Below, piece after piece: positions 1 to 64,000 of a stretch of DNA of 64,000 nucleotides. The notes under the pieces are model-generated. The model had not been told where the DNA came from and did no database searches. It was given only the letters and a program-made list of their open reading frames with translations. The number at the start of each line of letters is the position of its first letter. Position 1 is the first letter of the stretch. The translations under genes and the position numbers were made by a program. The DNA comes from Nocardioides mesophilus (lineage in GTDB: Bacteria > Actinomycetota > Actinomycetes > Propionibacteriales > Nocardioidaceae): the NCBI RefSeq assembly GCF_014395785.1, contig NZ_CP060713.1:2260501-2324500 (forward strand), given 5' to 3'.

Positions 1-218
1 TGCATGCGACACAGGGCGGCCTGCTGAGTCGCGCCGCCTCGCTGCCAGGGCTGCCGGGAGTCGAGCGCGCCATGGGCATCGACGAAGGCACCTGCTTGAG
101 CGTCTGTGCCGAACCTACGGGTGAGCTGAGGTTGCGGGTGAGCGGCCGCGGCTTCGTCTGGGACGTCGCCCGGGGCGGGGACGACACGATGCTGCTGCGG
201 AGACTCGCATCGCTGTAG
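1..218 (+). CDS. Peptidase S51 (cyanophycinase-like) protein, C-terminal fragment
   Basis: An open frame runs in from the left edge (frame of base 3) to a TAG at 216-218, giving about 71 residues. It contains QGGLLSRAASLPG and, after it, GIDEGTCLSV, resembling the segment of S51 peptidases and cyanophycinases in which the glycine-rich G-I-D-E stretch follows the active-site region. The rest matches the short beta-rich tail of this family (LRLRVSGRGFVWDV). The catalytic serine would lie outside the window. The likely role is serine hydrolysis of a peptide bond in the cytoplasm. An internal ATG at 72 is probably not the start because homology-like sequence precedes it. Family assignment is by motif memory only. 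Confidence 0.55.
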   Translation, partial: HATQGGLLSRAASLPGLPGVERAMGIDEGTCLSVCAEPTGELRLRVSGRGFVWDVARGGDDTMLLRRLASL

Positions 219-327
219 GGGCAGATCGGCCCCACACAAAGATCTCTCTCGACGTCGGGACGGAGGAGCGCGGCGCCCGAGCAGGTGGCAACGGGGGGTG
301 CGCGGCTCTCTGTGGGATCGGACCGCG

Positions 328-933
328 TCAGATCCAGCCGTTCGAGTGGGCGAGTTGTGCGGCTTCGGCCCGGGTTGACGCGCCCGTCTTGCCGATGGCG
401 GCCGACAGGTGGTTGCGGACGGTGCCGACGGAGAGCTGAGCGCGCGCAGCGATCACCGCGACCGGAGAGCCGTCGAGCGCAAGCAGCAGAATCTCCGACT
501 CCCGGGTGGTGAGCGGCGATGGGCCGGACATCATCGCCTCGGCCGCCAGGTTCGGGTCCACCACGCGGAGCCCTGCATGCACGCGCCTGACGGCGTCCGC
601 GAGCTCGCGCGCCGGAGTGTCCTTGATCAAGAAGCCGGCGGCGCCTGCGTCGAGGGCACGGCGTACGTAGCCTGGCCGTCCGAAGGTCGTCACGATCAGC
701 GACCGCACGGCCGGCAGCTCGGCGCGCAGCTGCTCGGCGACCTCGAGGCCGGTGGAGCCCGGCATCTCGATGTCGAGCAGGCACACCTCGGCCCGCGACG
801 AGCGTGCAGCGGCCACCACCTCGTCGCCGCGACCGACCTGGGCGACCACGTCAAGGTCGGTCTCGAGATCGAGCAGCGCCGCGAGCGCACCACGGACCAG
901 CGCCTGGTCATCGGCGAGCAGGATTCTGATCAC
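328..933 (-). CDS. NarL/DesR-type response regulator
   Basis: A 201-residue two-domain regulator. The receiver domain (1-120) has the acidic pair D8-D9, the phospho-acceptor D54 in CLLDIEMPG and K104 in FLIKDTPA. The LuxR-type helix-turn-helix spans about 138-201 (LTTRESEILLLALDG, then SVGTVRNHLS). Start is GTG at 933-931, overlapping the TGA of the upstream kinase by four bases (GTGA), so the two are translationally coupled. It is the last gene of a minus-strand operon with a DesK-like kinase and an ABC transporter, so it probably senses membrane or drug stress through that kinase and controls the operon itself. The specific signal cannot be read from sequence. Confidence 0.93.
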   Translation of the reverse strand: MIRILLADDQALVRGALAALLDLETDLDVVAQVGRGDEVVAAARSSRAEVCLLDIEMPGSTGLEVAEQLRAELPAVRSLIVTTFGRPGYVRRALDAGAAGFLIKDTPARELADAVRRVHAGLRVVDPNLAAEAMMSGPSPLTTRESEILLLALDGSPVAVIAARAQLSVGTVRNHLSAAIGKTGASTRAEAAQLAHSNGWI

Positions 934-1994
934 GGCAGAGAGACCTCCACGCGAGTTCCGGGATCTCCCGACAGATGGAGTGTGCCTCCTGCTGCCGACA
1001 CGCGCTCGCGCATGCCGCGCAGCCCGTTGCCGTCGTGACCGCCGTTCGCCTCGAATCCGGTGCCGTCGTCGGCGACGACCAGCCCGGACGGCGAGAGCTC
1101 GATCGAGACCATCGATGCCCGGGCGTGTCGGACCACGTTGGTCACCGACTCCCGCAGCACCCAGGCGAGCAAGGTGCGGTGCCGAGGATCGGTGTCGGCA
1201 ACGGTGCCGACCAGGTGCGTCTCGATGCCGGCATCCGCGAGGACCCGGGGCGCGGTGGCCAGCTCAGCCTCGAGGTTGGCTGCCCGCAGACCGCCGACCG
1301 TCGACCGGACCTCCCTGAGCGCCTGCCGGGCCGTTTCCTGGATCGACTCCAGCTCGGCACGAGCCCGCGCGGGGTCGACGTCGATGAGCCGGGCGGCGAG
1401 CTCGGCCTTGATCGAGAGCGCCGTCAACGAGTGACCGAGCACGTCGTGTACGTCGCGGGCGAGCCGATCACGCTCGGCGACCAGCGCCAGCTCCGCCCGG
1501 GCGTCCTCGGACCGCGCTTCAAGCTCGAAGAAGACACGCATTGCCGTGCAGAAGCCGATGATGGGCCACACCATCAGGAAGAAGAAGGCCGGGAAGTCAC
1601 CGCCGATCAGGGACAGGATCGGCAGCAGGGCGCTGATGACCGTGGTCCCCTTCCACCAGGGCGCCGGCACCATCAGCGCGGAGAACGCGCCCAGGTAGGG
1701 GGTGAGTCCGATGGCCTCGATGCCGATCACCGGCACTGTCCCCAGGGCCAGCAAGAGCATCGCGACCCAGATCTTCAACGCGTGGTCGCGCCACACGCTC
1801 CACCCGAACAGGTACACCACCGCATAGGCCGCGATGAGCGCCAGCGCCACCCCCTTGACGGGTGCCGACGCATCGGTCTGGAAGGTCTCGATCACCGGGT
1901 AGGCGAGGAAGACCAGCCACACCGCCGCAACGGCCCAACCCCACCGCTCCCAGGGGGACCGGCTGGAGTCGGCATCGGCGTGGGGTGCGGTCAC
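930..1994 (-). CDS. DesK-like sensor histidine kinase
   Basis: A 354-residue membrane kinase. About five hydrophobic segments occupy residues 20-170, followed by a HisKA_3 dimerisation domain with the phospho-accepting histidine in RLARDVHDVLGHSL and a C-terminal HATPase with NGLRGMRERV. I place the start at GTG 1994-1992 because it overlaps the permease stop as GTGA and because a longer frame from 2060 reads through the permease gene as low-quality sequence. It phosphorylates the partner regulator encoded just downstream. Kinases of this class next to DrrA-like ABC transporters usually respond to membrane lipid state or membrane-active compounds. That role is inferred from context. Confidence 0.92.
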   Translation of the reverse strand: MTAPHADADSSRSPWERWGWAVAAVWLVFLAYPVIETFQTDASAPVKGVALALIAAYAVVYLFGWSVWRDHALKIWVAMLLLALGTVPVIGIEAIGLTPYLGAFSALMVPAPWWKGTTVISALLPILSLIGGDFPAFFFLMVWPIIGFCTAMRVFFELEARSEDARAELALVAERDRLARDVHDVLGHSLTALSIKAELAARLIDVDPARARAELESIQETARQALREVRSTVGGLRAANLEAELATAPRVLADAGIETHLVGTVADTDPRHRTLLAWVLRESVTNVVRHARASMVSIELSPSGLVVADDGTGFEANGGHDGNGLRGMRERVSAAGGTLHLSGDPGTRVEVSLP

Positions 1995-2797
1995 ACCCGC
2001 TCCCGACGTCGGCGCAGCCCCCAGATCGCCAGCCCTGCGAAGATCACCGTCCACGAGCACACGTTAGCCAGTAACAGCCACACGGAGTCGTGTCCGGCGT
2101 CGATGGGCAGGTGGCCCTCCGAGATCGGGTAGCGGGCCAGCCCGGCATAGCCGTAGAGCGGGGTGAACCGACCGAGTTCCAAGATGATGCCGTCCATCGG
2201 TGTGAAGACGTTGCCGAGGAAGCTCATGATCACGATCACTCCGGACGCGATGCCGGCGGCGTTCTCGCCCTTGAAGATCAGGCACATCGCCAGGCCGTAG
2301 ACCGCGAACAGCGCCGAGCCGAGCCACACGATGCCAGCGCTGGCCAGCCAGTCGAGCGTGGTGCCAGACGAGCCGGTAGCAGCGCCGATGGCGTAGATCA
2401 ATGCGATCGGGACAGCCGCCACCAGCATCGCCACGGCCGTCTTGATCGCCACGAACGCCAGCGACGACAGTGGTGTCAGCGCGATCTGCCGACCCCATCC
2501 CATCGTCTGCTCAGTTGCGGCCGCCCCGGCGACAGTCGTGGTGGCCGTGACCGCGCCGTACGCCGCCATCGAGACCATGACGTACATCGCGACGTTGGCA
2601 CTGCCGTACGCCTCGTCGTCGCCCATCCCGAAGACGAAGAACAAGAACGCCGGCAGCGCCACGGTGAAGAACATCCCCACCTTGTCGCGGAGCTGTCGCT
2701 TCAGGTCGAGGCGGCCGTAGGCGATCATCTCGGGTCGGTTCGTGGGTCGACTGGGAGTCGCGGAGGTCCCGGTGACGTTGATCGACATCGTGCTCAT
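1991..2797 (-). CDS. ABC-2 type transporter permease
   Basis: A 268-residue integral membrane protein with six predicted transmembrane helices (for example MFFTVALPAFLFFVFG near 42-57 and WTVIFAGLAIWGLR near the C-terminus), typical of ABC-2 drug or lipid exporters. The ATG at 2797-2795 overlaps the ATPase stop as ATGA, which decides the start; a longer frame beginning at 2941 is an antisense-like extension inside the ATPase gene. It should pair with the ATPase encoded immediately upstream to form an exporter. The substrate is unknown. Its downstream coupling to a kinase-regulator pair suggests self-tuning of export. Confidence 0.9.
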   Translation of the reverse strand: MSTMSINVTGTSATPSRPTNRPEMIAYGRLDLKRQLRDKVGMFFTVALPAFLFFVFGMGDDEAYGSANVAMYVMVSMAAYGAVTATTTVAGAAATEQTMGWGRQIALTPLSSLAFVAIKTAVAMLVAAVPIALIYAIGAATGSSGTTLDWLASAGIVWLGSALFAVYGLAMCLIFKGENAAGIASGVIVIMSFLGNVFTPMDGIILELGRFTPLYGYAGLARYPISEGHLPIDAGHDSVWLLLANVCSWTVIFAGLAIWGLRRRRERV

Positions 2798-3681
2798 CGC
2801 TGGCCCTCGCAGGCCGAGGTGGTGGCACCGGTCAGTTCTGGCCCGGTCAGGGCGAGGAACGCAGCCTCGAGGCTGGCGCTGGCGACCTCGAGGTCGGTGA
2901 TGCCGAGCGGCGCGACGGCCGTGCGGACGTCGTCGAGCCACTCCTCGTCGACGCCGTGGACAGTCAAGACGTCAGCGGGCGGCCGGAAGGTGACCGTCTG
3001 CCCGCCGTACGCCGCGCGCACCTCGGCGGTCGGGCCGTCGGCGACGATCCGGCCGCGGGCCATCAGCACCGTGCGGTCGGCGAAGGCGTCGGCTTCCGCG
3101 AGGTAGTGGGTCGCGAAGACGATGGTGCGGCCGCCGGCCGCGTCGGCGCGCATGGTGTCCCAGAACTCCTGACGCACGCTCACGTCCATGCCGGTGGTCG
3201 GCTCGTCGAGGATCACCAGGTTGGGGTCGGGGACGAGTGCCAGGGCGAACTTGAGTCGTTGTTGCTCGCCTCCGGAGCAGGCCTTCACCAGCCGGTTGGC
3301 GATCGGACCGAGGCCCGCGCGCTCGACGACGACGTCGACCCGCTCGGGGCGCCCGTGGAGTGTGGCGATCGCGCGGATCGTCTCCCGTACCGTGAAGTCG
3401 GGCAGCAGCCCGCCAGTCTGTGTCACGGCGGAGATCCGGCCATCCACGACGGCGCGGTGCGGCGTGGCGCCGTACACCTCGATCGTCCCGCTGGTCGGTG
3501 ATGTCAGCCCGAGGAACATGTCGACGGTGGTGGTCTTCCCGGCGCCGTTGGGGCCGAGGAAGGCGACGATCTCGCCGGAGCCGATGGTCAGGTCGATGCC
3601 ATCCACGGCGGTGACGATCTCACCGCCCTGTCCCCGAAACCGCTTCGTCAGGCCCCTCGCCGTGATTGCTGGTGTGGTCAT
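2794..3681 (-). CDS. DrrA-like ABC transporter ATP-binding protein
   Basis: A 295-residue ATPase. Walker A is GPNGAGKTT near residue 43, the signature is CSGGEQQR, and Walker B is LVILDEPTTGMD, followed by a switch histidine in VFATHYLAEAD. The C-terminal 70 residues form the extra domain common to daunorubicin-resistance (DrrA) and related exporters. It is the first gene of the four-gene minus-strand operon and overlaps the permease by four bases. Upstream lies a perfect palindrome at 3739-3754 that could be the operon's control site. It energises export of an unknown hydrophobic compound. Confidence 0.93.
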   Translation of the reverse strand: MTTPAITARGLTKRFRGQGGEIVTAVDGIDLTIGSGEIVAFLGPNGAGKTTTVDMFLGLTSPTSGTIEVYGATPHRAVVDGRISAVTQTGGLLPDFTVRETIRAIATLHGRPERVDVVVERAGLGPIANRLVKACSGGEQQRLKFALALVPDPNLVILDEPTTGMDVSVRQEFWDTMRADAAGGRTIVFATHYLAEADAFADRTVLMARGRIVADGPTAEVRAAYGGQTVTFRPPADVLTVHGVDEEWLDDVRTAVAPLGITDLEVASASLEAAFLALTGPELTGATTSACEGQR

Positions 3682-3738
3682 GACTCAACCCTCCGGCTCC
3701 GCGCGCGACGAGCCCAAGGGGAGTTGTCACGACCTGCA

Positions 3739-3754
3739 CATGACACCTGTCATG
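3739..3754. promoter_or_regulatory. Palindromic operator candidate upstream of the ABC/two-component operon
   Basis: CATGACA-CC-TGTCATG is a palindrome with perfect 7-base arms, 58 bases before the ATPase start and about 100 bases before the divergent 2H phosphoesterase gene. NarL-type regulators bind inverted repeats, so autoregulation by the operon's own response regulator is a reasonable guess. No clear -35/-10 pair could be fixed around it. Confidence 0.5.
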
Positions 3755-3856
3755 GATTGCCGATCATGCCAGGCGGGACCGCTTCCGGCCCTTGAGCGCG
3801 CCGCCTGGTCAGGGAAGGGCGTTCGACCGGTCCGATCAGCACGCTAGCTTGCTGCC

Positions 3857-4417
3857 ATGAGCACAGTCCTGGACACAGCGGTGCTCCTGACTGCGGAGTC
3901 ACTCTCCTGGTTCACCGACAAGTGGCGAAGCCGGTCGATCCTGCCCGTAGACCCGCCCCTGGCCCTGAGCGAAGCGATCCCGCCGCACTTCACACTGCTG
4001 AGCCCCTGGTACCTCGACCTCACCGGCGACGAGGCGTCGGGTCGGCTGCGAGGGGCAGCTCGGGGGGTCGAACCGTTCCGGCTCCAGTTCACCTCGGTCG
4101 GAACCTTCGCCACCGGCCACGTCTACCTGCGACCCGACCCCTCGGCGGAGCTGGACGAGTTGTTCGCCGCGCTCACCGAAGCGTTCCCCGAGTTCCCCCC
4201 ATATGGCGGTGCGTTCTCAGACTGGCTGCCTCACCTGACGGTATCCCGACGGGGTGGTGAGGCCACTGCGTCCGAAGTACGTCGTGAAGTCGAGGCCTCC
4301 ACTCCCTTGACCCTGGACGTGCACGAGGTCTCCGCCTGGGAGTACCTGCCCAGTGGCCGGTGGGTGCGACACCTCACCGTTCCTCTCGGAGGCGAGACGG
4401 ACAGCGCGACCCCGTAG
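3857..4417 (+). CDS. 2H phosphoesterase / 2'-5' RNA ligase family protein
   Basis: A 186-residue protein with the two H-x-T/S signatures of the 2H superfamily: H44 in PPHFTLLSPW and H126 in WLPHLTVSR. The spacing of about 80 residues fits LigT-like proteins. These enzymes cleave or form cyclic phosphodiester bonds in RNA or nucleotides in the cytoplasm. The gene is monocistronic and divergent from the ABC operon. The exact substrate is not predictable. The start ATG at 3857 is the first in frame after the intergenic region. Confidence 0.8.
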   Translation: MSTVLDTAVLLTAESLSWFTDKWRSRSILPVDPPLALSEAIPPHFTLLSPWYLDLTGDEASGRLRGAARGVEPFRLQFTSVGTFATGHVYLRPDPSAELDELFAALTEAFPEFPPYGGAFSDWLPHLTVSRRGGEATASEVRREVEASTPLTLDVHEVSAWEYLPSGRWVRHLTVPLGGETDSATP

Positions 4418-4535
4418 CAGCCAGGGGGTGGCGACGGGTGAGTGAAGGCCGCGTGCCTCGACAGCGCCGGTTACCTCAACCCATTGCGGTCTCCGCCGGC
4501 AAAGTCGGGCCGGTAGGTAGCTGGAAACTGGAGTT

Positions 4536-4652
4536 GTGTCCGAAAAGGGCTGGAGCGAAATACCATCGAGGACGTCTTCAAGTGGTCCGGACAGCTGGTT
4601 CGAAGGGAAGACGCACAGCGTCTACATGTCTTTTCTGGAGGGAAGATATTGA
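4536..4652 (+). CDS. Possible 38-residue leader peptide coupled to the next ORF
   Basis: A GTG at 4536, shortly after a GGAG, opens a 39-codon frame ending in TGA at 4650-4652. That stop overlaps the TTG start of the following gene (TTGA), the usual sign of translational coupling. The peptide is rich in Trp, Ser and Gly (GWSEIP, PDSWFEGKTHSVY). Its codon choice is AT-richer than the flanking chromosome, like the next ORF. No family is recognised, and it could be a chance frame. Confidence 0.35.
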   Translation: MSEKGWSEIPSRTSSSGPDSWFEGKTHSVYMSFLEGRY

Positions 4653-5800
4653 GCGACGAAACCACGTTTGCCTGGGAGCCCATACGGCGAAGAGCGGCAG
4701 AAAGAAAGGCTGCCGGCATGTTTCTGACACTCGTCAGCGGCGAAACCAGTCTCGGTGTGCCGGCACTCCTGGATGAGGCCATTCGGCGAGCCAATGCGGA
4801 CTTCCACGGTGAAGTGGCTGGTGGCGTAGCCGTTCGGACACCCGATCCAGGCGTAGGGGCGCCGCTGTTCTGGGACGGGCGCAGACGCAGCGCGCTGGAG
4901 ACTTGGCTCGGCGTCTGCTGTGCCGAGCTCACGAGGGCTGGTCTTGGAGGTCAGCTACGGCCCAGTCGCAGGAGTCGTCCAAAATCAGGGGCACTTGCGG
5001 GAGCACCAGCTTCCGCACCCACGGTATTCGTCGGCTACCAGATGGAAGTCTTCCCGCCACCGCATGAGGAGCTGCTTGGGTGGCATGTCGGAGTAGGCAC
5101 GACTCGCCGCGTTGCCGAGTTCGCAACCAAGTGGGCGAGCCTCTCCGGTGGAGAGTGCTGGGCAGCGTGCTCGGATGAGGCGATGAAGATAGAGGGGTGC
5201 TGCGCCGCCGACTTCCTGTGCTCCGCGGCCAGCGTGGCCGAATACGGCGCGACGTTGATCTACCCAGTGGACTCACACAAGTTGACCCACTGCACGATGG
5301 CGCCCAGGGGCGAGTTCATTGCCCAATCGATCGAAAGGCCCGGTCATTGGCAAGCACAGGTGGCGGAGCTGGTCGAAGTACTCCTGGCCGCCCCCGAGGC
5401 CGCAGACGTTGGGATGATCAAGCGCGCCAGGGAGGAGGCGTCGTCCTGGCTGGAGATTGGGCAGCAGACGAACAAGCCGGCGCGCCTCGTCATCGACTAC
5501 CAGGCGAGCAGACATCTATGGGATCGATATGTCATTGATGCTCACGGCGTCAACCTGCTCACTGACTATCACTTGGACAACGCGCACGACCTTTCGGATT
5601 GGACCGTCGAGGAGGTCAGCCCCGGACGCCATTTGGTCAGCGCGAAGAACCTCGCGTCTTGGTACTCGGGGGGACCGACCCCGTACGACGTGATACAGCG
5701 TGCGCGGGCGGATTTCGGGAAGATGATTCTCGACTGGGACACGATTCAGAGCCATCCCGGCCCCTACACCAATCTCAACCCGAACATCATTGGTCGTTGA
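4649..5800 (+). CDS. Unrecognised 383-residue protein with a cysteine cluster
   Basis: The start is TTG at 4649, with GGAGGGA seven bases upstream. I recognise no domain. Visible features are a low-complexity basic stretch near 105-122 (RPSRRSRPKSGALAGAPASA), a cysteine-rich patch around 173-195 (GGECWAACSDEAMKIEGCC and on), and Trp/Tyr-rich segments such as LASWYSGGPTPYDVI near the C-terminus. There is no signal peptide or membrane helix. Base composition is lower in GC than most of the window, and the gene abuts a decayed recombinase, so it was probably acquired with a mobile element. It may be cargo, for example a defence or immunity protein, but that is only a guess. Confidence 0.7.
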   Translation: MSDETTFAWEPIRRRAAERKAAGMFLTLVSGETSLGVPALLDEAIRRANADFHGEVAGGVAVRTPDPGVGAPLFWDGRRRSALETWLGVCCAELTRAGLGGQLRPSRRSRPKSGALAGAPASAPTVFVGYQMEVFPPPHEELLGWHVGVGTTRRVAEFATKWASLSGGECWAACSDEAMKIEGCCAADFLCSAASVAEYGATLIYPVDSHKLTHCTMAPRGEFIAQSIERPGHWQAQVAELVEVLLAAPEAADVGMIKRAREEASSWLEIGQQTNKPARLVIDYQASRHLWDRYVIDAHGVNLLTDYHLDNAHDLSDWTVEEVSPGRHLVSAKNLASWYSGGPTPYDVIQRARADFGKMILDWDTIQSHPGPYTNLNPNIIGR

Positions 5801-5889
5801 TCGCCAGTCTTCTCAGCTGGTTGCACCAGATCGGCCGCTACAGGCTGTCCACCCTCTCGCATCGACTTCCTGGAGTCGGCCTCCACCGC

Positions 5890-5916
5890 TGTCGACGACG
5901 CTTGAAAACGAGGCCA
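5890..5916 (+). repeat. IS21 left terminal inverted repeat
   Basis: Twenty-seven bases beginning TGTCGACGACGCTTGAAAAC. Aligned with the inverse of 8078-8104 it differs at only a few positions. The outer TGT/ACA ends fit the family. Confidence 0.9.
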
Positions 5917-5958
5917 TAGCGACGGTCGAAAACGAGGCCACCCAGACAGATTGGATGG

Positions 5959-7230
5959 GTGATCTCTGTGGAGGATTGGGCTCTGATCCGGCGGCTGGTC
6001 GCGGAGGGTGTTCCGCAGCGTCAGGTCGCGAAGGATCTCGGGGTGGGGCGAGCGACGGTGGCGCGGGCGTTGGCCTCGGATCGGCCGCCGAAGTACGAGC
6101 GGCCGGCGGTGTCGACGTCGTTCACGCCCTTCGAGCCGCACGTGCGGCAGCTGCTGAAGGATCATCCGGGGATGCCGGCCACGGTGGTTGCCGAGCGGGT
6201 CGGCTGGACGGGGTCGATCACGTGGTTCCGCGACAACGTCCGTCGGCTGCGGCCTGAGTATCGTCCGGGCGACCCCGCGGGTCGGTTGACGTGGCTGCCG
6301 GGTGATGCGGCGCAGTGCGACCTGTGGTTCCCGCCGCGGAAGATCCCGCTCGAGGACGGCAGCAAGGCGCTGCTGCCGGTCATGGTGATCACGTGCGCGC
6401 ATTCGCGGTTCATCCTCGGACGGATGATCGCGACCCGGCACACCGAGGACCTGCTGCTGGGGATGTGGGAGCTGCTGGGGCAGCTCGGTCGGGTCCCGCG
6501 GCGCCTGATCTGGGACAACGAGTCCGGCATCGGCCGCGGCAAGCGGCACGCCGAAGGCGTCGGCGCGTTCACCGGCACCCTGGCCACCACGCTGCAGCGC
6601 CTGAAGCCCTATGACCCCGAGTCGAAGGGCATCGTGGAGCGACGCAACGGGTTCTTCGAGACCTCCTTCATGCCCGGGCGTGATTTCACGTCACCGGCGG
6701 ACTTCAACATCCAGTTCACCGACTGGCTGAGGATCGCGAACGGTCGCGTGGTGCGCACCATCAAGACCAGGCCGGTCGATCTGCTCGACGCCGACAGGGC
6801 CGCGATGCTCCCGTTGCCGCCAGTGCCCCCGGCGGTCGGGTGGCTCAACCGGGTCCGGTTGGGACGTGACTACTACGTCCGCGTCGACAGCAACGACTAC
6901 TCGGTCGACCCGGCGGTGATCGGCCGGTTCGTCGACGTCACCGCGGACCTGTCCAGGGTGCAGGTCCGCCACGAGAGGCGTCTGATCGCCGATCACGACC
7001 GGGTCTGGGCGCGTGGCATGACCATCACGGACCCCGCCCACGTTGCATCGGCCCAGGTGCTGCGTGAGGAGTTCCAGCGCCCCCGCCCGGCGGCCGACCC
7101 AGATGAGGGGCTGGTGCGGGACCTGGCCGACTACGACCGTGCCTTCGGGCTCATCGACGGCGGTCTCACCGACGGCGGTCTCACCGACGGCGGCCCCGCC
7201 GACAGTGCTGACGGTGAGGAGGTGGCGTGA
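5959..7230 (+). CDS. istA: IS21-family transposase IstA
   Basis: A 423-residue DDE transposase. The N-terminal helix-turn-helix (about 5-50) includes LVAEGVPQRQVAKDLGVGRA. The catalytic acids are in QCDLWFPP (D), LIWDNESGI (D) and GIVERRNGFFETSF (E), with a C-terminal beta domain (YYVRVDSNDYSVDP). It binds the element's ends and catalyses transposition with IstB. The start is GTG at 5959. The C-terminus carries a threefold 15-bp tandem repeat (7156-7200) encoding DGGLT/DGGLT/DGGPA. The stop overlaps the IstB start as GTGA. Confidence 0.95.
   Translation: MISVEDWALIRRLVAEGVPQRQVAKDLGVGRATVARALASDRPPKYERPAVSTSFTPFEPHVRQLLKDHPGMPATVVAERVGWTGSITWFRDNVRRLRPEYRPGDPAGRLTWLPGDAAQCDLWFPPRKIPLEDGSKALLPVMVITCAHSRFILGRMIATRHTEDLLLGMWELLGQLGRVPRRLIWDNESGIGRGKRHAEGVGAFTGTLATTLQRLKPYDPESKGIVERRNGFFETSFMPGRDFTSPADFNIQFTDWLRIANGRVVRTIKTRPVDLLDADRAAMLPLPPVPPAVGWLNRVRLGRDYYVRVDSNDYSVDPAVIGRFVDVTADLSRVQVRHERRLIADHDRVWARGMTITDPAHVASAQVLREEFQRPRPAADPDEGLVRDLADYDRAFGLIDGGLTDGGLTDGGPADSADGEEVA
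7156..7200 (+). repeat. 15-bp tandem repeat inside istA
   Basis: GACGGCGGTCTCACC occurs at 7156-7170 and 7171-7185, with a diverged third copy at 7186-7200. It expands the acidic Asp-Gly tail of IstA without disturbing the frame. Confidence 0.85.
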
Positions 7231-8039
7231 TGACCGGTAAGGCGAAGGCCGGCGGGACCCATCACAGCGAGGCACTGAAGCAGGTCACCTACCTGGCGTC
7301 GGCGTTGAAGGCACCGCGGATCACCGAGGCAGCCGGCCGACTGGCCGACCACGCTCGTGACGCAGGTTGGACCCACGAGGAGTACCTCGCCGCGGTCCTG
7401 GACCGTGAGGTCGCCGCACGCAACGCGTCCGGTGCCCAGCTGCGGATCCGGGCCGCCGGGTTCGGGTCGAGGAAGACCATCGAGGAGTTCGACTGGGACG
7501 CCCAACCCGCGGTGCGTCAACAGATCGCCGCACTCGCATCGGGTGGGTTCCTCACCGAAGCCCGCAACGTGGTGCTGCTCGGTCCGCCCGGCACCGGCAA
7601 GACCCACCTAGCCACCGGCCTGGGCATCGCCGCCGCGCACCACGGTCACCGGGTGCTGTTCGCGACCGCGACCGAGTGGGTCACCCGACTCACCGACGCC
7701 CACCGCGCCGGCCGGCTACCCCAAGAACTCACACGGCTGCGGCGCTACGGCCTGATCATCGTCGACGAGGTCGGCTACCTACCGTTCGAGCAAGACGCCG
7801 CGAACCTCTTCTTCCAGCTCGTGTCCAGCCGCTACGAACACGCCTCGCTGATCCTCACATCCAACCTGCCCTTCAGCGGCTGGGGCGGTGTGTTCGGCGA
7901 CCAGGCCGTCGCCGCGGCCATGATCGACCGCGTCGTCCACCACGCACACGTGCTCACCTTGAAGGGCGCCAGCTACCGGCTACGCAACCGCGGGATCGAC
8001 ACCCTGCCCAGCATCAGAACCCAAGACACGGCAGACTAG
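7227..8039 (+). CDS. istB: IS21-family helper ATPase IstB
   Basis: A 270-residue AAA+ protein related to DnaC. Walker A is LLGPPGTGKTHLA near residue 118, Walker B is LIIVDEVGYLPF, and sensor 1 lies in LILTSNLPFSGW. It ends with the typical LKGASYRLR motif. IstB assembles on target DNA and licenses IstA for insertion. GTG at 7227 overlaps the istA stop. The length is within the usual range, with no frameshift, so the element looks capable of transposition. Confidence 0.95.
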   Translation: MMTGKAKAGGTHHSEALKQVTYLASALKAPRITEAAGRLADHARDAGWTHEEYLAAVLDREVAARNASGAQLRIRAAGFGSRKTIEEFDWDAQPAVRQQIAALASGGFLTEARNVVLLGPPGTGKTHLATGLGIAAAHHGHRVLFATATEWVTRLTDAHRAGRLPQELTRLRRYGLIIVDEVGYLPFEQDAANLFFQLVSSRYEHASLILTSNLPFSGWGGVFGDQAVAAAMIDRVVHHAHVLTLKGASYRLRNRGIDTLPSIRTQDTAD

Positions 8040-8077
8040 AAGACACGAACCGGTGGCCTCGTTTTCGAGCGTCGGAT

Positions 8078-8104
8078 CGGCCTCATTTTCGAGCGTTGCC
8101 GACA
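8078..8104 (-). repeat. IS21 right terminal inverted repeat
   Basis: Read on the minus strand it begins TGTCGGCAACGCTCGAAAAT and matches the left end. The duplicated ACCGC follows at 8105-8109. Confidence 0.9.
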
Positions 8105-8436
8105 ACCGCACCTGCGTCATCGACGCCCTCCTGGAGGTCTCGCCAGTGGAGTACGTACGGCGTCCACGCGCCTCCACGGAGTCACCGACGGTTTGTCTCA
8201 GCTATCTCCAGCTGAGTCCATGCTCACCGCTGGGCAGAACGTCGTGGAACGTCAACGACTTCGCCCTGCTGGCGATGCTCGGCCTGCTCGGGACGCGCAT
8301 CGTCGAAGCGAGCCGGCATCAATATCCGCCACACCTTCGTCCCCACTATGCTCAACGCCAGCAGGTCGACCCGGGAACCATGCGGAATCGGTGTCGGCTC
8401 GCGTGACGCAAGCTCGTGAGACCACGGGTTCGGTCG

Positions 8437-9186
8437 TCAACGCGTCCCGGGCACCCAGCGGACGCAGTAGGCCTCGTGGTGCAAGCGCGCCGTTGAGGTG
8501 CCGAGCTCCGCGCACGCCCGAGCCATGATCGCCCGAGAATCTTCGAGCTTCGTCCGTCGTGCCTCATCGTCGAGCCGGATCACGGCCGAGTTGGTCGCGA
8601 GGTAGTCACAGAAGTGCTCCGGCGTCACGCTCCAGCCCCACGGGAACGCCTCGACCTCGGTCTCGTCCCGAGGGAACGGATCCTCATCAACGCGGCCGGA
8701 CGAGGTGTCTTCTTGGAGGCCCTTCCCGTCGGGGTCGACGCCTGCAAGGTCGTACTCCCAAGGCTGGATCGGTGTCACCTTGTTCCAGACGAGACCGAGC
8801 CAGCCGCCCGGCCGAAGCACTCGCCGCACCTCCGCGATGGTGGCCTGACGGGGGAACCAGTGCCAGGCGTCGGCGCTGAGCACCGCGTCCACGCTGTGGT
8901 CGGGAAGCGGGATCTGGTCGGCACCGCTCTCGTGCCGATGGGCCGCGGGGAACTGGGTCCGGAGCACGCGCAGCATGCGCGGATCGCGATCGACTGCGTG
9001 CACCGTGGCACCGCGACCGAGCAGCGCGCCGGTCAGTTGTCCGGTGCCGGCCCCCAAGTCGACGATCGTCGTTGCGTCGCGCGCAAGCCAATCGACGGCC
9101 TCGTCCGGATACGTGGGACGCCACCGGGCGTACTCTTCGGCGACCTCGCCGAACACCAGCGCCCGGTTCAGGTTCAAATTCGTCAC
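8437..9186 (-). CDS. Class I SAM-dependent methyltransferase
   Basis: A 249-residue methyltransferase of the Methyltransf_11/25 type. The SAM loop is IVDLGAGTGQLTGALL, followed by the acidic ribose contact in VHAVDRDPRML, and then LRPGGWLGLVWNK. The N-terminus VFGEVAEEYARWRPTYP is typical of family members whose frame starts here, so I chose GTG 9186; an upstream frame to 9351 would overlap the divergent nucleotidyltransferase gene and has no family-like sequence. The methyl acceptor is unknown. Confidence 0.85.
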   Translation of the reverse strand: MTNLNLNRALVFGEVAEEYARWRPTYPDEAVDWLARDATTIVDLGAGTGQLTGALLGRGATVHAVDRDPRMLRVLRTQFPAAHRHESGADQIPLPDHSVDAVLSADAWHWFPRQATIAEVRRVLRPGGWLGLVWNKVTPIQPWEYDLAGVDPDGKGLQEDTSSGRVDEDPFPRDETEVEAFPWGWSVTPEHFCDYLATNSAVIRLDDEARRTKLEDSRAIMARACAELGTSTARLHHEAYCVRWVPGTR

Positions 9187-9334
9187 CGCATCACTCTGCT
9201 GGCCCGGAAGGCCCAGTGCCAACGGGACACGCGGGGATTCAACGCACCTGCGGTCGGCGTCACCGAGCGGATTGTGGCCATGAGCGGAGCCCGTCAGGAT
9301 CCGGAGCGTCCATGGTTGCTGCGACGATGAGATT

Positions 9335-9763
9335 GTGACGGCGAGACTCAAGCGACGGCGTCAGCACGCCGGGAGCGTCATGACGGCGGTGACGCAATGG
9401 GCCAGTGCCCAGGCCGATGTCTCAGGTTTGGCTTTGGTCGGTTCCTACGCGTGCAACCGCCCACGGATGGGCAGCGACGTTGACCTGGTCCTGCTCACGA
9501 ACAATCCCGCCAAGCACAGTCGTGGTCTCGACTGGGTAGTCTCCTTCGACCCAAGAGCAGAGTTGATACGTGATCAGATGTGGGGACCACTGAGAGAGCG
9601 CCGGGTGCGACTGCGTAGCGGCCTCCAGGTCGAGCTGGGGGTCGTGCCGCCTTCATGGGCGGCCATTCCCCTCGATTCCGGTACCAAGAAGGTGCTTAGA
9701 GACGGGTGTCGGATCCTTCACGACCCTGATGGGATCTTTCGGGCGGCCTTGGCGAGACTGTGA
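9335..9763 (+). CDS. Nucleotidyltransferase-fold protein
   Basis: A 142-residue protein with the polymerase-beta-like signature: G36-S37 in LVGSYACNR, then D48 and D50 in GSDVDLVLL. This is the minimal nucleotidyltransferase core used by aminoglycoside adenylyltransferases and MNT/HEPN-type antitoxins. The third acidic position appears as Glu in QVELGVV. No HEPN partner is next to it, so a toxin-antitoxin pair is not supported. It could transfer AMP to a small molecule or protein. Confidence 0.75.
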   Translation: MTARLKRRRQHAGSVMTAVTQWASAQADVSGLALVGSYACNRPRMGSDVDLVLLTNNPAKHSRGLDWVVSFDPRAELIRDQMWGPLRERRVRLRSGLQVELGVVPPSWAAIPLDSGTKKVLRDGCRILHDPDGIFRAALARL

Positions 9764-9937
9764 TCGGGGGTGGCGCTCAACCGACACTGGCTGTCATCGG
9801 CATTTGAGTGCTGCACCCTGTGAGCGCCGATCGGGATCTTGCCTGGGAAGCAGCGAGATCCACTCTCCGCCTTGTCCCGAGAAAGCTGGCGGCCTTCCCC
9901 AATGAGTCGATGGTGAAGAACCTACAGGCCTGACACG

Positions 9938-10522
9938 ATGACCCCCGCGTCGACGCAGTCATGGCCCCGTGTGCAGGAGATGGTGGTCCGTGCCACCGAG
10001 ATCGAAGGCCTCATGGTGATCCGGATGCGTCAGGTCGAGGACGAGCGGGGCACGGTCCGCGAGTTCTACCGCGAGTCATCATGGCTATCGGCGGGTCTGC
10101 CGAGCCTGGGACCGTGGCTGCAGGTGAACCTGACCGAGACCAGACGGGGCGCCGTGAGGGGGCTTCACGCTGAGAGCATGCACAAGCTGGTAGCCATCGC
10201 CTCGGGACAGGCCTTCGGCGCCTACCTCGACCTCAGGGCCGGATCTCCCACGCGGGGAAACGTGGAGCAGCTGCGTCTCGCACCAGGAACCCAGGTGTTG
10301 GTCCCCCAAGGCGTGGCCAACGGCTTCCAGTCTCTGAGCGCTGGTGGTTCGCAATATCTGTACTGCTTCGACCACGAGTGGGTCGCCGGCATGGCAGGCG
10401 TCGCGATCAGCCCCCTCACCGCCGGCATCCAATGGCCTCTCGCCATCGACGCGGATGACCGGTCGCAGGTATCCGCCAAGGATCAAGCGGCGCCACCACT
10501 GACCGAGCTCCCGCCAAACTGA
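9938..10522 (+). CDS. RmlC-like dTDP-4-dehydrorhamnose 3,5-epimerase family protein
   Basis: A 194-residue cupin of the RmlC family. The signature RGAVRGLHAES holds the catalytic-type His77, and the core continues through SGQAFGAYLDLR and VLVPQGVANGFQ to the tyrosine of SQYLYCFDHEW. The usual second histidine in the P-x-G-x-x-H-G-F motif is Asn129 here, so the enzyme may be a paralogue rather than a true rhamnose-pathway epimerase. No other dTDP-sugar gene is nearby, which supports a stand-alone or changed role. A second in-frame ATG at 9980 is an alternative start. Confidence 0.75.
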   Translation: MTPASTQSWPRVQEMVVRATEIEGLMVIRMRQVEDERGTVREFYRESSWLSAGLPSLGPWLQVNLTETRRGAVRGLHAESMHKLVAIASGQAFGAYLDLRAGSPTRGNVEQLRLAPGTQVLVPQGVANGFQSLSAGGSQYLYCFDHEWVAGMAGVAISPLTAGIQWPLAIDADDRSQVSAKDQAAPPLTELPPN

Positions 10523-10574
10523 CCGGACACCGCCTTGGTGCAGCCAGGCTGCGCCGGTGCGGCACACACATCAT

Positions 10575-11084
10575 TCACCCGCCGACGGCACCGTCCGTCG
10601 CCTCGCGCAACAAGTCGAGATGACCGCAATGCCGTGCGGTCTCCTGGATCATGTGGATCATCGCGTAGCGCAGGGTGAAGTCCATGCCGTCGCCGCGGGC
10701 GGCATCGTCGAGGTGGAAATCAGCGACCGCGCGGCGAGATCTCGCGCACTCCTCGACGTAGTCGGCCACGATCGTCACGAGCGTGTCGCCGGGCTCGATC
10801 TGGAAGTTGCCGTGCAGGTCGTCGTCGGTCCACGGCCGGGTCACGTCGAGGTCCGCGAAGTCGATGCTGAACCAGTACCGTTCCGTTCCGGTCAGGTGCT
10901 TGACCACGGTGGCTGGTGTCAGCGCAGAGGGCGGGACGGTCGCGGTAAACGCTTGGTTGTCGGTCAGACCGGCCACCTTGTTGACCACCGTTGCACGGTA
11001 GAAGTCGAGCATGCTCTCCAACATCGTTCTGTCGGAGCCGCGCTGGAGCGGCTGTGTACGCGCCACCGGCCTCACATCGCTCAT
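10575..11084 (-). CDS. DinB / DUF664 family protein
   Basis: A 169-residue four-helix-bundle protein. The hallmark motifs VVKHLTGTERYWF (about 61-73) and the C-terminal ETARHCGHLDLLRE supply the histidine triad of the mycothiol- or bacillithiol-dependent DinB superfamily. Such proteins are usually thiol-dependent transferases or isomerases for detoxification in actinomycetes. It is a single gene, convergent with the RmlC-like gene. The substrate is unknown. Confidence 0.85.
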   Translation of the reverse strand: MSDVRPVARTQPLQRGSDRTMLESMLDFYRATVVNKVAGLTDNQAFTATVPPSALTPATVVKHLTGTERYWFSIDFADLDVTRPWTDDDLHGNFQIEPGDTLVTIVADYVEECARSRRAVADFHLDDAARGDGMDFTLRYAMIHMIQETARHCGHLDLLREATDGAVGG

Positions 11085-11236
11085 TCAGACAGGCTAGGCA
11101 GTCTCCGCGCATCCACCCAGCGGTTTGCGGCTACTAGTTCCATTGACCATGTCCGGCTGATCACCGCGGAGTACGGCCAGCCAAGAGCGCGTGCTGTAGT
11201 CGGCGAGTACCGCCCGGGCGATGACGCTCTAGTGTC

Positions 11237-11761
11237 TTGGCGGTGCGCATTGTTCTGCTGGGAGACAGCCACCTCTCTCGCATCCAGCGCGAGCTCCCTC
11301 GTCTCGGCGAGAGAGTATTGAATGCGGCAGTCGGCGGCGCCACCGTGCTCGATCTCGAGCAGCAGGGTGATGATGCGCTCCTGACAACCGACGACGTCGT
11401 CGTTGTCTCCGTTGGCACGAACGATGGCGCACCGTGGAACAAGGTGCCGGTGAGCGTCTTTCACCGCACGCTGAAGGATTTTGTGGTCAGCCGCCCGGTC
11501 CGGCTGTGGGTGGTGATGGCTCCACCTGGTGTGGACGAATCGAGACTCGGCACGGGGAAGCGAACCAACGCGGTGTTGGATGCGTATCGGGGTGCGACCG
11601 CCGCTGTCGCCGAATCAACCTCCGCCCGGCTGATCGACTCCCGCGCCCTGCTCCGACCTCATGGTTCTCGAGCGTTCAACGGGGACGGTGTTCACCTCAG
11701 CGGCGTTGGTTATCGGCTGCTGCTGCCTGCCGTCGCGAAGGCTGTCTGCCTCGAGAGCTGA
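11237..11761 (+). CDS. SGNH/GDSL hydrolase
   Basis: A 174-residue esterase-lipase fold with all four SGNH blocks: GDS at 9-11 (nucleophile Ser), the Gly of AAVGGAT near 33, Asn in VSVGTNDG near 62, and the Asp-His pair in GDGVHLSGVGY near 150. No signal peptide is visible, so it is probably cytoplasmic. The start could be TTG 11237 or GTG 11243; neither has a strong Shine-Dalgarno. It deacylates an unknown ester. Confidence 0.85.
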   Translation: MAVRIVLLGDSHLSRIQRELPRLGERVLNAAVGGATVLDLEQQGDDALLTTDDVVVVSVGTNDGAPWNKVPVSVFHRTLKDFVVSRPVRLWVVMAPPGVDESRLGTGKRTNAVLDAYRGATAAVAESTSARLIDSRALLRPHGSRAFNGDGVHLSGVGYRLLLPAVAKAVCLES

Positions 11762-11971
11762 AGAGTCCCCCATCTCCCAGTTGCGAGTGGATGGCGGCTA
11801 GATCAGTTCAAGGATCAGCTGGATGACCTGTCGGACGCCTCGATCTCCTCGCGCCGCTCCCTGAGGAACTCGGCGAGGAGCGGTGGCCTCCAGGCGGCCG
11901 TCGGGCTCCGCCCACCGGCGGAAGGACGCATATCTGAGTGGGCGCCTTCACTCGCCACTAGCGTTCTACGG

Positions 11972-12721
11972 GTGAGCCGGAACATCTACGAACTCATCGA
12001 GACAGTGCTTGCCCTGCCGCGTGCTGAGCGGGCCGTGGTGATGGAGCGGCTGAAGGAGAGCCTCGAACGGCCAGATGTGCCCGGCGGCATCATCGTGGAG
12101 CCACATCACCTCGTGGAGCTCGGCGCCAGGTACGTCTTTCCGAAGAACCGCCGCTATGAGCGGGAGACCGTGACCTTGTCGTCGAAGGCCGGGCCCACGC
12201 TGTCGACGAGATGGGGAGCACTCGCCATCGCCGACCCCTGGTTCCCCGAGACTGCGCCCACCACCCCCGCGATCGGCATGGGTGCGAAGGACTACCCGAC
12301 GGCCGTCACCGTGATCACGCGCACCCGCACCGAGACCGGCGCGGGCGAGGTGGTGCCGGTGGCCGCCACGGTCGGCACGGTCGCCGGTGTGGCCACGTGG
12401 CAGCCGCTCGCCGACGATGGCCAGTTCCAGCTCGACTCCGACTCCTCGCTCGGAGCGTTCTACGAGATCACCGACGCGGCCGTCCTGCAACCGCTCTTCG
12501 CGGACGACCTGTACATGCAGGGTATCTTCAATCGGGCGCTTGAAGAGTCGATCGTTTCGATGGAGGCCGATGGACGGACGCTGGCGGCTGCGTTCATGTG
12601 TGGCAAGGACCAGCACCCGGCGTGGGTGGGGTACGACGCGAACGGTGTCGCGGTCGCCGTGCTTCTCGACTTCGGCCTGCTCTCACACGCGCAGGGCCGC
12701 GAGGACGAAGTGACTCGCTGA
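11972..12721 (+). CDS. DUF4241-type protein
   Basis: A 249-residue protein with the pattern of DUF4241: WGALAIADPWFPE, then a P-x-G-x-KDYPTAV segment, a W-P-L-A motif (VATWQPLADDGQFQLD) and GAFYEITDAAVL. The C-terminal part ends in LLDFGLLSH. The family has no settled function and is often found near mobile or toxin-immunity loci. The first 35 residues form an extra helical segment (LIETVLALPRAERAVVMERL). The gene stands alone between unrelated genes. Confidence 0.6.
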   Translation: MSRNIYELIETVLALPRAERAVVMERLKESLERPDVPGGIIVEPHHLVELGARYVFPKNRRYERETVTLSSKAGPTLSTRWGALAIADPWFPETAPTTPAIGMGAKDYPTAVTVITRTRTETGAGEVVPVAATVGTVAGVATWQPLADDGQFQLDSDSSLGAFYEITDAAVLQPLFADDLYMQGIFNRALEESIVSMEADGRTLAAAFMCGKDQHPAWVGYDANGVAVAVLLDFGLLSHAQGREDEVTR

Positions 12722-12758
12722 CTCGTGGCGCGAGCGCGACCTGGCGAACCCCGTTGAG

Positions 12759-13637
12759 TCAGGTGACGTCGAGGCCCAGGTCGTCGAGCCCGCAGCGGGC
12801 GTTTGCGAGGCCACGCTCGTTATCGGCCTGCTCCACGCCGCCCGTGAGATCGTGCGCGGCCAGCCGCCACGCGAAGTACGCTCCCTGCACGGCCCACCGG
12901 AAGCGTCGGAACGCGTCCAAGAGCTGCAGCTCGCCGGCAACCTGCGGGCCCAGCGCTTCGTAGATCATGAGGAACGCCCGAGCTCGCACGGGCCCACCCA
13001 GATACATCACTGCGGACGCCACGTCGTACAGAACCGGCCCCCGCTTCGCCCCGGCCCAGTCGATGAGACCGGTGACCCCGGTGATGTCGTCGTGGACGAA
13101 CGCCTCGGGAGCCGGGTCCGTGTGGAGCACCGACCAGGTGACGGCCATCGGGTCGGTCTCGGCGCGTACCCCCTCGATGGCGCGACCCAGCCAGGCGTGG
13201 GCGTCGACACCGGGCAGCCGCAGCGAGAGCCAGTCCGCCTGGAAGGTCGCCGTCCTTGACCCCAGTTCCGGCATCCCAGCCGTGTGCACACCAGCGAGCG
13301 TCTCGGCGATCCAGCGCTGCTCCTCGTCCGACTCGCCGTCGAGCTCACGGCCGGGCACGTGCTCGAGTAGCGCCAGGGCGTGCTCGACCAGCACGAGCCT
13401 TCCGTCGCGGGTCGGCACCGGCGGTCCGGTGACGAAGCCGGCCCTGGCGAGTGTCGCGGCGACCTCGCCGCCGGCGACCAGGTCGGCGACGGCCGAGGGC
13501 GGGACTCGCTTCGCGACATAGGTCGAGCCTTGATGCTCGACCAGCCAGGTCTCTGAATTCATTCCACCCCCAAGGGGTTTCACCTCGGCGTCAGGCATGC
13601 CCCAGAACTGGTGCAGCAGCTCGCAGGTGTCCGTCAT
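12759..13637 (-). CDS. Aminoglycoside phosphotransferase (APH)-fold protein
   Basis: A 292-residue kinase-like protein. It has the N-lobe start KPLGGGMNSETWLVEH, the catalytic-loop equivalent LHTDPAPEAFVHDD and the metal-binding GLIDWAGAKRGPVLYDVAS. The catalytic Asp in the usual H-G-D motif appears as H-T-D, which keeps the acid. I take the ATG at 13637 (MTDTCELL) rather than 13679, as the first 14 residues of the longer form are unlike the family. Substrates in this fold range from antibiotics to choline and homoserine, so resistance cannot be claimed. Confidence 0.8.
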   Translation of the reverse strand: MTDTCELLHQFWGMPDAEVKPLGGGMNSETWLVEHQGSTYVAKRVPPSAVADLVAGGEVAATLARAGFVTGPPVPTRDGRLVLVEHALALLEHVPGRELDGESDEEQRWIAETLAGVHTAGMPELGSRTATFQADWLSLRLPGVDAHAWLGRAIEGVRAETDPMAVTWSVLHTDPAPEAFVHDDITGVTGLIDWAGAKRGPVLYDVASAVMYLGGPVRARAFLMIYEALGPQVAGELQLLDAFRRFRWAVQGAYFAWRLAAHDLTGGVEQADNERGLANARCGLDDLGLDVT

Positions 13638-13916
13638 GCGCGCCACCCTGACACGGTCGCTGGGGCCACGCACCTTCATTCCGGCACGTCAGAAGGTTCC
13701 CCTGCGCTCGCGGCTCAGGACGTTCTGAGAGCTGCTGACTTCAGGGAGTTGGGTTGATGAGAAGGGCCCGGTTGCGATCTTGATCATTCGCTCCACGACG
13801 TCGCCGCGCTGGTTGGACAGGAGTCCATCTCCGTCGAGCATCGCGTGTGGCGCGATGAGTCTGGTCGAGTTGAAGGGTCGACCTGGACGACACCGCATCC
13901 ATGAAGGAGCAGCGCA

Positions 13917-14564
13917 GTGAAGCAGATGGTCCGAGTGCACAACTTCAACGTGTCCAGCGACGGCTATGGCGCCGGCGACGGGCAGAGCCTGGAGCGGCCG
14001 TTCGGCCACGCCGACCCGGCGGCGCTGTTCTCCTGGACTGGCGCGACGGCGAGCTGGCCCACGCGCACCGAGCCCGGCGGCAGCCGAGGACTCGACGACT
14101 ACCTCGTCCGCGACTTCCACCGCAACATCGGCGCCGAGATCATGGGCCGCAACAAGTTCGGCCCTCAACGCGGCCCCTGGGCTGACCACGGGTGGAAGGG
14201 CTGGTGGGGCGAGGAGCCGCCGTTCCACACCCCGGTCTTCGTCATGACCCATCACGAGCGACCGTCCTTCTCGCTGTCCGACACCACTTTCCACTTTGTG
14301 AACGGCTCTCCTGCCGCGGTGCTGGAGCTCGCGCTCGAGGCCGCCGACGGCAAGGACGTCCGGCTGGGCGGTGGCGCCAACACCATTCGACAGTTCCTGG
14401 ACGCCGACCTGATCGACACGTTGCACGTCGCGGTCGCCCCCGTCGAGCTCGGTCGTGGATCCCGGCTCTGGAACTCACCGGACGACCTCCTCGACTGGTA
14501 CCACCGCGACATCGTGCCCAGCCCGACCGCCGGGGTCGTGCACCACCTGTTCTGGCGACGGTGA
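13917..14564 (+). CDS. Dihydrofolate reductase-like (RibD C-terminal) protein
   Basis: A 215-residue reductase. The NADPH-binding motif DVRLGGGANTIRQFLDADLI sits near 140-160, preceded by the conserved G-R-N-K/M-F segment (AEIMGRNKFGP) and TPVFVMTHH. These single-domain relatives of RibD reduce small heterocycles or carbonyls with NAD(P)H. The GTG start at 13917 has GGAGCAGC upstream. It forms no clear operon, though the ABC exporter follows 77 bases on. Confidence 0.85.
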   Translation: MKQMVRVHNFNVSSDGYGAGDGQSLERPFGHADPAALFSWTGATASWPTRTEPGGSRGLDDYLVRDFHRNIGAEIMGRNKFGPQRGPWADHGWKGWWGEEPPFHTPVFVMTHHERPSFSLSDTTFHFVNGSPAAVLELALEAADGKDVRLGGGANTIRQFLDADLIDTLHVAVAPVELGRGSRLWNSPDDLLDWYHRDIVPSPTAGVVHHLFWRR

Positions 14565-14641
14565 CCAGTGCGGCGGGCGACTCCCCGGCGCGGAAAAACC
14601 AGGAGAAAACCGCAGCCGATCCCGCATAGCGTGGTCGCATC

Positions 14642-17600
14642 ATGACCGCGCTCACCACCGAAACCGTCACACCGGACCAGCAGCGCCCGCCGCAGGAGGG
14701 GTCCGACCCGTCCCGCAGGATCGACACGTCACGGATGAAGAGCCCAGTGGCGATGGCCGCGCTGGTCGCATCCGCGGTGGGAGCCGTCGGGATGACGCTC
14801 GGCACCGTCGTGGCCGGGAAGCTCGCCGAGGACCCGACCCGGAGCCTGGTCTGGTTGCTCGCGATCTGCGTCGTCGGTGCCGCCGTGGTCGACACGTCCG
14901 GGAAGATCGCCTGGGTCGGCTGCTCGGACCGCGCGGAGGGCCGGCTGCGCGAGGACCTCCTCCAGGCGGCGCTGCGTCAGCCGCTGGCCGCGCTGAGCGA
15001 GCAGGCAGTGGGCGAGATCCTCGATCGGATCGACGACGACTCCCACGAGGTGGGCAACCTGGTTCGGTGGCAGATCTGGATGCTGGCCCGCACCCTGTTC
15101 GCCACCCTGCCGATGTGGGTGGTCGCCGGGGTTACCTGGTGGCCTTCCTTCATCCTCTTTCCGGTGCTCGCCGGCGTCACGTGGTTCGCCATCCGGTCGC
15201 TGCTCGGTGAGATCGCGCGCCGCAAGGTGGTCGAGGAGATGGCGTGGACCGACCACGCGGCCGTGCTCGAGGAGGGGATCGCCGGGCGCGATGACCTGCG
15301 CACCAGTCTGGGCCAGGCGCACGTGCTGCGGCGCGTCGCGTGGCTCTCCGCCGACGTGCACGCCAAGTTCAAGGCCGTCGTCGACATCGAGAGCCGCCTG
15401 GTCCGACGGGCCGGCGTCCTGCTCCACGCGCTGCTTGCGGGCGTTGCGGTCGCCGGGGTGGCGCTCGCGTCCGGAGGCAGCCTCTCGGTCGCCGAGCTGG
15501 TGACGCTGTTCCTGGTCACCTCGACGTTCGTCGGCCAGATCGCGATGGTTGCCAACCACCTGCCGGACCTGCAGGCCGGCCTCGGAGCCGTCATCCGACT
15601 GCGGCAGATGCTCGCCGTCCCGCCCGAGCCGGAGGGAGGGAGCCCGCTGTCCGAGGGACCGCTGGACCTGGAGCTGCGCGGTCTTCGGTTCTCCTACGCG
15701 GAGGGGACGTTCGCGTTGCAGGGGATCGACCTGCAGGTCCCCGCGGGCCAGACCGTCGCCCTGGTCGGCCGCACGGGCTCGGGCAAGTCGACGCTGGCTG
15801 CGCTCGTCTCGCGCGCGATGGAGCCGCCACGAGGGACGGTGTTCCTCGGCGGCACCGACGTCCGGGAGCTGGACCTCCAGCGCCTCCGGCGTTCGGTCGG
15901 GGTGGTCACGCAGCGCACGGAGATCCTCGCGGGCACCCTCGCGGAGAACATCACCCTCTTCGCCGATACCCCGCGCAGCACGGTCGAGGCGGCGGTGGCG
16001 GAGCTGGGCCTGGACGGCTGGGTCGCCGGGCTGCCCGACGGCCTCGACACCCTGCTGGGCCCCGGCGGCACGACGCTCTCGGCCGGCGAGGAACAGCTCG
16101 TCGCCTTCGCCCGCCTTCTGGTCCGTGACGTGCGCGTGGTCGTGCTCGACGAGGCCACCGCGCGCATGGACCCGCTCACGGAGCGCCGCGTGGTGGCGGC
16201 CGCCGACCGGTTGCTCGCGGCCCGGACCGGCATCCTCATCGCCCACCGGCTCTCCACTATCGAGCGGGCACCGCTGGTCGCCGTACTCGAGCGCGGGCGC
16301 ATCGTCCAGCAGGGCGCCCGCACGCAGCTCGCCCTCGCGACCGGACCGTTCCGCGACCTGCTGGAGGCCAGCCACACCGAGCACGGTCACGACCATCCCG
16401 CCGGGGACGGCATTGACGCCAAGGGCGTCGTCGCGGCCGAGCTCTCCGAGGCGGACCACACCGGTGTCGGCGGCCGCCGTCGCTCCGGCCCGCCGCCGCA
16501 GATCGAGGACGTCGGCACGGGTCCCTCCCTGGCGCGCGGCATCGCGCACGCGTTGGCGGTGCGTCCGGCCTGGGGTGCGTTGGGAGCTCTCCTGTTCCTG
16601 GTCGTCTCCCTCGCCGGCGCGCAAGGGGCCGTCACCGGGCTGCTCTGGGGACGCGTCGTCGAGGACCTTCAGCGTGGCGGCAGCCCCACGTGGCTGACCG
16701 GCGCGGTCGTGGTGAGCCTGCTCACTGCGCCCGTGCTGCTGGCCAACGCCTTCGGGCGCTACCCCCGTTGGTGGATCGAGGTGATGCTCCGGGCCCGGAT
16801 GGCGGTGCTCTACGGCCAGACCCGGCAGCGCCGTCTGGTGCGGACTCCGCCCGGCGAGGTCGTCGCACGCTCGATGGACGCCGACCGCTACGCGCGGTAC
16901 GCCGACCGTTGGGTCGACTTCGTCAACGGCCTGATCATCGCCGGCGTCACCGCGCTGCTCGCCGGCACCTGGCTGGCCGGTGCGGTGCTGCTCGCCGTGA
17001 TGGTCGCCTCGGCACTGGCCTCGACGCTAGGCCGGCCCATCGCGGGCCGCTCGGCGGCAGCCGCGTCCACGGCGCGGGCGGGGTTCGGCCGCGCCCTCGT
17101 CTCGGCGCTGGACTCCGCGCGCACCGTGAAGCTGGCGGCCGCCGTCCCCGAGGTCCATGCTCACCTGCGCCGCGTGGACTCCGGACGCGTCGCTGCGGCG
17201 GTGAAGGAGCACCGGGTCCAGGCCTTCCTCGACGGCGTGCCCATGGTCATGGTGCAGTGCGGCGTCGTGGCGGCCTGGGCGATCTACTTCTCGGGCGGCT
17301 GGAGCCTCGCGATCGCCCTGCTGGTGGCCAACGCGGTCGGCGGCTTCGACTGGTTCGGCCGGGTCGCCGGGATGGTCGTCACAGAGGCGCCGGGGACGCG
17401 CGCCTGGCAGAAGGAGACCAGCCGGTTCGCGGGCGGCGCCGACCTGATGGACCTTCCGTCGCGGGTGGACCTCGTCAGCGGGGACGCCCCGGAACCCGAG
17501 CCGGTCCAGCGCGTGTCGCTGGAGCGCCTCGAGCTCTCCGGGTTCTCGGCGGTCCACGACGACGGCACGATCGGCGTCAGCAGCGTCGACCTCACCGTGG

Positions 17601-18199
17601 AGGCCGGCGAGCTGGTGCTGCTGGTCGGGCAAGTCGGCTCCGGCAAGTCCAGCCTGCTCGCCGCGCTCGCCGGCCTGATCGAGCACTCCGGTGCGCTGCT
17701 CTGGAACGGTCGGGAGGTCACCGATCCCCAAGCGTTCCTCCGGCCCGCGCAGGTCGCCTACGTCGCCCAGGTGCCGCGGGTGCTGTCCGGCAGCTTCTCC
17801 GACAACGTCCTCCTCGGCCACCGGCGGGACTTCGACGACCCGGTCTCCGACGCCCGGTTGGCACGCGACATCGACGAAGCCGGCGGGAAGGACGCCCTCG
17901 TCGGGCACCGTGGCGTCCGGCTCTCCGGCGGACAGGTCCAGCGGCTTGCACTCGCACGGGCGCTGGCTGCCGACGCCGAGCTGCTCCTGGCCGACGACGT
18001 CTCCAGCGCCCTCGACGCCGCTACCGAGATCGAGCTGTGGGCCGCCCTCCGGCAACGGCGGACCACCGTGATCGGTGCTACCGCGAAACGGGCCGCGCTC
18101 GCTCAGGCCGACCGGGTCGTGGTCCTCGTTGGCGGCGAGGTGGCCGCGACCGGCCCCTGGCGCGAGCTGGCAGCTGCGTGGAGTCACCTCGCGGGCTAG
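14642..18199 (+). CDS. Full-length (fused two-half) ABC exporter
   Basis: A 1185-residue transporter of the layout TMD-NBD-TMD-NBD. NBD1 (about 345-575) has Walker A GRTGSGKST, signature TTLSAGEEQL and Walker B VVVLDEATARMD. NBD2 (about 960-1185) has Walker A GQVGSGKSS, signature VRLSGGQVQRLALARAL and Walker B LLLADDVSSALDAAT. The signature of NBD1 is non-canonical (LSAGE) and the catalytic Glu after Walker B of NBD2 is Asp, so the two ATP sites are unequal. The linker (about 580-620) is acidic and His-rich (EHGHDHPAGDG). It probably exports peptides, lipids or drugs. Confidence 0.93.
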   Translation: MTALTTETVTPDQQRPPQEGSDPSRRIDTSRMKSPVAMAALVASAVGAVGMTLGTVVAGKLAEDPTRSLVWLLAICVVGAAVVDTSGKIAWVGCSDRAEGRLREDLLQAALRQPLAALSEQAVGEILDRIDDDSHEVGNLVRWQIWMLARTLFATLPMWVVAGVTWWPSFILFPVLAGVTWFAIRSLLGEIARRKVVEEMAWTDHAAVLEEGIAGRDDLRTSLGQAHVLRRVAWLSADVHAKFKAVVDIESRLVRRAGVLLHALLAGVAVAGVALASGGSLSVAELVTLFLVTSTFVGQIAMVANHLPDLQAGLGAVIRLRQMLAVPPEPEGGSPLSEGPLDLELRGLRFSYAEGTFALQGIDLQVPAGQTVALVGRTGSGKSTLAALVSRAMEPPRGTVFLGGTDVRELDLQRLRRSVGVVTQRTEILAGTLAENITLFADTPRSTVEAAVAELGLDGWVAGLPDGLDTLLGPGGTTLSAGEEQLVAFARLLVRDVRVVVLDEATARMDPLTERRVVAAADRLLAARTGILIAHRLSTIERAPLVAVLERGRIVQQGARTQLALATGPFRDLLEASHTEHGHDHPAGDGIDAKGVVAAELSEADHTGVGGRRRSGPPPQIEDVGTGPSLARGIAHALAVRPAWGALGALLFLVVSLAGAQGAVTGLLWGRVVEDLQRGGSPTWLTGAVVVSLLTAPVLLANAFGRYPRWWIEVMLRARMAVLYGQTRQRRLVRTPPGEVVARSMDADRYARYADRWVDFVNGLIIAGVTALLAGTWLAGAVLLAVMVASALASTLGRPIAGRSAAAASTARAGFGRALVSALDSARTVKLAAAVPEVHAHLRRVDSGRVAAAVKEHRVQAFLDGVPMVMVQCGVVAAWAIYFSGGWSLAIALLVANAVGGFDWFGRVAGMVVTEAPGTRAWQKETSRFAGGADLMDLPSRVDLVSGDAPEPEPVQRVSLERLELSGFSAVHDDGTIGVSSVDLTVEAGELVLLVGQVGSGKSSLLAALAGLIEHSGALLWNGREVTDPQAFLRPAQVAYVAQVPRVLSGSFSDNVLLGHRRDFDDPVSDARLARDIDEAGGKDALVGHRGVRLSGGQVQRLALARALAADAELLLADDVSSALDAATEIELWAALRQRRTTVIGATAKRAALAQADRVVVLVGGEVAATGPWRELAAAWSHLAG

Positions 18200-18474
18200 T
18201 CCGGGTCTCCGAGGCTTGCATTCGCCTCCCTGTCGCGGCGGAAGGACGCACCTCCGGCTGGGCGGTGAGGTTGGCGGCGCGTCCGAGGGAGAGTCCGATC
18301 CGCTCGGCTTCTGACGAGGATGGCTTCCTGCGAAAGCCGGGTAACGGGCAGGACTGGAGACACCCGCGGAGGACTGGGACAGGCCAGGCCTGACACCGAT
18401 TCGCACAGCAGTCCCCGATGCCTCCTCTGTTCTCGACGGGTGCCGCGAGACGCCGTGGTCGGTAGTCTCGAGCC

Positions 18475-19158
18475 GTGACGAGCGAGCCATCGGACATGTT
18501 CGAGGCGATGTACGCGGGCGCGGAGGCGGGTGGGGACAGGCCGCCCTGGGACCACGGCGGCCCTCGTCCACAGCTCGTGGAGTGGGCCAAGGCGCGGAAC
18601 CTCGCGGGAGGTGGCCGCGAGGCGCTGGTGGTTGGGTGTGGGTACGGGGCGGACGCCGAGTTCCTTGTGTTGCTCGGATTTCGGACCACGGGGTTTGACT
18701 TCGCGCCGACGGCGATTGCCGGTGCGCGGCGGCGGTATCCGGCCAGCGAGGTGAATTACCTCGTTTCCGACGTCATGGACCTTCCTCGTGAGTGGCAAGG
18801 GAACTTCGACCTGGTTGTTGAGAGTCTCACCGTGCAGTCGATGCCGCCTGAGCAGCACTCAGCCGCCGCACGGAACATCGCAGCGTTGGTAGCACCGGAA
18901 GGCACGCTGCTGGTCTTGGCGACCACCAGGGAGGAACACTCCGCGGTGACGGGCCCACCCTGGCCGCTGACCCGTGCTGAGGTCGAGGAGTTTTCGAATG
19001 GGGACCTCGTCATTGACCGGCTCGAGCAGATCGAGAACGGCGCTTGGTGGCGAGCCGAACTATCACGTCCACGCGACCATTACGCACGACGCCGCGGCGA
19101 GGCCACGTCCGCGAGGGATGTCTCGGCATCTAGCCCCGCTTTGGGTGCGACGCGTTGA
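18475..19158 (+). CDS. TPMT-like class I methyltransferase
   Basis: A 227-residue SAM-dependent methyltransferase. The N-terminus PPWDHGGPRPQLVEWAK and EALVVGCGYGADAEFL, followed by TTGFDFAPTAIAGAR, match the thiopurine-methyltransferase-like family. The catalytic domain ends near residue 205 (GAWWRAELSRP); the last 20 or so residues look like run-on sequence, so the original stop may have been lost. GTG at 18475 is the start. Likely acceptors are thiols, halides or small hydrophobics. Confidence 0.82.
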   Translation: MTSEPSDMFEAMYAGAEAGGDRPPWDHGGPRPQLVEWAKARNLAGGGREALVVGCGYGADAEFLVLLGFRTTGFDFAPTAIAGARRRYPASEVNYLVSDVMDLPREWQGNFDLVVESLTVQSMPPEQHSAAARNIAALVAPEGTLLVLATTREEHSAVTGPPWPLTRAEVEEFSNGDLVIDRLEQIENGAWWRAELSRPRDHYARRRGEATSARDVSASSPALGATR

Positions 19159-19251
19159 GCCCGGCATCGTCCGCAGGATGGCGTCGCCGGTAGGCGGCGA
19201 AAAGACGCTGTTCGATCCGCAATCGTGCCAAGGCAGATTTAAGGTCGTGAC

Positions 19252-20166
19252 GTGAGAGAACTCCCCGCCCTCGATGCGACTGACCAGCGCATCCTTGGCA
19301 GCCTCCTGGAGAAGCAGACGACCGTGCCCGCCACCTATCCCCTCTCCGCGAACGCACTGGTGTCGGCGTGCAACCAGACGAGCAGCCGCGACCCCGTCAC
19401 CGACCTCGACCAGCAGATCGTCGAGCGGACCGCGAAGTCGCTCAAGGAGCGCGGGCTGCTGCGGATCGTGTGGTCCGACACCGGGCGCCGGACACTGAAG
19501 TACCACCAGATCCTCGACGAGCACCTCGCCCTCGAGCCCGATGAGCGGGCGCTGCTCACGGTGCTGCTGCTCCGCGGCGCGCAGGCGCCGGGTGAGCTGC
19601 GCACCCGCACTGAGCGGTTGCACGGGTTCGCCGACCGGGGCGAGGTCGAGGAGTGCCTGCGCCGGATGGCGAGCCGCCCGCAACCGCTGGTGCGCGAACT
19701 CGAGCGCCGGTCGGGCCAGCATGATCCGCGCTGGATCCACCTCCTGGGAGCCGCGCCAGAGAAGACCTCAGGCGTGACCGGCCCAGCTGGGAGTGCCGAC
19801 ACGTCGCGCATCCGCGTCACGCAGATCATCGCCGACCTCCACGTACCCGACCTCCCCGCCTCCAGGAGCTTCTACACCGACTACCTCGGGTTAGCCGAAG
19901 AGGAGTTCAACCTGGGCTGGGTGGCCCGCCACACGTCGCCGGTATCCAGGGCGACGCTCCAGGTGATGACCAGCGATGCCACCGCGCCCGTGGACCCCGT
20001 GGTCACGGTCATGGTCGACGACGTCGAAGCCGCCTACCGCCAGGCACAGGAGCGTGGGTACGAGATCGTGCATCCCCTGACAACCGAGGCATGGGGCGTG
20101 ACTCGCTTCTTCGTCCGCGCTCCCGATGGCAACGTGCTCAACGTCGTTCAGCAGCACGCAGGCTGA
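19252..20166 (+). CDS. DUF480 (YceH-like) domain fused to a glyoxalase/VOC domain
   Basis: A 304-residue fusion. Residues 1-165 are a YceH/DUF480 double winged-helix protein: ATDQRILGSLLEKQTTVPATYPLS, the NALVSACNQTSSRDPV block and ALLTVLLLRGAQAPGELRTR. A short Gly/Thr linker leads to a VOC domain (190-304) with RVTQIIADLHVPDLPAS at its start and VRAPDGNVLNVVQ at its end. In the VOC part the usual metal ligands are incomplete. YceH-like proteins are normally stand-alone, so this fusion suggests ligand sensing linked to a nucleic-acid-binding module. The GTG start is at 19252. Confidence 0.85.
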   Translation: MRELPALDATDQRILGSLLEKQTTVPATYPLSANALVSACNQTSSRDPVTDLDQQIVERTAKSLKERGLLRIVWSDTGRRTLKYHQILDEHLALEPDERALLTVLLLRGAQAPGELRTRTERLHGFADRGEVEECLRRMASRPQPLVRELERRSGQHDPRWIHLLGAAPEKTSGVTGPAGSADTSRIRVTQIIADLHVPDLPASRSFYTDYLGLAEEEFNLGWVARHTSPVSRATLQVMTSDATAPVDPVVTVMVDDVEAAYRQAQERGYEIVHPLTTEAWGVTRFFVRAPDGNVLNVVQQHAG

Positions 20167-20305
20167 GGGTCTTGGTCATTCGCGGCGGAATGACGGCTCT
20201 CCTGACCCTTCCGTGGGTGGTTGAGCGCGCCTGAACGAGCGCACGCCGTTCCCTATCTAGGTTTCTGAGCTGTCTAGGAACAGGAACCACAGAGCGGAGA
20301 ACGGC

Positions 20306-21598
20306 GTGCAGAACGCCACCTTATGGCGCGCCCTGCTTGGGGTCGAGAAGACGGTCATCGAGTCGGTCGAGTACGACGAGGACGAGCTGCGGCTCATCGC
20401 CCATGTGCGGGCACGTGCCCGGGCACGTGCCCGGTGCGGACGGTGCCAGCGACGGTCGTCGGCCTACGACCGCGGGGAGGGACGACGTCGGTGGCGGGCG
20501 CTGGACCTGGGCACGATCCAGGTGTTCCTCGAGGCCGACGCCCCGCGGGTGAACTGTTCGGTGCATGGCCCGACGGTGGCAGCGGTGCCGTGGGCGCGGC
20601 ACGACGCCGGCCACACCCTCGCCTTCGACGAGCAGGTCGCCTGGTTGGCCACGCAGTGCTCCAAGACCGCGATCACCGAGCTGATGCGCATCGCCTGGCG
20701 CACCGTCGGGGCGATCATCACCCGGGTCTGGGCGGACGTGGAGGCCGTGCACGACCGGTTCGCCGGGCTGCGACGGATCGGGATCGACGAGATCTCCTAC
20801 AAGCGAGGGCAGAAGTACCTCACCGTGGTGGTCGACCACGACTCCGGTCGGCTGGTGTGGGCTGCACCCGGCCGGGAGAAGGCAACCCTGGAGCAGTTCT
20901 TCGACGCCCTCGGCGAGGAACGCTGCGCCCAGATCACCCACGTCAGTGCCGACGGCGCGGACTGGATCAGCGCCGTGGTCGCCAACCGGTGTCCGAACGC
21001 GGTGCGGTGCGCGGACCCCTTCCACATCGTCAAGTGGGCCACCGAGGCCCTCGACGACGTCCGCCGTCAAGCATGGAACGCCGCCCGCAGCCGACCAGGC
21101 GGCCGCGCCGACCGGATCCGATGGTCACGTGGACGCATCCGTCAAGACGCCGCCGGCGCCGCGAAGGCCCTCAAGCACGCCCGCTTCGCGTTATGGAAGA
21201 ACCCCGAGAACCTCACCACCCGACAGGCCGCGAAGCTGGCCTGGATCGCCAAGACCGACCCCACGCTGCACAGGGCCTACCTACTCAAGGAAGGACTCCG
21301 GCTCGTCTTCCAGCTCGGCTACGACGAAGCCGCCAAGGCCCTCCAGGCCTGGATCGGCTGGGCGCGTCGCTGCCGCATCCCGACCTTTGTCGACCTCCAA
21401 CGCCGCATCGTCAAACATAGGCCCTCGATCCTCGCCGCGATCGAGCACGGCCTGTCCAACGGACGCATCGAGTCGGTCAACACCAAGATCCGCCTGATCA
21501 CCAGGGTCGCGTTCGGATTCAAGTCACCAGACGCCCTCATCGCCCTGGCCATGCTCAACCTCGGCGGCCACCGACCCGCACTCCCCGGCCGGAAATGA
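20306..21598 (+). CDS. ISL3-family transposase
   Basis: A 430-residue DDE transposase. It has an N-terminal zinc-finger-like region (CGRCQRR, then VNCSVHG), a helix-turn-helix (KTAITELMRIAWRTVGAII) and catalytic acids in RIGIDEISYKRG, HVSADGADWI and HGLSNGRIESVNTKIRL. The Arg-Ala run near residue 36 is encoded by a tandem duplication of the palindrome GGGCACGTGCCC (20409-20432). Full length, no frameshift. Confidence 0.95.
   Translation: MQNATLWRALLGVEKTVIESVEYDEDELRLIAHVRARARARARCGRCQRRSSAYDRGEGRRRWRALDLGTIQVFLEADAPRVNCSVHGPTVAAVPWARHDAGHTLAFDEQVAWLATQCSKTAITELMRIAWRTVGAIITRVWADVEAVHDRFAGLRRIGIDEISYKRGQKYLTVVVDHDSGRLVWAAPGREKATLEQFFDALGEERCAQITHVSADGADWISAVVANRCPNAVRCADPFHIVKWATEALDDVRRQAWNAARSRPGGRADRIRWSRGRIRQDAAGAAKALKHARFALWKNPENLTTRQAAKLAWIAKTDPTLHRAYLLKEGLRLVFQLGYDEAAKALQAWIGWARRCRIPTFVDLQRRIVKHRPSILAAIEHGLSNGRIESVNTKIRLITRVAFGFKSPDALIALAMLNLGGHRPALPGRK
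20409..20432 (+). repeat. Tandem 12-bp palindrome in the ISL3 transposase gene
   Basis: GGGCACGTGCCC occurs twice head to tail. It codes for alternating Arg-Ala residues before the zinc-finger-like cysteines. Confidence 0.8.
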
Positions 21599-21673
21599 CC
21601 CACGGATCAGTCAGGAGAGCCGGAATGACGCACACGCGACGCATCGGACCTTGCGTCAGCGTTCCTAGGTCCG

Positions 21674-21973
21674 TCAGTCGGGAATGCCCGCCCGCGCCTC
21701 GAGCTGCTGGCGCTTGAACCCCTCTGTGTCGAGGATCGGCATCGCGCGTGTGATCTGCTCCTTGACCCGGTCCAGCTGCAGTGAGGCGGTATGGGCATCT
21801 TCGGACTCCCACAGTTCTGTGATCCAGACGCCATCCGCGTCGGTCTCATCGACCGCGACCAAGTACAGCCGGCACCCTGGCATCGGCTCGCGGTGTTCGC
21901 CCTCGGCCAGTATGGCCAGCAGTTCTTCGCGTTTACCAGGCTTGGCGGCCAAGCGTCCATGCAGCATGAACAT
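21674..21973 (-). CDS. Antibiotic biosynthesis monooxygenase (ABM) / quinol monooxygenase family protein
   Basis: A 99-residue dimeric alpha-beta barrel protein. FMLHGRLAAKPGKREELLAIL starts the first strand-helix pair, VAVDETDADGVWITELWESEDAH is the typical core with the conserved W-E-S, and the end is SLQLDRVKEQI. Members oxidise quinols or act as heme-degrading or scavenging monooxygenases without cofactor. It is a single gene just outside the ISL3 element. Confidence 0.88.
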   Translation of the reverse strand: MFMLHGRLAAKPGKREELLAILAEGEHREPMPGCRLYLVAVDETDADGVWITELWESEDAHTASLQLDRVKEQITRAMPILDTEGFKRQQLEARAGIPD

Positions 21974-22160
21974 GCCCGCGAGCCTAGCCCGGTTGCGTTT
22001 GGAAGCAGTGGTGTCCCGCGCTCACCGGCGGCGGAATGACCGCACCACGCGTTCATCCACCAACGCGCGATCGTTGGAGCAAACGACAGGCCCCCGGGGC
22101 AGCACTCGTGACGCTTCCGGGTGGGGAGATCGGCTGCGCGGTGGCGGCCCCGACTCTAGG

Positions 22161-23441
22161 GTGCGGGGGGTGGTCCGACTGGGAGAGTGGCCGGCCGACG
22201 ACCTTGACGGGTTGTTGCGCCAGTGGAGCGCTGCCTGTCTGGCGCGCCTCGGGGTCCTGGAGCGCCCCGTCGAAGCGGCCGCACGCACCGGCAGCCTCCT
22301 CCGCCGGCCAGCTACCGAGCCCGCTGTTGCCGCTGTCGAGCGTAGGTTGGGCGTGCATCTTCCGCCGTCGTACCGGCAGTTCCTGCTGCTCTCCGATGGT
22401 GCGTACGGCGACACCATGGGTGCCCTGACGACGAGTTCGTATCGGGCGGGTGACTTCGACGAGGCATGGGGCTTCCTTCCGGTCTCTGAAGTCCGTCCGT
22501 ACGTCGAGGTCGATCCCCACGCGGTCGAGATATGGCTGGAGCTGCAAGACGAGATCGATGCGGCCGATGGTGGGGTCGACCCGACGCCTGTGTTCGAGGG
22601 TGACGAGGTGCGTGATCACCGGCCGATGCAGCAGGCGCTTGCCATCGCGCGTGGCTTCGACGCCAACTGCTCGCTTCTGGTCCCGGTCGGCGGTCCTAGT
22701 CCCGGCGAGGAGTGGGAGGTCTGGGAAAACTACAAGGAGAGCACCACCCGCTGGTCATCGTTCCGGGCATACCTGCACGACACTGTCGAGGAGCATCTCG
22801 GCGTTGATGTGGACGAGGTCGAGGCCTTGCTGCTTGTGGCCGGTGCGGAGTCCGGCGACCTGTCGGCGGTACAGCGGCTGGCGCGGGTGCGGTCGCCGGA
22901 AGCCACGGGACTTCTGGTCGATGCGGCACGTCGGGGCGTCGCGCCACACGCCGTGACGCGCGCTCTGGCGCGCATCGGCGGCCCAGAGGTCGTGGCGGTG
23001 CTCACGGCGCTGCAGCTCGATTCGTGGCGGCAGCCGTATGTCCACGCCGCTCTGGCGCGGATCGGGACGCCCGAGGCCCTCGACCACCTCGCCGCCGTAG
23101 GGGCCTACCGGCACCTCGCCGATCTCGGCGATCCGCGTGCTTCTGCGATCGCCGCCTCTCGGCTGCGTCAAGGTGACGTGTCGGAGGTGGTGGCAGCGGC
23201 GGGCTTGCTGTGGCAGCTGCCCGACTCCGCGTGGGTTCCCGACCTGGTTGCTGCCTACGAGCGGGTGCCGCATGACCAAGCGCGCCACGCCATCCTGCAC
23301 GCCCTCGACGCGTGCGGGGCCGCAGACGAGGTGAGGCGGCGCGCCCCTGACCTGCTCGACGGGGCGTACGGATACCTGGCACGGGCCTTGCTACAACGAC
23401 TCGCGCCTCCCGAGGATCCGACACAGTCGCCGAGGTCCTGA
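22161..23441 (+). CDS. SUKH (SMI1/KNR4) domain protein with HEAT-like repeats
   Basis: A 426-residue protein. The N-terminal SUKH domain has AVERRLGVHLPPSYRQFLLL followed by SDGAYGD, and the conserved W-G-F (EAWGFLPVSEV). From about residue 225 on, short helical repeats follow (LARVRSPEATGLLVDAARR; ALARIGGPEVVAVLTAL; AALARIGTPEALDHLAAVG), resembling HEAT repeats. I chose GTG 22161 (GTG 22170 is also possible) because upstream in-frame sequence is not family-like. SUKH proteins often serve as immunity proteins to secreted toxins, but no toxin gene is next to this one. Confidence 0.8.
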   Translation: MRGVVRLGEWPADDLDGLLRQWSAACLARLGVLERPVEAAARTGSLLRRPATEPAVAAVERRLGVHLPPSYRQFLLLSDGAYGDTMGALTTSSYRAGDFDEAWGFLPVSEVRPYVEVDPHAVEIWLELQDEIDAADGGVDPTPVFEGDEVRDHRPMQQALAIARGFDANCSLLVPVGGPSPGEEWEVWENYKESTTRWSSFRAYLHDTVEEHLGVDVDEVEALLLVAGAESGDLSAVQRLARVRSPEATGLLVDAARRGVAPHAVTRALARIGGPEVVAVLTALQLDSWRQPYVHAALARIGTPEALDHLAAVGAYRHLADLGDPRASAIAASRLRQGDVSEVVAAAGLLWQLPDSAWVPDLVAAYERVPHDQARHAILHALDACGAADEVRRRAPDLLDGAYGYLARALLQRLAPPEDPTQSPRS

Positions 23442-23562
23442 CCCGGACACGATCCAGGCGGAAGGACGCGCCACTGCCCAGCCAGCCCGAGCGCCCGTAT
23501 GGTGGCAGACAGGGTGTCTGATCGCCCTGGTCGGACAGCCCAACGTCCCCGACGGGAGGGTA

Positions 23563-23682
23563 ATGATGCAGATGAAGTCACCGGTCGCCCATGTGCGCCG
23601 CCACCCTGAGGTGGCCATGCCCGGCACACGTGGTCGGAGTGCCCGCGCCGTCGTGCCTCTGACGATCGCGAACCGGACCTGA
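23563..23682 (+). CDS. Possible 39-residue peptide upstream of the DUF309 gene
   Basis: ATG 23563, five bases after GGGAGGG, opens 40 codons ending at TGA 23680-23682, one base before the GTG of the DUF309 gene. The peptide is basic (VAHVRRHPEVAMPGTRGR) and lacks a known domain. The good ribosome site and the tight junction with the next gene support translation, at least as a coupling leader. It may still be a chance frame. Confidence 0.35.
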   Translation: MMQMKSPVAHVRRHPEVAMPGTRGRSARAVVPLTIANRT

Positions 23683-23683
23683 C

Positions 23684-24112
23684 GTGGTTGGCGATCGCGA
23701 TCGAAACGAACAAGGGCGAGCACAACAGGCTCGACCACGCGACGCCCTTGGACGGCCCCTGCCGTACGGCGCTACGGGCGTCGAGCCCATCTCCGAAGTA
23801 CCGCTTTCGCCGGAAGGGACCCTGGCGTACGCTCGCGCTCTGCTGGACCAGGGCCGTCCCTTCGCGGCGCACGAGGCCCTCGAGGTCCGCTGGAAGTCGT
23901 GCCCGGACGAGGAACGCGAGCTGTGGCAGGGCCTGGCGCAGCTGTGCGTGGGCCTGACCCACCAGGCGCGCGGAAACGCCGTTGGTGCCTCCCGGCTCGT
24001 CGAGCGCGCAGCGGGTCGCCTGGACGCGTACCAGCAGGCTGCCAGTCCGACCTACGGTCTCGACCTCGAAGCGCTCATCGCGTGCGCCCGGGTCCGGGTC
24101 CAGGGCGCCTGA
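23684..24112 (+). CDS. DUF309 family protein
   Basis: A 142-residue protein. The N-terminal segment GRAQQARPRDALGRPLPYGA is characteristic of actinomycete members, followed by the DUF309 core with LLDQGRPFAAHEALEVRWK and LWQGLAQLCVGLTHQARGN. The family is a small helical bundle with a conserved His-Glu pair (H and E of AHEALE) and unknown function. The GTG start at 23684 fits the usual N-terminus. Confidence 0.85.
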   Translation: MVGDRDRNEQGRAQQARPRDALGRPLPYGATGVEPISEVPLSPEGTLAYARALLDQGRPFAAHEALEVRWKSCPDEERELWQGLAQLCVGLTHQARGNAVGASRLVERAAGRLDAYQQAASPTYGLDLEALIACARVRVQGA

Positions 24113-24174
24113 GCATCGATACCAGGGGGTCGATCAAGGGATGATGACGTTCATGACCATCGATCACGCCGCCC

Positions 24175-24888
24175 TTGCCGGGTACGACGATCCACCTGCA
24201 GCAGGCGTCCCTTATGAGTGATCCACGACCCTGGCAGGGTGAGGTAGCCGGTAGTCGAGTCTCGCCGCCGACCGTCACCCCGGTTCTCGTAGCCGAGTTG
24301 CTCGTTGAGGACGAGCGGATGCCGGTCTACGTGCACGTCATCGACCATCCCGAGGCGCGCGTGGTCGTCGACACCGGCCTGACGCAGCTGCACCCGGCGG
24401 TGGCCGACATGGATCCACGCCTGATCCCACTGAACGAGCAGGCTGGCTTCGACCCAGCCAGCATCGACATCGTCGTCAACACGCACCTGCACTTCGACCA
24501 CTGCGGCGGCAACCACCTCTTCACCGGGAGGCCGATCTACGTCCAGCGCCAGGAGCTCGACGACGCACTCAGCCAGGATGACTACACGATCCGCGAGTGG
24601 GTCGACGTCGCCGGGGCGCAGTACGTGCCCGTCGACGGCACGCTCGAGCTGTTGCCGGGGTTGCGGCTCGTCCCGGCGCCGGGCCACACACGGGGCTCGC
24701 AGGTGGTCGTCGTCGAGACGGACGGGCGTCGCGTCGTCATCGCCGGCGACACGGCGGTCTTCTTCGCCGAGCTCGACGAGCCGCGCACCGAAGGCCAGCG
24801 GCTCGTCCGCGCGCTCGACGCAGCGGAGGTCTGGCTCTCGCACGAGCACGAGCCGTGGCGGCCGCAGGGCGACCAGAACGACTGGTAG
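24175..24888 (+). CDS. Metallo-beta-lactamase fold hydrolase (AHL lactonase-like)
   Basis: A 237-residue MBL-fold protein with the full metal set: THLHFDHCGG, the His of PAPGHTRGS, Asp in IAGDTAVFF and the late His of LSHEHEPW. The arrangement resembles N-acyl-homoserine lactonases and related lactonases, but specificity cannot be read. The N-terminus is uncertain: TTG 24175 or ATG 24214. The downstream gene hrpB is convergent. Confidence 0.85.
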   Translation: MPGTTIHLQQASLMSDPRPWQGEVAGSRVSPPTVTPVLVAELLVEDERMPVYVHVIDHPEARVVVDTGLTQLHPAVADMDPRLIPLNEQAGFDPASIDIVVNTHLHFDHCGGNHLFTGRPIYVQRQELDDALSQDDYTIREWVDVAGAQYVPVDGTLELLPGLRLVPAPGHTRGSQVVVVETDGRRVVIAGDTAVFFAELDEPRTEGQRLVRALDAAEVWLSHEHEPWRPQGDQNDW

Positions 24889-24977
24889 CTGAGAGTCCGA
24901 CAGACGGCGGTTTGCTGCGCTTTCGCTACGCGCCCCTGCAGGCAAGGAGATTCATCACGGGTGGGTGAACACGCCAC

Positions 24978-27542
24978 TCAACTTCGGCGAGCTCTGTTCG
25001 TACGCGCGGTGGCTGGTGCGCTGCGTGGATCCTCGGGCCAGGCGTGCTTGGGATAGCGCCCGCGCAGGTCAGCACGCACGCCCGGGTAGCCGTTCTCCCA
25101 GAAGGATTCCAGGTCTGCGGTGACGGCGGCCGGGCGTCGCGCGGGGGAGAGCAGGTGCAGCAGGAGCGGGACCCTGCCGTCGGCCAGGACCGGTGCTGCG
25201 GTCCAGCCGAAGACCTCTTGCAGTCGCACGGCGAGCACCGGCTGATCCTGGGAGTAGTCGATCCGCACACTCGACCCGCTGGGCACCTCCACGCGCTCAG
25301 GGGCCAAGTCGTTGAGCCTTCCCGCCTCCGGCCACGGCACCATTGCTCGCAGGGCGGCAGTCACGTCGATTCGACGAAGATCCTGGGCCGAGCGGACCCG
25401 CGCCAGCTGCAGCCCGAGCCAGGAGTCGAGGTTCTGCGTCAGTGCTGCGTCGCTCACGTCCGGCCACGGGTCACCGAGCGCGCGGTGCAGGAAGTCGAGG
25501 CGGGCGCGCAGCTTGGTGGCCGCCTCCGTCCAGGTGAGGAGAGCGATCCCCTCGCTCGCGACAGCCTCTCGGATCGCGTCGCTCACGGCGTGCGCGGGTG
25601 GATCGCTGAGCGGGGTCGAGCTGAGCTCGATCGCGCCCAACAACGTCCGTCGGCGAGCCAGCACCCGCCCACCGGTCCAGGTGACCTCATCCACCTCGGT
25701 CCACAGCGATCCCGCTGCCTCCAGCGCGAGGTCCTCGGTGAGGGGGGCCGCCGCGCGGATTTGGGCCTCAGGTTGCCCGGGCCGTCGCTGTGCGTCACCG
25801 ACCGCGAGCCACTCCAGTCCGGCCAGCGGCCCCGGGGCGCGCGAGTCGAGCGCCGCGCCTGTCCCAGACGCCATCAGGTAGCTCGACGTATCGGAGCGCT
25901 TGCGTGCAATCCGGTCCGGATGCGCCAGAGCCACCACCAGACCCACCGCCACGTCATCGGTGAGTGCTCGGGCGTGGCCCGACGCCCCTGTCCGGTCGCG
26001 GGCGGCGCCCTGCTTCGCGACGACCCCCTCCAGCCGGGTGACCTGGCGGCGCCACGATCCTGCCCGCTGGTCAGCGCGCAGCGACCGGAGCGCAGCAACC
26101 AGGTCTCCACCGGGGGCTCGCACGTCCTCGCTGAGCATCGCGACCACCTCTGAGGCGCGCCTGGCCCCGACGAGACCAGCCCCGTCGATGAGGGCACGCG
26201 CCAGCCTGGGATCGGTCGGCACGCCAGCGATCACCCGGCCCCGCGGGGTGGCTCTCCCGTCCTCGGTCATCGCCCCCAGCCCCACCAGCACCTCCTTGGC
26301 CGCCGACAGTGCGTGCACCGGTGGCTGGTCAAGCAGCGCCATGTCGCGGACGTCGTGGCTGCCCCAGCAGGCCACCTCCAGGGCGAACGCCGTCAGATCG
26401 GCGGTAGCGATCTCGGGCTCCGGGTGAGCGGCCAGATGCGCGTGCTCCGCCTCGGACCAACAACGCAGCACCGTGCCCGGCCCCAGCCGTCCGGCCCGCC
26501 CCGCCCGCTGCTCGGCCGCTGCTCGGCTCACCGCGACGGTGACCAGAGAAGCCAGTCCACGACGGTGATCGGTGCGCGGCTCACGCGAGAACCCCGCATC
26601 CACCACGACGCGCACCCCGGGCACCGTCAGCGACGACTCGGCGACCGCGGTCGAGACGATCACTCGTCGACGCGGGCCCTCGCTGAGCGCACGATCCTGC
26701 TCGGCGCCGGACAAACGTCCGTGCAGGGCGTGCACGGACGCGTCCACGCCGGCAAGGCGACGTACGGTCGCCTCGACCTCCGCGACACCCGGCACGAAGA
26801 CCAAGACGTCCCCCTCGTGCCCGACCAGCGCACGACGCACCGTCGCTGCGACATGGTCGTGAAACGCCGGGGTGATCCCCCGGTCGTCGGTGCGGCGCAC
26901 CCCCGCAGGCAGCGGGCACCAAACCGTTTGGACCGGGTGCAGGGCACCCGGGACGCGGATCACCGGAGCGCCCCAGAGATCGTCGGGCCCATCGGGATCG
27001 TCACCTCGCCCGAGCAGGGCGGCCGTCCGTTCGGCCTCGACGGTGGCCGACATCGCCACCAGGGACAGATCCTCACGCAGATTCGCCCGGACGTCGATGA
27101 GCAGCGCCAAGGTCAGGTCGGCGTCGAGGTGGCGCTCGTGCACTTCGTCGAGCACGACGGCCCCGACGCCAACCAGTTCGGGATCGTGCTGGATCCGCCG
27201 AAGCAGCAGACCGGTCGTGACGATCTCGACACGTGTACGTCGACTGCTGCGTCGGTCCCCGCGCACTGAGTATCCGACCGTCTCGCCGACCGGTTCGCCC
27301 AGCAGATGCGCCAGCCGACGGGCAGCAGCGCGGGCAGCGATGCGGCTGGGCTGCGTGACGACGACCCGTCCGACGACGACCTCGGCGACCGCGGGCGGGA
27401 CCAACGTCGTCTTGCCGGTGCCCGGCGGGGCGTGGACCACCGCGACTCCGCGAGTGCGAAGCGCCTCGACGAGAGCGGCCAGACCTGCGGTGACCGGGAG
27501 GTCGGGCGGCGCGGCGAGCAGGTTGCGCAGCGGGTCAGACAC
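24978..27542 (-). CDS. hrpB: ATP-dependent RNA helicase HrpB
   Basis: An 854-residue DEAH-box helicase. It has Walker A APPGTGKTT near 45, motif II VVLDEVHERHLD, motif III SLVAMSATVEAE, motif VI QRAGRAGRLGPG, then the helicase-associated domain and the HrpB-specific C-terminal domain (LLHLLSPARRPAAVTADLES). The length fits HrpB. The start GTG 27542 (VSDPLRNLL) is preferred over 27566. The cellular role of HrpB is unsettled; an RNA-helicase function is assigned by family. Confidence 0.95.
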   Translation of the reverse strand: MSDPLRNLLAAPPDLPVTAGLAALVEALRTRGVAVVHAPPGTGKTTLVPPAVAEVVVGRVVVTQPSRIAARAAARRLAHLLGEPVGETVGYSVRGDRRSSRRTRVEIVTTGLLLRRIQHDPELVGVGAVVLDEVHERHLDADLTLALLIDVRANLREDLSLVAMSATVEAERTAALLGRGDDPDGPDDLWGAPVIRVPGALHPVQTVWCPLPAGVRRTDDRGITPAFHDHVAATVRRALVGHEGDVLVFVPGVAEVEATVRRLAGVDASVHALHGRLSGAEQDRALSEGPRRRVIVSTAVAESSLTVPGVRVVVDAGFSREPRTDHRRGLASLVTVAVSRAAAEQRAGRAGRLGPGTVLRCWSEAEHAHLAAHPEPEIATADLTAFALEVACWGSHDVRDMALLDQPPVHALSAAKEVLVGLGAMTEDGRATPRGRVIAGVPTDPRLARALIDGAGLVGARRASEVVAMLSEDVRAPGGDLVAALRSLRADQRAGSWRRQVTRLEGVVAKQGAARDRTGASGHARALTDDVAVGLVVALAHPDRIARKRSDTSSYLMASGTGAALDSRAPGPLAGLEWLAVGDAQRRPGQPEAQIRAAAPLTEDLALEAAGSLWTEVDEVTWTGGRVLARRRTLLGAIELSSTPLSDPPAHAVSDAIREAVASEGIALLTWTEAATKLRARLDFLHRALGDPWPDVSDAALTQNLDSWLGLQLARVRSAQDLRRIDVTAALRAMVPWPEAGRLNDLAPERVEVPSGSSVRIDYSQDQPVLAVRLQEVFGWTAAPVLADGRVPLLLHLLSPARRPAAVTADLESFWENGYPGVRADLRGRYPKHAWPEDPRSAPATARTNRARRS

Positions 27543-27593
27543 TCCTGCAGTGTGCCTGACGCGCATCTGCAGACGAGGCTGCGGGACACCCGC

Positions 27594-28334
27594 CTACGCA
27601 CCTGACAACCGAGAAGGCTGACCCTCTTTCCGCAGCCAGATCCGCAGCGGACCCACGGGCTCGAAGCCATGGCGGACGGCGACCGCCAGGTCCTCGCCCT
27701 GTTCGTAGCCGACCACAGGCAGGGTGGGGAACAGTTCGTTCGCGGCGTGTAGTACGACCGGCCAGGCCGCGTCACGGCCGCCGTCCAGCGCAAAGAGATT
27801 GGTGATTCCGACCACCTGGTCGCTGCGGCTCGCAACCGCTCCGGCCACCAGCCGACCGTCGACGGACTGTCCGGCGAGCACGAAGGTGGCTGGGTCGTCG
27901 AGCAGGGCGGGCCGGAAGAGATCCGCGTTGCCGTCCCCGTTGTCCCAGGCGAGCGCCCAGACGCGCAGCGTGTCCGGGGTGCCGACCACGGTCCAGTCAA
28001 GATCCGACGAGGTGGTAGGCGCACGCGCCGGTCGGTGGATCCACTGTGCCTCGAACAGCACCCGGAAGCCTGCCGTGACCAGGTCGAGGTCGGCGAAGCT
28101 GTCCTTGACGGAGGCGCCGGCTGCGGCGGTGTCGATCCGGGCCAGCAGTTCGGCCCGGTCGGCGCTCGGCACCAGCGTCACCGCGTCAGGGTAGTAAAGC
28201 GGCGTGCGAGCCGGAGCGGCCCAGGCCTGCGCCCCGAACTCACCCGCCAAGCCGTGCGATCGACTCATCGTGGCGCACCACTCGGCGTTGTTGCGGGCGG
28301 CCGCCCGGACCAGAAGCTCCCTCGGCGTCGTCAC
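27594..28334 (-). CDS. GNAT-like acetyltransferase, divergent
   Basis: A 246-residue protein starting at GTG 28334 (VTTPRELLVRAAARNNAEWC) with an AGGA nine or so bases before it. The N-terminal half resembles actinomycete proteins beginning RNNAEWC, and the C-terminal half contains VAGAVASRSDQVVGITNLFA and GEDLAVAVRHGFEPVGPLRIW, which look like the last strands of a GNAT fold. The acetyl-CoA loop is weak. Its substrate is unknown. It is divergent from the dienelactone hydrolase gene. Confidence 0.6.
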   Translation of the reverse strand: MTTPRELLVRAAARNNAEWCATMSRSHGLAGEFGAQAWAAPARTPLYYPDAVTLVPSADRAELLARIDTAAAGASVKDSFADLDLVTAGFRVLFEAQWIHRPARAPTTSSDLDWTVVGTPDTLRVWALAWDNGDGNADLFRPALLDDPATFVLAGQSVDGRLVAGAVASRSDQVVGITNLFALDGGRDAAWPVVLHAANELFPTLPVVGYEQGEDLAVAVRHGFEPVGPLRIWLRKEGQPSRLSGA

Positions 28335-28434
28335 GAGTGATGATCCTGACGGGCCCGGCCCGGCGCGTCGAGCGCTTTCTGCCACGTGCACCAGCGCGTG
28401 CGCTTCTTCGAGCTCGTGTCCTAGGGTCGATTCC

Positions 28435-29178
28435 GTGAGCTCGCTCGAGTCCTGGACCGTCGGCAGTCACACCTCCGACGGAGTCACTCACCCGACGTAC
28501 CGGAAGGGCGCCGGGCCGGGGGTGATCGTGATCCACGAGATCCCTGGCATCACGCCGGCGGTGCTGGAGTTCGCCGAGGACGTGGTGGCCCGGGGGTTCA
28601 CCGTGGTGATGCCGTCGTTGTTCGGTCGGGCCGGGGCCGAGGCCACGGTGCTCGAGACGGTCCGGAGCGTCGCCGGCGTGTGCGTCAGCCGGGAGTTCAC
28701 GATGTTCGCACTCGGGCGGACCACCCCGGTCGCCACCTGGTTGCAGTCGCTGGCGAGTGAGCTGCACCGGGAGCTCGGAGGACCCGGCGTCGGCGCCGTG
28801 GGCATGTGCCTCACCGGTGGCTATGCGCTGGCGATGCTCGCCGATGCGCCGGTGGCGGCGCCGGTGCTCGCCCAACCTGCCTCGCCGGCCCCGGTGGGCA
28901 GGGCGCGTCGGGCAGACCTCGGCCTCAGCCGCCGCGACCTGGAGTCGGTCAAGGCCAAGGTCGAAGCAGGCTGCCAGGTCCTCGGACTGCGTTATGAGGA
29001 CGACCCCGCTGTCGGTACGCGGTTCGACACCCTGCGTCGCGAGCTCGGTGACGGCTTCGTCGCGGTGGAGTTCCCCGGGCGCAAGCACGCAACCCTGACC
29101 GAGCACCGCCAGCAAGCGGGAGTCGACCGGGTCCTCGCCTTCTTCGAGGAGAAGCTCAAGGCCGAGTCAGCACCCTGA
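28435..29178 (+). CDS. Dienelactone hydrolase family protein
   Basis: A 247-residue alpha/beta hydrolase. The nucleophile is Cys125 in VGMCLTGGYALAM, as in dienelactone hydrolase, with His in PGRKHATLTEHR and an acidic residue in LRYEDDPAVG. The motif VIVIHEIPGITP near residue 30 forms the oxyanion region. Start is GTG 28435; a longer frame from 28204 would run through the divergent neighbour. It may open lactone rings in aromatic catabolism, but it is not within an aromatic operon. Confidence 0.88.
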   Translation: MSSLESWTVGSHTSDGVTHPTYRKGAGPGVIVIHEIPGITPAVLEFAEDVVARGFTVVMPSLFGRAGAEATVLETVRSVAGVCVSREFTMFALGRTTPVATWLQSLASELHRELGGPGVGAVGMCLTGGYALAMLADAPVAAPVLAQPASPAPVGRARRADLGLSRRDLESVKAKVEAGCQVLGLRYEDDPAVGTRFDTLRRELGDGFVAVEFPGRKHATLTEHRQQAGVDRVLAFFEEKLKAESAP

Positions 29179-29225
29179 TCGAGTGACGGCATGCGGTAAG
29201 GGTTCACGCCCCGAGACCGGAGGGG

Positions 29226-31306
<2,081 letters not shown>

Positions 31307-31327
<21 letters not shown>

Positions 31328-31987
31328 CCAGCGGACCAGGCCGTCGAGGACCAGGTCGAGCCCGAGCTGGAACTCCTCGGCGAAGTCGTAGCCGGGTCGC
31401 AGGTAGTGGGCGGTGGTCATCTCCAGCAGGTGCGGGTACGCGCCCGCCGACATCAGCTCGACGATCGGGGCGGCCATCTCGCCGACGCCGTCGGTGCCCT
31501 CGAAGGGCAGGGAGGACTCCTGCACGGCGTACCCGTAGACGAACGCGTCGAGCACGACGTAGGCGTGCGCGGTGCCCTCCGGGGAGAAGCCCGCTGCCCG
31601 CAAGGTGCCCAGCACGGCGTCGTGGTGACGGAGCGTCGCGGGGCCGGGCGACCGGCGCGACTCCAGGAGCGGGATCGCCCACGGATGTCGGCGGAGGACC
31701 TGTCGCGCCGAGTGGGCACGGCGGCTCAGCTCCGCGCGCCAGTCGCCGCCCACCGTGGGCAGCTCGATCTCGTCGAACACGATGTCGACGAGGCCGTCGA
31801 GGATCTCCTCCTTGTTCGCGACGTAGTGGTAGACGCTCATCGGCCTGACGCCGAGCGCGTCGGCGAGCGACCGGATCGTCAGCGCCGCGATCCCGCCGGC
31901 GTCGGCCACCTCGACGGCGCTGCGCAGCACCCGCTCCCGGCTGAGGCCGGGGCCCCGCGGCCGGGTCTCGCCGGCTGGATCGGACAT
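31307..31987 (-). CDS. TetR-family repressor (TetR_C type)
   Basis: A 226-residue regulator. The N-terminal helix-turn-helix is IRSLADALGVRPMSVYHYVANK; the C-terminal ligand domain resembles the tetracycline-repressor type (HPWAIPLLESRRSPGP near 125). ATG at 31987 follows AGGAG by five bases. A 13-bp palindrome lies 26 bases upstream, over the likely -10 region, so autorepression is likely. Targets may include the divergent SRPBCC genes. Confidence 0.92.
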
Positions 31988-32012
31988 GTCGCTCCTGCAG
32001 ACCGGGGAAGTC

Positions 32013-32025
32013 CGTACATAGTACG
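32013..32025. promoter_or_regulatory. TetR operator candidate
   Basis: CGTAC-ATA-GTACG, perfect 5-base arms. On the minus strand it overlaps a -10-like TACTAT for the TetR gene. It lies between TetR (start 31987) and the divergent SRPBCC gene (start 32139), so it could control both. Confidence 0.55.
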
Positions 32026-32138
32026 TCGCGCGGGTCGGGGTCCTAGGTCCCTGGTGCGACCGCCCCGGACGGACGCAGCGTGGACGCGAACCGGCGGCCG
32101 GGGCACCGGCGTACCGGTGCGGGAGGCGAGGGGGCTCC

Positions 32139-32858
32139 GTGACACGACGACTGAGGTCGAGCGCCGTCGCCGCCCTGGCCACGAAGCGCCCGCTGACCCC
32201 GGCCCGGACCGCCTCTCTGACGCTGCTGCTGACCTACGACCTGATGCTGCGGCCGCGGATGCGGACCTGGGGCAGCACCCGGCAGGAGCGCCGGATGGAG
32301 CTGCCCGGTGACGAGGTCGTCTCCGACGTGATGGCGCACTACACCAAGGCGATCACCATCGACGCGCCCCCGGCGGTCGTGTGGCCGTGGGTGGTGCAGA
32401 TGGGCGATCACCGGGCCGGGTTCTACAGCCACGACTGGATAGAGCGGTTCGTCTTCGGCGGCACCGTCCACTACGTGGAGAAGACCCACTCGGCCACGCG
32501 CATCCATCCCGAGCTCCAGGACCTCCACGTCGGGGACCGCCTGGACACCGGCTCGATCGACGGCTTCTCGATCGGCACGCCGGTCAAGGTCCTCGAGCCC
32601 GAGCGTGCCCTGGTCGCCGGCATGGCCTGGATCCTGCAGCCGCTGCCCGGCAACCGCACCCGGCTGCTGCTGCGGGACCGCGACGCGGGCTGGCTGCGCG
32701 AGCTGGTGCCGAGGGCGTACGTCGTCCCGCGGCTGCTGCTCGGTGCGGTCGACTACCTGGTCGGCGACCCGCTGCACTTCGTCATGGAGCGGAGGATGCT
32801 GCTCGGCCTGAAGGAGCGCAGCGAGAAGAGCCTGTCGGAGGGTTCCGGTGTCGGCTGA
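32139..32858 (+). CDS. SRPBCC-fold protein
   Basis: A 239-residue protein. After a hydrophobic N-terminal segment (TASLTLLLTYDLML), the SRPBCC core starts at YTKAITIDAPPAVVWPWVVQ and contains MGDHRAGFYSHDWIERF and WILQPLPGNRTRLLLRDR, a pattern common in actinomycete polyketide-cyclase-like proteins. GTG 32139 has GGGAGGCGAGGGG upstream. The 3' end overlaps the next gene by 11 bases. Function is lipid or aromatic ligand binding by fold. Confidence 0.75.
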   Translation: MTRRLRSSAVAALATKRPLTPARTASLTLLLTYDLMLRPRMRTWGSTRQERRMELPGDEVVSDVMAHYTKAITIDAPPAVVWPWVVQMGDHRAGFYSHDWIERFVFGGTVHYVEKTHSATRIHPELQDLHVGDRLDTGSIDGFSIGTPVKVLEPERALVAGMAWILQPLPGNRTRLLLRDRDAGWLRELVPRAYVVPRLLLGAVDYLVGDPLHFVMERRMLLGLKERSEKSLSEGSGVG

Positions 32859-33471
32859 GCCGGACGACGCGGTCGCGCGCGGCGAGCTCCTGCTCGACGT
32901 GATCATGCCGCGCTACGACGTCGCGGTCGTGCACGCACGGGTGTTCCGGGTGCCGCCTCGCGCGTGCTACGACGCGATCGTGAACCTGGACGTCTACCGG
33001 TCGCGGCTGGTCCATGCGCTGATCAGCCTGCGTGGGCTGCCCCCTCGGCTGGCGACCCGGCTCCGCGGCGACCCGGACGTGACCGGACCCGACACGACCT
33101 TCCGGTTGCGCGACCTGACCGAACGAGGCTGGCTCCTGCTCGGGGAGCGCCCGGGCGCGGAGCTGGTGCTCGGCCAGGTGAGCCGGCCGTGGCGGACGAG
33201 GGCCGCCGCCCCGACCGTGACCCCGTCGACCCCCGCGGCCTTCACCGCGTTCGACCAGCCCGGGTTCGCCAAGATCACCGCCAGCTTCCGCGTCGACCCC
33301 TACGGACGGGGGTCGATCCTCACCGCCGAGTCCCGTGTCCAGCTCACCGATGCGGCCAGCCGGAAGCGGTTCCGCCGCTACTGGGTGGTCGTGGGCCCGT
33401 TCAGCCACCTGATCAGGCGGATCGCCCTACGCCTGGTCTCCCGGGACCTGCGCACGGGCCGCCGTCCCTGA
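32848..33471 (+). CDS. Second SRPBCC-like protein
   Basis: A 207-residue protein, coupled to the preceding SRPBCC gene by an 11-base overlap. It has the start VVHARVFRVPPRACYDAIVN and the long C-terminal helix SRKRFRRYWVVVGPFSHLIRR typical of the helix-grip fold. The central part WLLLGERPGAELVLGQVSRPW supports this. No catalytic residues can be named. The pair may bind the same hydrophobic ligand. Confidence 0.7.
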   Translation: MSAEPDDAVARGELLLDVIMPRYDVAVVHARVFRVPPRACYDAIVNLDVYRSRLVHALISLRGLPPRLATRLRGDPDVTGPDTTFRLRDLTERGWLLLGERPGAELVLGQVSRPWRTRAAAPTVTPSTPAAFTAFDQPGFAKITASFRVDPYGRGSILTAESRVQLTDAASRKRFRRYWVVVGPFSHLIRRIALRLVSRDLRTGRRP

Positions 33472-33493
33472 CCGCGTGTGAGGCGTGGCAGCG

Positions 33494-34102
33494 TCACAAG
33501 CCCGTGGTCGGCTTCTGCCAGCTGACGAGGTAGCGCCACAGCGGCAGCCGTTCGTAGCGGCAGCCGGGCAGCTCGTCGCGCAGCACCGACCGCGTCTCCG
33601 CCCACGTCAGCTCGGGGTCCGCCTTGACCGTCGGCGGGTCCCACGGCGTCATGCGACGCGAAAAGAGCCTGTGAGTCACCACGTCGCGGACCTCCCTGGG
33701 TGCGTCCCGCCAGCCGCCGTACCTGCCGAGCCCGAGCACGAGGAGTACGCCGCCCGGTGCCAGCACGCGGACCGCTTCGCCGAGCAGCCGCGCCGGATCG
33801 CCGTGGTGGAGAACCATCGACATCGTCACCGCGTCGAAGGTGCCGTCGGCCAGACCGAGAGCGTCCGCCGACGTCGCCGCGAACACCACTTGGCCGGACT
33901 CTCGCGGAAGCACCGAGACGTCGACGTCCACCCCGACGACCGAGGCGGAGCGATCGGCCACGAAGCGGCAGAAGGTGCCGTCCCCGCAGCCGATGTCGAG
34001 CACCCGTCGCGCGGTGGCCGGCAGACGCGAGCGCAGCAGCGGGAAGTGGTGGGTGTTGTGGTTCCAGCGGTCCGCGAAGGGGTGCCGAGCGGTCCGTGCC
34101 AT
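33494..34102 (-). CDS. Class I SAM-dependent methyltransferase
   Basis: A 202-residue methyltransferase with RVLDIGCGDGTFCRFVADR, VVGVDVDVS and VTMSMVLHHGDPARLL, typical of Methyltransf_11. The N-terminus FADRWNHNTHHFPLL is common in family members of unknown acceptor. It precedes nothing in the same operon except the CPBP gene, ten bases upstream. Confidence 0.88.
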   Translation of the reverse strand: MARTARHPFADRWNHNTHHFPLLRSRLPATARRVLDIGCGDGTFCRFVADRSASVVGVDVDVSVLPRESGQVVFAATSADALGLADGTFDAVTMSMVLHHGDPARLLGEAVRVLAPGGVLLVLGLGRYGGWRDAPREVRDVVTHRLFSRRMTPWDPPTVKADPELTWAETRSVLRDELPGCRYERLPLWRYLVSWQKPTTGL

Positions 34103-34111
34103 CCGGCCACC

Positions 34112-34894
34112 CTAGGCGCTGGTCGCGGCGGCCCGTTCGTGGCGCAGGATCGACACCGCGGCGACGATCACCAGCGCGGTGGTGAGCACGGCGACGACGT
34201 GCCCGGTCGCCTCGGTGGCGGAAGTGAAGTTGTAGGCGGTGTGCCACGCGGCGACGAGCAGGATGCTGCGCCGCCCGTGCTGGTACATGAACGTGAGCAC
34301 CACCGAGGCCGCGACCAGACCGACCGCCCATCCCACGACGAGCGGCCCCAGGGACCGGAACGACGCGCTGATCCAGAACAGCGGCAGGTGCCAGCCCGCC
34401 CAGATCGCGGCTACCCGGAACGAGGTCGAGGTCAGGCTGTGGTCGCGCAGGAGCCGGTCGGCGGCGAAGCCGCGCCAGCCCGTCTCCTCGCCGATGCCGT
34501 TGGCGAGGAAGACCACCAGCACGACGCCGACCAGGCCGATATGACCGACCCCGCCGTAGCGGGCGAACTCGTCCGCACCGGGTATCGGTTCCCCGGTGAC
34601 CGCGGCGACGACGATCCCGAGCAGTGCGAGCGCGGCGGTTCCGAGCACGACCCACCACCAGCCGGCGCCGACCCGCCATCGGGTCAGCCGCGACCCCAGG
34701 TCACGCAGGCCGGCGCCGCGGTCGACGGCGGCGGTGACGACCACGGCCGCCACCGCCGGCCCGGCCAGACCGGGCACGTGCGTCGGCCACGGATCGCCTG
34801 CTCGCACCACGTCGCCACGCAGCAGGATCGGCAGCCACCACGCCCAGGACAGCGCATAGGCCAGCACGCAGTAGGCGACGAGCGGACGCTTCAT
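34112..34894 (-). CDS. CPBP family intramembrane glutamic endopeptidase
   Basis: A 260-residue membrane protein with about eight helices and the CPBP/Abi motifs: E136-E137 followed by R in NGIGEETGWRGF, then AIWAGWHLPLFW near 168 and LVAAWHTAYN near 227. These supply the catalytic Glu and His residues of CAAX-type proteases. It likely processes prenylated or bacteriocin-like peptides in the membrane. ATG at 34894. The methyltransferase gene follows in the same direction. Confidence 0.9.
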   Translation of the reverse strand: MKRPLVAYCVLAYALSWAWWLPILLRGDVVRAGDPWPTHVPGLAGPAVAAVVVTAAVDRGAGLRDLGSRLTRWRVGAGWWWVVLGTAALALLGIVVAAVTGEPIPGADEFARYGGVGHIGLVGVVLVVFLANGIGEETGWRGFAADRLLRDHSLTSTSFRVAAIWAGWHLPLFWISASFRSLGPLVVGWAVGLVAASVVLTFMYQHGRRSILLVAAWHTAYNFTSATEATGHVVAVLTTALVIVAAVSILRHERAAATSA

Positions 34895-35034
34895 CCGGAC
34901 TCCCTCGCATGCAGGACGTGGGTTGCCGCAGCCGGGCAGGAAACCGCATCGACCCCCGGGTCGGCGTACGGACCGATGAGTCCGGTCGGCGGCAACGGTC
35001 AGACTCGTGGGATCCGTCGAGCAGGAGGTCAGTG

Positions 35035-35256
35035 GTGGCAGAGAAGGTGAGTGGACCGGCGTCGTACTTCCCCTCGATCGAGAAGAAGTACGGCCGGCCG
35101 ATCAGCGAGTGGAAGGAGCTGATCCGCGGCTCCGGGCTCAGCCGGCACGGCGAGCTGGTGACCTGGCTGAAGCAGGAGCACGAGCTCGGACACGGCCACG
35201 CCAACGCCCTGGTCGCGCACACGCTGCAGGAGGACCGCTCGGCCGGCAGCCCCTGA
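35035..35256 (+). CDS. DUF4287 family protein
   Basis: A 73-residue protein with the DUF4287 pattern: ASYFPSIEKKYGRPISEWK and SRHGELVTWLKQEHELGHGH, then ANALVAH. I choose GTG 35035 (GTG 35032 is adjacent) because AGGAGG lies six bases before it, while the longer frame upstream looks unrelated. The function of the family is unknown; members are often fused to DUF5655. Confidence 0.82.
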   Translation: MAEKVSGPASYFPSIEKKYGRPISEWKELIRGSGLSRHGELVTWLKQEHELGHGHANALVAHTLQEDRSAGSP

Positions 35257-35264
35257 GGAGCAGC

Positions 35265-35303
35265 GGAGCCGGCGCCTGCTCGCGCACGGGAGGAACCGGC
35301 TCC
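35265..35303. terminator. Inverted repeat between convergent genes
   Basis: GGAGCCGG (35265-35272) pairs perfectly with CCGGCTCC (35296-35303) across a 23-base loop. It lies in the 58-base gap between two convergent genes, so it may act as a bidirectional terminator. There is no T-tract. Confidence 0.4.
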
Positions 35304-35314
35304 ACCGCCGCGCC

Positions 35315-35695
35315 TCAGCGGGCGCCCGCCGGGTGGTGGCCCGGCAGCAGCCCGGCGTGGTCTATCAGCTCCACCGCCCACACCACGGCGATCGAGATCA
35401 TGAAGACCGCCAGCAGCCACTCGGCGGCAGCGGTCTCGGCGAAGATCAGCGCCACGAAGCCCAGGGCCAGGCTGGCCACGGCCAGCGCGCTCTCGGACTT
35501 CCCGACCCGGTCCAGCTCGTCGCCGCGCCGGACGACGAAGAAGGCGGCGGCGCCGAGGATCAGTCCGGTGGCCGACATCCCTCGCGGGTCCTTGATGAAC
35601 GGGATGTCCCCGTTGACCAGGTAGGCGATGTAGGCGGCCGCGACGGCGGCGACCAGCACGGTCGCGATCCAATCTCGTGCCTTCAACTTGTCCAT
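35315..35695 (-). CDS. Small four-helix membrane protein
   Basis: A 126-residue protein with four hydrophobic stretches: WIATVLVAAVAAAYIAYLV, ATGLILGAAAFFVV, ALAVASLALGFVALIF and AVFMISIAVVWAVELI. GGAGTTG stands upstream of ATG 35695. No family is recognised with certainty. It is convergent with the DUF4287 gene. Confidence 0.7.
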   Translation of the reverse strand: MDKLKARDWIATVLVAAVAAAYIAYLVNGDIPFIKDPRGMSATGLILGAAAFFVVRRGDELDRVGKSESALAVASLALGFVALIFAETAAAEWLLAVFMISIAVVWAVELIDHAGLLPGHHPAGAR

Positions 35696-35885
35696 GATTC
35701 AACTCCTTTCTGCCTCCACGGTGCGCACCGCGCTCGGGCAGGCAACAGGGCCGAGCGACTCGTCCCGGGCCGGGCCGGCGCGCGGATCGGCGCATAGCGC
35801 GCAGCCGCGGGGACCTTCGCCACTGCCCCGGCGGAGAGTCGTCCGGCATCCTCGGAACTGCCGGAGCAGGGAGCGGGGGAGCACG

Positions 35886-36446
35886 ATGAGTGATTTCGGG
35901 CCGCTGCCCGCGGTCAGGGCGTGGATGGCCGTGGGACGGTGCGTGGGGATGACCGCGGTGCTGGTCGCCCGGGCACGGATCCACCACCCGCGGGAGCTGG
36001 TGGGGCGGGAGCTGGCGTTCGGGGACGGCACCCGCGCCCGGGTCTACCGTGAGACCCGGGTCGACCGGGCGCCGCCGGCAGATCCGTGCGTGCTGGTGGT
36101 GGCGTTCCGGCTGCGTCGGGTCCGCGGGTGGGGGCACACTGCGTTCCGCCTGGAGAGCATCCTGAACACCCCGCTCTTCGTGGGCTTCCCGGGCATGTGC
36201 ACCAAGCTCTGGCTGGCCCACGACGAGCGTGGCGTCTACCGCGGCCTGTACGAGTGGGACGGTCCGCGGGCCGCCGAGGAGTACGCCCGGTCGCTGTGGC
36301 GGGTGCTCGCCCTGGTCAGCGAGCCCGGCTCGATCGACTACCGGGTGGTGCCCGGACTGCGCAGGGACGTGCTGCTCGAGGACCCGACGGTGCTGTCGCT
36401 CGGCTCCGAGGAGACCGCCTGGTGGCGTCTGGTCGCGGCGGCATGA
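35886..36446 (+). CDS. Hypothetical protein upstream of an FAD monooxygenase
   Basis: A 186-residue protein overlapping the following monooxygenase start as ATGA, so the two are cotranslated. It has a hydrophobic N-terminal stretch (VGMTAVLVARARIHH) and a soluble part with FVGFPGMCTKLWLAHDERGVYRG split by YEWDGPRAAEEYARSLWRVL. The latter resembles small dimeric barrel or YdhR-like proteins, which are sometimes accessory to monooxygenases; this is tentative. Confidence 0.65.
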   Translation: MSDFGPLPAVRAWMAVGRCVGMTAVLVARARIHHPRELVGRELAFGDGTRARVYRETRVDRAPPADPCVLVVAFRLRRVRGWGHTAFRLESILNTPLFVGFPGMCTKLWLAHDERGVYRGLYEWDGPRAAEEYARSLWRVLALVSEPGSIDYRVVPGLRRDVLLEDPTVLSLGSEETAWWRLVAAA

Positions 36447-37990
36447 GCGCCACCCCGGACGTGCTGGTGGTCGGCGCCGGTCCGACCGGGCTGGCCACCG
36501 CCCTCCAGGCGCACGACCACGGTGCCGCCGTGCGCGTCGTGGACCGGCGCCCCGATGCGTTCCGGCCCTCGCGGGCCATGGTGATGCACTCGCGCACCCT
36601 GGACAGCCTGCGTCCCCTCGGAGTCACCGACGCCCTCCTGGAGCGGGCCGACGTCTCGCCGCGGGCGGAGCTGCACCTGGGCCGGCGGCGGGTGCGGATG
36701 GAGCTGGCCGAGCTCGACCTGCCGGACACCGGCTTCCCGCACCTGACGCTGCTCCGGCAGGCCGACGTCGAGGAGGTGCTCGCCGACGCGCTCACCAGCC
36801 GCGGTGTCGACGTGGAGCGGGGCACCGAGCTGGTCCACCTCCGCGACGACGGTACGGCGGCGCGCGGCACGCTCCGGACCGACGGGCGCACCAAGCCGGT
36901 GGTCAGCCGGTTCGTCGCCGGGTGCGACGGTCCGGCGAGCACCGTCCGGGCCGCCGCGCACATCGGCTGGCGCGGCGGCTCCTACCGCGAGGAGGTGCTG
37001 CTGGCCGACGTGGAGCTCGACGGCGACCTCGCGCCCGGCACGCTGCACGCCGTGCCGGCCCGGGAGGGCCTGGTCTTCCTGTTCGCGCTGGGGGAGGGGG
37101 CGACCTGGCGGCTGCTGGCCACCCGACCGCACACCGGCCCGGACCCGTCGGCCGACTCCTTCGGCCAGCCGGGCGAGCCGATCCCGGTCGAGGAGGTGGA
37201 CCGGCTGCTGCGCGACTCGGGGCTGGGCGTCGGGCTCGCCGAGCTGCGGTGGTCGGCGCGGGTGCCGCTGCAGCACCGGCTGGCGGACTCCTTCCGCCGC
37301 GGTCCGTCGTTCCTCGCCGGCGACGCCGCCCACGCCCACTCCCCGGCCGCCGCCCAGGGCATGAACACCGGGCTGAACGACGCGGTCAACCTGGGATGGA
37401 AGCTGGCGTTCGCCGCGCGCGGCCCGGGCCACGAGCCGCTGCTGGACTCCTACGAGCAGGAGCGCCGGCCGGTGGCGCGCCAGGTGCTGAGCATGACGCA
37501 CCTCGTCTTCTTCGCGGAGGCGTCGACCAACCCGTTCGCCGGCCTGCTGAGGAGCCGGCTGGTGCCGCTGGCGGCCCCGGCGCTGCCACTGCTGCTCAGC
37601 CGTCGGTGGCTGGTGGCCGAGGGGGTCCGGATCCTGTCCCAGCTCCGGGTCGAGCACCGGCACAGCGTCCTGTCCGTCGACGGCACCCCGCCGGCCGATC
37701 AGGGCCCCCGCCCCGGGGACCGGCTGCCCGACGAGACGGTGACCTGCGAGGGCACGACCCGGCGGCTGCACGAGGTCATCGCGGCCCCCGGCGTGCACGT
37801 GCTGCTGTCCCGCGAGGCCGGCGACCTGGACGGCTTCGCGCTGGGGCCGCGCGTGGCCGTGCACCGGCTCACCAGCCGGCCCGGGCCGGAGGTCGTCGCG
37901 GTGCGTCCCGACGGCTATGTCGGCTTCCGCTGCGGACGCAACGACCCGGCCCAGCTGGCCGCCTGGCTGGAGCTGGTCGGCGCGCGCTGA
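36443..37990 (+). CDS. FAD-dependent monooxygenase, second paralogue
   Basis: A 515-residue flavoprotein hydroxylase with VLVVGAGPTGLATALQA at the N-terminus, FVAGCDGPASTVR, and GDAAHAHSPAAAQGMNTGLN as the second FAD motif, then a C-terminal thioredoxin-like domain. It shares architecture with the enzyme at 29226 but is clearly diverged. The ATG overlaps the upstream stop. It probably hydroxylates an aromatic or polyketide substrate. Confidence 0.9.
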   Translation: MSATPDVLVVGAGPTGLATALQAHDHGAAVRVVDRRPDAFRPSRAMVMHSRTLDSLRPLGVTDALLERADVSPRAELHLGRRRVRMELAELDLPDTGFPHLTLLRQADVEEVLADALTSRGVDVERGTELVHLRDDGTAARGTLRTDGRTKPVVSRFVAGCDGPASTVRAAAHIGWRGGSYREEVLLADVELDGDLAPGTLHAVPAREGLVFLFALGEGATWRLLATRPHTGPDPSADSFGQPGEPIPVEEVDRLLRDSGLGVGLAELRWSARVPLQHRLADSFRRGPSFLAGDAAHAHSPAAAQGMNTGLNDAVNLGWKLAFAARGPGHEPLLDSYEQERRPVARQVLSMTHLVFFAEASTNPFAGLLRSRLVPLAAPALPLLLSRRWLVAEGVRILSQLRVEHRHSVLSVDGTPPADQGPRPGDRLPDETVTCEGTTRRLHEVIAAPGVHVLLSREAGDLDGFALGPRVAVHRLTSRPGPEVVAVRPDGYVGFRCGRNDPAQLAAWLELVGAR

Positions 37991-38081
37991 CCACCGCGAC
38001 GAGCTTCCGGCCGCTCGGGACCAACGACACTTCCGCCGCCGGGGCGGCTGCGTAGCGTCGACAGCAGAAGGAGGGTCAGCG

Positions 38082-38366
38082 ATGACGAACGAGCAGAGCT
38101 CGCGAGAGACCGTTCTGCGCGAGCAGGCGATCAAGCGTCTGAAGAAGCGGCGCGACTTCAAGGGCCAGCTGCTGGTCTACGTCCTGGTGAACGCGTTCCT
38201 GGTGGTGCTCTGGGCGACGACGAGCCAAGGCTTCTTCTGGCCGCTGGTGCCGATGGCCATCTGGGGCATCTTCCTGGTGATGGCCGCCTGGGACGTCTAC
38301 GGCCGCGACGAGTTCGACGAGGAGACCATCAACCGGGAGATCGAGCACCTCGAGAACCGGCGCTGA
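38082..38366 (+). CDS. 2TM domain-containing protein
   Basis: A 94-residue protein with an amphipathic N-terminus (LREQAIKRLKKRRDFKGQ) and two helices (LLVYVLVNAFLVVLWAT and FWPLVPMAIWGIFLVMAAW), ending in EINREIEHLE-type charged residues. This is the 2TM pattern, sometimes fused to histidine kinases. AAGGAGGG precedes ATG 38082. A strong inverted repeat follows the gene. Confidence 0.85.
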   Translation: MTNEQSSRETVLREQAIKRLKKRRDFKGQLLVYVLVNAFLVVLWATTSQGFFWPLVPMAIWGIFLVMAAWDVYGRDEFDEETINREIEHLENRR

Positions 38367-38398
38367 GCCGGACCAGCCGGGCCGCCCGCGCACGAAGA

Positions 38399-38444
38399 GG
38401 CGGAGCCGCCCCCTCGTCCCCTGACGTCGGGGGGCGCCTCCGCC
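38399..38444. terminator. GC-rich hairpin between convergent genes
   Basis: GGCGGAGCCGCCCC pairs with GGGGCGCCTCCGCC with two mismatches (38399-38444). It sits between the plus-strand 2TM gene and the minus-strand GntR gene. There is no T-tract, as is common in actinomycetes. Confidence 0.55.
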
Positions 38445-38514
38445 GCGTCCTGGGACCGCGGCTGCGTGAGCGCGAACCCTGAAGACACCGGGCCCGTACC
38501 CGACTTGTCCGGGT

Positions 38515-39189
38515 TCATGCCTGGGCGCGGTCGCTGACCGAGCTCCACGCCGAGTGCACGTGGCTGCGCATCACCGACTCCGCCCAGTCCGCGTCGCCGG
38601 CGCGGAACGCCGCGACCAGCTCGTGGTGGTGCCCGAGGCTGCGGCGGAACGACTCCGGGGAGTAGTGCGAGAACGTCCGCCAGACCACCGGCACGGTGAC
38701 CACCGAGGCGATCACCCCGGTCAGCCGGCTGTTGCCGGTGGACTCGAGGATCAGCCGGTGGAAGCGGTTGTTCAGCTCGGTCACCGCGTCCACGTCCGGT
38801 GTGGGGCCCTGCGCCGCGTCGTCCATGTCGTGCGCCAGCCGGTCGAGCAGGTCGAGGTCGAGCGTGGCCGAGGTGGCCGCCATCCGGCAGCCCCAGGGCT
38901 CGAGCACCGAGCGGAGGCTGAAGATCTCGTCGAGGTCCTCGGCGCTCCACGCCTGCACCTGCACGCCACGGTTGCGCTCGTGGCGGACCAGGCCCTCGGC
39001 GGTGAGCCGCCGCAGCGCCTCCCGGACCGGCGTCCGGCTCACCCCGAGCTGCTCGGCGAGGTCGCCCTCGCGCAGCCAGTCCCCGCCCTCACGGGTCCCG
39101 GCCAGGATCTGCTCGCGGATCAGCCGGTAGGCGTGGTCCGAGGCGTGCCCGGTGTCGGGGTCGGAGCGGCGGTGGTCGGTGGTCGTCAT
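38515..39189 (-). CDS. GntR family regulator, FCD type
   Basis: A 224-residue regulator. The N-terminal winged helix contains LREGDLAEQLGVSRTPVREA and RRLTAEGLVRHERNRGVQV; the C-terminal FCD domain has the metal-binding histidines in NNRFHRLILE, LGHHHELVAAF and MRSHVHSA. ATG at 39189. It is divergent from the CoA-transferase/Hyu operon, and two inverted copies of GGTTGTATRCRA lie in the shared control region, so it is the probable local repressor with a carboxylate inducer. Confidence 0.93.
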   Translation of the reverse strand: MTTTDHRRSDPDTGHASDHAYRLIREQILAGTREGGDWLREGDLAEQLGVSRTPVREALRRLTAEGLVRHERNRGVQVQAWSAEDLDEIFSLRSVLEPWGCRMAATSATLDLDLLDRLAHDMDDAAQGPTPDVDAVTELNNRFHRLILESTGNSRLTGVIASVVTVPVVWRTFSHYSPESFRRSLGHHHELVAAFRAGDADWAESVMRSHVHSAWSSVSDRAQA

Positions 39190-39218
39190 CGTGGCGCGAC
39201 TGTAGCAGCGGCGTACCG

Positions 39219-39230
39219 GGTTGTATGCAA
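39219..39230 (+). promoter_or_regulatory. GntR operator copy 1
   Basis: GGTTGTATGCAA lies upstream of the -35-like sequence of the Hyu operon and 30 bases before the regulator's start. It is repeated in inverse form at 39318-39329. Confidence 0.55.
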
Positions 39231-39245
39231 TGTGTGGACCACCTC

Positions 39246-39275
39246 TTGACGAGATTCGGGAGGCCGCCTTAGCGT
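39246..39275 (+). promoter_or_regulatory. Promoter candidate for the CoA-transferase/Hyu operon
   Basis: TTGACG (39246-39251), an 18-base spacer and TAGCGT (39270-39275) fit an actinomycete housekeeping promoter. The operator copies flank it. Confidence 0.5.
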
Positions 39276-39317
39276 CAGCGCCAGCACGACCGTGACGCGC
39301 GCCACATGTCTGAGATG

Positions 39318-39329
39318 TCGTATACAACC
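39318..39329 (-). promoter_or_regulatory. GntR operator copy 2
   Basis: TCGTATACAACC on the plus strand is the inverse of the first copy (GGTTGTATACGA). It lies in the leader, 19 bases before the CoA-transferase ATG, where a bound repressor would block elongation or translation. Confidence 0.55.
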
Positions 39330-39347
39330 GTCTGTCGAGAGGACCCC

Positions 39348-40547
39348 ATGGACGACGCCTTGCCCCTGGACGACCTGCGGGTGATCGAGCTGGGGCAGCT
39401 GCTCGCCGGGCCCTTCTGCGGACAGCTGCTGGGCGACTTCGGCGCCGAGGTGATCAAGGTCGAGGACCCGCGCACCGGCGACCCGATGCGCCAGTGGGGG
39501 CGCGAGAAACCCTACGGCAAGTCGCTGTGGTGGCCGGTGGTGGCCCGGAACAAGAAGTCCGTCACCGCCGACCTGCGCACCGAGGAGGGCCAGGACCTGG
39601 TCCGCCGACTGGTCGCCGAGGCCGACGTCCTCATCGAGAACTTCCGGCCCGGCACCCTTGAGCGCTGGGGGCTCGCACCCGAGAAGCTCTGGGAGACCAA
39701 TCCCGGCCTGGTCGTCACCCGGGTCACCGGCTTCGGGCAGAACGGGCCGTACGCCGGCCGCGCCGGCTACGGCTCGATCGGCGAGGCGATGGGCGGCATC
39801 CGCTACGTCACCGGCGACCCCGATCGGCCGCCGGCCCGGGCCGGGATCTCCCTCGGCGACTCGCTCGCCGCCACCTTCGCGTGCCTGGGCACCCTGGTCG
39901 CCCTGCACCAGCGCGGTCGCACCGGCAAGGGCCAGATCGTCGACTCGGCGATCTACGAGGCGGTGCTGGCCATGATGGAGAGCCTGGTCCCCGAGTGGCA
40001 GGTCGCCGGCTACCAGCGCGAGCGCACCGGTACGACGCTGCCGAACGTCTCGCCGAGCAACGTCTACCCCACGGCCGACGGCGAGATGGTGCTGATCGCG
40101 GCCAACCAGGACACCGTGTTCCGCCGGCTCGCCGAGGCGATGCACGAGCCGGAGCTCGCCGAGGACGAGCGCTACGCCACCCACGGGGCGCGCGGCCAGT
40201 CGATGCAGGAGCTCGACGAGCACATCGCCCGGTGGAGCGCCACCGTGAAGGCCGACGACCTCCTGGAGCTGCTGCACGAGCACGGGGTGCCGGCGGGGCG
40301 GATCTTCCGCGCCAAGGACATGTTCGCCGACCCACACTTCGCGGCCCGCGAGGCCATCGTCCGGCTGGCGCACCCGGACCTGGGCGAGTTCGCCATGCAC
40401 AACGTCGCCCCCAAGCTCTCGGAGACGCCCGGTCGGGTCCGCCACGTCGGACCCGAGCTGGGCGAGCACAACGACGACATCTACCGCGACCTGCTCGGCC
40501 TGGACGACGACACGCTGTCGTCGCTGCGCTCGGCCGGCGTCATCTGA
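39348..40547 (+). CDS. CaiB/BaiF (class III) CoA-transferase
   Basis: A 399-residue CoA-transferase. It has the N-terminus LRVIELGQLLAGPFCGQLLG, FGAEVIKVEDP and VLIENFRPGTLERWGL. The position normally holding the catalytic Asp (PG-F/Y-D) reads RAGYGSIGEAMGG, with Gly142, a pattern seen in a large subgroup of the family. It should move CoA between carboxylates, activating the product of the downstream amidohydrolases. First gene of the operon; ATG 39348 has GAGAGGA upstream. Confidence 0.9.
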   Translation: MDDALPLDDLRVIELGQLLAGPFCGQLLGDFGAEVIKVEDPRTGDPMRQWGREKPYGKSLWWPVVARNKKSVTADLRTEEGQDLVRRLVAEADVLIENFRPGTLERWGLAPEKLWETNPGLVVTRVTGFGQNGPYAGRAGYGSIGEAMGGIRYVTGDPDRPPARAGISLGDSLAATFACLGTLVALHQRGRTGKGQIVDSAIYEAVLAMMESLVPEWQVAGYQRERTGTTLPNVSPSNVYPTADGEMVLIAANQDTVFRRLAEAMHEPELAEDERYATHGARGQSMQELDEHIARWSATVKADDLLELLHEHGVPAGRIFRAKDMFADPHFAAREAIVRLAHPDLGEFAMHNVAPKLSETPGRVRHVGPELGEHNDDIYRDLLGLDDDTLSSLRSAGVI

Positions 40548-40556
40548 GGAGGAACC

Positions 40557-42628
40557 ATGACCTACCGGCTCGGCGTCGATGTCGGCGGCACGTTCACCGA
40601 CATCCTGCTGATCAACGAGGAGACGGGCGCCACCCACCGCGCGAAGACCGCCTCCACCCCGAGGACCAGTCGATCGGGGTGCTGCGCGGCATCGAGCGCG
40701 CGTGCACCGAGGCCGGGGTCACCATGGCCGAGATCTCGGAGGTCTTCCACGGCACCACCGTGGCCACCAACGCGATCCTCGAGGGCAAGGGCGCCCGGGT
40801 CGGCCTGGTCACCACCGACGGCTTCCGGCAGGTGCTCCAGATCGCCCGCTCGTTCGTGCCCGGCGGGCTGGCCGGCTGGATCATCTGGCCCAAGCCGGAG
40901 CCGCTGGCCGCGCTCGAGGACACCGTGGAGGTGCGCGGCCGGATCGCCAGCGACGGCTCCGTCGTGCGCGAGCTCGACGAGGAGGACGTGCGCACCCAGC
41001 TCCGGAAGCTGAAGCAGCAGGGCATCGAGGCGCTGAGCATCAGCCTGATCAACTCCTACGCCAACGCCGACCACGAGCAGCGGGTGGCCGCGATCGCCGC
41101 CGAGGAGCTGCCCGGCATCTCGGTCTCGCTGTCCTCCTCGGTGCTGCCCGAGCTGCGTGAGTACGAGCGCACCATCACCACCGTCGCGAACGCCGCGGTG
41201 CAGCCCCAGGTGGCCCGGTACGTCGCGAACCTGGAGACCCAGCTGAACGACTCCGGGGTCGTCGGCAAGCTCTGCATCCTCCGCAGCGACGGCGGCCTGG
41301 TCTCGGCCGGCGTGGCCGCGGACAACCCGGTGAACCTGCTGCTCTCCGGGCCGGCCGGCGGGGTCACCGGCGCCGCCTGGGTGGCCGAGCAGGCCGGCTA
41401 CCGCGACTTCCTCACCTTCGACATGGGCGGTACGTCGACCGACGTGGCGCTCGTGCAGGACCTGACCCCCCGGGTCGGCCGGGAGACGACGGTCGGCGAC
41501 CTCAAGGTGCGCGCCACCTCGGTCGACGTCCGCACGGTCGGCGCCGGCGGCGGGTCCATCGCGCACGTGCCCCCGCTCACCCAGGCGCTCCGGGTCGGCC
41601 CCCAGTCCGCGGGGGCCGCGCCCGGCCCGGCGGCGTACGCGGCCGGCGGCGAGGAGCCGACCGTCACCGACGCCAACGTGGTGCTCGGCTACCTGCCCAG
41701 CCAGCTGGCCGGCGGCGAGATCACCCTCGACCGCGAGGCAGCCCGGGCCGCGGTGAAGTCGATCGCGGACGCCACCAGCCTCGACTCGGTCGAGGCGGCC
41801 GCCGCCGGCATCATCGACATCGTCAACGAGAACATGTTCGGGGCGCTCCGGCTGGTCTCGATCCAGCAGGGCTTCGACCCGCGCGACTTCGCGCTCGTCG
41901 CCTTCGGCGGCGCCGGGCCGTTGCACGCCAACGCGCTGGGCCGGCTGACCGGAGCCTGGCCGGTGATCATCCCGCCCTCGCCCGGTGTGCTCTGCGCCTA
42001 CGGCGACGCCACCACCAACCTGCGCGACGAGTCGGTGCGCACCCTGGTGCGCCGGTTCAACGAGCTCAGCGACGACAGCCTGAAGGCGATCCTCGACGAG
42101 CTCGCGGCCACCGCCAGCCAGACGCTGGAGAACGAGGGCGTCCCGATCGAGCAGCAGGACGTCGTCTACTCCGCCGACCTGCGCTACCACGGCCAGGGCT
42201 TCGAGATCCCGGTCACGATCGACATCGGCACCTTCGACGGCTCCGGCGCCGGCATCGAGGCGCTGCGCCGGGCCTTCGACGCCGAGCACCAGCGGCTGTT
42301 CTCGTTCGTCCTCGACGCCGAGCACGAGCTGGTCACCGTCAGGGCGATGGCCAACGGCCCGCGCCCCGACGTCTCGGCCCCCGAGCTGCGCACCGGCGGC
42401 ACGGACCCGGCCGCCGCGCTGCGGCTACGCCACGACATCTGGGTCGACGGCGCCGAGGTCGAGGCCGGCATCTACGACCGGGAGCTGCTCGAGGCCGGCA
42501 ACGTCGTCACCGGTCCGGCCGTGATCACCGAGATGGACTCCACCACCCTCGTGCTGCCCGGGCACGCGGCCACCGTCCATCCCAGCGGCAGCCTGCTCAT
42601 CCGTCCCGTCGACCACCAGGAGAACTGA
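40557..42628 (+). pseudogene. HyuA-type hydantoinase/oxoprolinase subunit, with apparent frameshift
   Basis: ATG 40557 (after GAGGAGG) opens RLGVDVGGTFTDILLINEE, the N-terminal ATP-binding motif of HyuA. At about 40657-40661 the frame shifts: TASTP continues as EDQSIGVLRGIERACTEAG in another frame. One extra base at the run CCCC restores a 690-residue protein of normal length, with VFHGTTVATNAILEG, FDMGGTSTDVALV and VAFGGAGPLHANALG. HyuA works with HyuB to hydrolyse cyclic amides or imides with ATP. The lesion may be a sequencing error. Confidence 0.88.
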
Positions 42629-42631
42629 GTC

Positions 42632-44502
42632 ATGGCCACGCTGATCCAGACCGCGACCGAGCCGCTGCGCACGGTCGACGTCGACGTCGTCACCCTCGAC
42701 CTGGTCGAGAACGCGCTGCGCAACGCCCGCTACGAGATGGACGAGGTGCTGTTCCGGACCGCGCTGTCGCCGGGCATCCGCGAGCAGCACGACGAGTTCC
42801 CGCTGATCGCCAACCCCGACGGCAAGATGATGGTCGGCCAGTTCGGGCTCTCGATCCCGGACTTCCTCGACAACTTCGACGGCACCATCGAGGAGGGCGA
42901 CGTCCTGCTGACGTCGGACCCCTACTCCTGCGGCGCGGCGATCAGCCACGCCAACGACTGGCTGGTGGTGATGCCGATCTTCTTCGAGGGGCGGATCGTC
43001 GGCTGGTCGGCCATGTTCGGGCACATGTCCGACGTGGGCGGCAAGACGCCGGCCTCGATGCCCACCGACGCCCGGACGATCTTCGAGGAGGGCGTGGTGA
43101 TCCCGCCCTTCCGGCTCTACAAGAAGGGCGTCCTCGACGACGACGCGCTGCGGATCATCCTCAACCAGGTCCGCAAGCCGGACTGGAACCGCGCCGACCT
43201 CAACGGCATCGTCGCCGCCTGCCGCACCGCGGCCCGCCGGGTGCAGGAGATGTGCGCGCGGTTCGGCGTGGACACCTACAACTCCGCGCTCGACCTGCTC
43301 CTGGACCGCAACTACCGGGCCATGAAGACGCTGCTGGAGATGGTCTTCAAGGACGGCGAGACGCTCTCCTTCACCGACTACATCTGCGACGACGGCCTCG
43401 GCTACGGCCCCTACGAGCTGAAGCTCAGCCTGACCCGCACCGGCGAGAAGGTGCTGCTCGACTTCACCGGCAGCAGCCCGCAGGCGCAGGGGCCGATCAA
43501 CTACTACATCAACGAGAACCTGGTCCGGATGTTCTTCGGGATCTACATGATCACCGTCGCGGACCCGCAGATCCTGTGGAACGACGGCTTCTACCCGCTC
43601 GTCGACGTCGAGATCCCCGACGACTCGTTCTGGAAGCCGCGCTACCCCGCGGCCCTCAACGCCCGCAACCACGGCATCGGCCGGGTCTTCGACCTCTTCG
43701 GCGGCCTGCTCGGCCAGACCAACCCCGACCTGCTGAACGCCGCCGGGTTCTCCTCCTCGCCGCACTTCATGTACTCCGGCAACTACGGCGAGGGCCCGCG
43801 CAAGGGGAGTGGTTCCAGCTCTACTCGATCGGCTTCGGCGGGATCCCGGGCCGCCCGATCGGGGACGGCCCCGACGGCCACTCGCTGTGGCCGTCGTTCG
43901 TGAACATCCCGTGCGAGTACCTCGAGTCCTACTACCCGCTGCGCATCGAGCGCTGGGAGACCGTCGCCGACACCGGCGGGGCCGGGCTGCACCGCGGCGG
44001 CAACGCCGTCGACGTGGCCTACCGGTTCCTCGAGGCCGGCACCATCGCGATCCACGACGACCGGTGGCTGACCTACCCGTGGGGCGTCAACGGTGGCGAG
44101 CCCGGCGCCCGCAGCCGCAAGTGGCTGGAGCGCGCCGACGGCAGCACCGAGATGCTCAGCAGCAAGGTGCACGACGTGCCGGTGAAGCCCGGCGACCTGC
44201 TGCACTTCGTCACCTGGGGCGGTGGCGGCTGGGGCGACCCGCTCGCCCGCGACCCCGAGCTGGTCGGCCTGGAGGTACGCCGCGGGCTGGTCACCGCCGA
44301 GGGCGGCCGCCGGTACGGCGTCGTGTGCGACGACTCCGGGCAGGTCGACGCCGCCGCCACCACGTCGCTGCGCGCGGAGCTGTCGCAGGGACGGCCGGAC
44401 CCGTTGCCGACCTTCGACATGGGCCCGGGCCTGGAGACCATCCTCGAGCGCTGCGAGGCCGAGACCGGCCTCCCGGCGCCCCGACCGCCGGTAGCCCTGT
44501 GA
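42632..44502 (+). pseudogene. HyuB-type hydantoinase/oxoprolinase subunit, with apparent frameshift
   Basis: The gene starts at ATG 42632, four bases after HyuA. The first part has NARYEMDEVLFRTALSPGIR, GQFGLSIPDFLDNF and LTSDPYSCGAAISHANDW. At the run GGGG (43804-43807) the frame breaks, and EWFQLYSIGFGGIPGRP continues in a second frame to 44502. One extra G restores a 623-residue HyuB with TWGGGGWGDPL near its end. It forms the partner subunit of the ATP-dependent ring-opening enzyme. Confidence 0.88.
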
Positions 44503-44530
44503 CCGACGGGCCGGGGCAGGGAGGCGCCCG

Positions 44531-45142
44531 GTGACGGTGCCCGAGGAGGGGTTCGGGGGGGCGCTCGCACCCGGCGCCAACCCGGCCGTGCTCGCCATCG
44601 ACCTGATGCGGGCCTACTTCGACCCGGCCAGCCCGCTGTGCCTGCCGTCCGCGGACTGCCTGCACGCGGCCGGCCGGGTCGTCGCGGCCGCCCGGGCCGG
44701 CGGCGTACCGGTCGTGCACACCCGGGTCGAGTACGGTCCCGGCGGCGTCGACGGCGGGATCTTCCTGCGCAAGGTCCCGGCGCTGCGCCAGCTGATCGGC
44801 GCCGGCCCGCTCGGCGAGCTGATGCCGGAGGTGGCGCCGCGGCCCGACGAGCTGGTGCTGGTCAAGCAGTACGCCAGCGCCTTCTTCGGCACCACCCTGG
44901 CCTCGACCCTGCAGGCCTGGGGCGTCGACACCGTCGTCGTGGTCGGCGTCAGCACCAGCGGCTGCGTCCGGGCCACCGCGGTCGACGCCCTGCAGCACGG
45001 CTTCGTCCCGCTGGTGGTCCGCGAGGCGGTCGGCGACCGCGGCCCCGGCCCGCACGAGGCCAACCTGTTCGACCTGCAGGCCAAGTACGCCGAGGTGGTC
45101 GGCGAGCAGGCGGCGGTCGCCTACCTGGAGGAGCACCGATGA
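44531..45142 (+). CDS. Isochorismatase-family cysteine amidohydrolase
   Basis: A 203-residue cysteine hydrolase with the complete triad: D24 in LAIDLMRAYF, K112 in LVLVKQYASAFFG and C145 in VGVSTSGCVRATA. N-carbamoylsarcosine amidase and maleamate amidohydrolase belong to this group. Placed after HyuAB, it likely removes ammonia (or carbamoyl) from the ring-opened product. GTG 44531 has GGGAGG upstream. Its stop overlaps the next start as ATGA. The frame is intact. Confidence 0.88.
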   Translation: MTVPEEGFGGALAPGANPAVLAIDLMRAYFDPASPLCLPSADCLHAAGRVVAAARAGGVPVVHTRVEYGPGGVDGGIFLRKVPALRQLIGAGPLGELMPEVAPRPDELVLVKQYASAFFGTTLASTLQAWGVDTVVVVGVSTSGCVRATAVDALQHGFVPLVVREAVGDRGPGPHEANLFDLQAKYAEVVGEQAAVAYLEEHR

Positions 45143-46055
45143 ACGAGCAGCCGACCGAGCGGCCGCGGGTGCAGATCGTCGAGGTCTCGCCCCGCGACGG
45201 GCTGCAGAACGAGTCGGTGCTGCTGAGCACCGAGGACAAGGTGGAGCTCGTCGAGCGCGCGGTCCGGGCCGGGTCGCGGCGGATCGAGGTGACCAGCTTC
45301 GTGCACCCGACCCGGGTCCCGCAGATGGCTGACGCCGAGGCCGTGATGGCGGCGCTGCCGCGGTCCGCGGGGGTCCGCTACGCCGGGCTGGTGATGAACC
45401 GGCGCGGGCTCGACCGGGCCCTGGCCGCCGGCGTCGACGAGATCGACGTGGTCGTGGTCGCCAGCGACACCTTCTGCCGCCGCAACCAGGGCATGAGCAC
45501 CGAGGAGGCCTGCGAGGTCGCCGCCGAGCTGGTCGCGGCGGCCCGCGCGGCCGGCGTGTTCAGCACGGTCACCGTCGGCGCCTCCTTCGGCTGTCCGTTC
45601 GAGGGGAGGTGCCGCTGACCCGGCTGCGGGAGGTGCTCGCCCGGGTGGTCGACGCCGGGCCCGACGAGCTGGCGCTGGCGGACACCATCGGCGTCGCCGT
45701 CCCCGCCGAGATCACCGAGCGGCTCGCGGCGGCGCGGGGCGTGGCCGGCGCCGACCTGCCGCTGCGCCTGCACCTGCACGACACCCGGCACACCGGGGTG
45801 GCCAACGCGGTCGCCGCGGTGGCGGCCGGCGTCACCACGCTGGACGCCAGCATCGGCGGCACCGGCGGCTGTCCGTTCGCGCCGCAGGCCACCGGCAACG
45901 TCGCCACCGAGGACCTGGTCTACCTCTTCGACCGGATGGGCCTGGACACCGGCATCGACCTCGCGGCCACCACGGGGACCGTCTCCTGGCTCGAGGACCG
46001 GCTCGGCAAGCCGCTCCCCGGGGCGTTGCTGCGGGCCGGGGCGTTCCCCGGCTGA
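45139..46055 (+). pseudogene. HMG-CoA lyase-like enzyme, with apparent frameshift
   Basis: The gene opens with VQIVEVSPRDGLQNES, the metal and catalytic loop of the DRE-TIM lyases, then IEVTSFVHPTRVPQMADA. At the GGGG run 45603-45606 the frame breaks after FGCPFEG; PLTRLREVLARVVDAG, LHLHDTRHTGVANAV and GGTGGCPFAPQATGN follow in another frame. One extra G yields a normal 305-residue enzyme. The family cleaves 3-hydroxy-3-methylglutaryl-CoA or similar acyl-CoAs to acetyl-CoA and a keto acid. ATG 45139 overlaps the amidohydrolase stop. Confidence 0.88.
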
Positions 46056-46122
46056 CCAGACCGCCGGCCGCAGCGACGCCGGCCGCGGTTTCGCGAGCCC
46101 CGGTGGCGGGAAGGCCCTTGTC

Positions 46123-46251
46123 ATGGTCCGGGCCCTCGCAGCAGCAACCGTGATCGCCCTCGTGGGGGCGATGGCCACCACCGACGTCCGGCAGGACCGG
46201 GAGACCCCGGACTGGTACGTCGAGCTCTGCGCCCGGGTCAGCACCTGCTAG
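46123..46251 (+). CDS. Possible 42-residue secreted peptide
   Basis: ATG 46123 opens 43 codons to TAG 46249-46251. The product has a hydrophobic N-terminal stretch (ALAAATVIALVGAMATT) and a polar end with two cysteines (WYVELCARVSTC). This resembles a signal peptide plus a mini-protein. Shine-Dalgarno is weak. A chance frame is possible. Confidence 0.3.
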   Translation: MVRALAAATVIALVGAMATTDVRQDRETPDWYVELCARVSTC

Positions 46252-46271
46252 TCCGGACGGGTGGTGTGCGG

Positions 46272-46283
46272 GGACGAAGGTCC
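46272..46283. promoter_or_regulatory. DosR/DevR-like box upstream of universal stress genes
   Basis: GGAC-GAAG-GTCC, within GGGGACGAAGGTCCTTG, resembles the DosR palindrome (GGGAC-N4-GTCCC). It lies 58 bases before the first stress-protein start. In mycobacteria such genes are under DosR during hypoxia; here this is inference. Confidence 0.4.
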
Positions 46284-46340
46284 TTGCCCCCGGACCGTCC
46301 GCCTCTCGGTTCCTCCGGGCCCGGCCGGGACCGTGGAGGT

Positions 46341-47249
46341 ATGACAACCTCTGCCGCCAACGGAGCCGTGGTCGTCGGTGTCGACGCCACCACGCACAGC
46401 GACGCCGCCCTCGAGTGGGCGACCCGCTACGCGACCGCTCACCACCGCCCGCTGCTGCTGGTGCACGCAGCCGGGGTGCCGACCGTCTACGAGTCCCTCA
46501 GCGGACCCACCGAGAACCGCCGCGAGCTGCGGATCGCCGGGCGGCGTACCACCGACCGGGCGCTCGGGCTGGTCCGCCAGCAGGCGCCGGAGCTCGAGGT
46601 CCGGGTGCACATGGCGCTGGGGATCGCCCGCGACGTGCTGCTCGACTCCATCGAGGGCGCGCACCTGCTGGTCGTCGGCTCCCGCGGACGCGGCTCGCTC
46701 GCCTCGTTCGTCCTGGGCTCGGTCAGCGTCGGGATGGCGGCCAAGGCGCCCTGCCCGGTCGTGGTGGTCCGGCCGATCATGGCCCGCCACGAGGACAGCC
46801 CCTACTTCGGCAGCGTGGTCGTCGGCGTGGACGCCACCGACCTCTCGCAGGCCGCGCTGGAGCAGGCGTTCGACCTGGCCTCCACCGAGGGCCGAGCGCT
46901 GGTCGTCATGCACGCCTGGGGCCCCGGCCTGGTGATGTACCACCAGCCGCCGGAGATCGAGACGTTCGCCGGTGAGGAGCACCACCTGGCGCTCGCGGAG
47001 GCGCTGGCCGGCTACGCCGAGCGTTACCCCGACGTGGCGGTGACCGAGTACCACACCCAGCAGGAGCCGGGCCGCGAGCTGGTCCGGATCTCCGAGGACG
47101 CCTACCTGGTGGTCGTCGGGTCCCGGGGGCGCAGCGAGGCCCGGTCGGTGATCTTCGGCTCCGTGAGCCGCTACGTCGTCGAGCACGCCCGCTGCCCGGT
47201 GATGGTCGTCCGCCGGCCGGCCCCTGTCGCCGCGGTGACCAGCGCATGA
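46341..47249 (+). CDS. Tandem-domain universal stress protein
   Basis: A 302-residue protein of two UspA domains (about 1-145 and 153-300). Each retains the ATP-binding motif G-x2-G-x9-G-S: VVGSRGRGSLASFVLGSVS and VVGSRGRSEARSVIFGSVS. Both start with VVVGVDAT. It likely binds ATP and acts in dormancy or stress. I choose ATG 46341 (MTTSAANG). Its stop overlaps the next gene's start (ATGA). Confidence 0.93.
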   Translation: MTTSAANGAVVVGVDATTHSDAALEWATRYATAHHRPLLLVHAAGVPTVYESLSGPTENRRELRIAGRRTTDRALGLVRQQAPELEVRVHMALGIARDVLLDSIEGAHLLVVGSRGRGSLASFVLGSVSVGMAAKAPCPVVVVRPIMARHEDSPYFGSVVVGVDATDLSQAALEQAFDLASTEGRALVVMHAWGPGLVMYHQPPEIETFAGEEHHLALAEALAGYAERYPDVAVTEYHTQQEPGRELVRISEDAYLVVVGSRGRSEARSVIFGSVSRYVVEHARCPVMVVRRPAPVAAVTSA

Positions 47250-48142
47250 TCCGACGCAGCGGACCGGTGGTCGCGGCCGTCGACGGGACCGGTGACGGCC
47301 TCCGCGCCGCCCGCTACGCCGCGCAGGAGGCGCTGCGGCGTCGCAGCGGGCTGCGGCTGGTGCACGTGCTGCACGAGACGGTCGCCTGGGTCCCCGCACT
47401 CCCGGCCTTCACCTACGAGTCGTTGCGCACCACCGGCCTCGAGATCCTCGACGAGGCCGTGGACGCGGTCGACGACGTCACCGGCGGGGTGCTGCACGTG
47501 GAGGCCGTGCTCACCCGCGGCCCGCGGGTGCCGGCTCTGCTCGACCGGATGCGGGACGCGTCGCTGGTGGTGGTCGCGACCCGGCCCTCCACCGTGAAGC
47601 GGGTGCTCACCGGCTCCACGTCGGTGGCGCTGTCGGCCCGGTCCCGGTGCCCGGTGGTGTGCGTCCCCGAGACCTGGCGACCCAGCGTCGGCCAGCACCG
47701 GGTGGTGGCCGGGGTCGACGGCTCCGAGGCCACCGAGCCGGTCCTCGACGCGGCCTTCGAGGAGGCCGCGGAGCGCGACGCCGCGCTCACCGTGGTGCAC
47801 GCGTGGCGGCCGAGCAGCAGCGTCGACCCGACCACCGCGGCGCTCGCCGAGGCGCGGTGGCGCGAGAACGCCGACGCCGAGCTCGAGCGGCTGGTCGAGG
47901 TCCGTCATGCCGCGTACCCCGACGTCAAGGTGCACCTGTGGCTGCCGCACGAGTGGCCGGCCGACGCGCTGGTCGAGGCCTCGGCCGACGCCGACCTGCT
48001 GGTGGTGGGGCGCCGCGGTCACGGCGGCCTGCTCGGCCTCTCGCTCGGCGGCACCTCACGCAGCCTGCTCCGGGTCAGCCGGTGCCCGGTGGCCGTGGTG
48101 CCGGACCCGCTGGGCGCCGACCTGGCGGCGCGGGCCGGCTGA
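47246..48142 (+). CDS. Tandem-domain universal stress protein, second
   Basis: A 298-residue two-domain UspA protein. The C-terminal domain has VVGRRGHGGLLGLSLGGTS; the N-terminal domain has lost the glycine motif (VVVATRPSTVKRVLTGSTS), so only one ATP site is likely. It is translationally coupled to the preceding stress gene and its end is convergent with the ElaA-like gene. Confidence 0.9.
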   Translation: MIRRSGPVVAAVDGTGDGLRAARYAAQEALRRRSGLRLVHVLHETVAWVPALPAFTYESLRTTGLEILDEAVDAVDDVTGGVLHVEAVLTRGPRVPALLDRMRDASLVVVATRPSTVKRVLTGSTSVALSARSRCPVVCVPETWRPSVGQHRVVAGVDGSEATEPVLDAAFEEAAERDAALTVVHAWRPSSSVDPTTAALAEARWRENADAELERLVEVRHAAYPDVKVHLWLPHEWPADALVEASADADLLVVGRRGHGGLLGLSLGGTSRSLLRVSRCPVAVVPDPLGADLAARAG

Positions 48143-48151
48143 GCTGCCCGC

Positions 48152-48592
48152 TCAGCCGCCGGCCCCGGGCCGGGTCATCGGCACGTGCGGGATGCCGTCC
48201 TCGACGAACTCCGGGCCGGCGGCCCGGAACCCGAACCGGGCGTACCACCCCTGGAGGTAGGACTGGGCGTCCAGCCGGGACTCCTGGTCGCCGACCAGCT
48301 CGAGCGCGCGGCGCACCAACCGCTCCGCGAGCCCCGCGCCACGGTGCTCGCGGTCCACGAGCACGCGGCCGATGCGGGCCGTGGCGCCGTCGTCGAGGAG
48401 CCGGAGGTACGCCACCGGCGCCGGCGCCCCGATCCACAGGTGCCGGGTGCCGGGCTCGAGGTCGCGGCCGTCGAGCTCGGGGTAGGGGCACTCCTGCTCG
48501 ACCACGAAGACGCTCTCGCGCAGCCGCCACAGGGAGTACGCCGTGCGGGCGTCCAGCTCGTCGAAGGAGGCCACCTGCACGTCGTCGTCCAC
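48152..48592 (-). CDS. ElaA-type GNAT acetyltransferase
   Basis: A 146-residue GNAT protein of the ElaA group: TAYSLWRLRESVFVVEQECP at the N-terminus, the acetyl-CoA loop RVLVDREHRGAGLAERLV, and QSYLQGWYARFGFRAAGPEF. GTG at 48592. ElaA-like proteins are of unknown substrate. The gene is ten bases from the esterase upstream, likely cotranscribed. Confidence 0.9.
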   Translation of the reverse strand: MDDDVQVASFDELDARTAYSLWRLRESVFVVEQECPYPELDGRDLEPGTRHLWIGAPAPVAYLRLLDDGATARIGRVLVDREHRGAGLAERLVRRALELVGDQESRLDAQSYLQGWYARFGFRAAGPEFVEDGIPHVPMTRPGAGG

Positions 48593-48602
48593 GACGCCCA
48601 GG

Positions 48603-49514
48603 CTAGCCAGCCACCACCGGCCCGCCGAGGAAGGCCGCGATCCGGCGGCGGGCGGCGCGGCCCTCCCGGACCGGCAGCAGCGGGTAGACGTGGATCAGCC
48701 CCGGCTCCTCCTCGTAGGACACCTCCACCCCGGCGGCGCGGGCGCGGCGTACCGCCTCACGCACCTGCGGCAGCAGCAGGTCGCGGGTCCCACACAGCAC
48801 CAGCGTCCGCGGCAGCCCGGTGTGGTCGCCGAAGAGCGGGCTGACCTCGGGCCGCAGCGGGTCGTCGCCGCCGGCCCACCAGCTGCCGAAGAGCTTGAGC
48901 TTGCTCAACCGCAGCCACGGGTCCCGCGCGGCGGCCTCCTCGGTGCCCGGCGTGGTCCCGGTCAGGTCCACCCACGGGGAGACCAGCACCAGGCCGGTCG
49001 GCTGCGGCCCGGGGGACCGGGCGATCCGCTGGGCGAGGGCGAGCGCGAGGCCGCCGCCGGCGGAGTCGCCGGCCAGCACCACCCCGCCGGGCGACTCCAC
49101 GGCCAGCTCGGTGAAAAGTGCGGTCAGCGGCTCGAGCGCGTCGCGCCAGGAGTGCGTCGGCGTCAGCGGGTACGCCGGCAGCACCCACCGCGTCCCGGTG
49201 TCGCGGGCCAGCCCCGCGGCGAAGCGCCAGTGGAAGCGGTCCAGGCCGCCGACGAAGCCGCCGCCGTGCAGGTGCAGCACGGTCCGCGTCGGCGTGCTGC
49301 CCTCCGGCCGCACCTCGTGGACCGGGAACGGGGCGCCGCTGCGCCGGGTGAGCGTGACCCCGCGCAGCCGGCCGCGTCCGGTCGGCGGCGCCTCGACGGC
49401 TCCGCTCTGCCCGTCGAGCACCTCGCGCCGGGTCCGCTCGGGGTCGACGACCTCCGCGGAGCGGCGTACGACCGGGATCGCCCGGCTGAAGATCTCGTGG
49501 ACGAGGCTCGGCAC
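48603..49514 (-). CDS. Alpha/beta hydrolase, hormone-sensitive-lipase type
   Basis: A 303-residue esterase. The oxyanion motif is HLHGGGFVGG near residue 82, the nucleophile is Ser in LAGDSAGGGLALALA near 147, and the late Asp and His are in the C-terminal part (EEEPGLIHVYPLLP). These enzymes hydrolyse short acyl esters. ATG 49514. It is divergent from the TPP riboswitch and thiamine importer. Confidence 0.9.
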   Translation of the reverse strand: MPSLVHEIFSRAIPVVRRSAEVVDPERTRREVLDGQSGAVEAPPTGRGRLRGVTLTRRSGAPFPVHEVRPEGSTPTRTVLHLHGGGFVGGLDRFHWRFAAGLARDTGTRWVLPAYPLTPTHSWRDALEPLTALFTELAVESPGGVVLAGDSAGGGLALALAQRIARSPGPQPTGLVLVSPWVDLTGTTPGTEEAAARDPWLRLSKLKLFGSWWAGGDDPLRPEVSPLFGDHTGLPRTLVLCGTRDLLLPQVREAVRRARAAGVEVSYEEEPGLIHVYPLLPVREGRAARRRIAAFLGGPVVAG

Positions 49515-49550
49515 GCCGCGAGGCTACCCGGGAGGTAGGGTCGGGGCACA

Positions 49551-49643
49551 ACGACAGGGGAGCGTCTACCGGGACGCTGAGAGTGCGGAACCAACCGCAG
49601 ACCCTCGAACCTGATCCGGGTCATTCCGGCGAAGGGAGTCGAG
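49551..49643 (+). promoter_or_regulatory. TPP (THI-box) riboswitch
   Basis: The conserved parts are present in order: CAGGGGAGC (49555-49563), the GACGCTGAGAG element (49573-49583), then ACCCTCGAACCTGATCCGG and TCATTCCGGCGAAGGGA. A short P1 helix forms between CGAC 49552-49555 and GTCG 49638-49641. It precedes a thiamine-type ABC importer, so thiamine diphosphate should switch the operon off. Confidence 0.95.
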
Positions 49644-49665
49644 TCTCGACCGCTCACGCGGTCCC

Positions 49666-49683
49666 CTCCCGAACGTATGGGAG
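49666..49683 (+). promoter_or_regulatory. Shine-Dalgarno sequestering hairpin after the riboswitch
   Basis: CTCCC (49666-49670) can pair with GGGAG (49679-49683), which is the ribosome-binding site of the thiB gene (ATG 49691). The same CTCCC could instead pair with GGGAG at 49634-49638 inside the riboswitch's 3' strand. A GACCGC/GCGGTC hairpin (49648-49663) lies between. This suggests control of translation. Confidence 0.6.
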
Positions 49684-49690
49684 ATGCACC

Positions 49691-50773
49691 ATGCCCGTCC
49701 TGCCTCATGTCCGCAGCCACCGACCGGCCGCCCTGGCCGCCTCGGTGCTCACCCTCGCGCTGCTCTCCGGCTGCGCGCTCGGCGGCTCCTCCGAGGACCA
49801 GACCGCCGCCGGCACCAAGAAGGTCCTCGTGGCCACCCACGACTCCTGGGCGATGTCGAAGGACGTCCTCCGCGAGTTCACCCAGGAGACCGGCTACACC
49901 GTCCAGGTGCTGCCCTCCGGCGACGCCGGCGCGCTCACCAACAAGCTGGTGCTGACCAAGGGCGACCCGATCGCCGACATGGTCTACGGCATCGACAACA
50001 CCTTCGTCTCCCGCGCCGTCGACGAGGGCGTGCTGACGCCGTACACGCCGTCCGACAACCCCGGCGCGGCCTTCGAGCCGAAGGGCGCTGCGGCCGCCGA
50101 GCAGGTCACGCCGGTCGACTACAGCGACGTCTGCGTCAACGTCGACGACGCCTGGTTCAAGAAGGAGGGGCTCCGGCCGCCGAGGACCTTCGAGGACCTC
50201 ACCCTGCCCGCCTACCGCGACCTGTTCGTGACCCCGGGGCCGCCGACGTCCTCCCCGGGCCTGGCGTTCCTCGCCGCCACCGTCGCCAAGTTCGGCGACG
50301 ACGGCTGGCAGGCCTACTGGAAGAAGCTGCTCGCCAACGGCGCCAAGGTCACCGCCGGCTGGTCCGACGCCTACGAGGTCGACTTCACCGCCGGCGGCGG
50401 GAACGGCGACCGCCCGATCGTGCTCTCCTACGCGAGCTCGCCCCCGTTCACGATCCCCGAGGGCGGCACCACACCGACCACCAGCGCGCTGCTGGACACC
50501 TGCTTCCGGCAGGTGGAGTACGCCGGCGTCCTCGACGGCGCCAAGAACCCCGCGGGGGCGAAGGCCTTCATCGACTTCATGCTCGGCAAGGACTTCCAGG
50601 AGGCCCTGCCCGACAACATGTACGTCTTCCCGGTGAACCCCGACGCGAAGCTGCCGGAGCTCTGGGCCAAGTGGGCCGTCCCCGCCAAGAACCCGTGGTC
50701 GCTGCCGGAGAGCGAGATCGCCCGGCAGCGCGACGACTGGCTGCAGGCCTGGGCCGACCTCGCGGGCCGGTGA
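49691..50773 (+). CDS. thiB: Thiamine ABC transporter substrate-binding lipoprotein
   Basis: A 360-residue lipoprotein. The signal peptide ends in the lipobox LALLSGC (Cys28). The mature part matches ThiB-type binding proteins: VLVATHDSWAMSKDVLREFT, GIDNTFVSRAVDEGVL, VPVDYSDVCVN-like VTPVDYSDVCVNVDDAWF and a late segment LPDNMYVFPVN. It captures thiamine or its phosphates outside the cell. ATG 49691. The TPP riboswitch immediately upstream supports the substrate. Confidence 0.92.
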   Translation: MPVLPHVRSHRPAALAASVLTLALLSGCALGGSSEDQTAAGTKKVLVATHDSWAMSKDVLREFTQETGYTVQVLPSGDAGALTNKLVLTKGDPIADMVYGIDNTFVSRAVDEGVLTPYTPSDNPGAAFEPKGAAAAEQVTPVDYSDVCVNVDDAWFKKEGLRPPRTFEDLTLPAYRDLFVTPGPPTSSPGLAFLAATVAKFGDDGWQAYWKKLLANGAKVTAGWSDAYEVDFTAGGGNGDRPIVLSYASSPPFTIPEGGTTPTTSALLDTCFRQVEYAGVLDGAKNPAGAKAFIDFMLGKDFQEALPDNMYVFPVNPDAKLPELWAKWAVPAKNPWSLPESEIARQRDDWLQAWADLAGR

Positions 50774-50790
50774 CCTGCGGTGGGTGAGCG

Positions 50791-52443
50791 GTGAGGACCG
50801 GCTGGCGCGGGGCCGCCGGGCTGGCGGCGCTGGCGGCGGTTCCGGTCCTCACCCTGCTCGTCTTCTTCGTGCTGCCGGTCAGCGGGATGGTGGCGCGCGG
50901 GCTGTGGACCGACGGCCGGTTCGACCCGCTGGCCGCGCTCGAGGTGCTGACCCGCAGCCGCACCCACCAGGTGCTGTGGTTCACGGTCTGGTCCGCCGCC
51001 GTGGCCACCGTGGTGACCGTGCTGCTCGGGCTGCCGCTCACCTTCGTGCTCTACCGCCTGCGGCTGCCCGGACGGCGGCTGCTCCGTGCCCTGGTGATGA
51101 TGCCGTTCGTGATGCCGACCGTCGTGGTCGGCGTCGCCTTCCGGACCCTGCTGGTCCCCTCGGGGCTGCTCGGCGCGCTGGGCCTGGACGGCACCCCGGC
51201 CGCGATCGTGGCCGCGATGGTCTTCTTCAACCTGGCCGTGGTGGTCCGCACCGTCGGCGGCATGTGGGAGAACCTCGACCCTCGCCGGGAGCAGGCCGCG
51301 GCCACGCTCGGGGCGTCGCCGTGGCACGCGTTCCGCACGGTGACGCTGCCGGCCCTGGCACCGGCGGTGGTCTCGGCGGCCAGCGTGGTGTTCCTCTTCT
51401 GCGCCACCGCGTTCGGCATCGTGCTCACGCTCGGCGGGCTGCGGTACTCCACCGTCGAGACCGAGATCTACCAGCTCACCACCCAGTTCCTGGACCTGCA
51501 GGCGGCGGCCGCGCTGTCGCTGCTGCAGCTCGTCGTGGTCACCGGCCTGCTCGTCGCCGCGCACCGGGGCCGCACCAGCCGCGCGCAGGCGCTGGCCCGC
51601 TCCTCCGCGGGGTCGGTGGCCCGGCGGCCCGCGCTGCGCGACCTGCCGCAGCTGGTGCTCGCCGGCCTCGCCCTGCTCCTGGTGGTGGCGCCGGCCGCCG
51701 CCCTGGTGGTCGGCTCGCTGCAGGTCGGCGACGGCTGGGGGCTCGGGCACTACCGGGCGCTGCAGACCACCGGCGGCGACTCCGCGCTGCTGGTGCCGGT
51801 CACCGAGGCGCTGAACAACTCCTGGCGGGTGGCCGTGGACGCGACCCTGCTGGCGATGGTCCTCGGCTGCCTGGTCGCGATCGTCGTGTCCCGGACCGGC
51901 CGGAGCCGTCGGCAACGACGTACCCTCGCCGTCCTCGACGGGGTGTTCATGCTCCCGCTCGGCGTCTCCGCGGTCACGCTCGGGTTCGGGTTCCTGATCA
52001 CCTTGAACCAGCCCCCGCTCGACCTGCGCAGCAGCCCGTGGCTGGTCCCGATCGCCCAGGCGATGGTGGCGCTGCCGCTGGTGGTCCGCACGCTCGCGCC
52101 GGTGCTGCGCTCGGTCGACCCGCGGCAGCGCCAGGCGGCCGCCTCCCTGGGCGCCTCCCCGCTGCGGGTGCTGGCCACCGTGGACCTGCCCACCGTGTGG
52201 CGGCCGCTGCTGGCCGCGACCGGCTTCGCGTTCGCGGTCTCGCTCGGCGAGTTCGGCGCGACCAGCTTCCTGGTCCGCCCGGACCGGCCGACGATGCCGG
52301 TGGTGATCTACCAGCTGATCGGGCGGCCGGGAGAGGCCAACTACGGGATGGCGCTGGCCGCCTCGGTCGTGCTGGCCGTGCTGACGGTGACCGTGATGGC
52401 GCTGGTGGAGCGGCTGCGCCTCGGCAGCGTGGGAGCCTTCTGA
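50791..52443 (+). CDS. thiP: Thiamine ABC transporter permease, two fused domains
   Basis: A 550-residue membrane protein of about 12 helices in two BPD_transp_1 domains. The EAA loops read EQAAATLGASPWHAFRTVTL and RQRQAAASLGASPLRVLATV. This is the ThiP layout. GTG 50791 follows thiB by 17 bases. It forms the channel with the ATPase encoded next. Confidence 0.92.
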   Translation: MRTGWRGAAGLAALAAVPVLTLLVFFVLPVSGMVARGLWTDGRFDPLAALEVLTRSRTHQVLWFTVWSAAVATVVTVLLGLPLTFVLYRLRLPGRRLLRALVMMPFVMPTVVVGVAFRTLLVPSGLLGALGLDGTPAAIVAAMVFFNLAVVVRTVGGMWENLDPRREQAAATLGASPWHAFRTVTLPALAPAVVSAASVVFLFCATAFGIVLTLGGLRYSTVETEIYQLTTQFLDLQAAAALSLLQLVVVTGLLVAAHRGRTSRAQALARSSAGSVARRPALRDLPQLVLAGLALLLVVAPAAALVVGSLQVGDGWGLGHYRALQTTGGDSALLVPVTEALNNSWRVAVDATLLAMVLGCLVAIVVSRTGRSRRQRRTLAVLDGVFMLPLGVSAVTLGFGFLITLNQPPLDLRSSPWLVPIAQAMVALPLVVRTLAPVLRSVDPRQRQAAASLGASPLRVLATVDLPTVWRPLLAATGFAFAVSLGEFGATSFLVRPDRPTMPVVIYQLIGRPGEANYGMALAASVVLAVLTVTVMALVERLRLGSVGAF

Positions 52444-52446
52444 GCG

Positions 52447-53442
52447 ATGCTCACCGTCCGCGACCTCTCCGTGCACTTCGACGACCTCCCTGCGGTGGAG
52501 GACGTCACGCTCAGCCTGCCCACCGGCGAGGTGCTCGCGGTCCTCGGCCCCTCCGGCTGCGGGAAGTCCACGCTGCTGCGCGCGGTCGCCGGCCTGGAGC
52601 CCCTCGCCTCCGGCAGCGTCAGCTACGACGGGCGGGACCTGGGCCGGGTGCCCACCCACCGGCGCGGCTTCGCGCTGATGTTCCAGGACGCGCAGCTGTT
52701 CTGGCACCAGGACGTGGCCGGCAACGTCGGCTACCCGCTGCGGCTGCGCCGGCGGCCCCGGGCCGAGATCCGGGCCCGGGTCACGGAGCTGCTCGAGCTG
52801 GTCGGGCTGCCCGGCTACGGCGAGCGGAGCCCGGCCACGCTCTCCGGCGGTGAGCGGCAGCGGGTGGCGCTGGCCCGGTCGCTGGCCGCCGAGCCGCGGC
52901 TGCTGCTGCTCGACGAGCCGTTGAGCGCCCTGGACCGGGAGCTGCGGGAACGGCTCGCCGCCGACCTGCGGCAGATCCTGGTCGCGGCCGGCACCACCGC
53001 GCTGCTGGTCACCCACGACCAGGAGGAGGCGTTCGCCGTCGCCGACCGGATGGCGGTGATGCGGGCGGGTCGCGTCGTGCAGGACGGCACCGTCGAGGAG
53101 GTGTGGGGCTCCCCGGTCGACGGGGAGGTGGCGGCCTTCCTCGGCTACGCCACGGTGCTGCACGGGCTGCCGGCCACCCGGGTGCTCGCCGCCGGCGGCT
53201 CGGACGCCGGCGTGGCCGGCGGGGTGGCGCTGCGCCGCTCCGCGCTCGTGCAGGACCCGGCCGGCGCCCTGCGCGGGCGGGTCGTCGAGGCGCGGGTGAC
53301 CCCGGAGCAGCTCCGGCTCGAGGTCGACGTCGACGGGGTCGGGCCGGCGCACGCGGTGGCCGACCCGGCAGCCGAGATCCGGGTCGGTGAGCGGGTGCGG
53401 CTGCGCGTCGAGCTGGGGCGGGCCGCCGTACTGCCGGGATGA
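52447..53442 (+). CDS. thiQ: Thiamine ABC transporter ATP-binding protein
   Basis: A 331-residue ATPase. Walker A is GPSGCGKST, signature LSGGERQRVALARSLA, Walker B LLLLDEPLSALD and switch VTHDQEEAFAVA. It is about 100 residues longer than ThiQ of enterobacteria, with a TOBE-like C-terminal extension (RGRVVEARVTPEQLRLEVDV) as in FbpC or PotA. ATG 52447 follows thiP by three bases. Confidence 0.9.
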   Translation: MLTVRDLSVHFDDLPAVEDVTLSLPTGEVLAVLGPSGCGKSTLLRAVAGLEPLASGSVSYDGRDLGRVPTHRRGFALMFQDAQLFWHQDVAGNVGYPLRLRRRPRAEIRARVTELLELVGLPGYGERSPATLSGGERQRVALARSLAAEPRLLLLDEPLSALDRELRERLAADLRQILVAAGTTALLVTHDQEEAFAVADRMAVMRAGRVVQDGTVEEVWGSPVDGEVAAFLGYATVLHGLPATRVLAAGGSDAGVAGGVALRRSALVQDPAGALRGRVVEARVTPEQLRLEVDVDGVGPAHAVADPAAEIRVGERVRLRVELGRAAVLPG

Positions 53443-53473
53443 ACCGGGCCTCCGTCTCCTAGACTCGGCTGTT

Positions 53474-54529
53474 GTGAGACGTCCCGCCTACGCACTCCTC
53501 CTGGGAGTGGCCCTGCTCATGGGCCTGATGGCGTTGATCGCGAGCCTCAAGCTCGGCGCCCCGCTGCGCGACCCCGACGGCTTCCTCGGCCCCTCCTGGG
53601 TGCGGTTGCCGTTGATGGTGCTCGGGGCCTTCCTGGTCGACGTGATCCCCCGGTCGCTGTGGCGCTCCCGCACCGACTGGCGGGCCTTCAAGGGTCACGC
53701 GCTCGGGATCATCCGCGAGCACTGGACCCGGGAGCGGATCCTGCTCGTGGTGATCGGGCTGACCAGCTTCTTCATCACCTACGTCAGCTACCGCAACCTC
53801 AAGAACTTCCTGCCACGCCTCGGCGGCGAGCTGCAGGACCCGGTCCTGCACCGCATCGACCAGGTGCTGGCCTTCGGCCACGAGCCTGCGGTGCTGCTGC
53901 ACGGCCTGCTCGGGGAGGGCGTGGCCGCGCACGTGCTGGCCTTCGTCTACCTGTTCTTCCTGCCGCTCTCCCCGGCCTCGCTGGTCGTCTGGCTGGTGTG
54001 GTCGCGCAACATCAGCTACGGCTACTGGTACGCCACCGCGCACTGCCTGGCGTGGGCGTTCGGGACCGCGAGCTACTACCTGGTGCCCTCGCTGGGGCCG
54101 AACTTCGCCTACGTCTGGCTCTACTCCGACCTGGACCAGACGGGGGTGAAGTCGCTCCAGGACGCGCTGTACAACGGGCGGATCGACATCATCTACAACC
54201 CGTTCGCCGACTCCATCCAGAGCGTCGCCGGCTTCGCGTCGTTGCACGTCGGGATCATCCTCACGCTGGCGCTGATCACGCAGTACACCGTCCGGCACGC
54301 CTGGATCCGGCTGGCCATGTGGGTGCTCTTCGCGTTGACGGTGGTCTCCACGCTCTACTTCGGCTGGCACTACATCGCCGACGACATCGCCGGTGCGGCC
54401 ATCGCCGGGCTCTCGGTGTGGATCGGCGGGCTCGCCACCGGGCAGAAGTTCGACCGCGGCGGGCGCGCCTCGCACCCGACCACCTCGACCGCGCGTGTCC
54501 CGGTCACGGAAGATGTCCGTCCCCGCTAG
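53474..54529 (+). CDS. PAP2-superfamily membrane phosphatase/phosphotransferase
   Basis: A 351-residue membrane protein with five or six helices and the PAP2 signature parts: ASLHVGIILTLAL (central His) and LYFGWHYIADDIAGAAIAG. The long N-terminal part and YLVPSLGPNFAYVWL resemble inositol phosphotransferase-like (AepX-like) PAP2 proteins. It may act in phospholipid or cell-wall lipid metabolism. GTG 53474 chosen; the frame upstream overlaps thiQ. Confidence 0.88.
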   Translation: MRRPAYALLLGVALLMGLMALIASLKLGAPLRDPDGFLGPSWVRLPLMVLGAFLVDVIPRSLWRSRTDWRAFKGHALGIIREHWTRERILLVVIGLTSFFITYVSYRNLKNFLPRLGGELQDPVLHRIDQVLAFGHEPAVLLHGLLGEGVAAHVLAFVYLFFLPLSPASLVVWLVWSRNISYGYWYATAHCLAWAFGTASYYLVPSLGPNFAYVWLYSDLDQTGVKSLQDALYNGRIDIIYNPFADSIQSVAGFASLHVGIILTLALITQYTVRHAWIRLAMWVLFALTVVSTLYFGWHYIADDIAGAAIAGLSVWIGGLATGQKFDRGGRASHPTTSTARVPVTEDVRPR

Positions 54530-54634
54530 CCCCCCGTGACCACCGCGGCCTGATCCGCCGTGGCGGGAAAAGTTGACCCTGCGGGAGTGGGACGGGTCTC
54601 GTGTCGGGGGTCACTGTGCCACTAGACTCTTCCG

Positions 54635-54779
54635 TAGAGGGAGATACACGGGGACGTTCGGACGCGCTGCAGACGTCGCCCGGCCCGTTGCCTCCCGCTC
54701 ACTCGGTGTCGTCCCAGCCTCCCAATGGGACGACCCCGGCCGGTCCCGCCCTCACCTCCCAGGAGGGCGGGACCTTTTT
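54635..54779 (+). ncRNA. Candidate short untranslated RNA ending in an intrinsic terminator
   Basis: A -10-like TAGACT (54623-54628) would start a transcript near 54635 that ends at the perfect terminator 54742-54779, about 145 nt, with no ORF. A second internal helix, GTCGTCCCAGCC...TGGGACGAC (54708-54734 region), is visible. It could also be just the 3' end of the PAP2 transcript. No RNA family is recognised. Confidence 0.3.
54742..54779 (+). terminator. Intrinsic terminator
   Basis: GGTCCCGCCCTC (54742-54753) pairs perfectly with GAGGGCGGGACC (54763-54774) around a nine-base loop and is followed by TTTTT. This is the clearest Rho-independent terminator in the window. Confidence 0.92.
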
Positions 54780-54795
54780 CTTGCCCGCGCGCGGC

Positions 54796-54969
54796 GCCAT
54801 TTTCGCGCACAGCCTCTGTTGCGGCGGCGGTGAGCGCGGTGCGCGCGGCCGTTTTCGCGCACAGCCGTGACTCTGTGCGCTGCCGGGCGGATCGGCGCGC
54901 CGTTTTCGCGCACAGCCTCGTTTCTGGCGGCACGGGGCCGCCGACCTGCCCCCGTTTCCGCGCACAGCC
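54796..54969 (+). repeat. Array A of a 19-bp interspersed repeat (four copies)
   Basis: Consensus GCCGTTTTCGCGCACAGCC at 54796-54814, 54848-54866, 54899-54917 and 54951-54969 (the last starting CCC and with TTTCC). Periods are 52, 51 and 52 nt; the 32-33-nt spacers differ in sequence. A period not divisible by three argues against coding. The same core occurs inverted at 58917-59042. Confidence 0.85.
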
Positions 54970-55061
54970 GTGAACTCGGTACGCGGGGGATGCCCCGCAC
55001 CCGCTACTTCAGCGAGACCCTAGTGCGCTCCTCAGAGCCGAAATGCCGCACTTCTTGGAAT

Positions 55062-55073
55062 TACAACCATGTA
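55062..55073. promoter_or_regulatory. Inverted repeat in the AT-rich control region of the NlpC/P60 gene
   Basis: TACA-ACCA-TGTA lies in an unusually AT-rich stretch (55040-55145) that also carries GTTATTTTTGTTAAAACTG. The palindrome is a likely regulator site for the cell-wall hydrolase gene at 55300. The start of transcription could not be fixed. Confidence 0.4.
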
Positions 55074-55149
55074 GTTTGTCAACCCGACACGCTGTGGTGC
55101 TGAAGTTATTTTTGTTAAAACTGTTCCCAATGTGGCTGATGGGCACTAG

Positions 55150-55299
55150 CGTCCCCAGGACGCCCCGGGCAACTGGGGCGAAACCGACCTCGGGTCGGGT
55201 GGTCGGGTCTGGGAGGGCCGGCCGCCCGACGGGGGTGGGACCCACAGACGGCGCACGAGCCGAGGGGAAGCGGCTCGTGCGCATGACGGAAGGAACCGA
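55150..55299 (+). other. Structured GC-rich leader of the NlpC/P60 gene
   Basis: About 150 untranslated bases precede the GTG at 55300. Two perfect hairpins are visible: CGCCCC/GGGGCG (55161-55180) and a 12-bp stem GCGCACGAGCCG/CGGCTCGTGCGC with an eight-base loop (55251-55282), which ends four bases before the ribosome site GGAAGGA. Actinomycete cell-wall hydrolase genes often have c-di-AMP riboswitches here, but its conserved blocks are not seen. Confidence 0.5.
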
Positions 55300-56742
55300 G
55301 TGCGCAGGCACACCTCAGGGCCGCAGAGCCCGGTACGTCGTCGGGGCCGACGCCTCGCGGTCCCGGTCCTCGTCGTCGCCCTCAGCCTGGCACTCGCCGC
55401 CCCGGCGCTGGCCGACCGCGACAAGCCGGTGATGCCGACTCGCGACGAGGTCCGTGCCGCCAAGGAGCAGGTCGCCGCCCGGGCCGCCGACGTCGGCGCG
55501 ATCAAGGCCCAGCTGCTGATGGCCAACCAGCGGCTCGAGGCTGCTGCGACCACGGCCGAGCAGGCCTCCGAGGCCTACAACGGCGCGATGTGGAAGCTCG
55601 AGAAGGCCAAGGCCGAGGTCGCGGCCGCCCAGAAGCGTGCCGCCCGCGCCCGGCGTACCGTCGCCGAGCAGCGTGACGCCATCGGCGCTCTGGTCGCCAC
55701 CTCCTACCAGCAGGGTGCCGAGCTGTCGGCGCTGAACGCGATGATGACCGCCGACGGTCCGGAGGGGGTGCTCGACCAGTACGCCGCCTTCCAGGGAGCC
55801 TCGACGTCCCTGCAGGCCGACTACGAGCGCTTCGCCGCCACCGACGCGATCGCCCAGGTCTTCGAGAAGCAGGCGCAGGAGGCGCGCGCCGAGCAGGCCC
55901 GGGTCGCGCACCAGGCCGAGCTGTCGCGGGACCGCGCCGCCCGGGCCGCCGATGCCGCACAGCAGGCGGCGACCAGCATCGCCGCCGAGAAGGAGCGGCT
56001 GATCGCCGCCCTGGCGCAGGCGCAGAACATCTCGGTCGACCTCGCCCGCAAGCGGCAGACGGCGCTCGAGGAGATCGCCCGGCAGCGTGCCGCCGAGCAG
56101 GCCCGCCGCGAGGCTGCGGCCCAGGCGCGGGCCGAGGCGCGTGCCCAGGCCGCTGCTGCGGCCCAAGCAGCCGCCGAGGCGAAGGCCAAGGCGGATGCCG
56201 CGGCCGCTGCTGCCGCGGCGAAGGCCAAGGCGAAGGCGAAGGCCGACCAGCCGAAGTCCACCCGGCCCGGCGGCAGCGACCCCAAGCCGCAGCCGGCCCC
56301 GCAGCCCGCGCCGGCCCCGCAGCCCACTCCGGAACCTGCTCCCGCGCCTGCGCCCGCGCCCGCTCCTCAGCCGTCGGTCGATGGCGCCCAGCGCGCCATC
56401 GCGTTCGCCAAGGCCCAGCTCGGCGAGCCCTACCAGTGGGGCGCCACGGGACCGAGCTCCTGGGACTGCTCCGGGCTGACGATGGGCGCCTGGCGCGAGG
56501 GCGGCATCTCGCTGCCGCACTACTCGGTCGCCCAGTACGACGCCGGTACGCCGATCTCGGCGAGCGAGCTGCGCCCCGGCGACCTGGTGTTCTGGAGCTC
56601 GAGCAGCTCGCCGAGCGGGATCCACCACGTGGCCCTCTACATCGGCAACGGGCAGATCATCCACGCCCCCCGCACCGGACGACCGGTGGCGATCGACGAC
56701 ATGTACTACTGGATCCCGCCCACCCACTTCGTGCGTCCCTGA
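55300..56742 (+). CDS. Secreted NlpC/P60 peptidoglycan hydrolase with coiled coil
   Basis: A 480-residue protein. A signal peptide (about 1-38, LAVPVLVVALSLALAAPALA) is followed by a long coiled coil (45-315) ending in Ala/Lys/Glu-rich sequence, a Pro-Ala-Gln linker (about 325-360) and an NlpC/P60 domain (362-480). The catalytic Cys is in WDCSGLTMGAW, His in GIHHVALYIGNG. It is related to RipA/RipC and cleaves D-Glu-DAP bonds at the cell surface. GTG 55300 has GGAAGGA upstream. Confidence 0.93.
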   Translation: MRRHTSGPQSPVRRRGRRLAVPVLVVALSLALAAPALADRDKPVMPTRDEVRAAKEQVAARAADVGAIKAQLLMANQRLEAAATTAEQASEAYNGAMWKLEKAKAEVAAAQKRAARARRTVAEQRDAIGALVATSYQQGAELSALNAMMTADGPEGVLDQYAAFQGASTSLQADYERFAATDAIAQVFEKQAQEARAEQARVAHQAELSRDRAARAADAAQQAATSIAAEKERLIAALAQAQNISVDLARKRQTALEEIARQRAAEQARREAAAQARAEARAQAAAAAQAAAEAKAKADAAAAAAAAKAKAKAKADQPKSTRPGGSDPKPQPAPQPAPAPQPTPEPAPAPAPAPAPQPSVDGAQRAIAFAKAQLGEPYQWGATGPSSWDCSGLTMGAWREGGISLPHYSVAQYDAGTPISASELRPGDLVFWSSSSSPSGIHHVALYIGNGQIIHAPRTGRPVAIDDMYYWIPPTHFVRP

Positions 56743-56882
56743 CCGGCCGCGACGTCACCGCGGTCGACCGCCGCGGGGGAGCACGGGAGCCATGACGCTG
56801 GACGTGCCCGTGCCGGACGCGATGCGGCGCGCCGAGATGCTGCAGTCCCCGGCGTCCTGACCCGGGCGGCGGCGGTGGCCGG

Positions 56883-58244
56883 TCAGACGGCCAGGGTGGC
56901 GGCCCGCTCCTCCCGGACCGCGCGACGCGTGTCCATCTCTCGCCACCGTGGCTGGAGCGCCGGGAGCATGGTGGCGGCGAGGTACGCCGCCCCGCAGACC
57001 AGCAGCGCGGGGGTGAGCCCCACGCCCCCGATGAGCAGGCCGCCGACCACACCGCCGAAGGGCATCAGCGACCAGCACAGGGCGGAGTTGAGCGAGCTGA
57101 CCCGACCGACGAGGTGCGCCGGGATCCGCTCGAAGATCACCGCGCCCAGGACCGGGTTGATGAAGCCGCTGCCGAAACCGGCCACTGCGCCGTAGGCGAG
57201 CACCCCGCCGAGCGGCAGGTCGAAGGCCAGCACGAAGAACCGGGGTGCGCCGCAGATCAGGAACGCCACCAGGTAGGTGCGGTAGCGCGGCAGCCGGGCC
57301 GCCCAGGTGGCCGCCACCACCGCGCCGAGGACCGCGCCACCGCTGAACACCGCGAACAGCAGGCCGACCGAGCCGGGTCCGCCTCCGGACTGCTTCGCCC
57401 AGACCGGCACCAGCACCGACACGTAGGCGGTGTCGAAGAGGTTGGTCACCGCGACCATCAACGAGATGCCGAGCAGCAGCGGGTCGCTGCGCAGGAAGTC
57501 CCAGCCCTCGCGCAGCCGCCGCAGGTAGGAGATGTCGCCGTCGTCCGCGGATCCGGCCGGCGGGGACGCGACGGGCGCGGTCGCCGCCGTGTCGCCCGGG
57601 GCCTCCGCCGGTGCGCGCCCCGCCGCGGCGGCCAGCGTGGCGGCCCGCATCGCCGCCGGGCGGAGTCGCCGGGTGCACGCGGTGAGGACGGCTGCGGAGA
57701 CCAGGAAGCTGGCGGCGTCGAGCAGCAGCGCGTCGGCGGCACCGATCAGTGCGACCAGCCCGCCGGCGATCGCCGCGCCGGCCATCGAGGCGGTCCGCTC
57801 GACGGCCGACGCCAGGCCGGTGGCCCGCTCCATGGGGACGCCGGCGTGCTCCACCAGGTCCGGGACCATGGCGTTCTTGGCGCCGTCGCCGGGTCCGCGC
57901 AGGGCGCCGGCCAGCGCCACCAGGGCCAGCAGGGCCGGGAAGCTGAGCATCCCCAGGGTGTAGAGCAGCGGGACCAGGCCGACGGCGACGGCGCTGGCGG
58001 CATCGGCGCCGATCGCGATCCGACGGGCGCCGACCCGGTCCACGAGCGGGCCGGCGAGCGCCTTGAGCGTGACCAGCGGGAACATGTCGGCGAACGCCAC
58101 CAGGCCGGTCTGGGTGGCGCTGCCGGTGGTGGAGAGCACGAACCACGGCAGCGCGATCATCGAGACCCGGGTGCCGGTCAGCGAGATCGCCTCGGCGGTC
58201 AGCCACCCGTAGAGCGGCAGCCGGTGCACGGCCCCGGTGCTCAT
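56883..58244 (-). CDS. MFS transporter (MFS_3 / enterobactin-exporter-like)
   Basis: A 453-residue protein with about 12 helices. MIALPWFVLSTTGSATQTGLVAF and GPLVDRVGARRIAIGADAAS (the A-motif loop) are typical of the MFS_3 group. The central loop (about 195-240) is long and Ala/Pro-rich. The ATG 58244 overlaps the ArsR stop as ATGA, so regulator and pump form one operon. It likely exports a drug or siderophore. Confidence 0.9.
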   Translation of the reverse strand: MSTGAVHRLPLYGWLTAEAISLTGTRVSMIALPWFVLSTTGSATQTGLVAFADMFPLVTLKALAGPLVDRVGARRIAIGADAASAVAVGLVPLLYTLGMLSFPALLALVALAGALRGPGDGAKNAMVPDLVEHAGVPMERATGLASAVERTASMAGAAIAGGLVALIGAADALLLDAASFLVSAAVLTACTRRLRPAAMRAATLAAAAGRAPAEAPGDTAATAPVASPPAGSADDGDISYLRRLREGWDFLRSDPLLLGISLMVAVTNLFDTAYVSVLVPVWAKQSGGGPGSVGLLFAVFSGGAVLGAVVAATWAARLPRYRTYLVAFLICGAPRFFVLAFDLPLGGVLAYGAVAGFGSGFINPVLGAVIFERIPAHLVGRVSSLNSALCWSLMPFGGVVGGLLIGGVGLTPALLVCGAAYLAATMLPALQPRWREMDTRRAVREERAATLAV

Positions 58245-58816
58245 GACCGCTCCTCCGGCGCCAGCTCCCCGGGGCGGGGGAAGGTGTGCAGCTGGAGGGC
58301 GAAGTTGGCCGCGCCGTCGGCGCCCGGCTCGTCCTCCTGCCAGCTCGACACCAGGTCGGTGAGGGTGCGCATCAGCTGTTCGGAGCGCTCCGGGGTCAGC
58401 CGCAGCTCCCAGTCGCTCAGCGTCGAGGCGCGGCGCCACCGGGCGGGCCGGGTCGGTGCCTCCTCCACCGCGCGCTGGAGCGCCTCGGTGTGGACGATGG
58501 CGACCGCCTGCTGAAAGGCGTCGATCGCCTCCCGGCTCTCCGGGCTGTCCTCGGCGGCGGTCTGGGTGGCCTGGTGTGCGGCCCGCCACCAGCGGTCGCG
58601 GGCGTTGCCGCGCTCGGTGTCCTCGGCGACGAAGCCGTGCTGGTGCAGCTGGCGCAGGTGGTACGACGTCGCCCCGCTGTTCATGCCCAGCCGCTGGGCC
58701 AGGGCGGTGGCGGTGCTCGGCCCCTCCGCCCGCAGCAGGCCCAGGATCCGCAGGCGTACCGGGTGGGAGAGCGCCTTCAGCGCCGAGGGGTCGGGGGTGA
58801 TCCGGTTCAGCTCCAT
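58241..58816 (-). CDS. ArsR-type winged-helix repressor
   Basis: A 191-residue regulator. The N-terminal HTH is LKALSHPVRLRILGLL, then TALAQRLGMNSGATSYHLRQ and the wing (HGFVAEDTERGNARDRWWR). There is no metal-binding cysteine pair, so it probably senses a ligand of the coupled MFS pump. ATG 58816. Overlapping palindromes just upstream suggest autoregulation. Confidence 0.92.
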   Translation of the reverse strand: MELNRITPDPSALKALSHPVRLRILGLLRAEGPSTATALAQRLGMNSGATSYHLRQLHQHGFVAEDTERGNARDRWWRAAHQATQTAAEDSPESREAIDAFQQAVAIVHTEALQRAVEEAPTRPARWRRASTLSDWELRLTPERSEQLMRTLTDLVSSWQEDEPGADGAANFALQLHTFPRPGELAPEERS

Positions 58817-58832
58817 ATCTTCACGGTAGAAC

Positions 58833-58862
58833 GCAAAGCAATGTTTGCAAAGATGTCTTTGC
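58833..58862. promoter_or_regulatory. ArsR operator candidate, two overlapping palindromes
   Basis: GCAAAGA-TG-TCTTTGC (58847-58862) has perfect 7-base arms; GCAAA-N6-TTTGC (58833-58848) overlaps it by two bases. Both lie 17-46 bases upstream of the regulator's ATG, in an AT-richer stretch that is probably the promoter. Confidence 0.7.
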
Positions 58863-58916
58863 GTAAAGTTTCGGCGCGGCTCCAGCGCCGGCTCTGCGGG
58901 CCGCGCCGCGGGGCGC

Positions 58917-59042
58917 GGCTGTGCGCGAAACCGGCGGCACGGGCGTCGGTTGTGGCCGCGCGGGTCGCGGCTGTGCGCGAAATCGGCGGCGCGGGTGGGG
59001 GCTGGGGCGGCACGGGTCGCGGCTGTGCGCGAAACCGGCGGC
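58917..59042 (-). repeat. Array B of the interspersed repeat (three copies, inverted to array A)
   Basis: GGCTGTGCGCGAAA(C/T)CGGCGGC at 58917-58938, 58969-58990 and 59021-59042, period exactly 52 nt, spacers of 30 nt that share the end CGGGTCGC. In the inverse it reads TTTCGCGCACAGCC, the core of array A. The arrays bracket the NlpC/P60, MFS and ArsR genes. Confidence 0.85.
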
Positions 59043-59139
59043 GACACGCGAACGGACGGCCGCCTCAGCAGGCGACCGTCCGGTCGAGGTGTCGTGCGGT
59101 GCCCGGCGCCCACGCGACGTGGGGGCCGGACTCAGTAGG

Positions 59140-59634
59140 TCAGTGCTGGTGCGACGTGCCCTTGGCGCGCTCGAAGGAGGCCACGACCTCGGCCTCGGCC
59201 TCGGTGCGCCCCACCCAGTTGGCGCCCTCGACCGACTTGCCGGGCTCGAGGTCCTTGTAGACCTCGAAGAAGTGCTGGATCTCCAGCCGGTCGAACTTCG
59301 ACACGTGGCTGATGTCGCGCAGGTGCTCGAGCCGCGGGTCGGTGGCCGGGACGCAGAGGACCTTGTCGTCGCCGCCGGCCTCGTCGGTCATGCGGAACAT
59401 CCCGATCGCGCGGCAGCGGATCAGGCAGCCGGGGAAGGTCGGCTCCTGCAGCAGCACGAGGGCGTCGAGCGGGTCGCTGTCGAGTCCGAGCGTGTTCTCG
59501 ATGAAGCCGTAGTCAGCGGGGTACTGGGTGGAGGTGAACAGCGTCCGGTCCAGGCGGATGCGTCCTGTCTCGTGGTCGACCTCGTACTTGTTGCGCTGAC
59601 CCTTGGGGATCTCCACCAGGACGTCGAACTCCAC
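59140..59634 (-). CDS. ppa: Inorganic pyrophosphatase
   Basis: A 164-residue family I enzyme. [18 protein letters not shown] and [17 protein letters not shown], with the metal-binding Asp52, Asp54 and Asp57 in DSDPLDALV, and [20 protein letters not shown]. It splits pyrophosphate in the cytoplasm with Mg. The C-terminus is His-tagged-like (KGTSHQH). It is divergent from dacB. Confidence 0.97.
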
Positions 59635-59729
59635 TGTTCACTCCTCCGCTTGCCGATGCCGATGCCGTGAGCACGTTCGGTTAGTGTCCCGCACAGAGGC
59701 AGCAGGTGGGTAGGCGGGAGGGGTGCGAG

Positions 59730-61208
59730 GTGTCGCAGGGTGATGCGGAGCCGGTCGCCGACGACGCTTCGCGACCCGTGCCGGCCTCGGGACGCAGGCT
59801 GCGCCGCTGGTCGACGGGGCTCGTCGTCGTGCTGCTGCTGGCCGCGCTGACGACGTACCAGTTCGACCTCGGCACCCGCTGGTTCGACCTGGGGCCGCCG
59901 TCGCCGGTCAGCGAGCCGGCGAAGGTGCCGCCGCCGCCCGGCCTCTCGCTGCCGCAGCTGGGGACGGCCCCCGCGGTCGCTGAGTCCACCGCGCCGGCGG
60001 ATGCCGACCCGGTGGCGGTACGGCGGGCCGTGGCCGCCCTCGCCGCGAGCCGCGCGCTGGGCCCGCGGGTGGCCGTGGACGTCGCGCAGCTCTCCGACGG
60101 GGAGAGCGTGCTCAGCCAGGGTCCCGCCAAGGTGACGCCCGCCTCCACGCTGAAGCTGCTCACCGCCGGGGCGGCGCTGGTGCAGCTCGGTGCCGACCAC
60201 CGGTTCACCACCTCCGTGGTGCGCTCGGGGCCGCGGGGCCCGATCGTGCTCGTCGGTGGCGGCGACCCGTTCCTGGCCAGCCAGCCGGTGGACGACGCCG
60301 ACGTCTACCCGCCCCGCGCGGACGTGCAGACGCTGGCCCGTTCCACCGCCCGGACCTTGCGGGCATCGGGCCGTGACCGGGTGCAGCTGCGCTACGACGC
60401 CTCCCTGTTCTCGGGGCCGCAGCTGAGCCCGCACTGGGGGGCGTCGTACTTCCCCGACAACGTGGTCACCCCGATCAGCTCGTTGTGGGTCGACGAGGGG
60501 CTGCAGCCGAACGGCTACCAGCGCTACGCCGACCCGGCGGCCGCGGCCGCGGAGGTCTTCGCCGACGCGCTGCGGGAGCGCGGGATCAAGGTCGTCGGAC
60601 AGCTCCGCCCCGGGCGCGCGGCGCCGGAGAGCACCGAGCTCGCTGCCGTGCAGAGCGCCCCGCTGGGCCAGATCGTGGAGCGCGTGCTGCAGGTGAGCGA
60701 CAACGAGGGGGCCGAGGTGCTCGCCCGGCACGTCGCGCTGGCCGCCGGTGCGCCCGCCACCTTCGAGGGCGGCGCCGCCGCGGTGCTCGAGACCCTGGGC
60801 GGGGTCGGCGTCGACGTCGCCGGCAACCAGACGTTCGACGGGTCCGGACTGTCCCGGGACGACCGGCTCCGGCCGGAGACGCTGCTGAGCCTGCTGCACG
60901 TCGCGGCGACCTCCGAGCAGCACCCGGAGCTGCGGCGGCTCCTGAGCGGGCTGCCGGTCGCCGGCTTCACCGGCTCGCTGACCTACCGCTTCGACACCGG
61001 CTCACCGCTCGGGCTGGGTGCGGTGCGGGCCAAGACCGGCACGCTCACCGGGGTGCACGGGCTGGCCGGTACGGTCACCACCCGGGACGGGGCGGTGCTG
61101 GAGTTCGTCGCCATCGCCGACCGGGTCGCGCTGCGGGACAACGCCACCGCCCAGGCGATCGTGGACCGGCTCGCGGCGGCGCTGGCCGCCTGCCGCTGCG
61201 CCGCCTGA
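59730..61208 (+). CDS. dacB: D-alanyl-D-alanine carboxypeptidase/endopeptidase (PBP4 type)
   Basis: A 492-residue class C penicillin-binding protein. An N-terminal membrane anchor (LVVVLLLAALTTYQF) is followed by the catalytic motifs S-x-x-K in TPASTLKLLT (about 138), S-x-N in VSDNEGAEVLA (about 322) and K-T-G in RAKTGTLTGVHG (about 434). It trims or cleaves peptidoglycan cross-links. GTG 59730 has GGGAGGGG seven bases upstream, which is better than 59706. Confidence 0.94.
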   Translation: MSQGDAEPVADDASRPVPASGRRLRRWSTGLVVVLLLAALTTYQFDLGTRWFDLGPPSPVSEPAKVPPPPGLSLPQLGTAPAVAESTAPADADPVAVRRAVAALAASRALGPRVAVDVAQLSDGESVLSQGPAKVTPASTLKLLTAGAALVQLGADHRFTTSVVRSGPRGPIVLVGGGDPFLASQPVDDADVYPPRADVQTLARSTARTLRASGRDRVQLRYDASLFSGPQLSPHWGASYFPDNVVTPISSLWVDEGLQPNGYQRYADPAAAAAEVFADALRERGIKVVGQLRPGRAAPESTELAAVQSAPLGQIVERVLQVSDNEGAEVLARHVALAAGAPATFEGGAAAVLETLGGVGVDVAGNQTFDGSGLSRDDRLRPETLLSLLHVAATSEQHPELRRLLSGLPVAGFTGSLTYRFDTGSPLGLGAVRAKTGTLTGVHGLAGTVTTRDGAVLEFVAIADRVALRDNATAQAIVDRLAAALAACRCAA

Positions 61209-61245
61209 CGGGTCCGCTCCACCGGGCGGCACGTAGTGTCGTGCC

Positions 61246-62322
61246 ATGGTGCGACGCTCGACGATGATCGACTGGGACCTGGCTGTGTCAGCCGCCTCGC
61301 GGATGGCTGGGCCGGGGCCCAACATCTCGCGTGCTGAGGCGGAGGACGCGGTCGCCGAGCTGCGCGGCGGCGCGGGGCTGTCCACGCCGCTGGTGCGCGA
61401 GTTCACCGGGCTGGTCGCCCAGGAGCGCACTGCGCCGGTCCTGGTCGTGGACCGCGCCGGCTGGATCCAAGCCAACGCCGACGGCTTCGCCCAGGTGCTC
61501 TCGCCGCTGGTGGACAAGCTCCAGCAGCGCAAGGGCGCCCCGTCCCCGATGGCGGAGGCCGTGGGGTCCCGGGTGACAGGCCTCGAGGTGGGCGCACTGC
61601 TCGGCTTCATGTCCTCGAAGGTGCTCGGCCAGTTCGACCCCTTCTACGGCCTCGACGACGCCGACCCGGCGGCCCCGGCCGGCCGGCTGCTGCTGGTGGC
61701 CCCCAACATCGTCCACGCCGAGAACGAGATGGACGTCGACCGGCGCGACTTCCGGCTCTGGGTGTGCCTGCACGAGGAGACCCACCGGGTGCAGTTCACG
61801 GCGGTGCCGTGGATGCGCGACCACATCAATGCCCAGATCGACGGGCTCGTCGGCGGCGTCGAGGTGGACCCGGCCCGACTGGCCTCGATGGTCGGCGAGG
61901 GCGCGCGCCGGATCGGTGACGTGCTGCGCGGCGACGAGGAGGTCTCGTTGCTCGAGCTGTTCTCCTCGCCGCAGCAGCGCGAGGTGCTCGACCGGATCAC
62001 CGCGGTGATGTCGCTGCTCGAGGGGCACGCCGACGTCGTCATGGACGGTGTCGGCCCGGAGGTGATCCCGTCGGTGGCCGCGATCCGGCGCCGGTTCAAC
62101 GAGCGGCGCAAGGGCGCCGGACCGCTGGACCGCGTGCTGCGCCGGCTGCTCGGCCTCGAGGCGAAGATGGCGCAGTACCGCAACGGCGCGGCCTTCGTCC
62201 GCGGAGCCGTGGACAAGGTCGGCATGGAGGGCTTCAACGCGGTCTGGGTCGGTCCGGAGAACCTGCCGAGCCGCGACGAGATCGGCGACCCCGAGGCCTG
62301 GGTGCGCCGCGTGCACGGCTAG
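61246..62322 (+). CDS. Zinc-dependent metalloprotease (DUF2342)
   Basis: A 358-residue protein with HEETHRVQF near 175-183, the H-E-x-x-H zinc motif of this actinomycete family, and MIDWDLAVSAASRM at the start. The usual downstream neighbours tilS and hpt follow. Function beyond a predicted protease is unknown. ATG 61246, or ATG 61264 seven codons later. Confidence 0.88.
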   Translation: MVRRSTMIDWDLAVSAASRMAGPGPNISRAEAEDAVAELRGGAGLSTPLVREFTGLVAQERTAPVLVVDRAGWIQANADGFAQVLSPLVDKLQQRKGAPSPMAEAVGSRVTGLEVGALLGFMSSKVLGQFDPFYGLDDADPAAPAGRLLLVAPNIVHAENEMDVDRRDFRLWVCLHEETHRVQFTAVPWMRDHINAQIDGLVGGVEVDPARLASMVGEGARRIGDVLRGDEEVSLLELFSSPQQREVLDRITAVMSLLEGHADVVMDGVGPEVIPSVAAIRRRFNERRKGAGPLDRVLRRLLGLEAKMAQYRNGAAFVRGAVDKVGMEGFNAVWVGPENLPSRDEIGDPEAWVRRVHG

Positions 62323-62326
62323 GTCC

Positions 62327-63340
62327 GTGAGCCTGGATCCTGCGGTCGCCGCCGTACGCCGTGCCGTCCGGTCCGCGCTGGCCGGCCTGCCCGGACCGGA
62401 GGAGCCGTCGTCGGCCGGCGTCCCGCCGGTCCTGGTCGCCTGCTCCGGAGGTGCCGACTCGCTCGCGCTGCTGGCGGCCACGGTCTTCGAGGCCCGCGGG
62501 TCCCGGCGCGTGGTCGGGGTCACGGTCGACCACGGCCTCCAGGAAGGTTCCGCGGGCCACACGGCCCGGGTCGTGCAGCAGATGGCGACCCTCGGCGCCG
62601 ACGAGACCGTCTCGGTCCGGGTGCGGGTGGAGCCGGCCGGCCGGGGTCCGGAGGCAGCAGCCCGGGAGGCGCGCTACGCCGTCCTGGAGGAGGTCGCCGG
62701 GCGCACCGGCGCGGCCGCCGTGCTCCTCGGGCACACCGCCGACGACCAGGCCGAGACGGTGCTGCTCGGGCTGACCCGCGGCTCCGGGGGCCGGTCGATC
62801 GCCGGGATGCGGCGCGGCTTCGGGCCGTTCCTGCGCCCGCTGCTCGACCTGACCCGGGCGCAGACCGAGGCCGCCTGCACGGCGCAGGGGATCGGGTTCT
62901 GGTCCGACCCGCACAACGACGACGACCGGTTCACGCGCAGCCGGGTCCGCCGGCACGTGCTGCCGGTCCTCGAGGCCGAGCTCGGCCCGGGCGTCGCCGC
63001 CACGCTCGCCCGCACCGCCGACCAGGTCCGGGAGGACGTCGAGGCGCTCGACGCGCTCGCCGACGCGGCCCGGCAGGAGGCCGCTGTCGCCGGCGAGCCC
63101 GGCGCCCTGGACGCCCGGGTGCTCGCCGGCCAGCTTCCGGCGCTGCGCCGTCGCGTGCTGCGACTGGCCGCACTGGCCGCCGGCTCGCCCGGCGCCGAGC
63201 TGTTCCGCGTGCACGTGCTGGCGATGGACGCCCTGGTGACCGACTGGCACGGCCAGCGCGAGGTGCAGCTGCCCGGGCACGTGTCGGTGCGGCGCAGCGG
63301 GGGCGTGCTGCGGTTCGCCCGCGGGCCTGTGGCAGGCTGA
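62327..63340 (+). CDS. tilS: tRNA(Ile)-lysidine synthetase
   Basis: A 337-residue PP-loop enzyme. The ATP-binding motif is VACSGGADSLALLA near 43-56, then VTVDHGLQEGS and LGHTADDQAETVLLGLTRGS. It adds lysine to C34 of tRNA-Ile(CAU), changing its codon reading. GTG 62327, four bases after the protease stop, so the genes are cotranscribed. Confidence 0.95.
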   Translation: MSLDPAVAAVRRAVRSALAGLPGPEEPSSAGVPPVLVACSGGADSLALLAATVFEARGSRRVVGVTVDHGLQEGSAGHTARVVQQMATLGADETVSVRVRVEPAGRGPEAAAREARYAVLEEVAGRTGAAAVLLGHTADDQAETVLLGLTRGSGGRSIAGMRRGFGPFLRPLLDLTRAQTEAACTAQGIGFWSDPHNDDDRFTRSRVRRHVLPVLEAELGPGVAATLARTADQVREDVEALDALADAARQEAAVAGEPGALDARVLAGQLPALRRRVLRLAALAAGSPGAELFRVHVLAMDALVTDWHGQREVQLPGHVSVRRSGGVLRFARGPVAG

Positions 63341-63345
63341 GCCGC

Positions 63346-63897
63346 ATGGACGAGAAGGACATCGAGGGCGACCTGGTCAGCGTCCTCTACACCGAGGCCG
63401 ACATCCAGCAGCGGCTCGGTGAGCTCGCCGCCGCGATCGAGAAGGACTACGAGGGCAAGGAGATCCTGCTCGTCGGCGTCCTCAAGGGCGCGGTCATGGT
63501 GATGGCCGACCTGGCCCGGCACTTCGGCCGGCACGTCGAGATGGACTGGATGGCGATCTCGTCGTACGGCTCGGGGACCAAGTCCTCCGGCGTCGTCCGG
63601 ATCCTCAAGGACCTCGACACCGACATCAGCGGCCGCCACGTCCTGGTGGTCGAGGACATCATCGACACCGGGCTGACGCTCTCCTGGCTGATCTCCAACC
63701 TGGCCTCGCGCGGTCCGGCCTCGGTCGAGATCTGCACGCTGCTTCGCAAGCCCGAGGCCCAGCAGATGAGCGTGGACGTGAAGTACGTCGGCTACGACAT
63801 CCCCAACGAGTTCGTGGTCGGCTACGGCCTCGACTACGCCGAGAAGTACCGCAACCTGCGCTCGATCGGCACCCTCGCCCCGCACGTCTACTCCTGA
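63346..63897 (+). CDS. hpt: Hypoxanthine phosphoribosyltransferase
   Basis: A 183-residue type I phosphoribosyltransferase. The PRPP motif is VLVVEDIIDTGLTLSWL near 100-116, with LLVGVLKGAVMVMADLAR before it and VGYGLDYAEKYRNL near the end. It salvages hypoxanthine and guanine to IMP and GMP. ATG 63346, five bases after tilS. In many actinomycetes ftsH comes next. Confidence 0.96.
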   Translation: MDEKDIEGDLVSVLYTEADIQQRLGELAAAIEKDYEGKEILLVGVLKGAVMVMADLARHFGRHVEMDWMAISSYGSGTKSSGVVRILKDLDTDISGRHVLVVEDIIDTGLTLSWLISNLASRGPASVEICTLLRKPEAQQMSVDVKYVGYDIPNEFVVGYGLDYAEKYRNLRSIGTLAPHVYS

Positions 63898-64000
63898 CCG
63901 CCGGGGCCGCCGGAGCGCTCGGGCCCGGTCCGTCCCGCGCCGGGGCAGACCGCCGGGTTGGGTATTCGGCCTCCGAGACGGGACAATGGGGAGGTCGGCG
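63898..64000 (+). other. Right-end intergenic region, probable promoter of the next gene
   Basis: No frame is open here. TTGGGT (63958) and GACAAT (63981), about 17 bases apart, resemble a promoter reading out of the window. Confidence 0.35.

Follow-up and report, generated by a model that had tools for sequence, protein, structure and literature searches.

The window, a 64,000-nucleotide stretch of the Nocardioides mesophilus genome, carries a set of six genes at 38515-46055 (Table 1): a divergent regulator gene and five enzyme genes that are co-directional and closely packed. The CaiB stop codon ends at 40547 and the HyuA ATG lies at 40557, the HyuA stop ends at 42628 and the HyuB ATG lies at 42632, and the stop codon of the cysteine amidohydrolase gene (Cys hereafter; 45140-45142) overlaps the HMGL ATG at 45139. 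Pfam also matches the N and C domains of Hydantoinase_A in HyuA, and the second part of HyuB matches its relatives when read in the proper frame. The layout described in the earlier note, five tightly spaced plus-strand genes next to an FCD regulator with two inverted operator-like motifs, is borne out by coordinates and Pfam matches, the motifs being the near-palindromes TTGTATGCAA and TCGTATACAA upstream of CaiB.

Table 1. Genes and operator-like sites of the locus, with positions in the window
Feature	Position	Strand	Basis and remarks
GntR/FCD-family regulator, divergent	38515..39189	-	Pfam FCD 89.9 bits, GntR 65.2 bits
Operator-like palindrome TTGTATGCAA, first of two	39221..39230	.	position conserved in GntR-CaiB gaps
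Operator-like palindrome TCGTATACAA, second of two	39318..39327	.	kept, like its spacing, in most of the gaps compared
CaiB/BaiF (family III) CoA-transferase	39348..40547	+	Pfam CoA_transf_3 429.7 bits
HyuA, ATP-binding subunit, hydantoinase/oxoprolinase type	40557..42628	+	Pfam Hydantoinase_A 290.9 bits; frame change near 40.66 kb
HyuB, metal-site subunit	42632..44502	+	Pfam Hydantoinase_B 315.5 bits (first part); frame change near 43.80 kb
Cys, cysteine amidohydrolase, isochorismatase fold, N-carbamoylsarcosine amidohydrolase relative	44531..45142	+	Pfam 118 bits
HMG-CoA-lyase-like (HMGL) DRE-TIM lyase	45139..46055	+	Pfam HMGL-like 63.2 and 80.3 bits (two parts); frame change near 45.60 kb

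We surveyed the best 80 HyuA relatives with their loci. All six families occur together at 60 of these 80 loci, and at 52 of the 62 loci flanked on either side by 5.5 kb or more. HyuB is found at 80/80, Cys at 77/80 and GntR at 75/80, and the next flanking family reaches 6/80 loci at most. The families also co-occur in divergent loci, with HyuA identity down to 44%. At 20 paralogous (non-orthologous) hyuAB control loci, Cys, HMGL and GntR were never found, and CaiB was found twice, in distant form only (34-35%). Co-occurrence of the six families thus exceeds chance. The earlier note had set beforehand, as an outcome that would speak against it, that its five families should not co-occur in other genomes; they do, and its proposal was not refuted on this count. 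Many soil actinobacteria have preserved the set as a unit; within Actinomycetota, the module is spread over Nocardioides, Micromonospora, Kribbella, Amycolatopsis, Rhodococcus, Actinomadura, Acidimicrobiales metagenome-assembled genomes and others. Partial sets are observed as well: one locus (L056) has CaiB, Cys and HMGL without HyuAB, and nine loci have HyuAB and Cys without CaiB and HMGL. Three loci (L073, L080 and L084) have neither a full CaiB nor an alternative lyase, and at L132 HyuAB are the only enzymes of the set; we count both observations against the reading preferred below.

The two palindromes are 97 bp apart in the window, and their spacing upstream of CaiB is mostly 93-97 bp across loci. 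Two matches to TTGTATACAA (at least 8/10) are present in the GntR-CaiB gap of 26 out of 29 sequences (the window and 28 loci), and 54 of all 70 such matches in 567 kb of the 28 loci fall inside GntR-CaiB gaps. In the N. mesophilus genome, exact TTGTATRCAA is found only at 39221-39230. All 7 exact sites in genomes G000, G309, G310, G311 and G314 lie within the gap; one in G312 and two of four in G313 lie outside it. The GntR/FCD protein is predicted to repress the operon through the two palindromes, and the operon would be induced by its substrate.

CapAB-type enzymes have been defined by an adenosine motif, GxxPGP, and two phosphate motifs, DxGGTxTD and DxGGT, in the HyuA subunit, with Asp41, His99, Asp102 and His124 as the CapB metal site (PMC8453981). 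The window HyuA reads DVGGTFTD (in its N-terminal piece), DMGGTSTD and GAAPGP; PGP is retained in 149/149 aligned sequences and the second Asp in 148/149, duplicates and some paralogues included. We placed the HyuB metal site by aligning the HyuB of an intact relative (L033) with chain B of 6yra: its first three residues, Asp, His and Asp, are each present in all 107 sequences and the last His in 99 (8 Asn; duplicates included). The closest solved relative of both subunits is N-methylhydantoinase (436 bits for HyuA), and HyuA scores 353 bits against 6yra, which we take to be the caprolactamase CapAB. With the ATP-dependent hydantoinase/oxoprolinase family (N-methylhydantoinase 7hk5, CapAB) the module shares the nucleotide motifs and the Asp-His-Asp-His site of CapAB. 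However, the window HyuA reaches 493.9 bits against a CapA equivalog cut-off of 1000, and the L033 HyuB 195.4 bits against a CapB cut-off of 1000, both far short, and the gene partners of CapAB differ from those of the module. HyuAB retain motifs of ATP-dependent lactam hydrolases and are predicted to open a ring amide with ATP.

Among solved structures, Cys is closest to N-carbamoylsarcosine amidohydrolase (26st, 159 bits), and 3ot4 scores 149.5 bits. We take 3ot4 and 4l07 to be maleamate amidases, their PDB label naming only the isochorismatase family. When aligned with 26st and 3ot4, Asp, Lys and Cys are each retained in 103/103 Cys relatives and the arginine of GDR in 102/103. Asp-Lys-Cys is the catalytic triad of the N-carbamoylsarcosine/maleamate amidase clade, and triad and arginine are common to Cys, N-carbamoylsarcosine amidohydrolase (26st, 1nba) and 3ot4/4l07. 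Cys reaches no NCBIfam equivalog cut-off; it may act on either N-carbamoylsarcosine or maleamate, the solved relatives of the two kinds scoring alike.

In CaiB, the Asp of the GDSLA motif, catalytic in family III CoA-transferases, is found in 115/115 aligned relatives and aligns with the Asp of solved transferases. CaiB falls far short of the cut-offs of all NCBIfam equivalogs that it hits, and we count this against the preferred reading. The HMGL of L033 has the PRDGLQNE, HxHDT and GGCP motifs in common with HMG-CoA lyase (1ydo, human 2cw6), where the Arg-Asp, His-x-His and active-site Cys motifs are functional. The active-site Cys is present in 58/58 module HMGLs other than the Arthrobacter type and in 0/12 of that type, a very different HMGL-like protein of Arthrobacter/Ornithinimicrobium loci that also counts against our reading. 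Unlike HMG-CoA lyase, the 58 module enzymes carry T or S (one G)-x-T, read as T-V-T in the window HMGL piece, at the position of R-x-Y (presumably human R165/Y167), and module HMGLs form a clade of their own, apart from ordinary HMG-CoA-lyase-like copies. Of 16 non-module copies, 12 have R-x-Y and four have neither R nor Y; none of the 58 module copies has the motif.

In place of CaiB and HMGL, the nine loci devoid of both have a gene whose nearest match is 2,3-dimethylmalate lyase; it adjoins GntR in all nine. This gene is found with at least 76% identity in 9/9 searched genomes whose module locus is of this kind, and at none of 68 CaiB-bearing loci when at least 70% identity is required. Among solved structures, its product most resembles 2,3-dimethylmalate lyase and petal death protein (3fa3, 1zlp), with which it shares the K-x-C-G-H loop; K, C and H of the KKCGH-type loop are retained in 18/18. 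The score against NCBIfam prpB is 277.5 bits, below the 354.4 cut-off. By its Cys loop and best match, this protein is of the 2-alkylmalate lyase type, and the corresponding activity is predicted. The gene is absent from the window; outside the nine loci it occurs in distant form at Acidimicrobiia-type loci and two divergent loci. Two Acidimicrobiia loci combine CaiB with a distant (44-50%) alkylmalate-lyase-like gene, and HMGL lies there on contigs that probably continue those loci, so that one ending does not strictly exclude the other. Of the nine genomes, L096 also has, away from its module locus, an HMGL of the module clade next to genes resembling Cys and GntR (L119), and this we count against the preferred reading.

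A LeuC-type hydratase gene is found in seven modules (L057, L059, L081, L113, L133/L136 as one locus, L157 and L163), L113 probably continuing L063, and in each of these genomes it is extra to another LeuC elsewhere. At most main-set loci, no LeuCD is found within about 10 kb, hence only a minority of loci speak for the hydration step. A family with a propionate-CoA ligase member (L166) adjoins four divergent modules. HisD, SDR and 3HCDH-family genes are present in L057, L063, L081 and L136, which again counts against our reading. Reading the substrate from flanking genes was rejected, as no family beyond the six recurs across these 80 loci and extras (HisD, SDR, 3HCDH family, Zn-ADH, ribose-type ABC transporter, PrpE, OYE type) occur in few. 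Vitamin B6 degradation, considered because FHMPC dehydrogenase gave the best score of the L136 3HCDH-type protein, was rejected on that score (217.7 bits, cut-off 500). A propionyl-CoA carboxylase near f18 modules was also rejected: the best NCBIfam match of the carboxyltransferase is mmdA, at 345.5 bits for a cut-off of 998.8, and the biotin carboxylase/carboxyltransferase pair is presumably the methylcrotonyl-CoA carboxylase of leucine breakdown; for these reasons it was left out as product evidence.

The likely role of the gene set is to open a ring compound that contains nitrogen and to break the product down into common carbon building blocks. We give an even chance to the reading that the operon is induced by its substrate and serves the catabolism of a small cyclic imide with a five-membered ring, or of a similar ring amide. 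We infer every chemical step and the substrate class; what is observed is the gene content, its conservation, the operator-like sites, the catalytic residues and the exchange of CaiB and HMGL for an alkylmalate-lyase-like gene at nine loci. At the expense of ATP, HyuAB would open the ring and form a half-amide, either a maleamate or a succinamate with substituents, from which Cys would take off ammonia to leave a C4-type dicarboxylate. If this is an alkylmaleate, a LeuCD-type hydratase would add water to yield an alkylmalate; the hydratase would be a module gene in some species and probably a housekeeping enzyme in others, including N. mesophilus. CaiB would load CoA onto the alkylmalate and the HMGL-like enzyme would cleave the ester into a 2-oxo acid and an acyl-CoA; the dimethylmalate-lyase-like enzyme of other genera would make this cut without CoA. 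Part of the earlier proposal is retained here: its order of ring opening, deamidation, CoA transfer and lyase fits the sub-modules HyuAB-Cys (nine loci) and CaiB-Cys-HMGL (L056). Its dicarboxylate ending in acetyl-CoA and a keto acid had to be modified. The recurring LeuC-type hydratase and the alkylmalate-lyase-like gene that replaces CaiB and HMGL at nine loci suggest that Cys probably yields an alkylmaleate or alkylmalate, which would be cleaved either as such or as a CoA ester; instead of acetyl-CoA, a different acyl-CoA may arise, together with pyruvate or glyoxylate. More speculatively, and with a low probability in our estimation, the module may be a bacterial mineralisation route for alkylmaleimides, small and neutral monopyrrole imides that remain after oxidation of chlorophyll, haem and bilins, with interchangeable endings (CaiB plus HMGL-like, or alkylmalate lyase): HyuAB would turn the maleimide into an alkylmaleamate, Cys into an alkylmaleate and LeuCD into an alkylmalate, to be split into pyruvate and an acyl-CoA or free acid.

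Other pathways must be weighed against the ring-imide reading. The closest solved relatives of HyuA/HyuB and Cys being N-methylhydantoinase and N-carbamoylsarcosine amidohydrolase, we may consider a hydantoin pathway of the creatinine/N-methylhydantoin type, in which HyuAB would form an N-carbamoyl amino acid and Cys the amino acid, CaiB and lyase acting downstream. The creatinine route of Corynebacterium glutamicum includes cshA and hyuB (PMC8864220), so that a HyuB-type and a CSHase-type gene belong to one proposed route in strain ATCC 14067, as here; that route, however, involves AmtR regulation, a creatine transporter and creatininase, and CaiB, HMGL, LeuCD and alkylmalate lyase are not mentioned in the accessible part of this source. 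An amino acid would be no substrate for the malate-type lyase, LeuCD or CaiB plus HMGL, all of which recur, and creatininase, creatinine deaminase and sarcosine oxidase are not among the six families recurring over the 80 loci; we thus regard this pathway as unlikely. It also appears improbable that the lyase is an ordinary HMG-CoA lyase working with a succinyl-CoA:HMG CoA-transferase, the ring leading through 3-hydroxy-3-methylglutarate or 3-methylglutaconate to acetyl-CoA and acetoacetate. The L033 enzyme does pass PRK05692, the HMG-CoA lyase subfamily model (297.8 bits, cut-off 246), CaiB scores 225 bits against solved succinate-hydroxymethylglutarate CoA-transferase, the module HMGL is the only one found at E 1e-20 in 7/9 f18 genomes, and biotin carboxylase and carboxyltransferase lie at 5/9 and 3/9 f18 loci (within the stretch covered), presumably as the methylcrotonyl-CoA carboxylase of leucine breakdown. 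However, N. mesophilus has a separate HMGL (C1:2003323, 43%), the separate clade and T/S-x-T signature of the module enzymes point away from R-x-Y lyases, and LeuCD and alkylmalate lyase would be left without a role. Very unlikely, finally, is that HyuAB form an ATP-dependent carboxylase of the acetone/acetophenone carboxylase type whose product is handled by lyase and CaiB: the superfamily is the same, but HyuA scores lower against acetophenone carboxylase gamma (303 bits) and acetone carboxylase beta (202 bits) than against N-methylhydantoinase and 6yra, and the near-constant amidohydrolase points to an amide product.

A different question concerns the copy in the window. A frame scan of this single-contig genome reveals one reading-frame change in each of HyuA, HyuB and HMGL, of which intact copies exist in relatives; each change is a net loss of one nucleotide relative to 8/8 compared orthologues and lies in or close to a run of C or G. 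The earlier note does not mention the frame changes, although it speaks of 'repaired proteins'. With three of five enzyme genes frameshifted, the N. mesophilus copy may not function, or its sequence may contain reading errors. That the operon is decaying here and encodes no working pathway seems to us a serious possibility, if slightly short of an even one. Three changes within 5.5 kb stand against 8 candidates (some doubtful) in 20 other 20-kb stretches under a strict scan, and a close HyuA is absent from six other genomes listed for the genus. Yet C or G runs are where assembly errors are expected, the coding signal is clean apart from these changes, no damage is seen in CaiB, Cys, GntR or the operator-like sites, and two frame-change candidates about 3 kb apart in another stretch (L226) indicate that clustered errors may occur.

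The earlier note knew of no described pathway with this exact gene set, and likewise no description of the set was found in the literature among the matches listed. The imidase/half-amidase cyclic imide pathway, on which the listed matches contained no literature, converts a ring imide through a half-amide to a dicarboxylate. The module would follow the same logic but in ATP-dependent form and with a lyase step thereafter, and its enzyme families are, to our knowledge, unrelated. New elements are the alkylmalate-lyase-like gene in place of CaiB and HMGL, the LeuC-type hydratase and the separate module-lyase clade. The compact, locally regulated module gives a testable joint role to families usually annotated by family name only. 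Since the ending that depends on CoA can give way to one apparently free of it, the choice of intermediate narrows to a malate-type acid, and a substrate screen would thereby become small enough to be feasible.

In the single-contig, 4.49 Mb genome of Nocardioides mesophilus (G000), the window corresponds to C1:2260501-2324500. The gene set described there by the earlier note, a CaiB, HyuA, HyuB, an amidohydrolase and an HMG-CoA-lyase-like (HMGL-like) gene with a GntR/FCD regulator, is confirmed by reading frames and Pfam.

Genes of the operon in window coordinates
Feature	Position	Strand	Basis
GntR/FCD regulator	38515-39189	minus	reading frame and Pfam
CaiB	39348-40547		reading frame and Pfam
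HyuA	40557-42628		reading frame and Pfam
HyuB	42632-44502		reading frame and Pfam
Cysteine amidohydrolase, isochorismatase fold	44531-45142		reading frame and Pfam
HMGL-like lyase	45139-46055		reading frame and Pfam

HyuA at 72% identity or more is found in 20 of 294 genomes of the family, the window genome included; the next best match is at 49%. The matches listed cover six more genomes of the same genus, all of them outside this group. CaiB adjoins HyuA in 19 of 20 short loci from these genomes. The co-occurrence of the five families, by which the earlier note proposed to check its reading, is seen in a public-genome sample biased to close relatives (best 80 of the listed loci, HyuA at least 69%): HyuB is present at 80, the amidohydrolase at 77, GntR at 75, CaiB at 68, the HMGL-like gene at 64 and all six families at 60. 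Where at least 5.5 kb is available on each side (62 loci), these numbers are 62, 62, 60, 55, 53 and 52. The commonest other flanking family reaches only 6 of the best 80 loci. At 20 control loci with non-orthologous hyuAB (HyuA 39-44%), HyuB is always found and a distant CaiB twice; amidohydrolase, HMGL, GntR, LeuC and alkylmalate lyase are each absent from all 20. The gene set is a real module.

Two partial sets were also observed: a second, distant hyuAB pair of G000 (L276, C1:4055034-4056977; 39% and 32% identical to HyuA and HyuB of L033, an intact close relative) with no other module gene at the locus, and, in Homoserinimonas (L056:4946-7686), a second CaiB-amidohydrolase-HMGL set lacking HyuAB and directly adjoining a full module.

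More divergent modules exist. HyuA of L059 is matched in 7 of 296 genomes of the G305 class (E 1e-150 or better); among five regions fetched (L128-L132), two of whose contigs end early, CaiB is present in four, the amidohydrolase in three and HMGL in one, and L132 has HyuAB with none of these three. Phylum-wide, a divergent HyuA (from L133) is matched in 30 of 396 genomes (E 1e-160 or better). Twenty of these regions were fetched, with L161 and L165 repeating L101 and L128 by coordinates and some contigs ending early; CaiB occurs in 18, the amidohydrolase in 17 and an HMGL-like gene in 15. Nine divergent loci (f18), with HyuA 44-46% identical to that of L033, share the order GntR-CaiB-HMGL-HyuA-HyuB-amidohydrolase, except that no GntR was detected in L171 and no amidohydrolase in L175. 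That order varies by lineage while content is mostly kept argues for a functional bond. One divergent module is followed (L136:13235-17098) by genes for an SDR, for a member of the 3HCDH family whose best but sub-cut-off score is for a dehydrogenase of vitamin B6 degradation, and for a flavoprotein of the old-yellow-enzyme type.

Nearest to the amidohydrolase are N-carbamoylsarcosine amidohydrolase and two solved proteins that we take to be maleamate amidases, 3ot4 and 4l07. In both N-carbamoylsarcosine and maleamate, carboxylate and carboxamide lie two atoms apart, a spacing that fits a half-amide derived from a five-membered ring. Its triad is kept in 103 of 103 aligned relatives and the GDR arginine in 102, and the CaiB Asp in 115 of 115, counts that take in duplicates and a few paralogues. 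HyuA and HyuB score higher against N-methylhydantoinase and 6yra, presumably caprolactamase, than against carboxylases. Between them they retain the nucleotide motifs and the metal site that the available text of PMC8453981 describes for caprolactamase.

The end of the module is less uniform. Full CaiB is absent at 12 of the best 80 loci. At nine of these (in Blastococcus, Geodermatophilus, Pseudonocardia, Prauserella and a Pseudonocardiaceae MAG) HMGL is missing as well, and next to GntR stands a lyase belonging to the isocitrate-lyase/PEP-mutase superfamily. Among solved proteins, 2,3-dimethylmalate lyase and petal death protein come closest to it. This lyase is found at 76% identity or more in all nine genomes. 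A search of 17 further genomes gave matches of 45-52% in three Acidimicrobiia and of 39-43% in another three, with no match at E 1e-40 in the remaining 11; none of the 68 CaiB-bearing loci carries it at 70% or more. The remaining CaiB-less loci are L073 (a short contig with neither ending), L080, whose genome has CaiB, a GntR and HMGL elsewhere (L120), and L084, with partial CaiB and partial HMGL. Judged from gene content, the ending appears exchangeable, either CaiB plus HMGL-like or an alkylmalate-lyase-like gene. The two are not strictly exclusive, since Acidimicrobiia loci hold CaiB with a distant alkylmalate-lyase-like gene, and HMGL on contigs probably continuing them. Counting against exchange, CaiB stands without HMGL at L072, and the genome of L096, one of the nine with the alternative lyase, carries an HMGL of the module clade at another place (L119).

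A LeuC-type gene lies within the module at L057, L059, L081, L113 (probably continuing L063), L133/L136 (one locus), L157 and L163, and all seven genomes have another LeuC elsewhere; as its subfamily in L157 and L163 differs from the others, recruitment was probably independent. LeuD-type genes occur at L057, L113-L115, L157 and L163. Together with the alternative lyase, these genes point to a hydration in which alkylmaleate would become alkylmalate, followed by a cut of the retro-aldol type. However, no LeuCD was found nearby at most main-set loci, which counts against hydration. Adjoining L158, L163, L166 and L169 are members of one family, identified in L166 as a propionate-CoA ligase, which hints at propionate-type products.

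The module lyase keeps HMG-CoA lyase motifs. In a tree of 62 rows picked from 103 sequences, including L033 and not the window's frameshifted lyase, one clade (support 100/98) takes in 40 rows. Of these, 37 come from module loci, three of them on contigs probably continuing a module; the others are L119, L120 and CL222, which are located away from HyuAB. In L119 (6466-10083) the lyase gene lies between amidohydrolase-like (42%) and GntR-like (35%) genes; in L120 (7059-9893) it stands together with CaiB and a GntR, away from HyuAB-amidohydrolase. Outside the clade are 16 other genomic copies and five Arthrobacter/Ornithinimicrobium rows. At the position where 12 of 16 non-module HMGLs have R-x-Y, and the other four neither R nor Y, all 58 module HMGLs outside the Arthrobacter type read T or S (one G), x, T. 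In the Arthrobacter type (modules L060, L062, L064, L065, L067, L074-L079 and L083), which sits on a very long branch, GGFP replaces GGCP, with loss of the cysteine in 12 of 12; this is probably a different lyase. In seven of the nine f18 genomes the module HMGL is the only one found at E 1e-20, so the module lyase may serve there in the ordinary HMG-CoA lyase role.

Two palindromes lie in the GntR-CaiB gap. In 26 of 29 sequences each of them agrees with TTGTATACAA at 8 or more of 10 positions; their spacing is 93-97 bp in most gaps (65 in L039, 106-110 in Acidimicrobiia loci and L054). Across 28 loci (567 kb), 54 of 70 sites at this threshold fall in such gaps. The exact TTGTATRCAA has its sole copy in the window genome at 39221. 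Among seven genomes searched, all seven exact sites of G000, G309, G310, G311 and G314 are confined to the gap, so the regulator appears dedicated to the operon in these five; the single site of G312 and two of four in G313 lie outside. We infer repression by the GntR/FCD protein, and an inducer.

A codon-usage frame scan places one frame change each in the window's HyuA, HyuB and HMGL, all in or close to a run of C or G and each a net loss of one nucleotide relative to 8/8 orthologues; relatives hold intact copies. A strict scan flags two changes in the operon, the HMGL change being excluded as too close to a stop, and eight candidates, some doubtful, across 20 stretches of 20 kb elsewhere in the genome. 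Three changes in 5.5 kb exceed this background, and may reflect either sequencing error or decay. Two more frameshift-like changes were seen in L226 (G000 C1:324001-344000) at about 3.2 and 6.3 kb, about 3 kb apart, so the operon may not be the only place where frame breaks cluster.

Literature searches aimed at this gene set found no published description of it. According to the available text of PMC8864220, cshA and hyuB belong to a creatinine route, and a D-hydantoinase-like gene lies beside N-carbamoylsarcosine amidase in PMC5364220. Maleimides and hematinic acid are oxidation products of chlorophyll and haem according to the accessible part of PMC7318184, which cites older findings of such products in leaves and lake sediments and, in its own leaves, reports hematinic acid as detected and maleimides as not. 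Any link of the operon to these maleimides is speculation. The module would join ATP-dependent ring opening and half-amide hydrolysis, of a known kind, to malate-type lyases.
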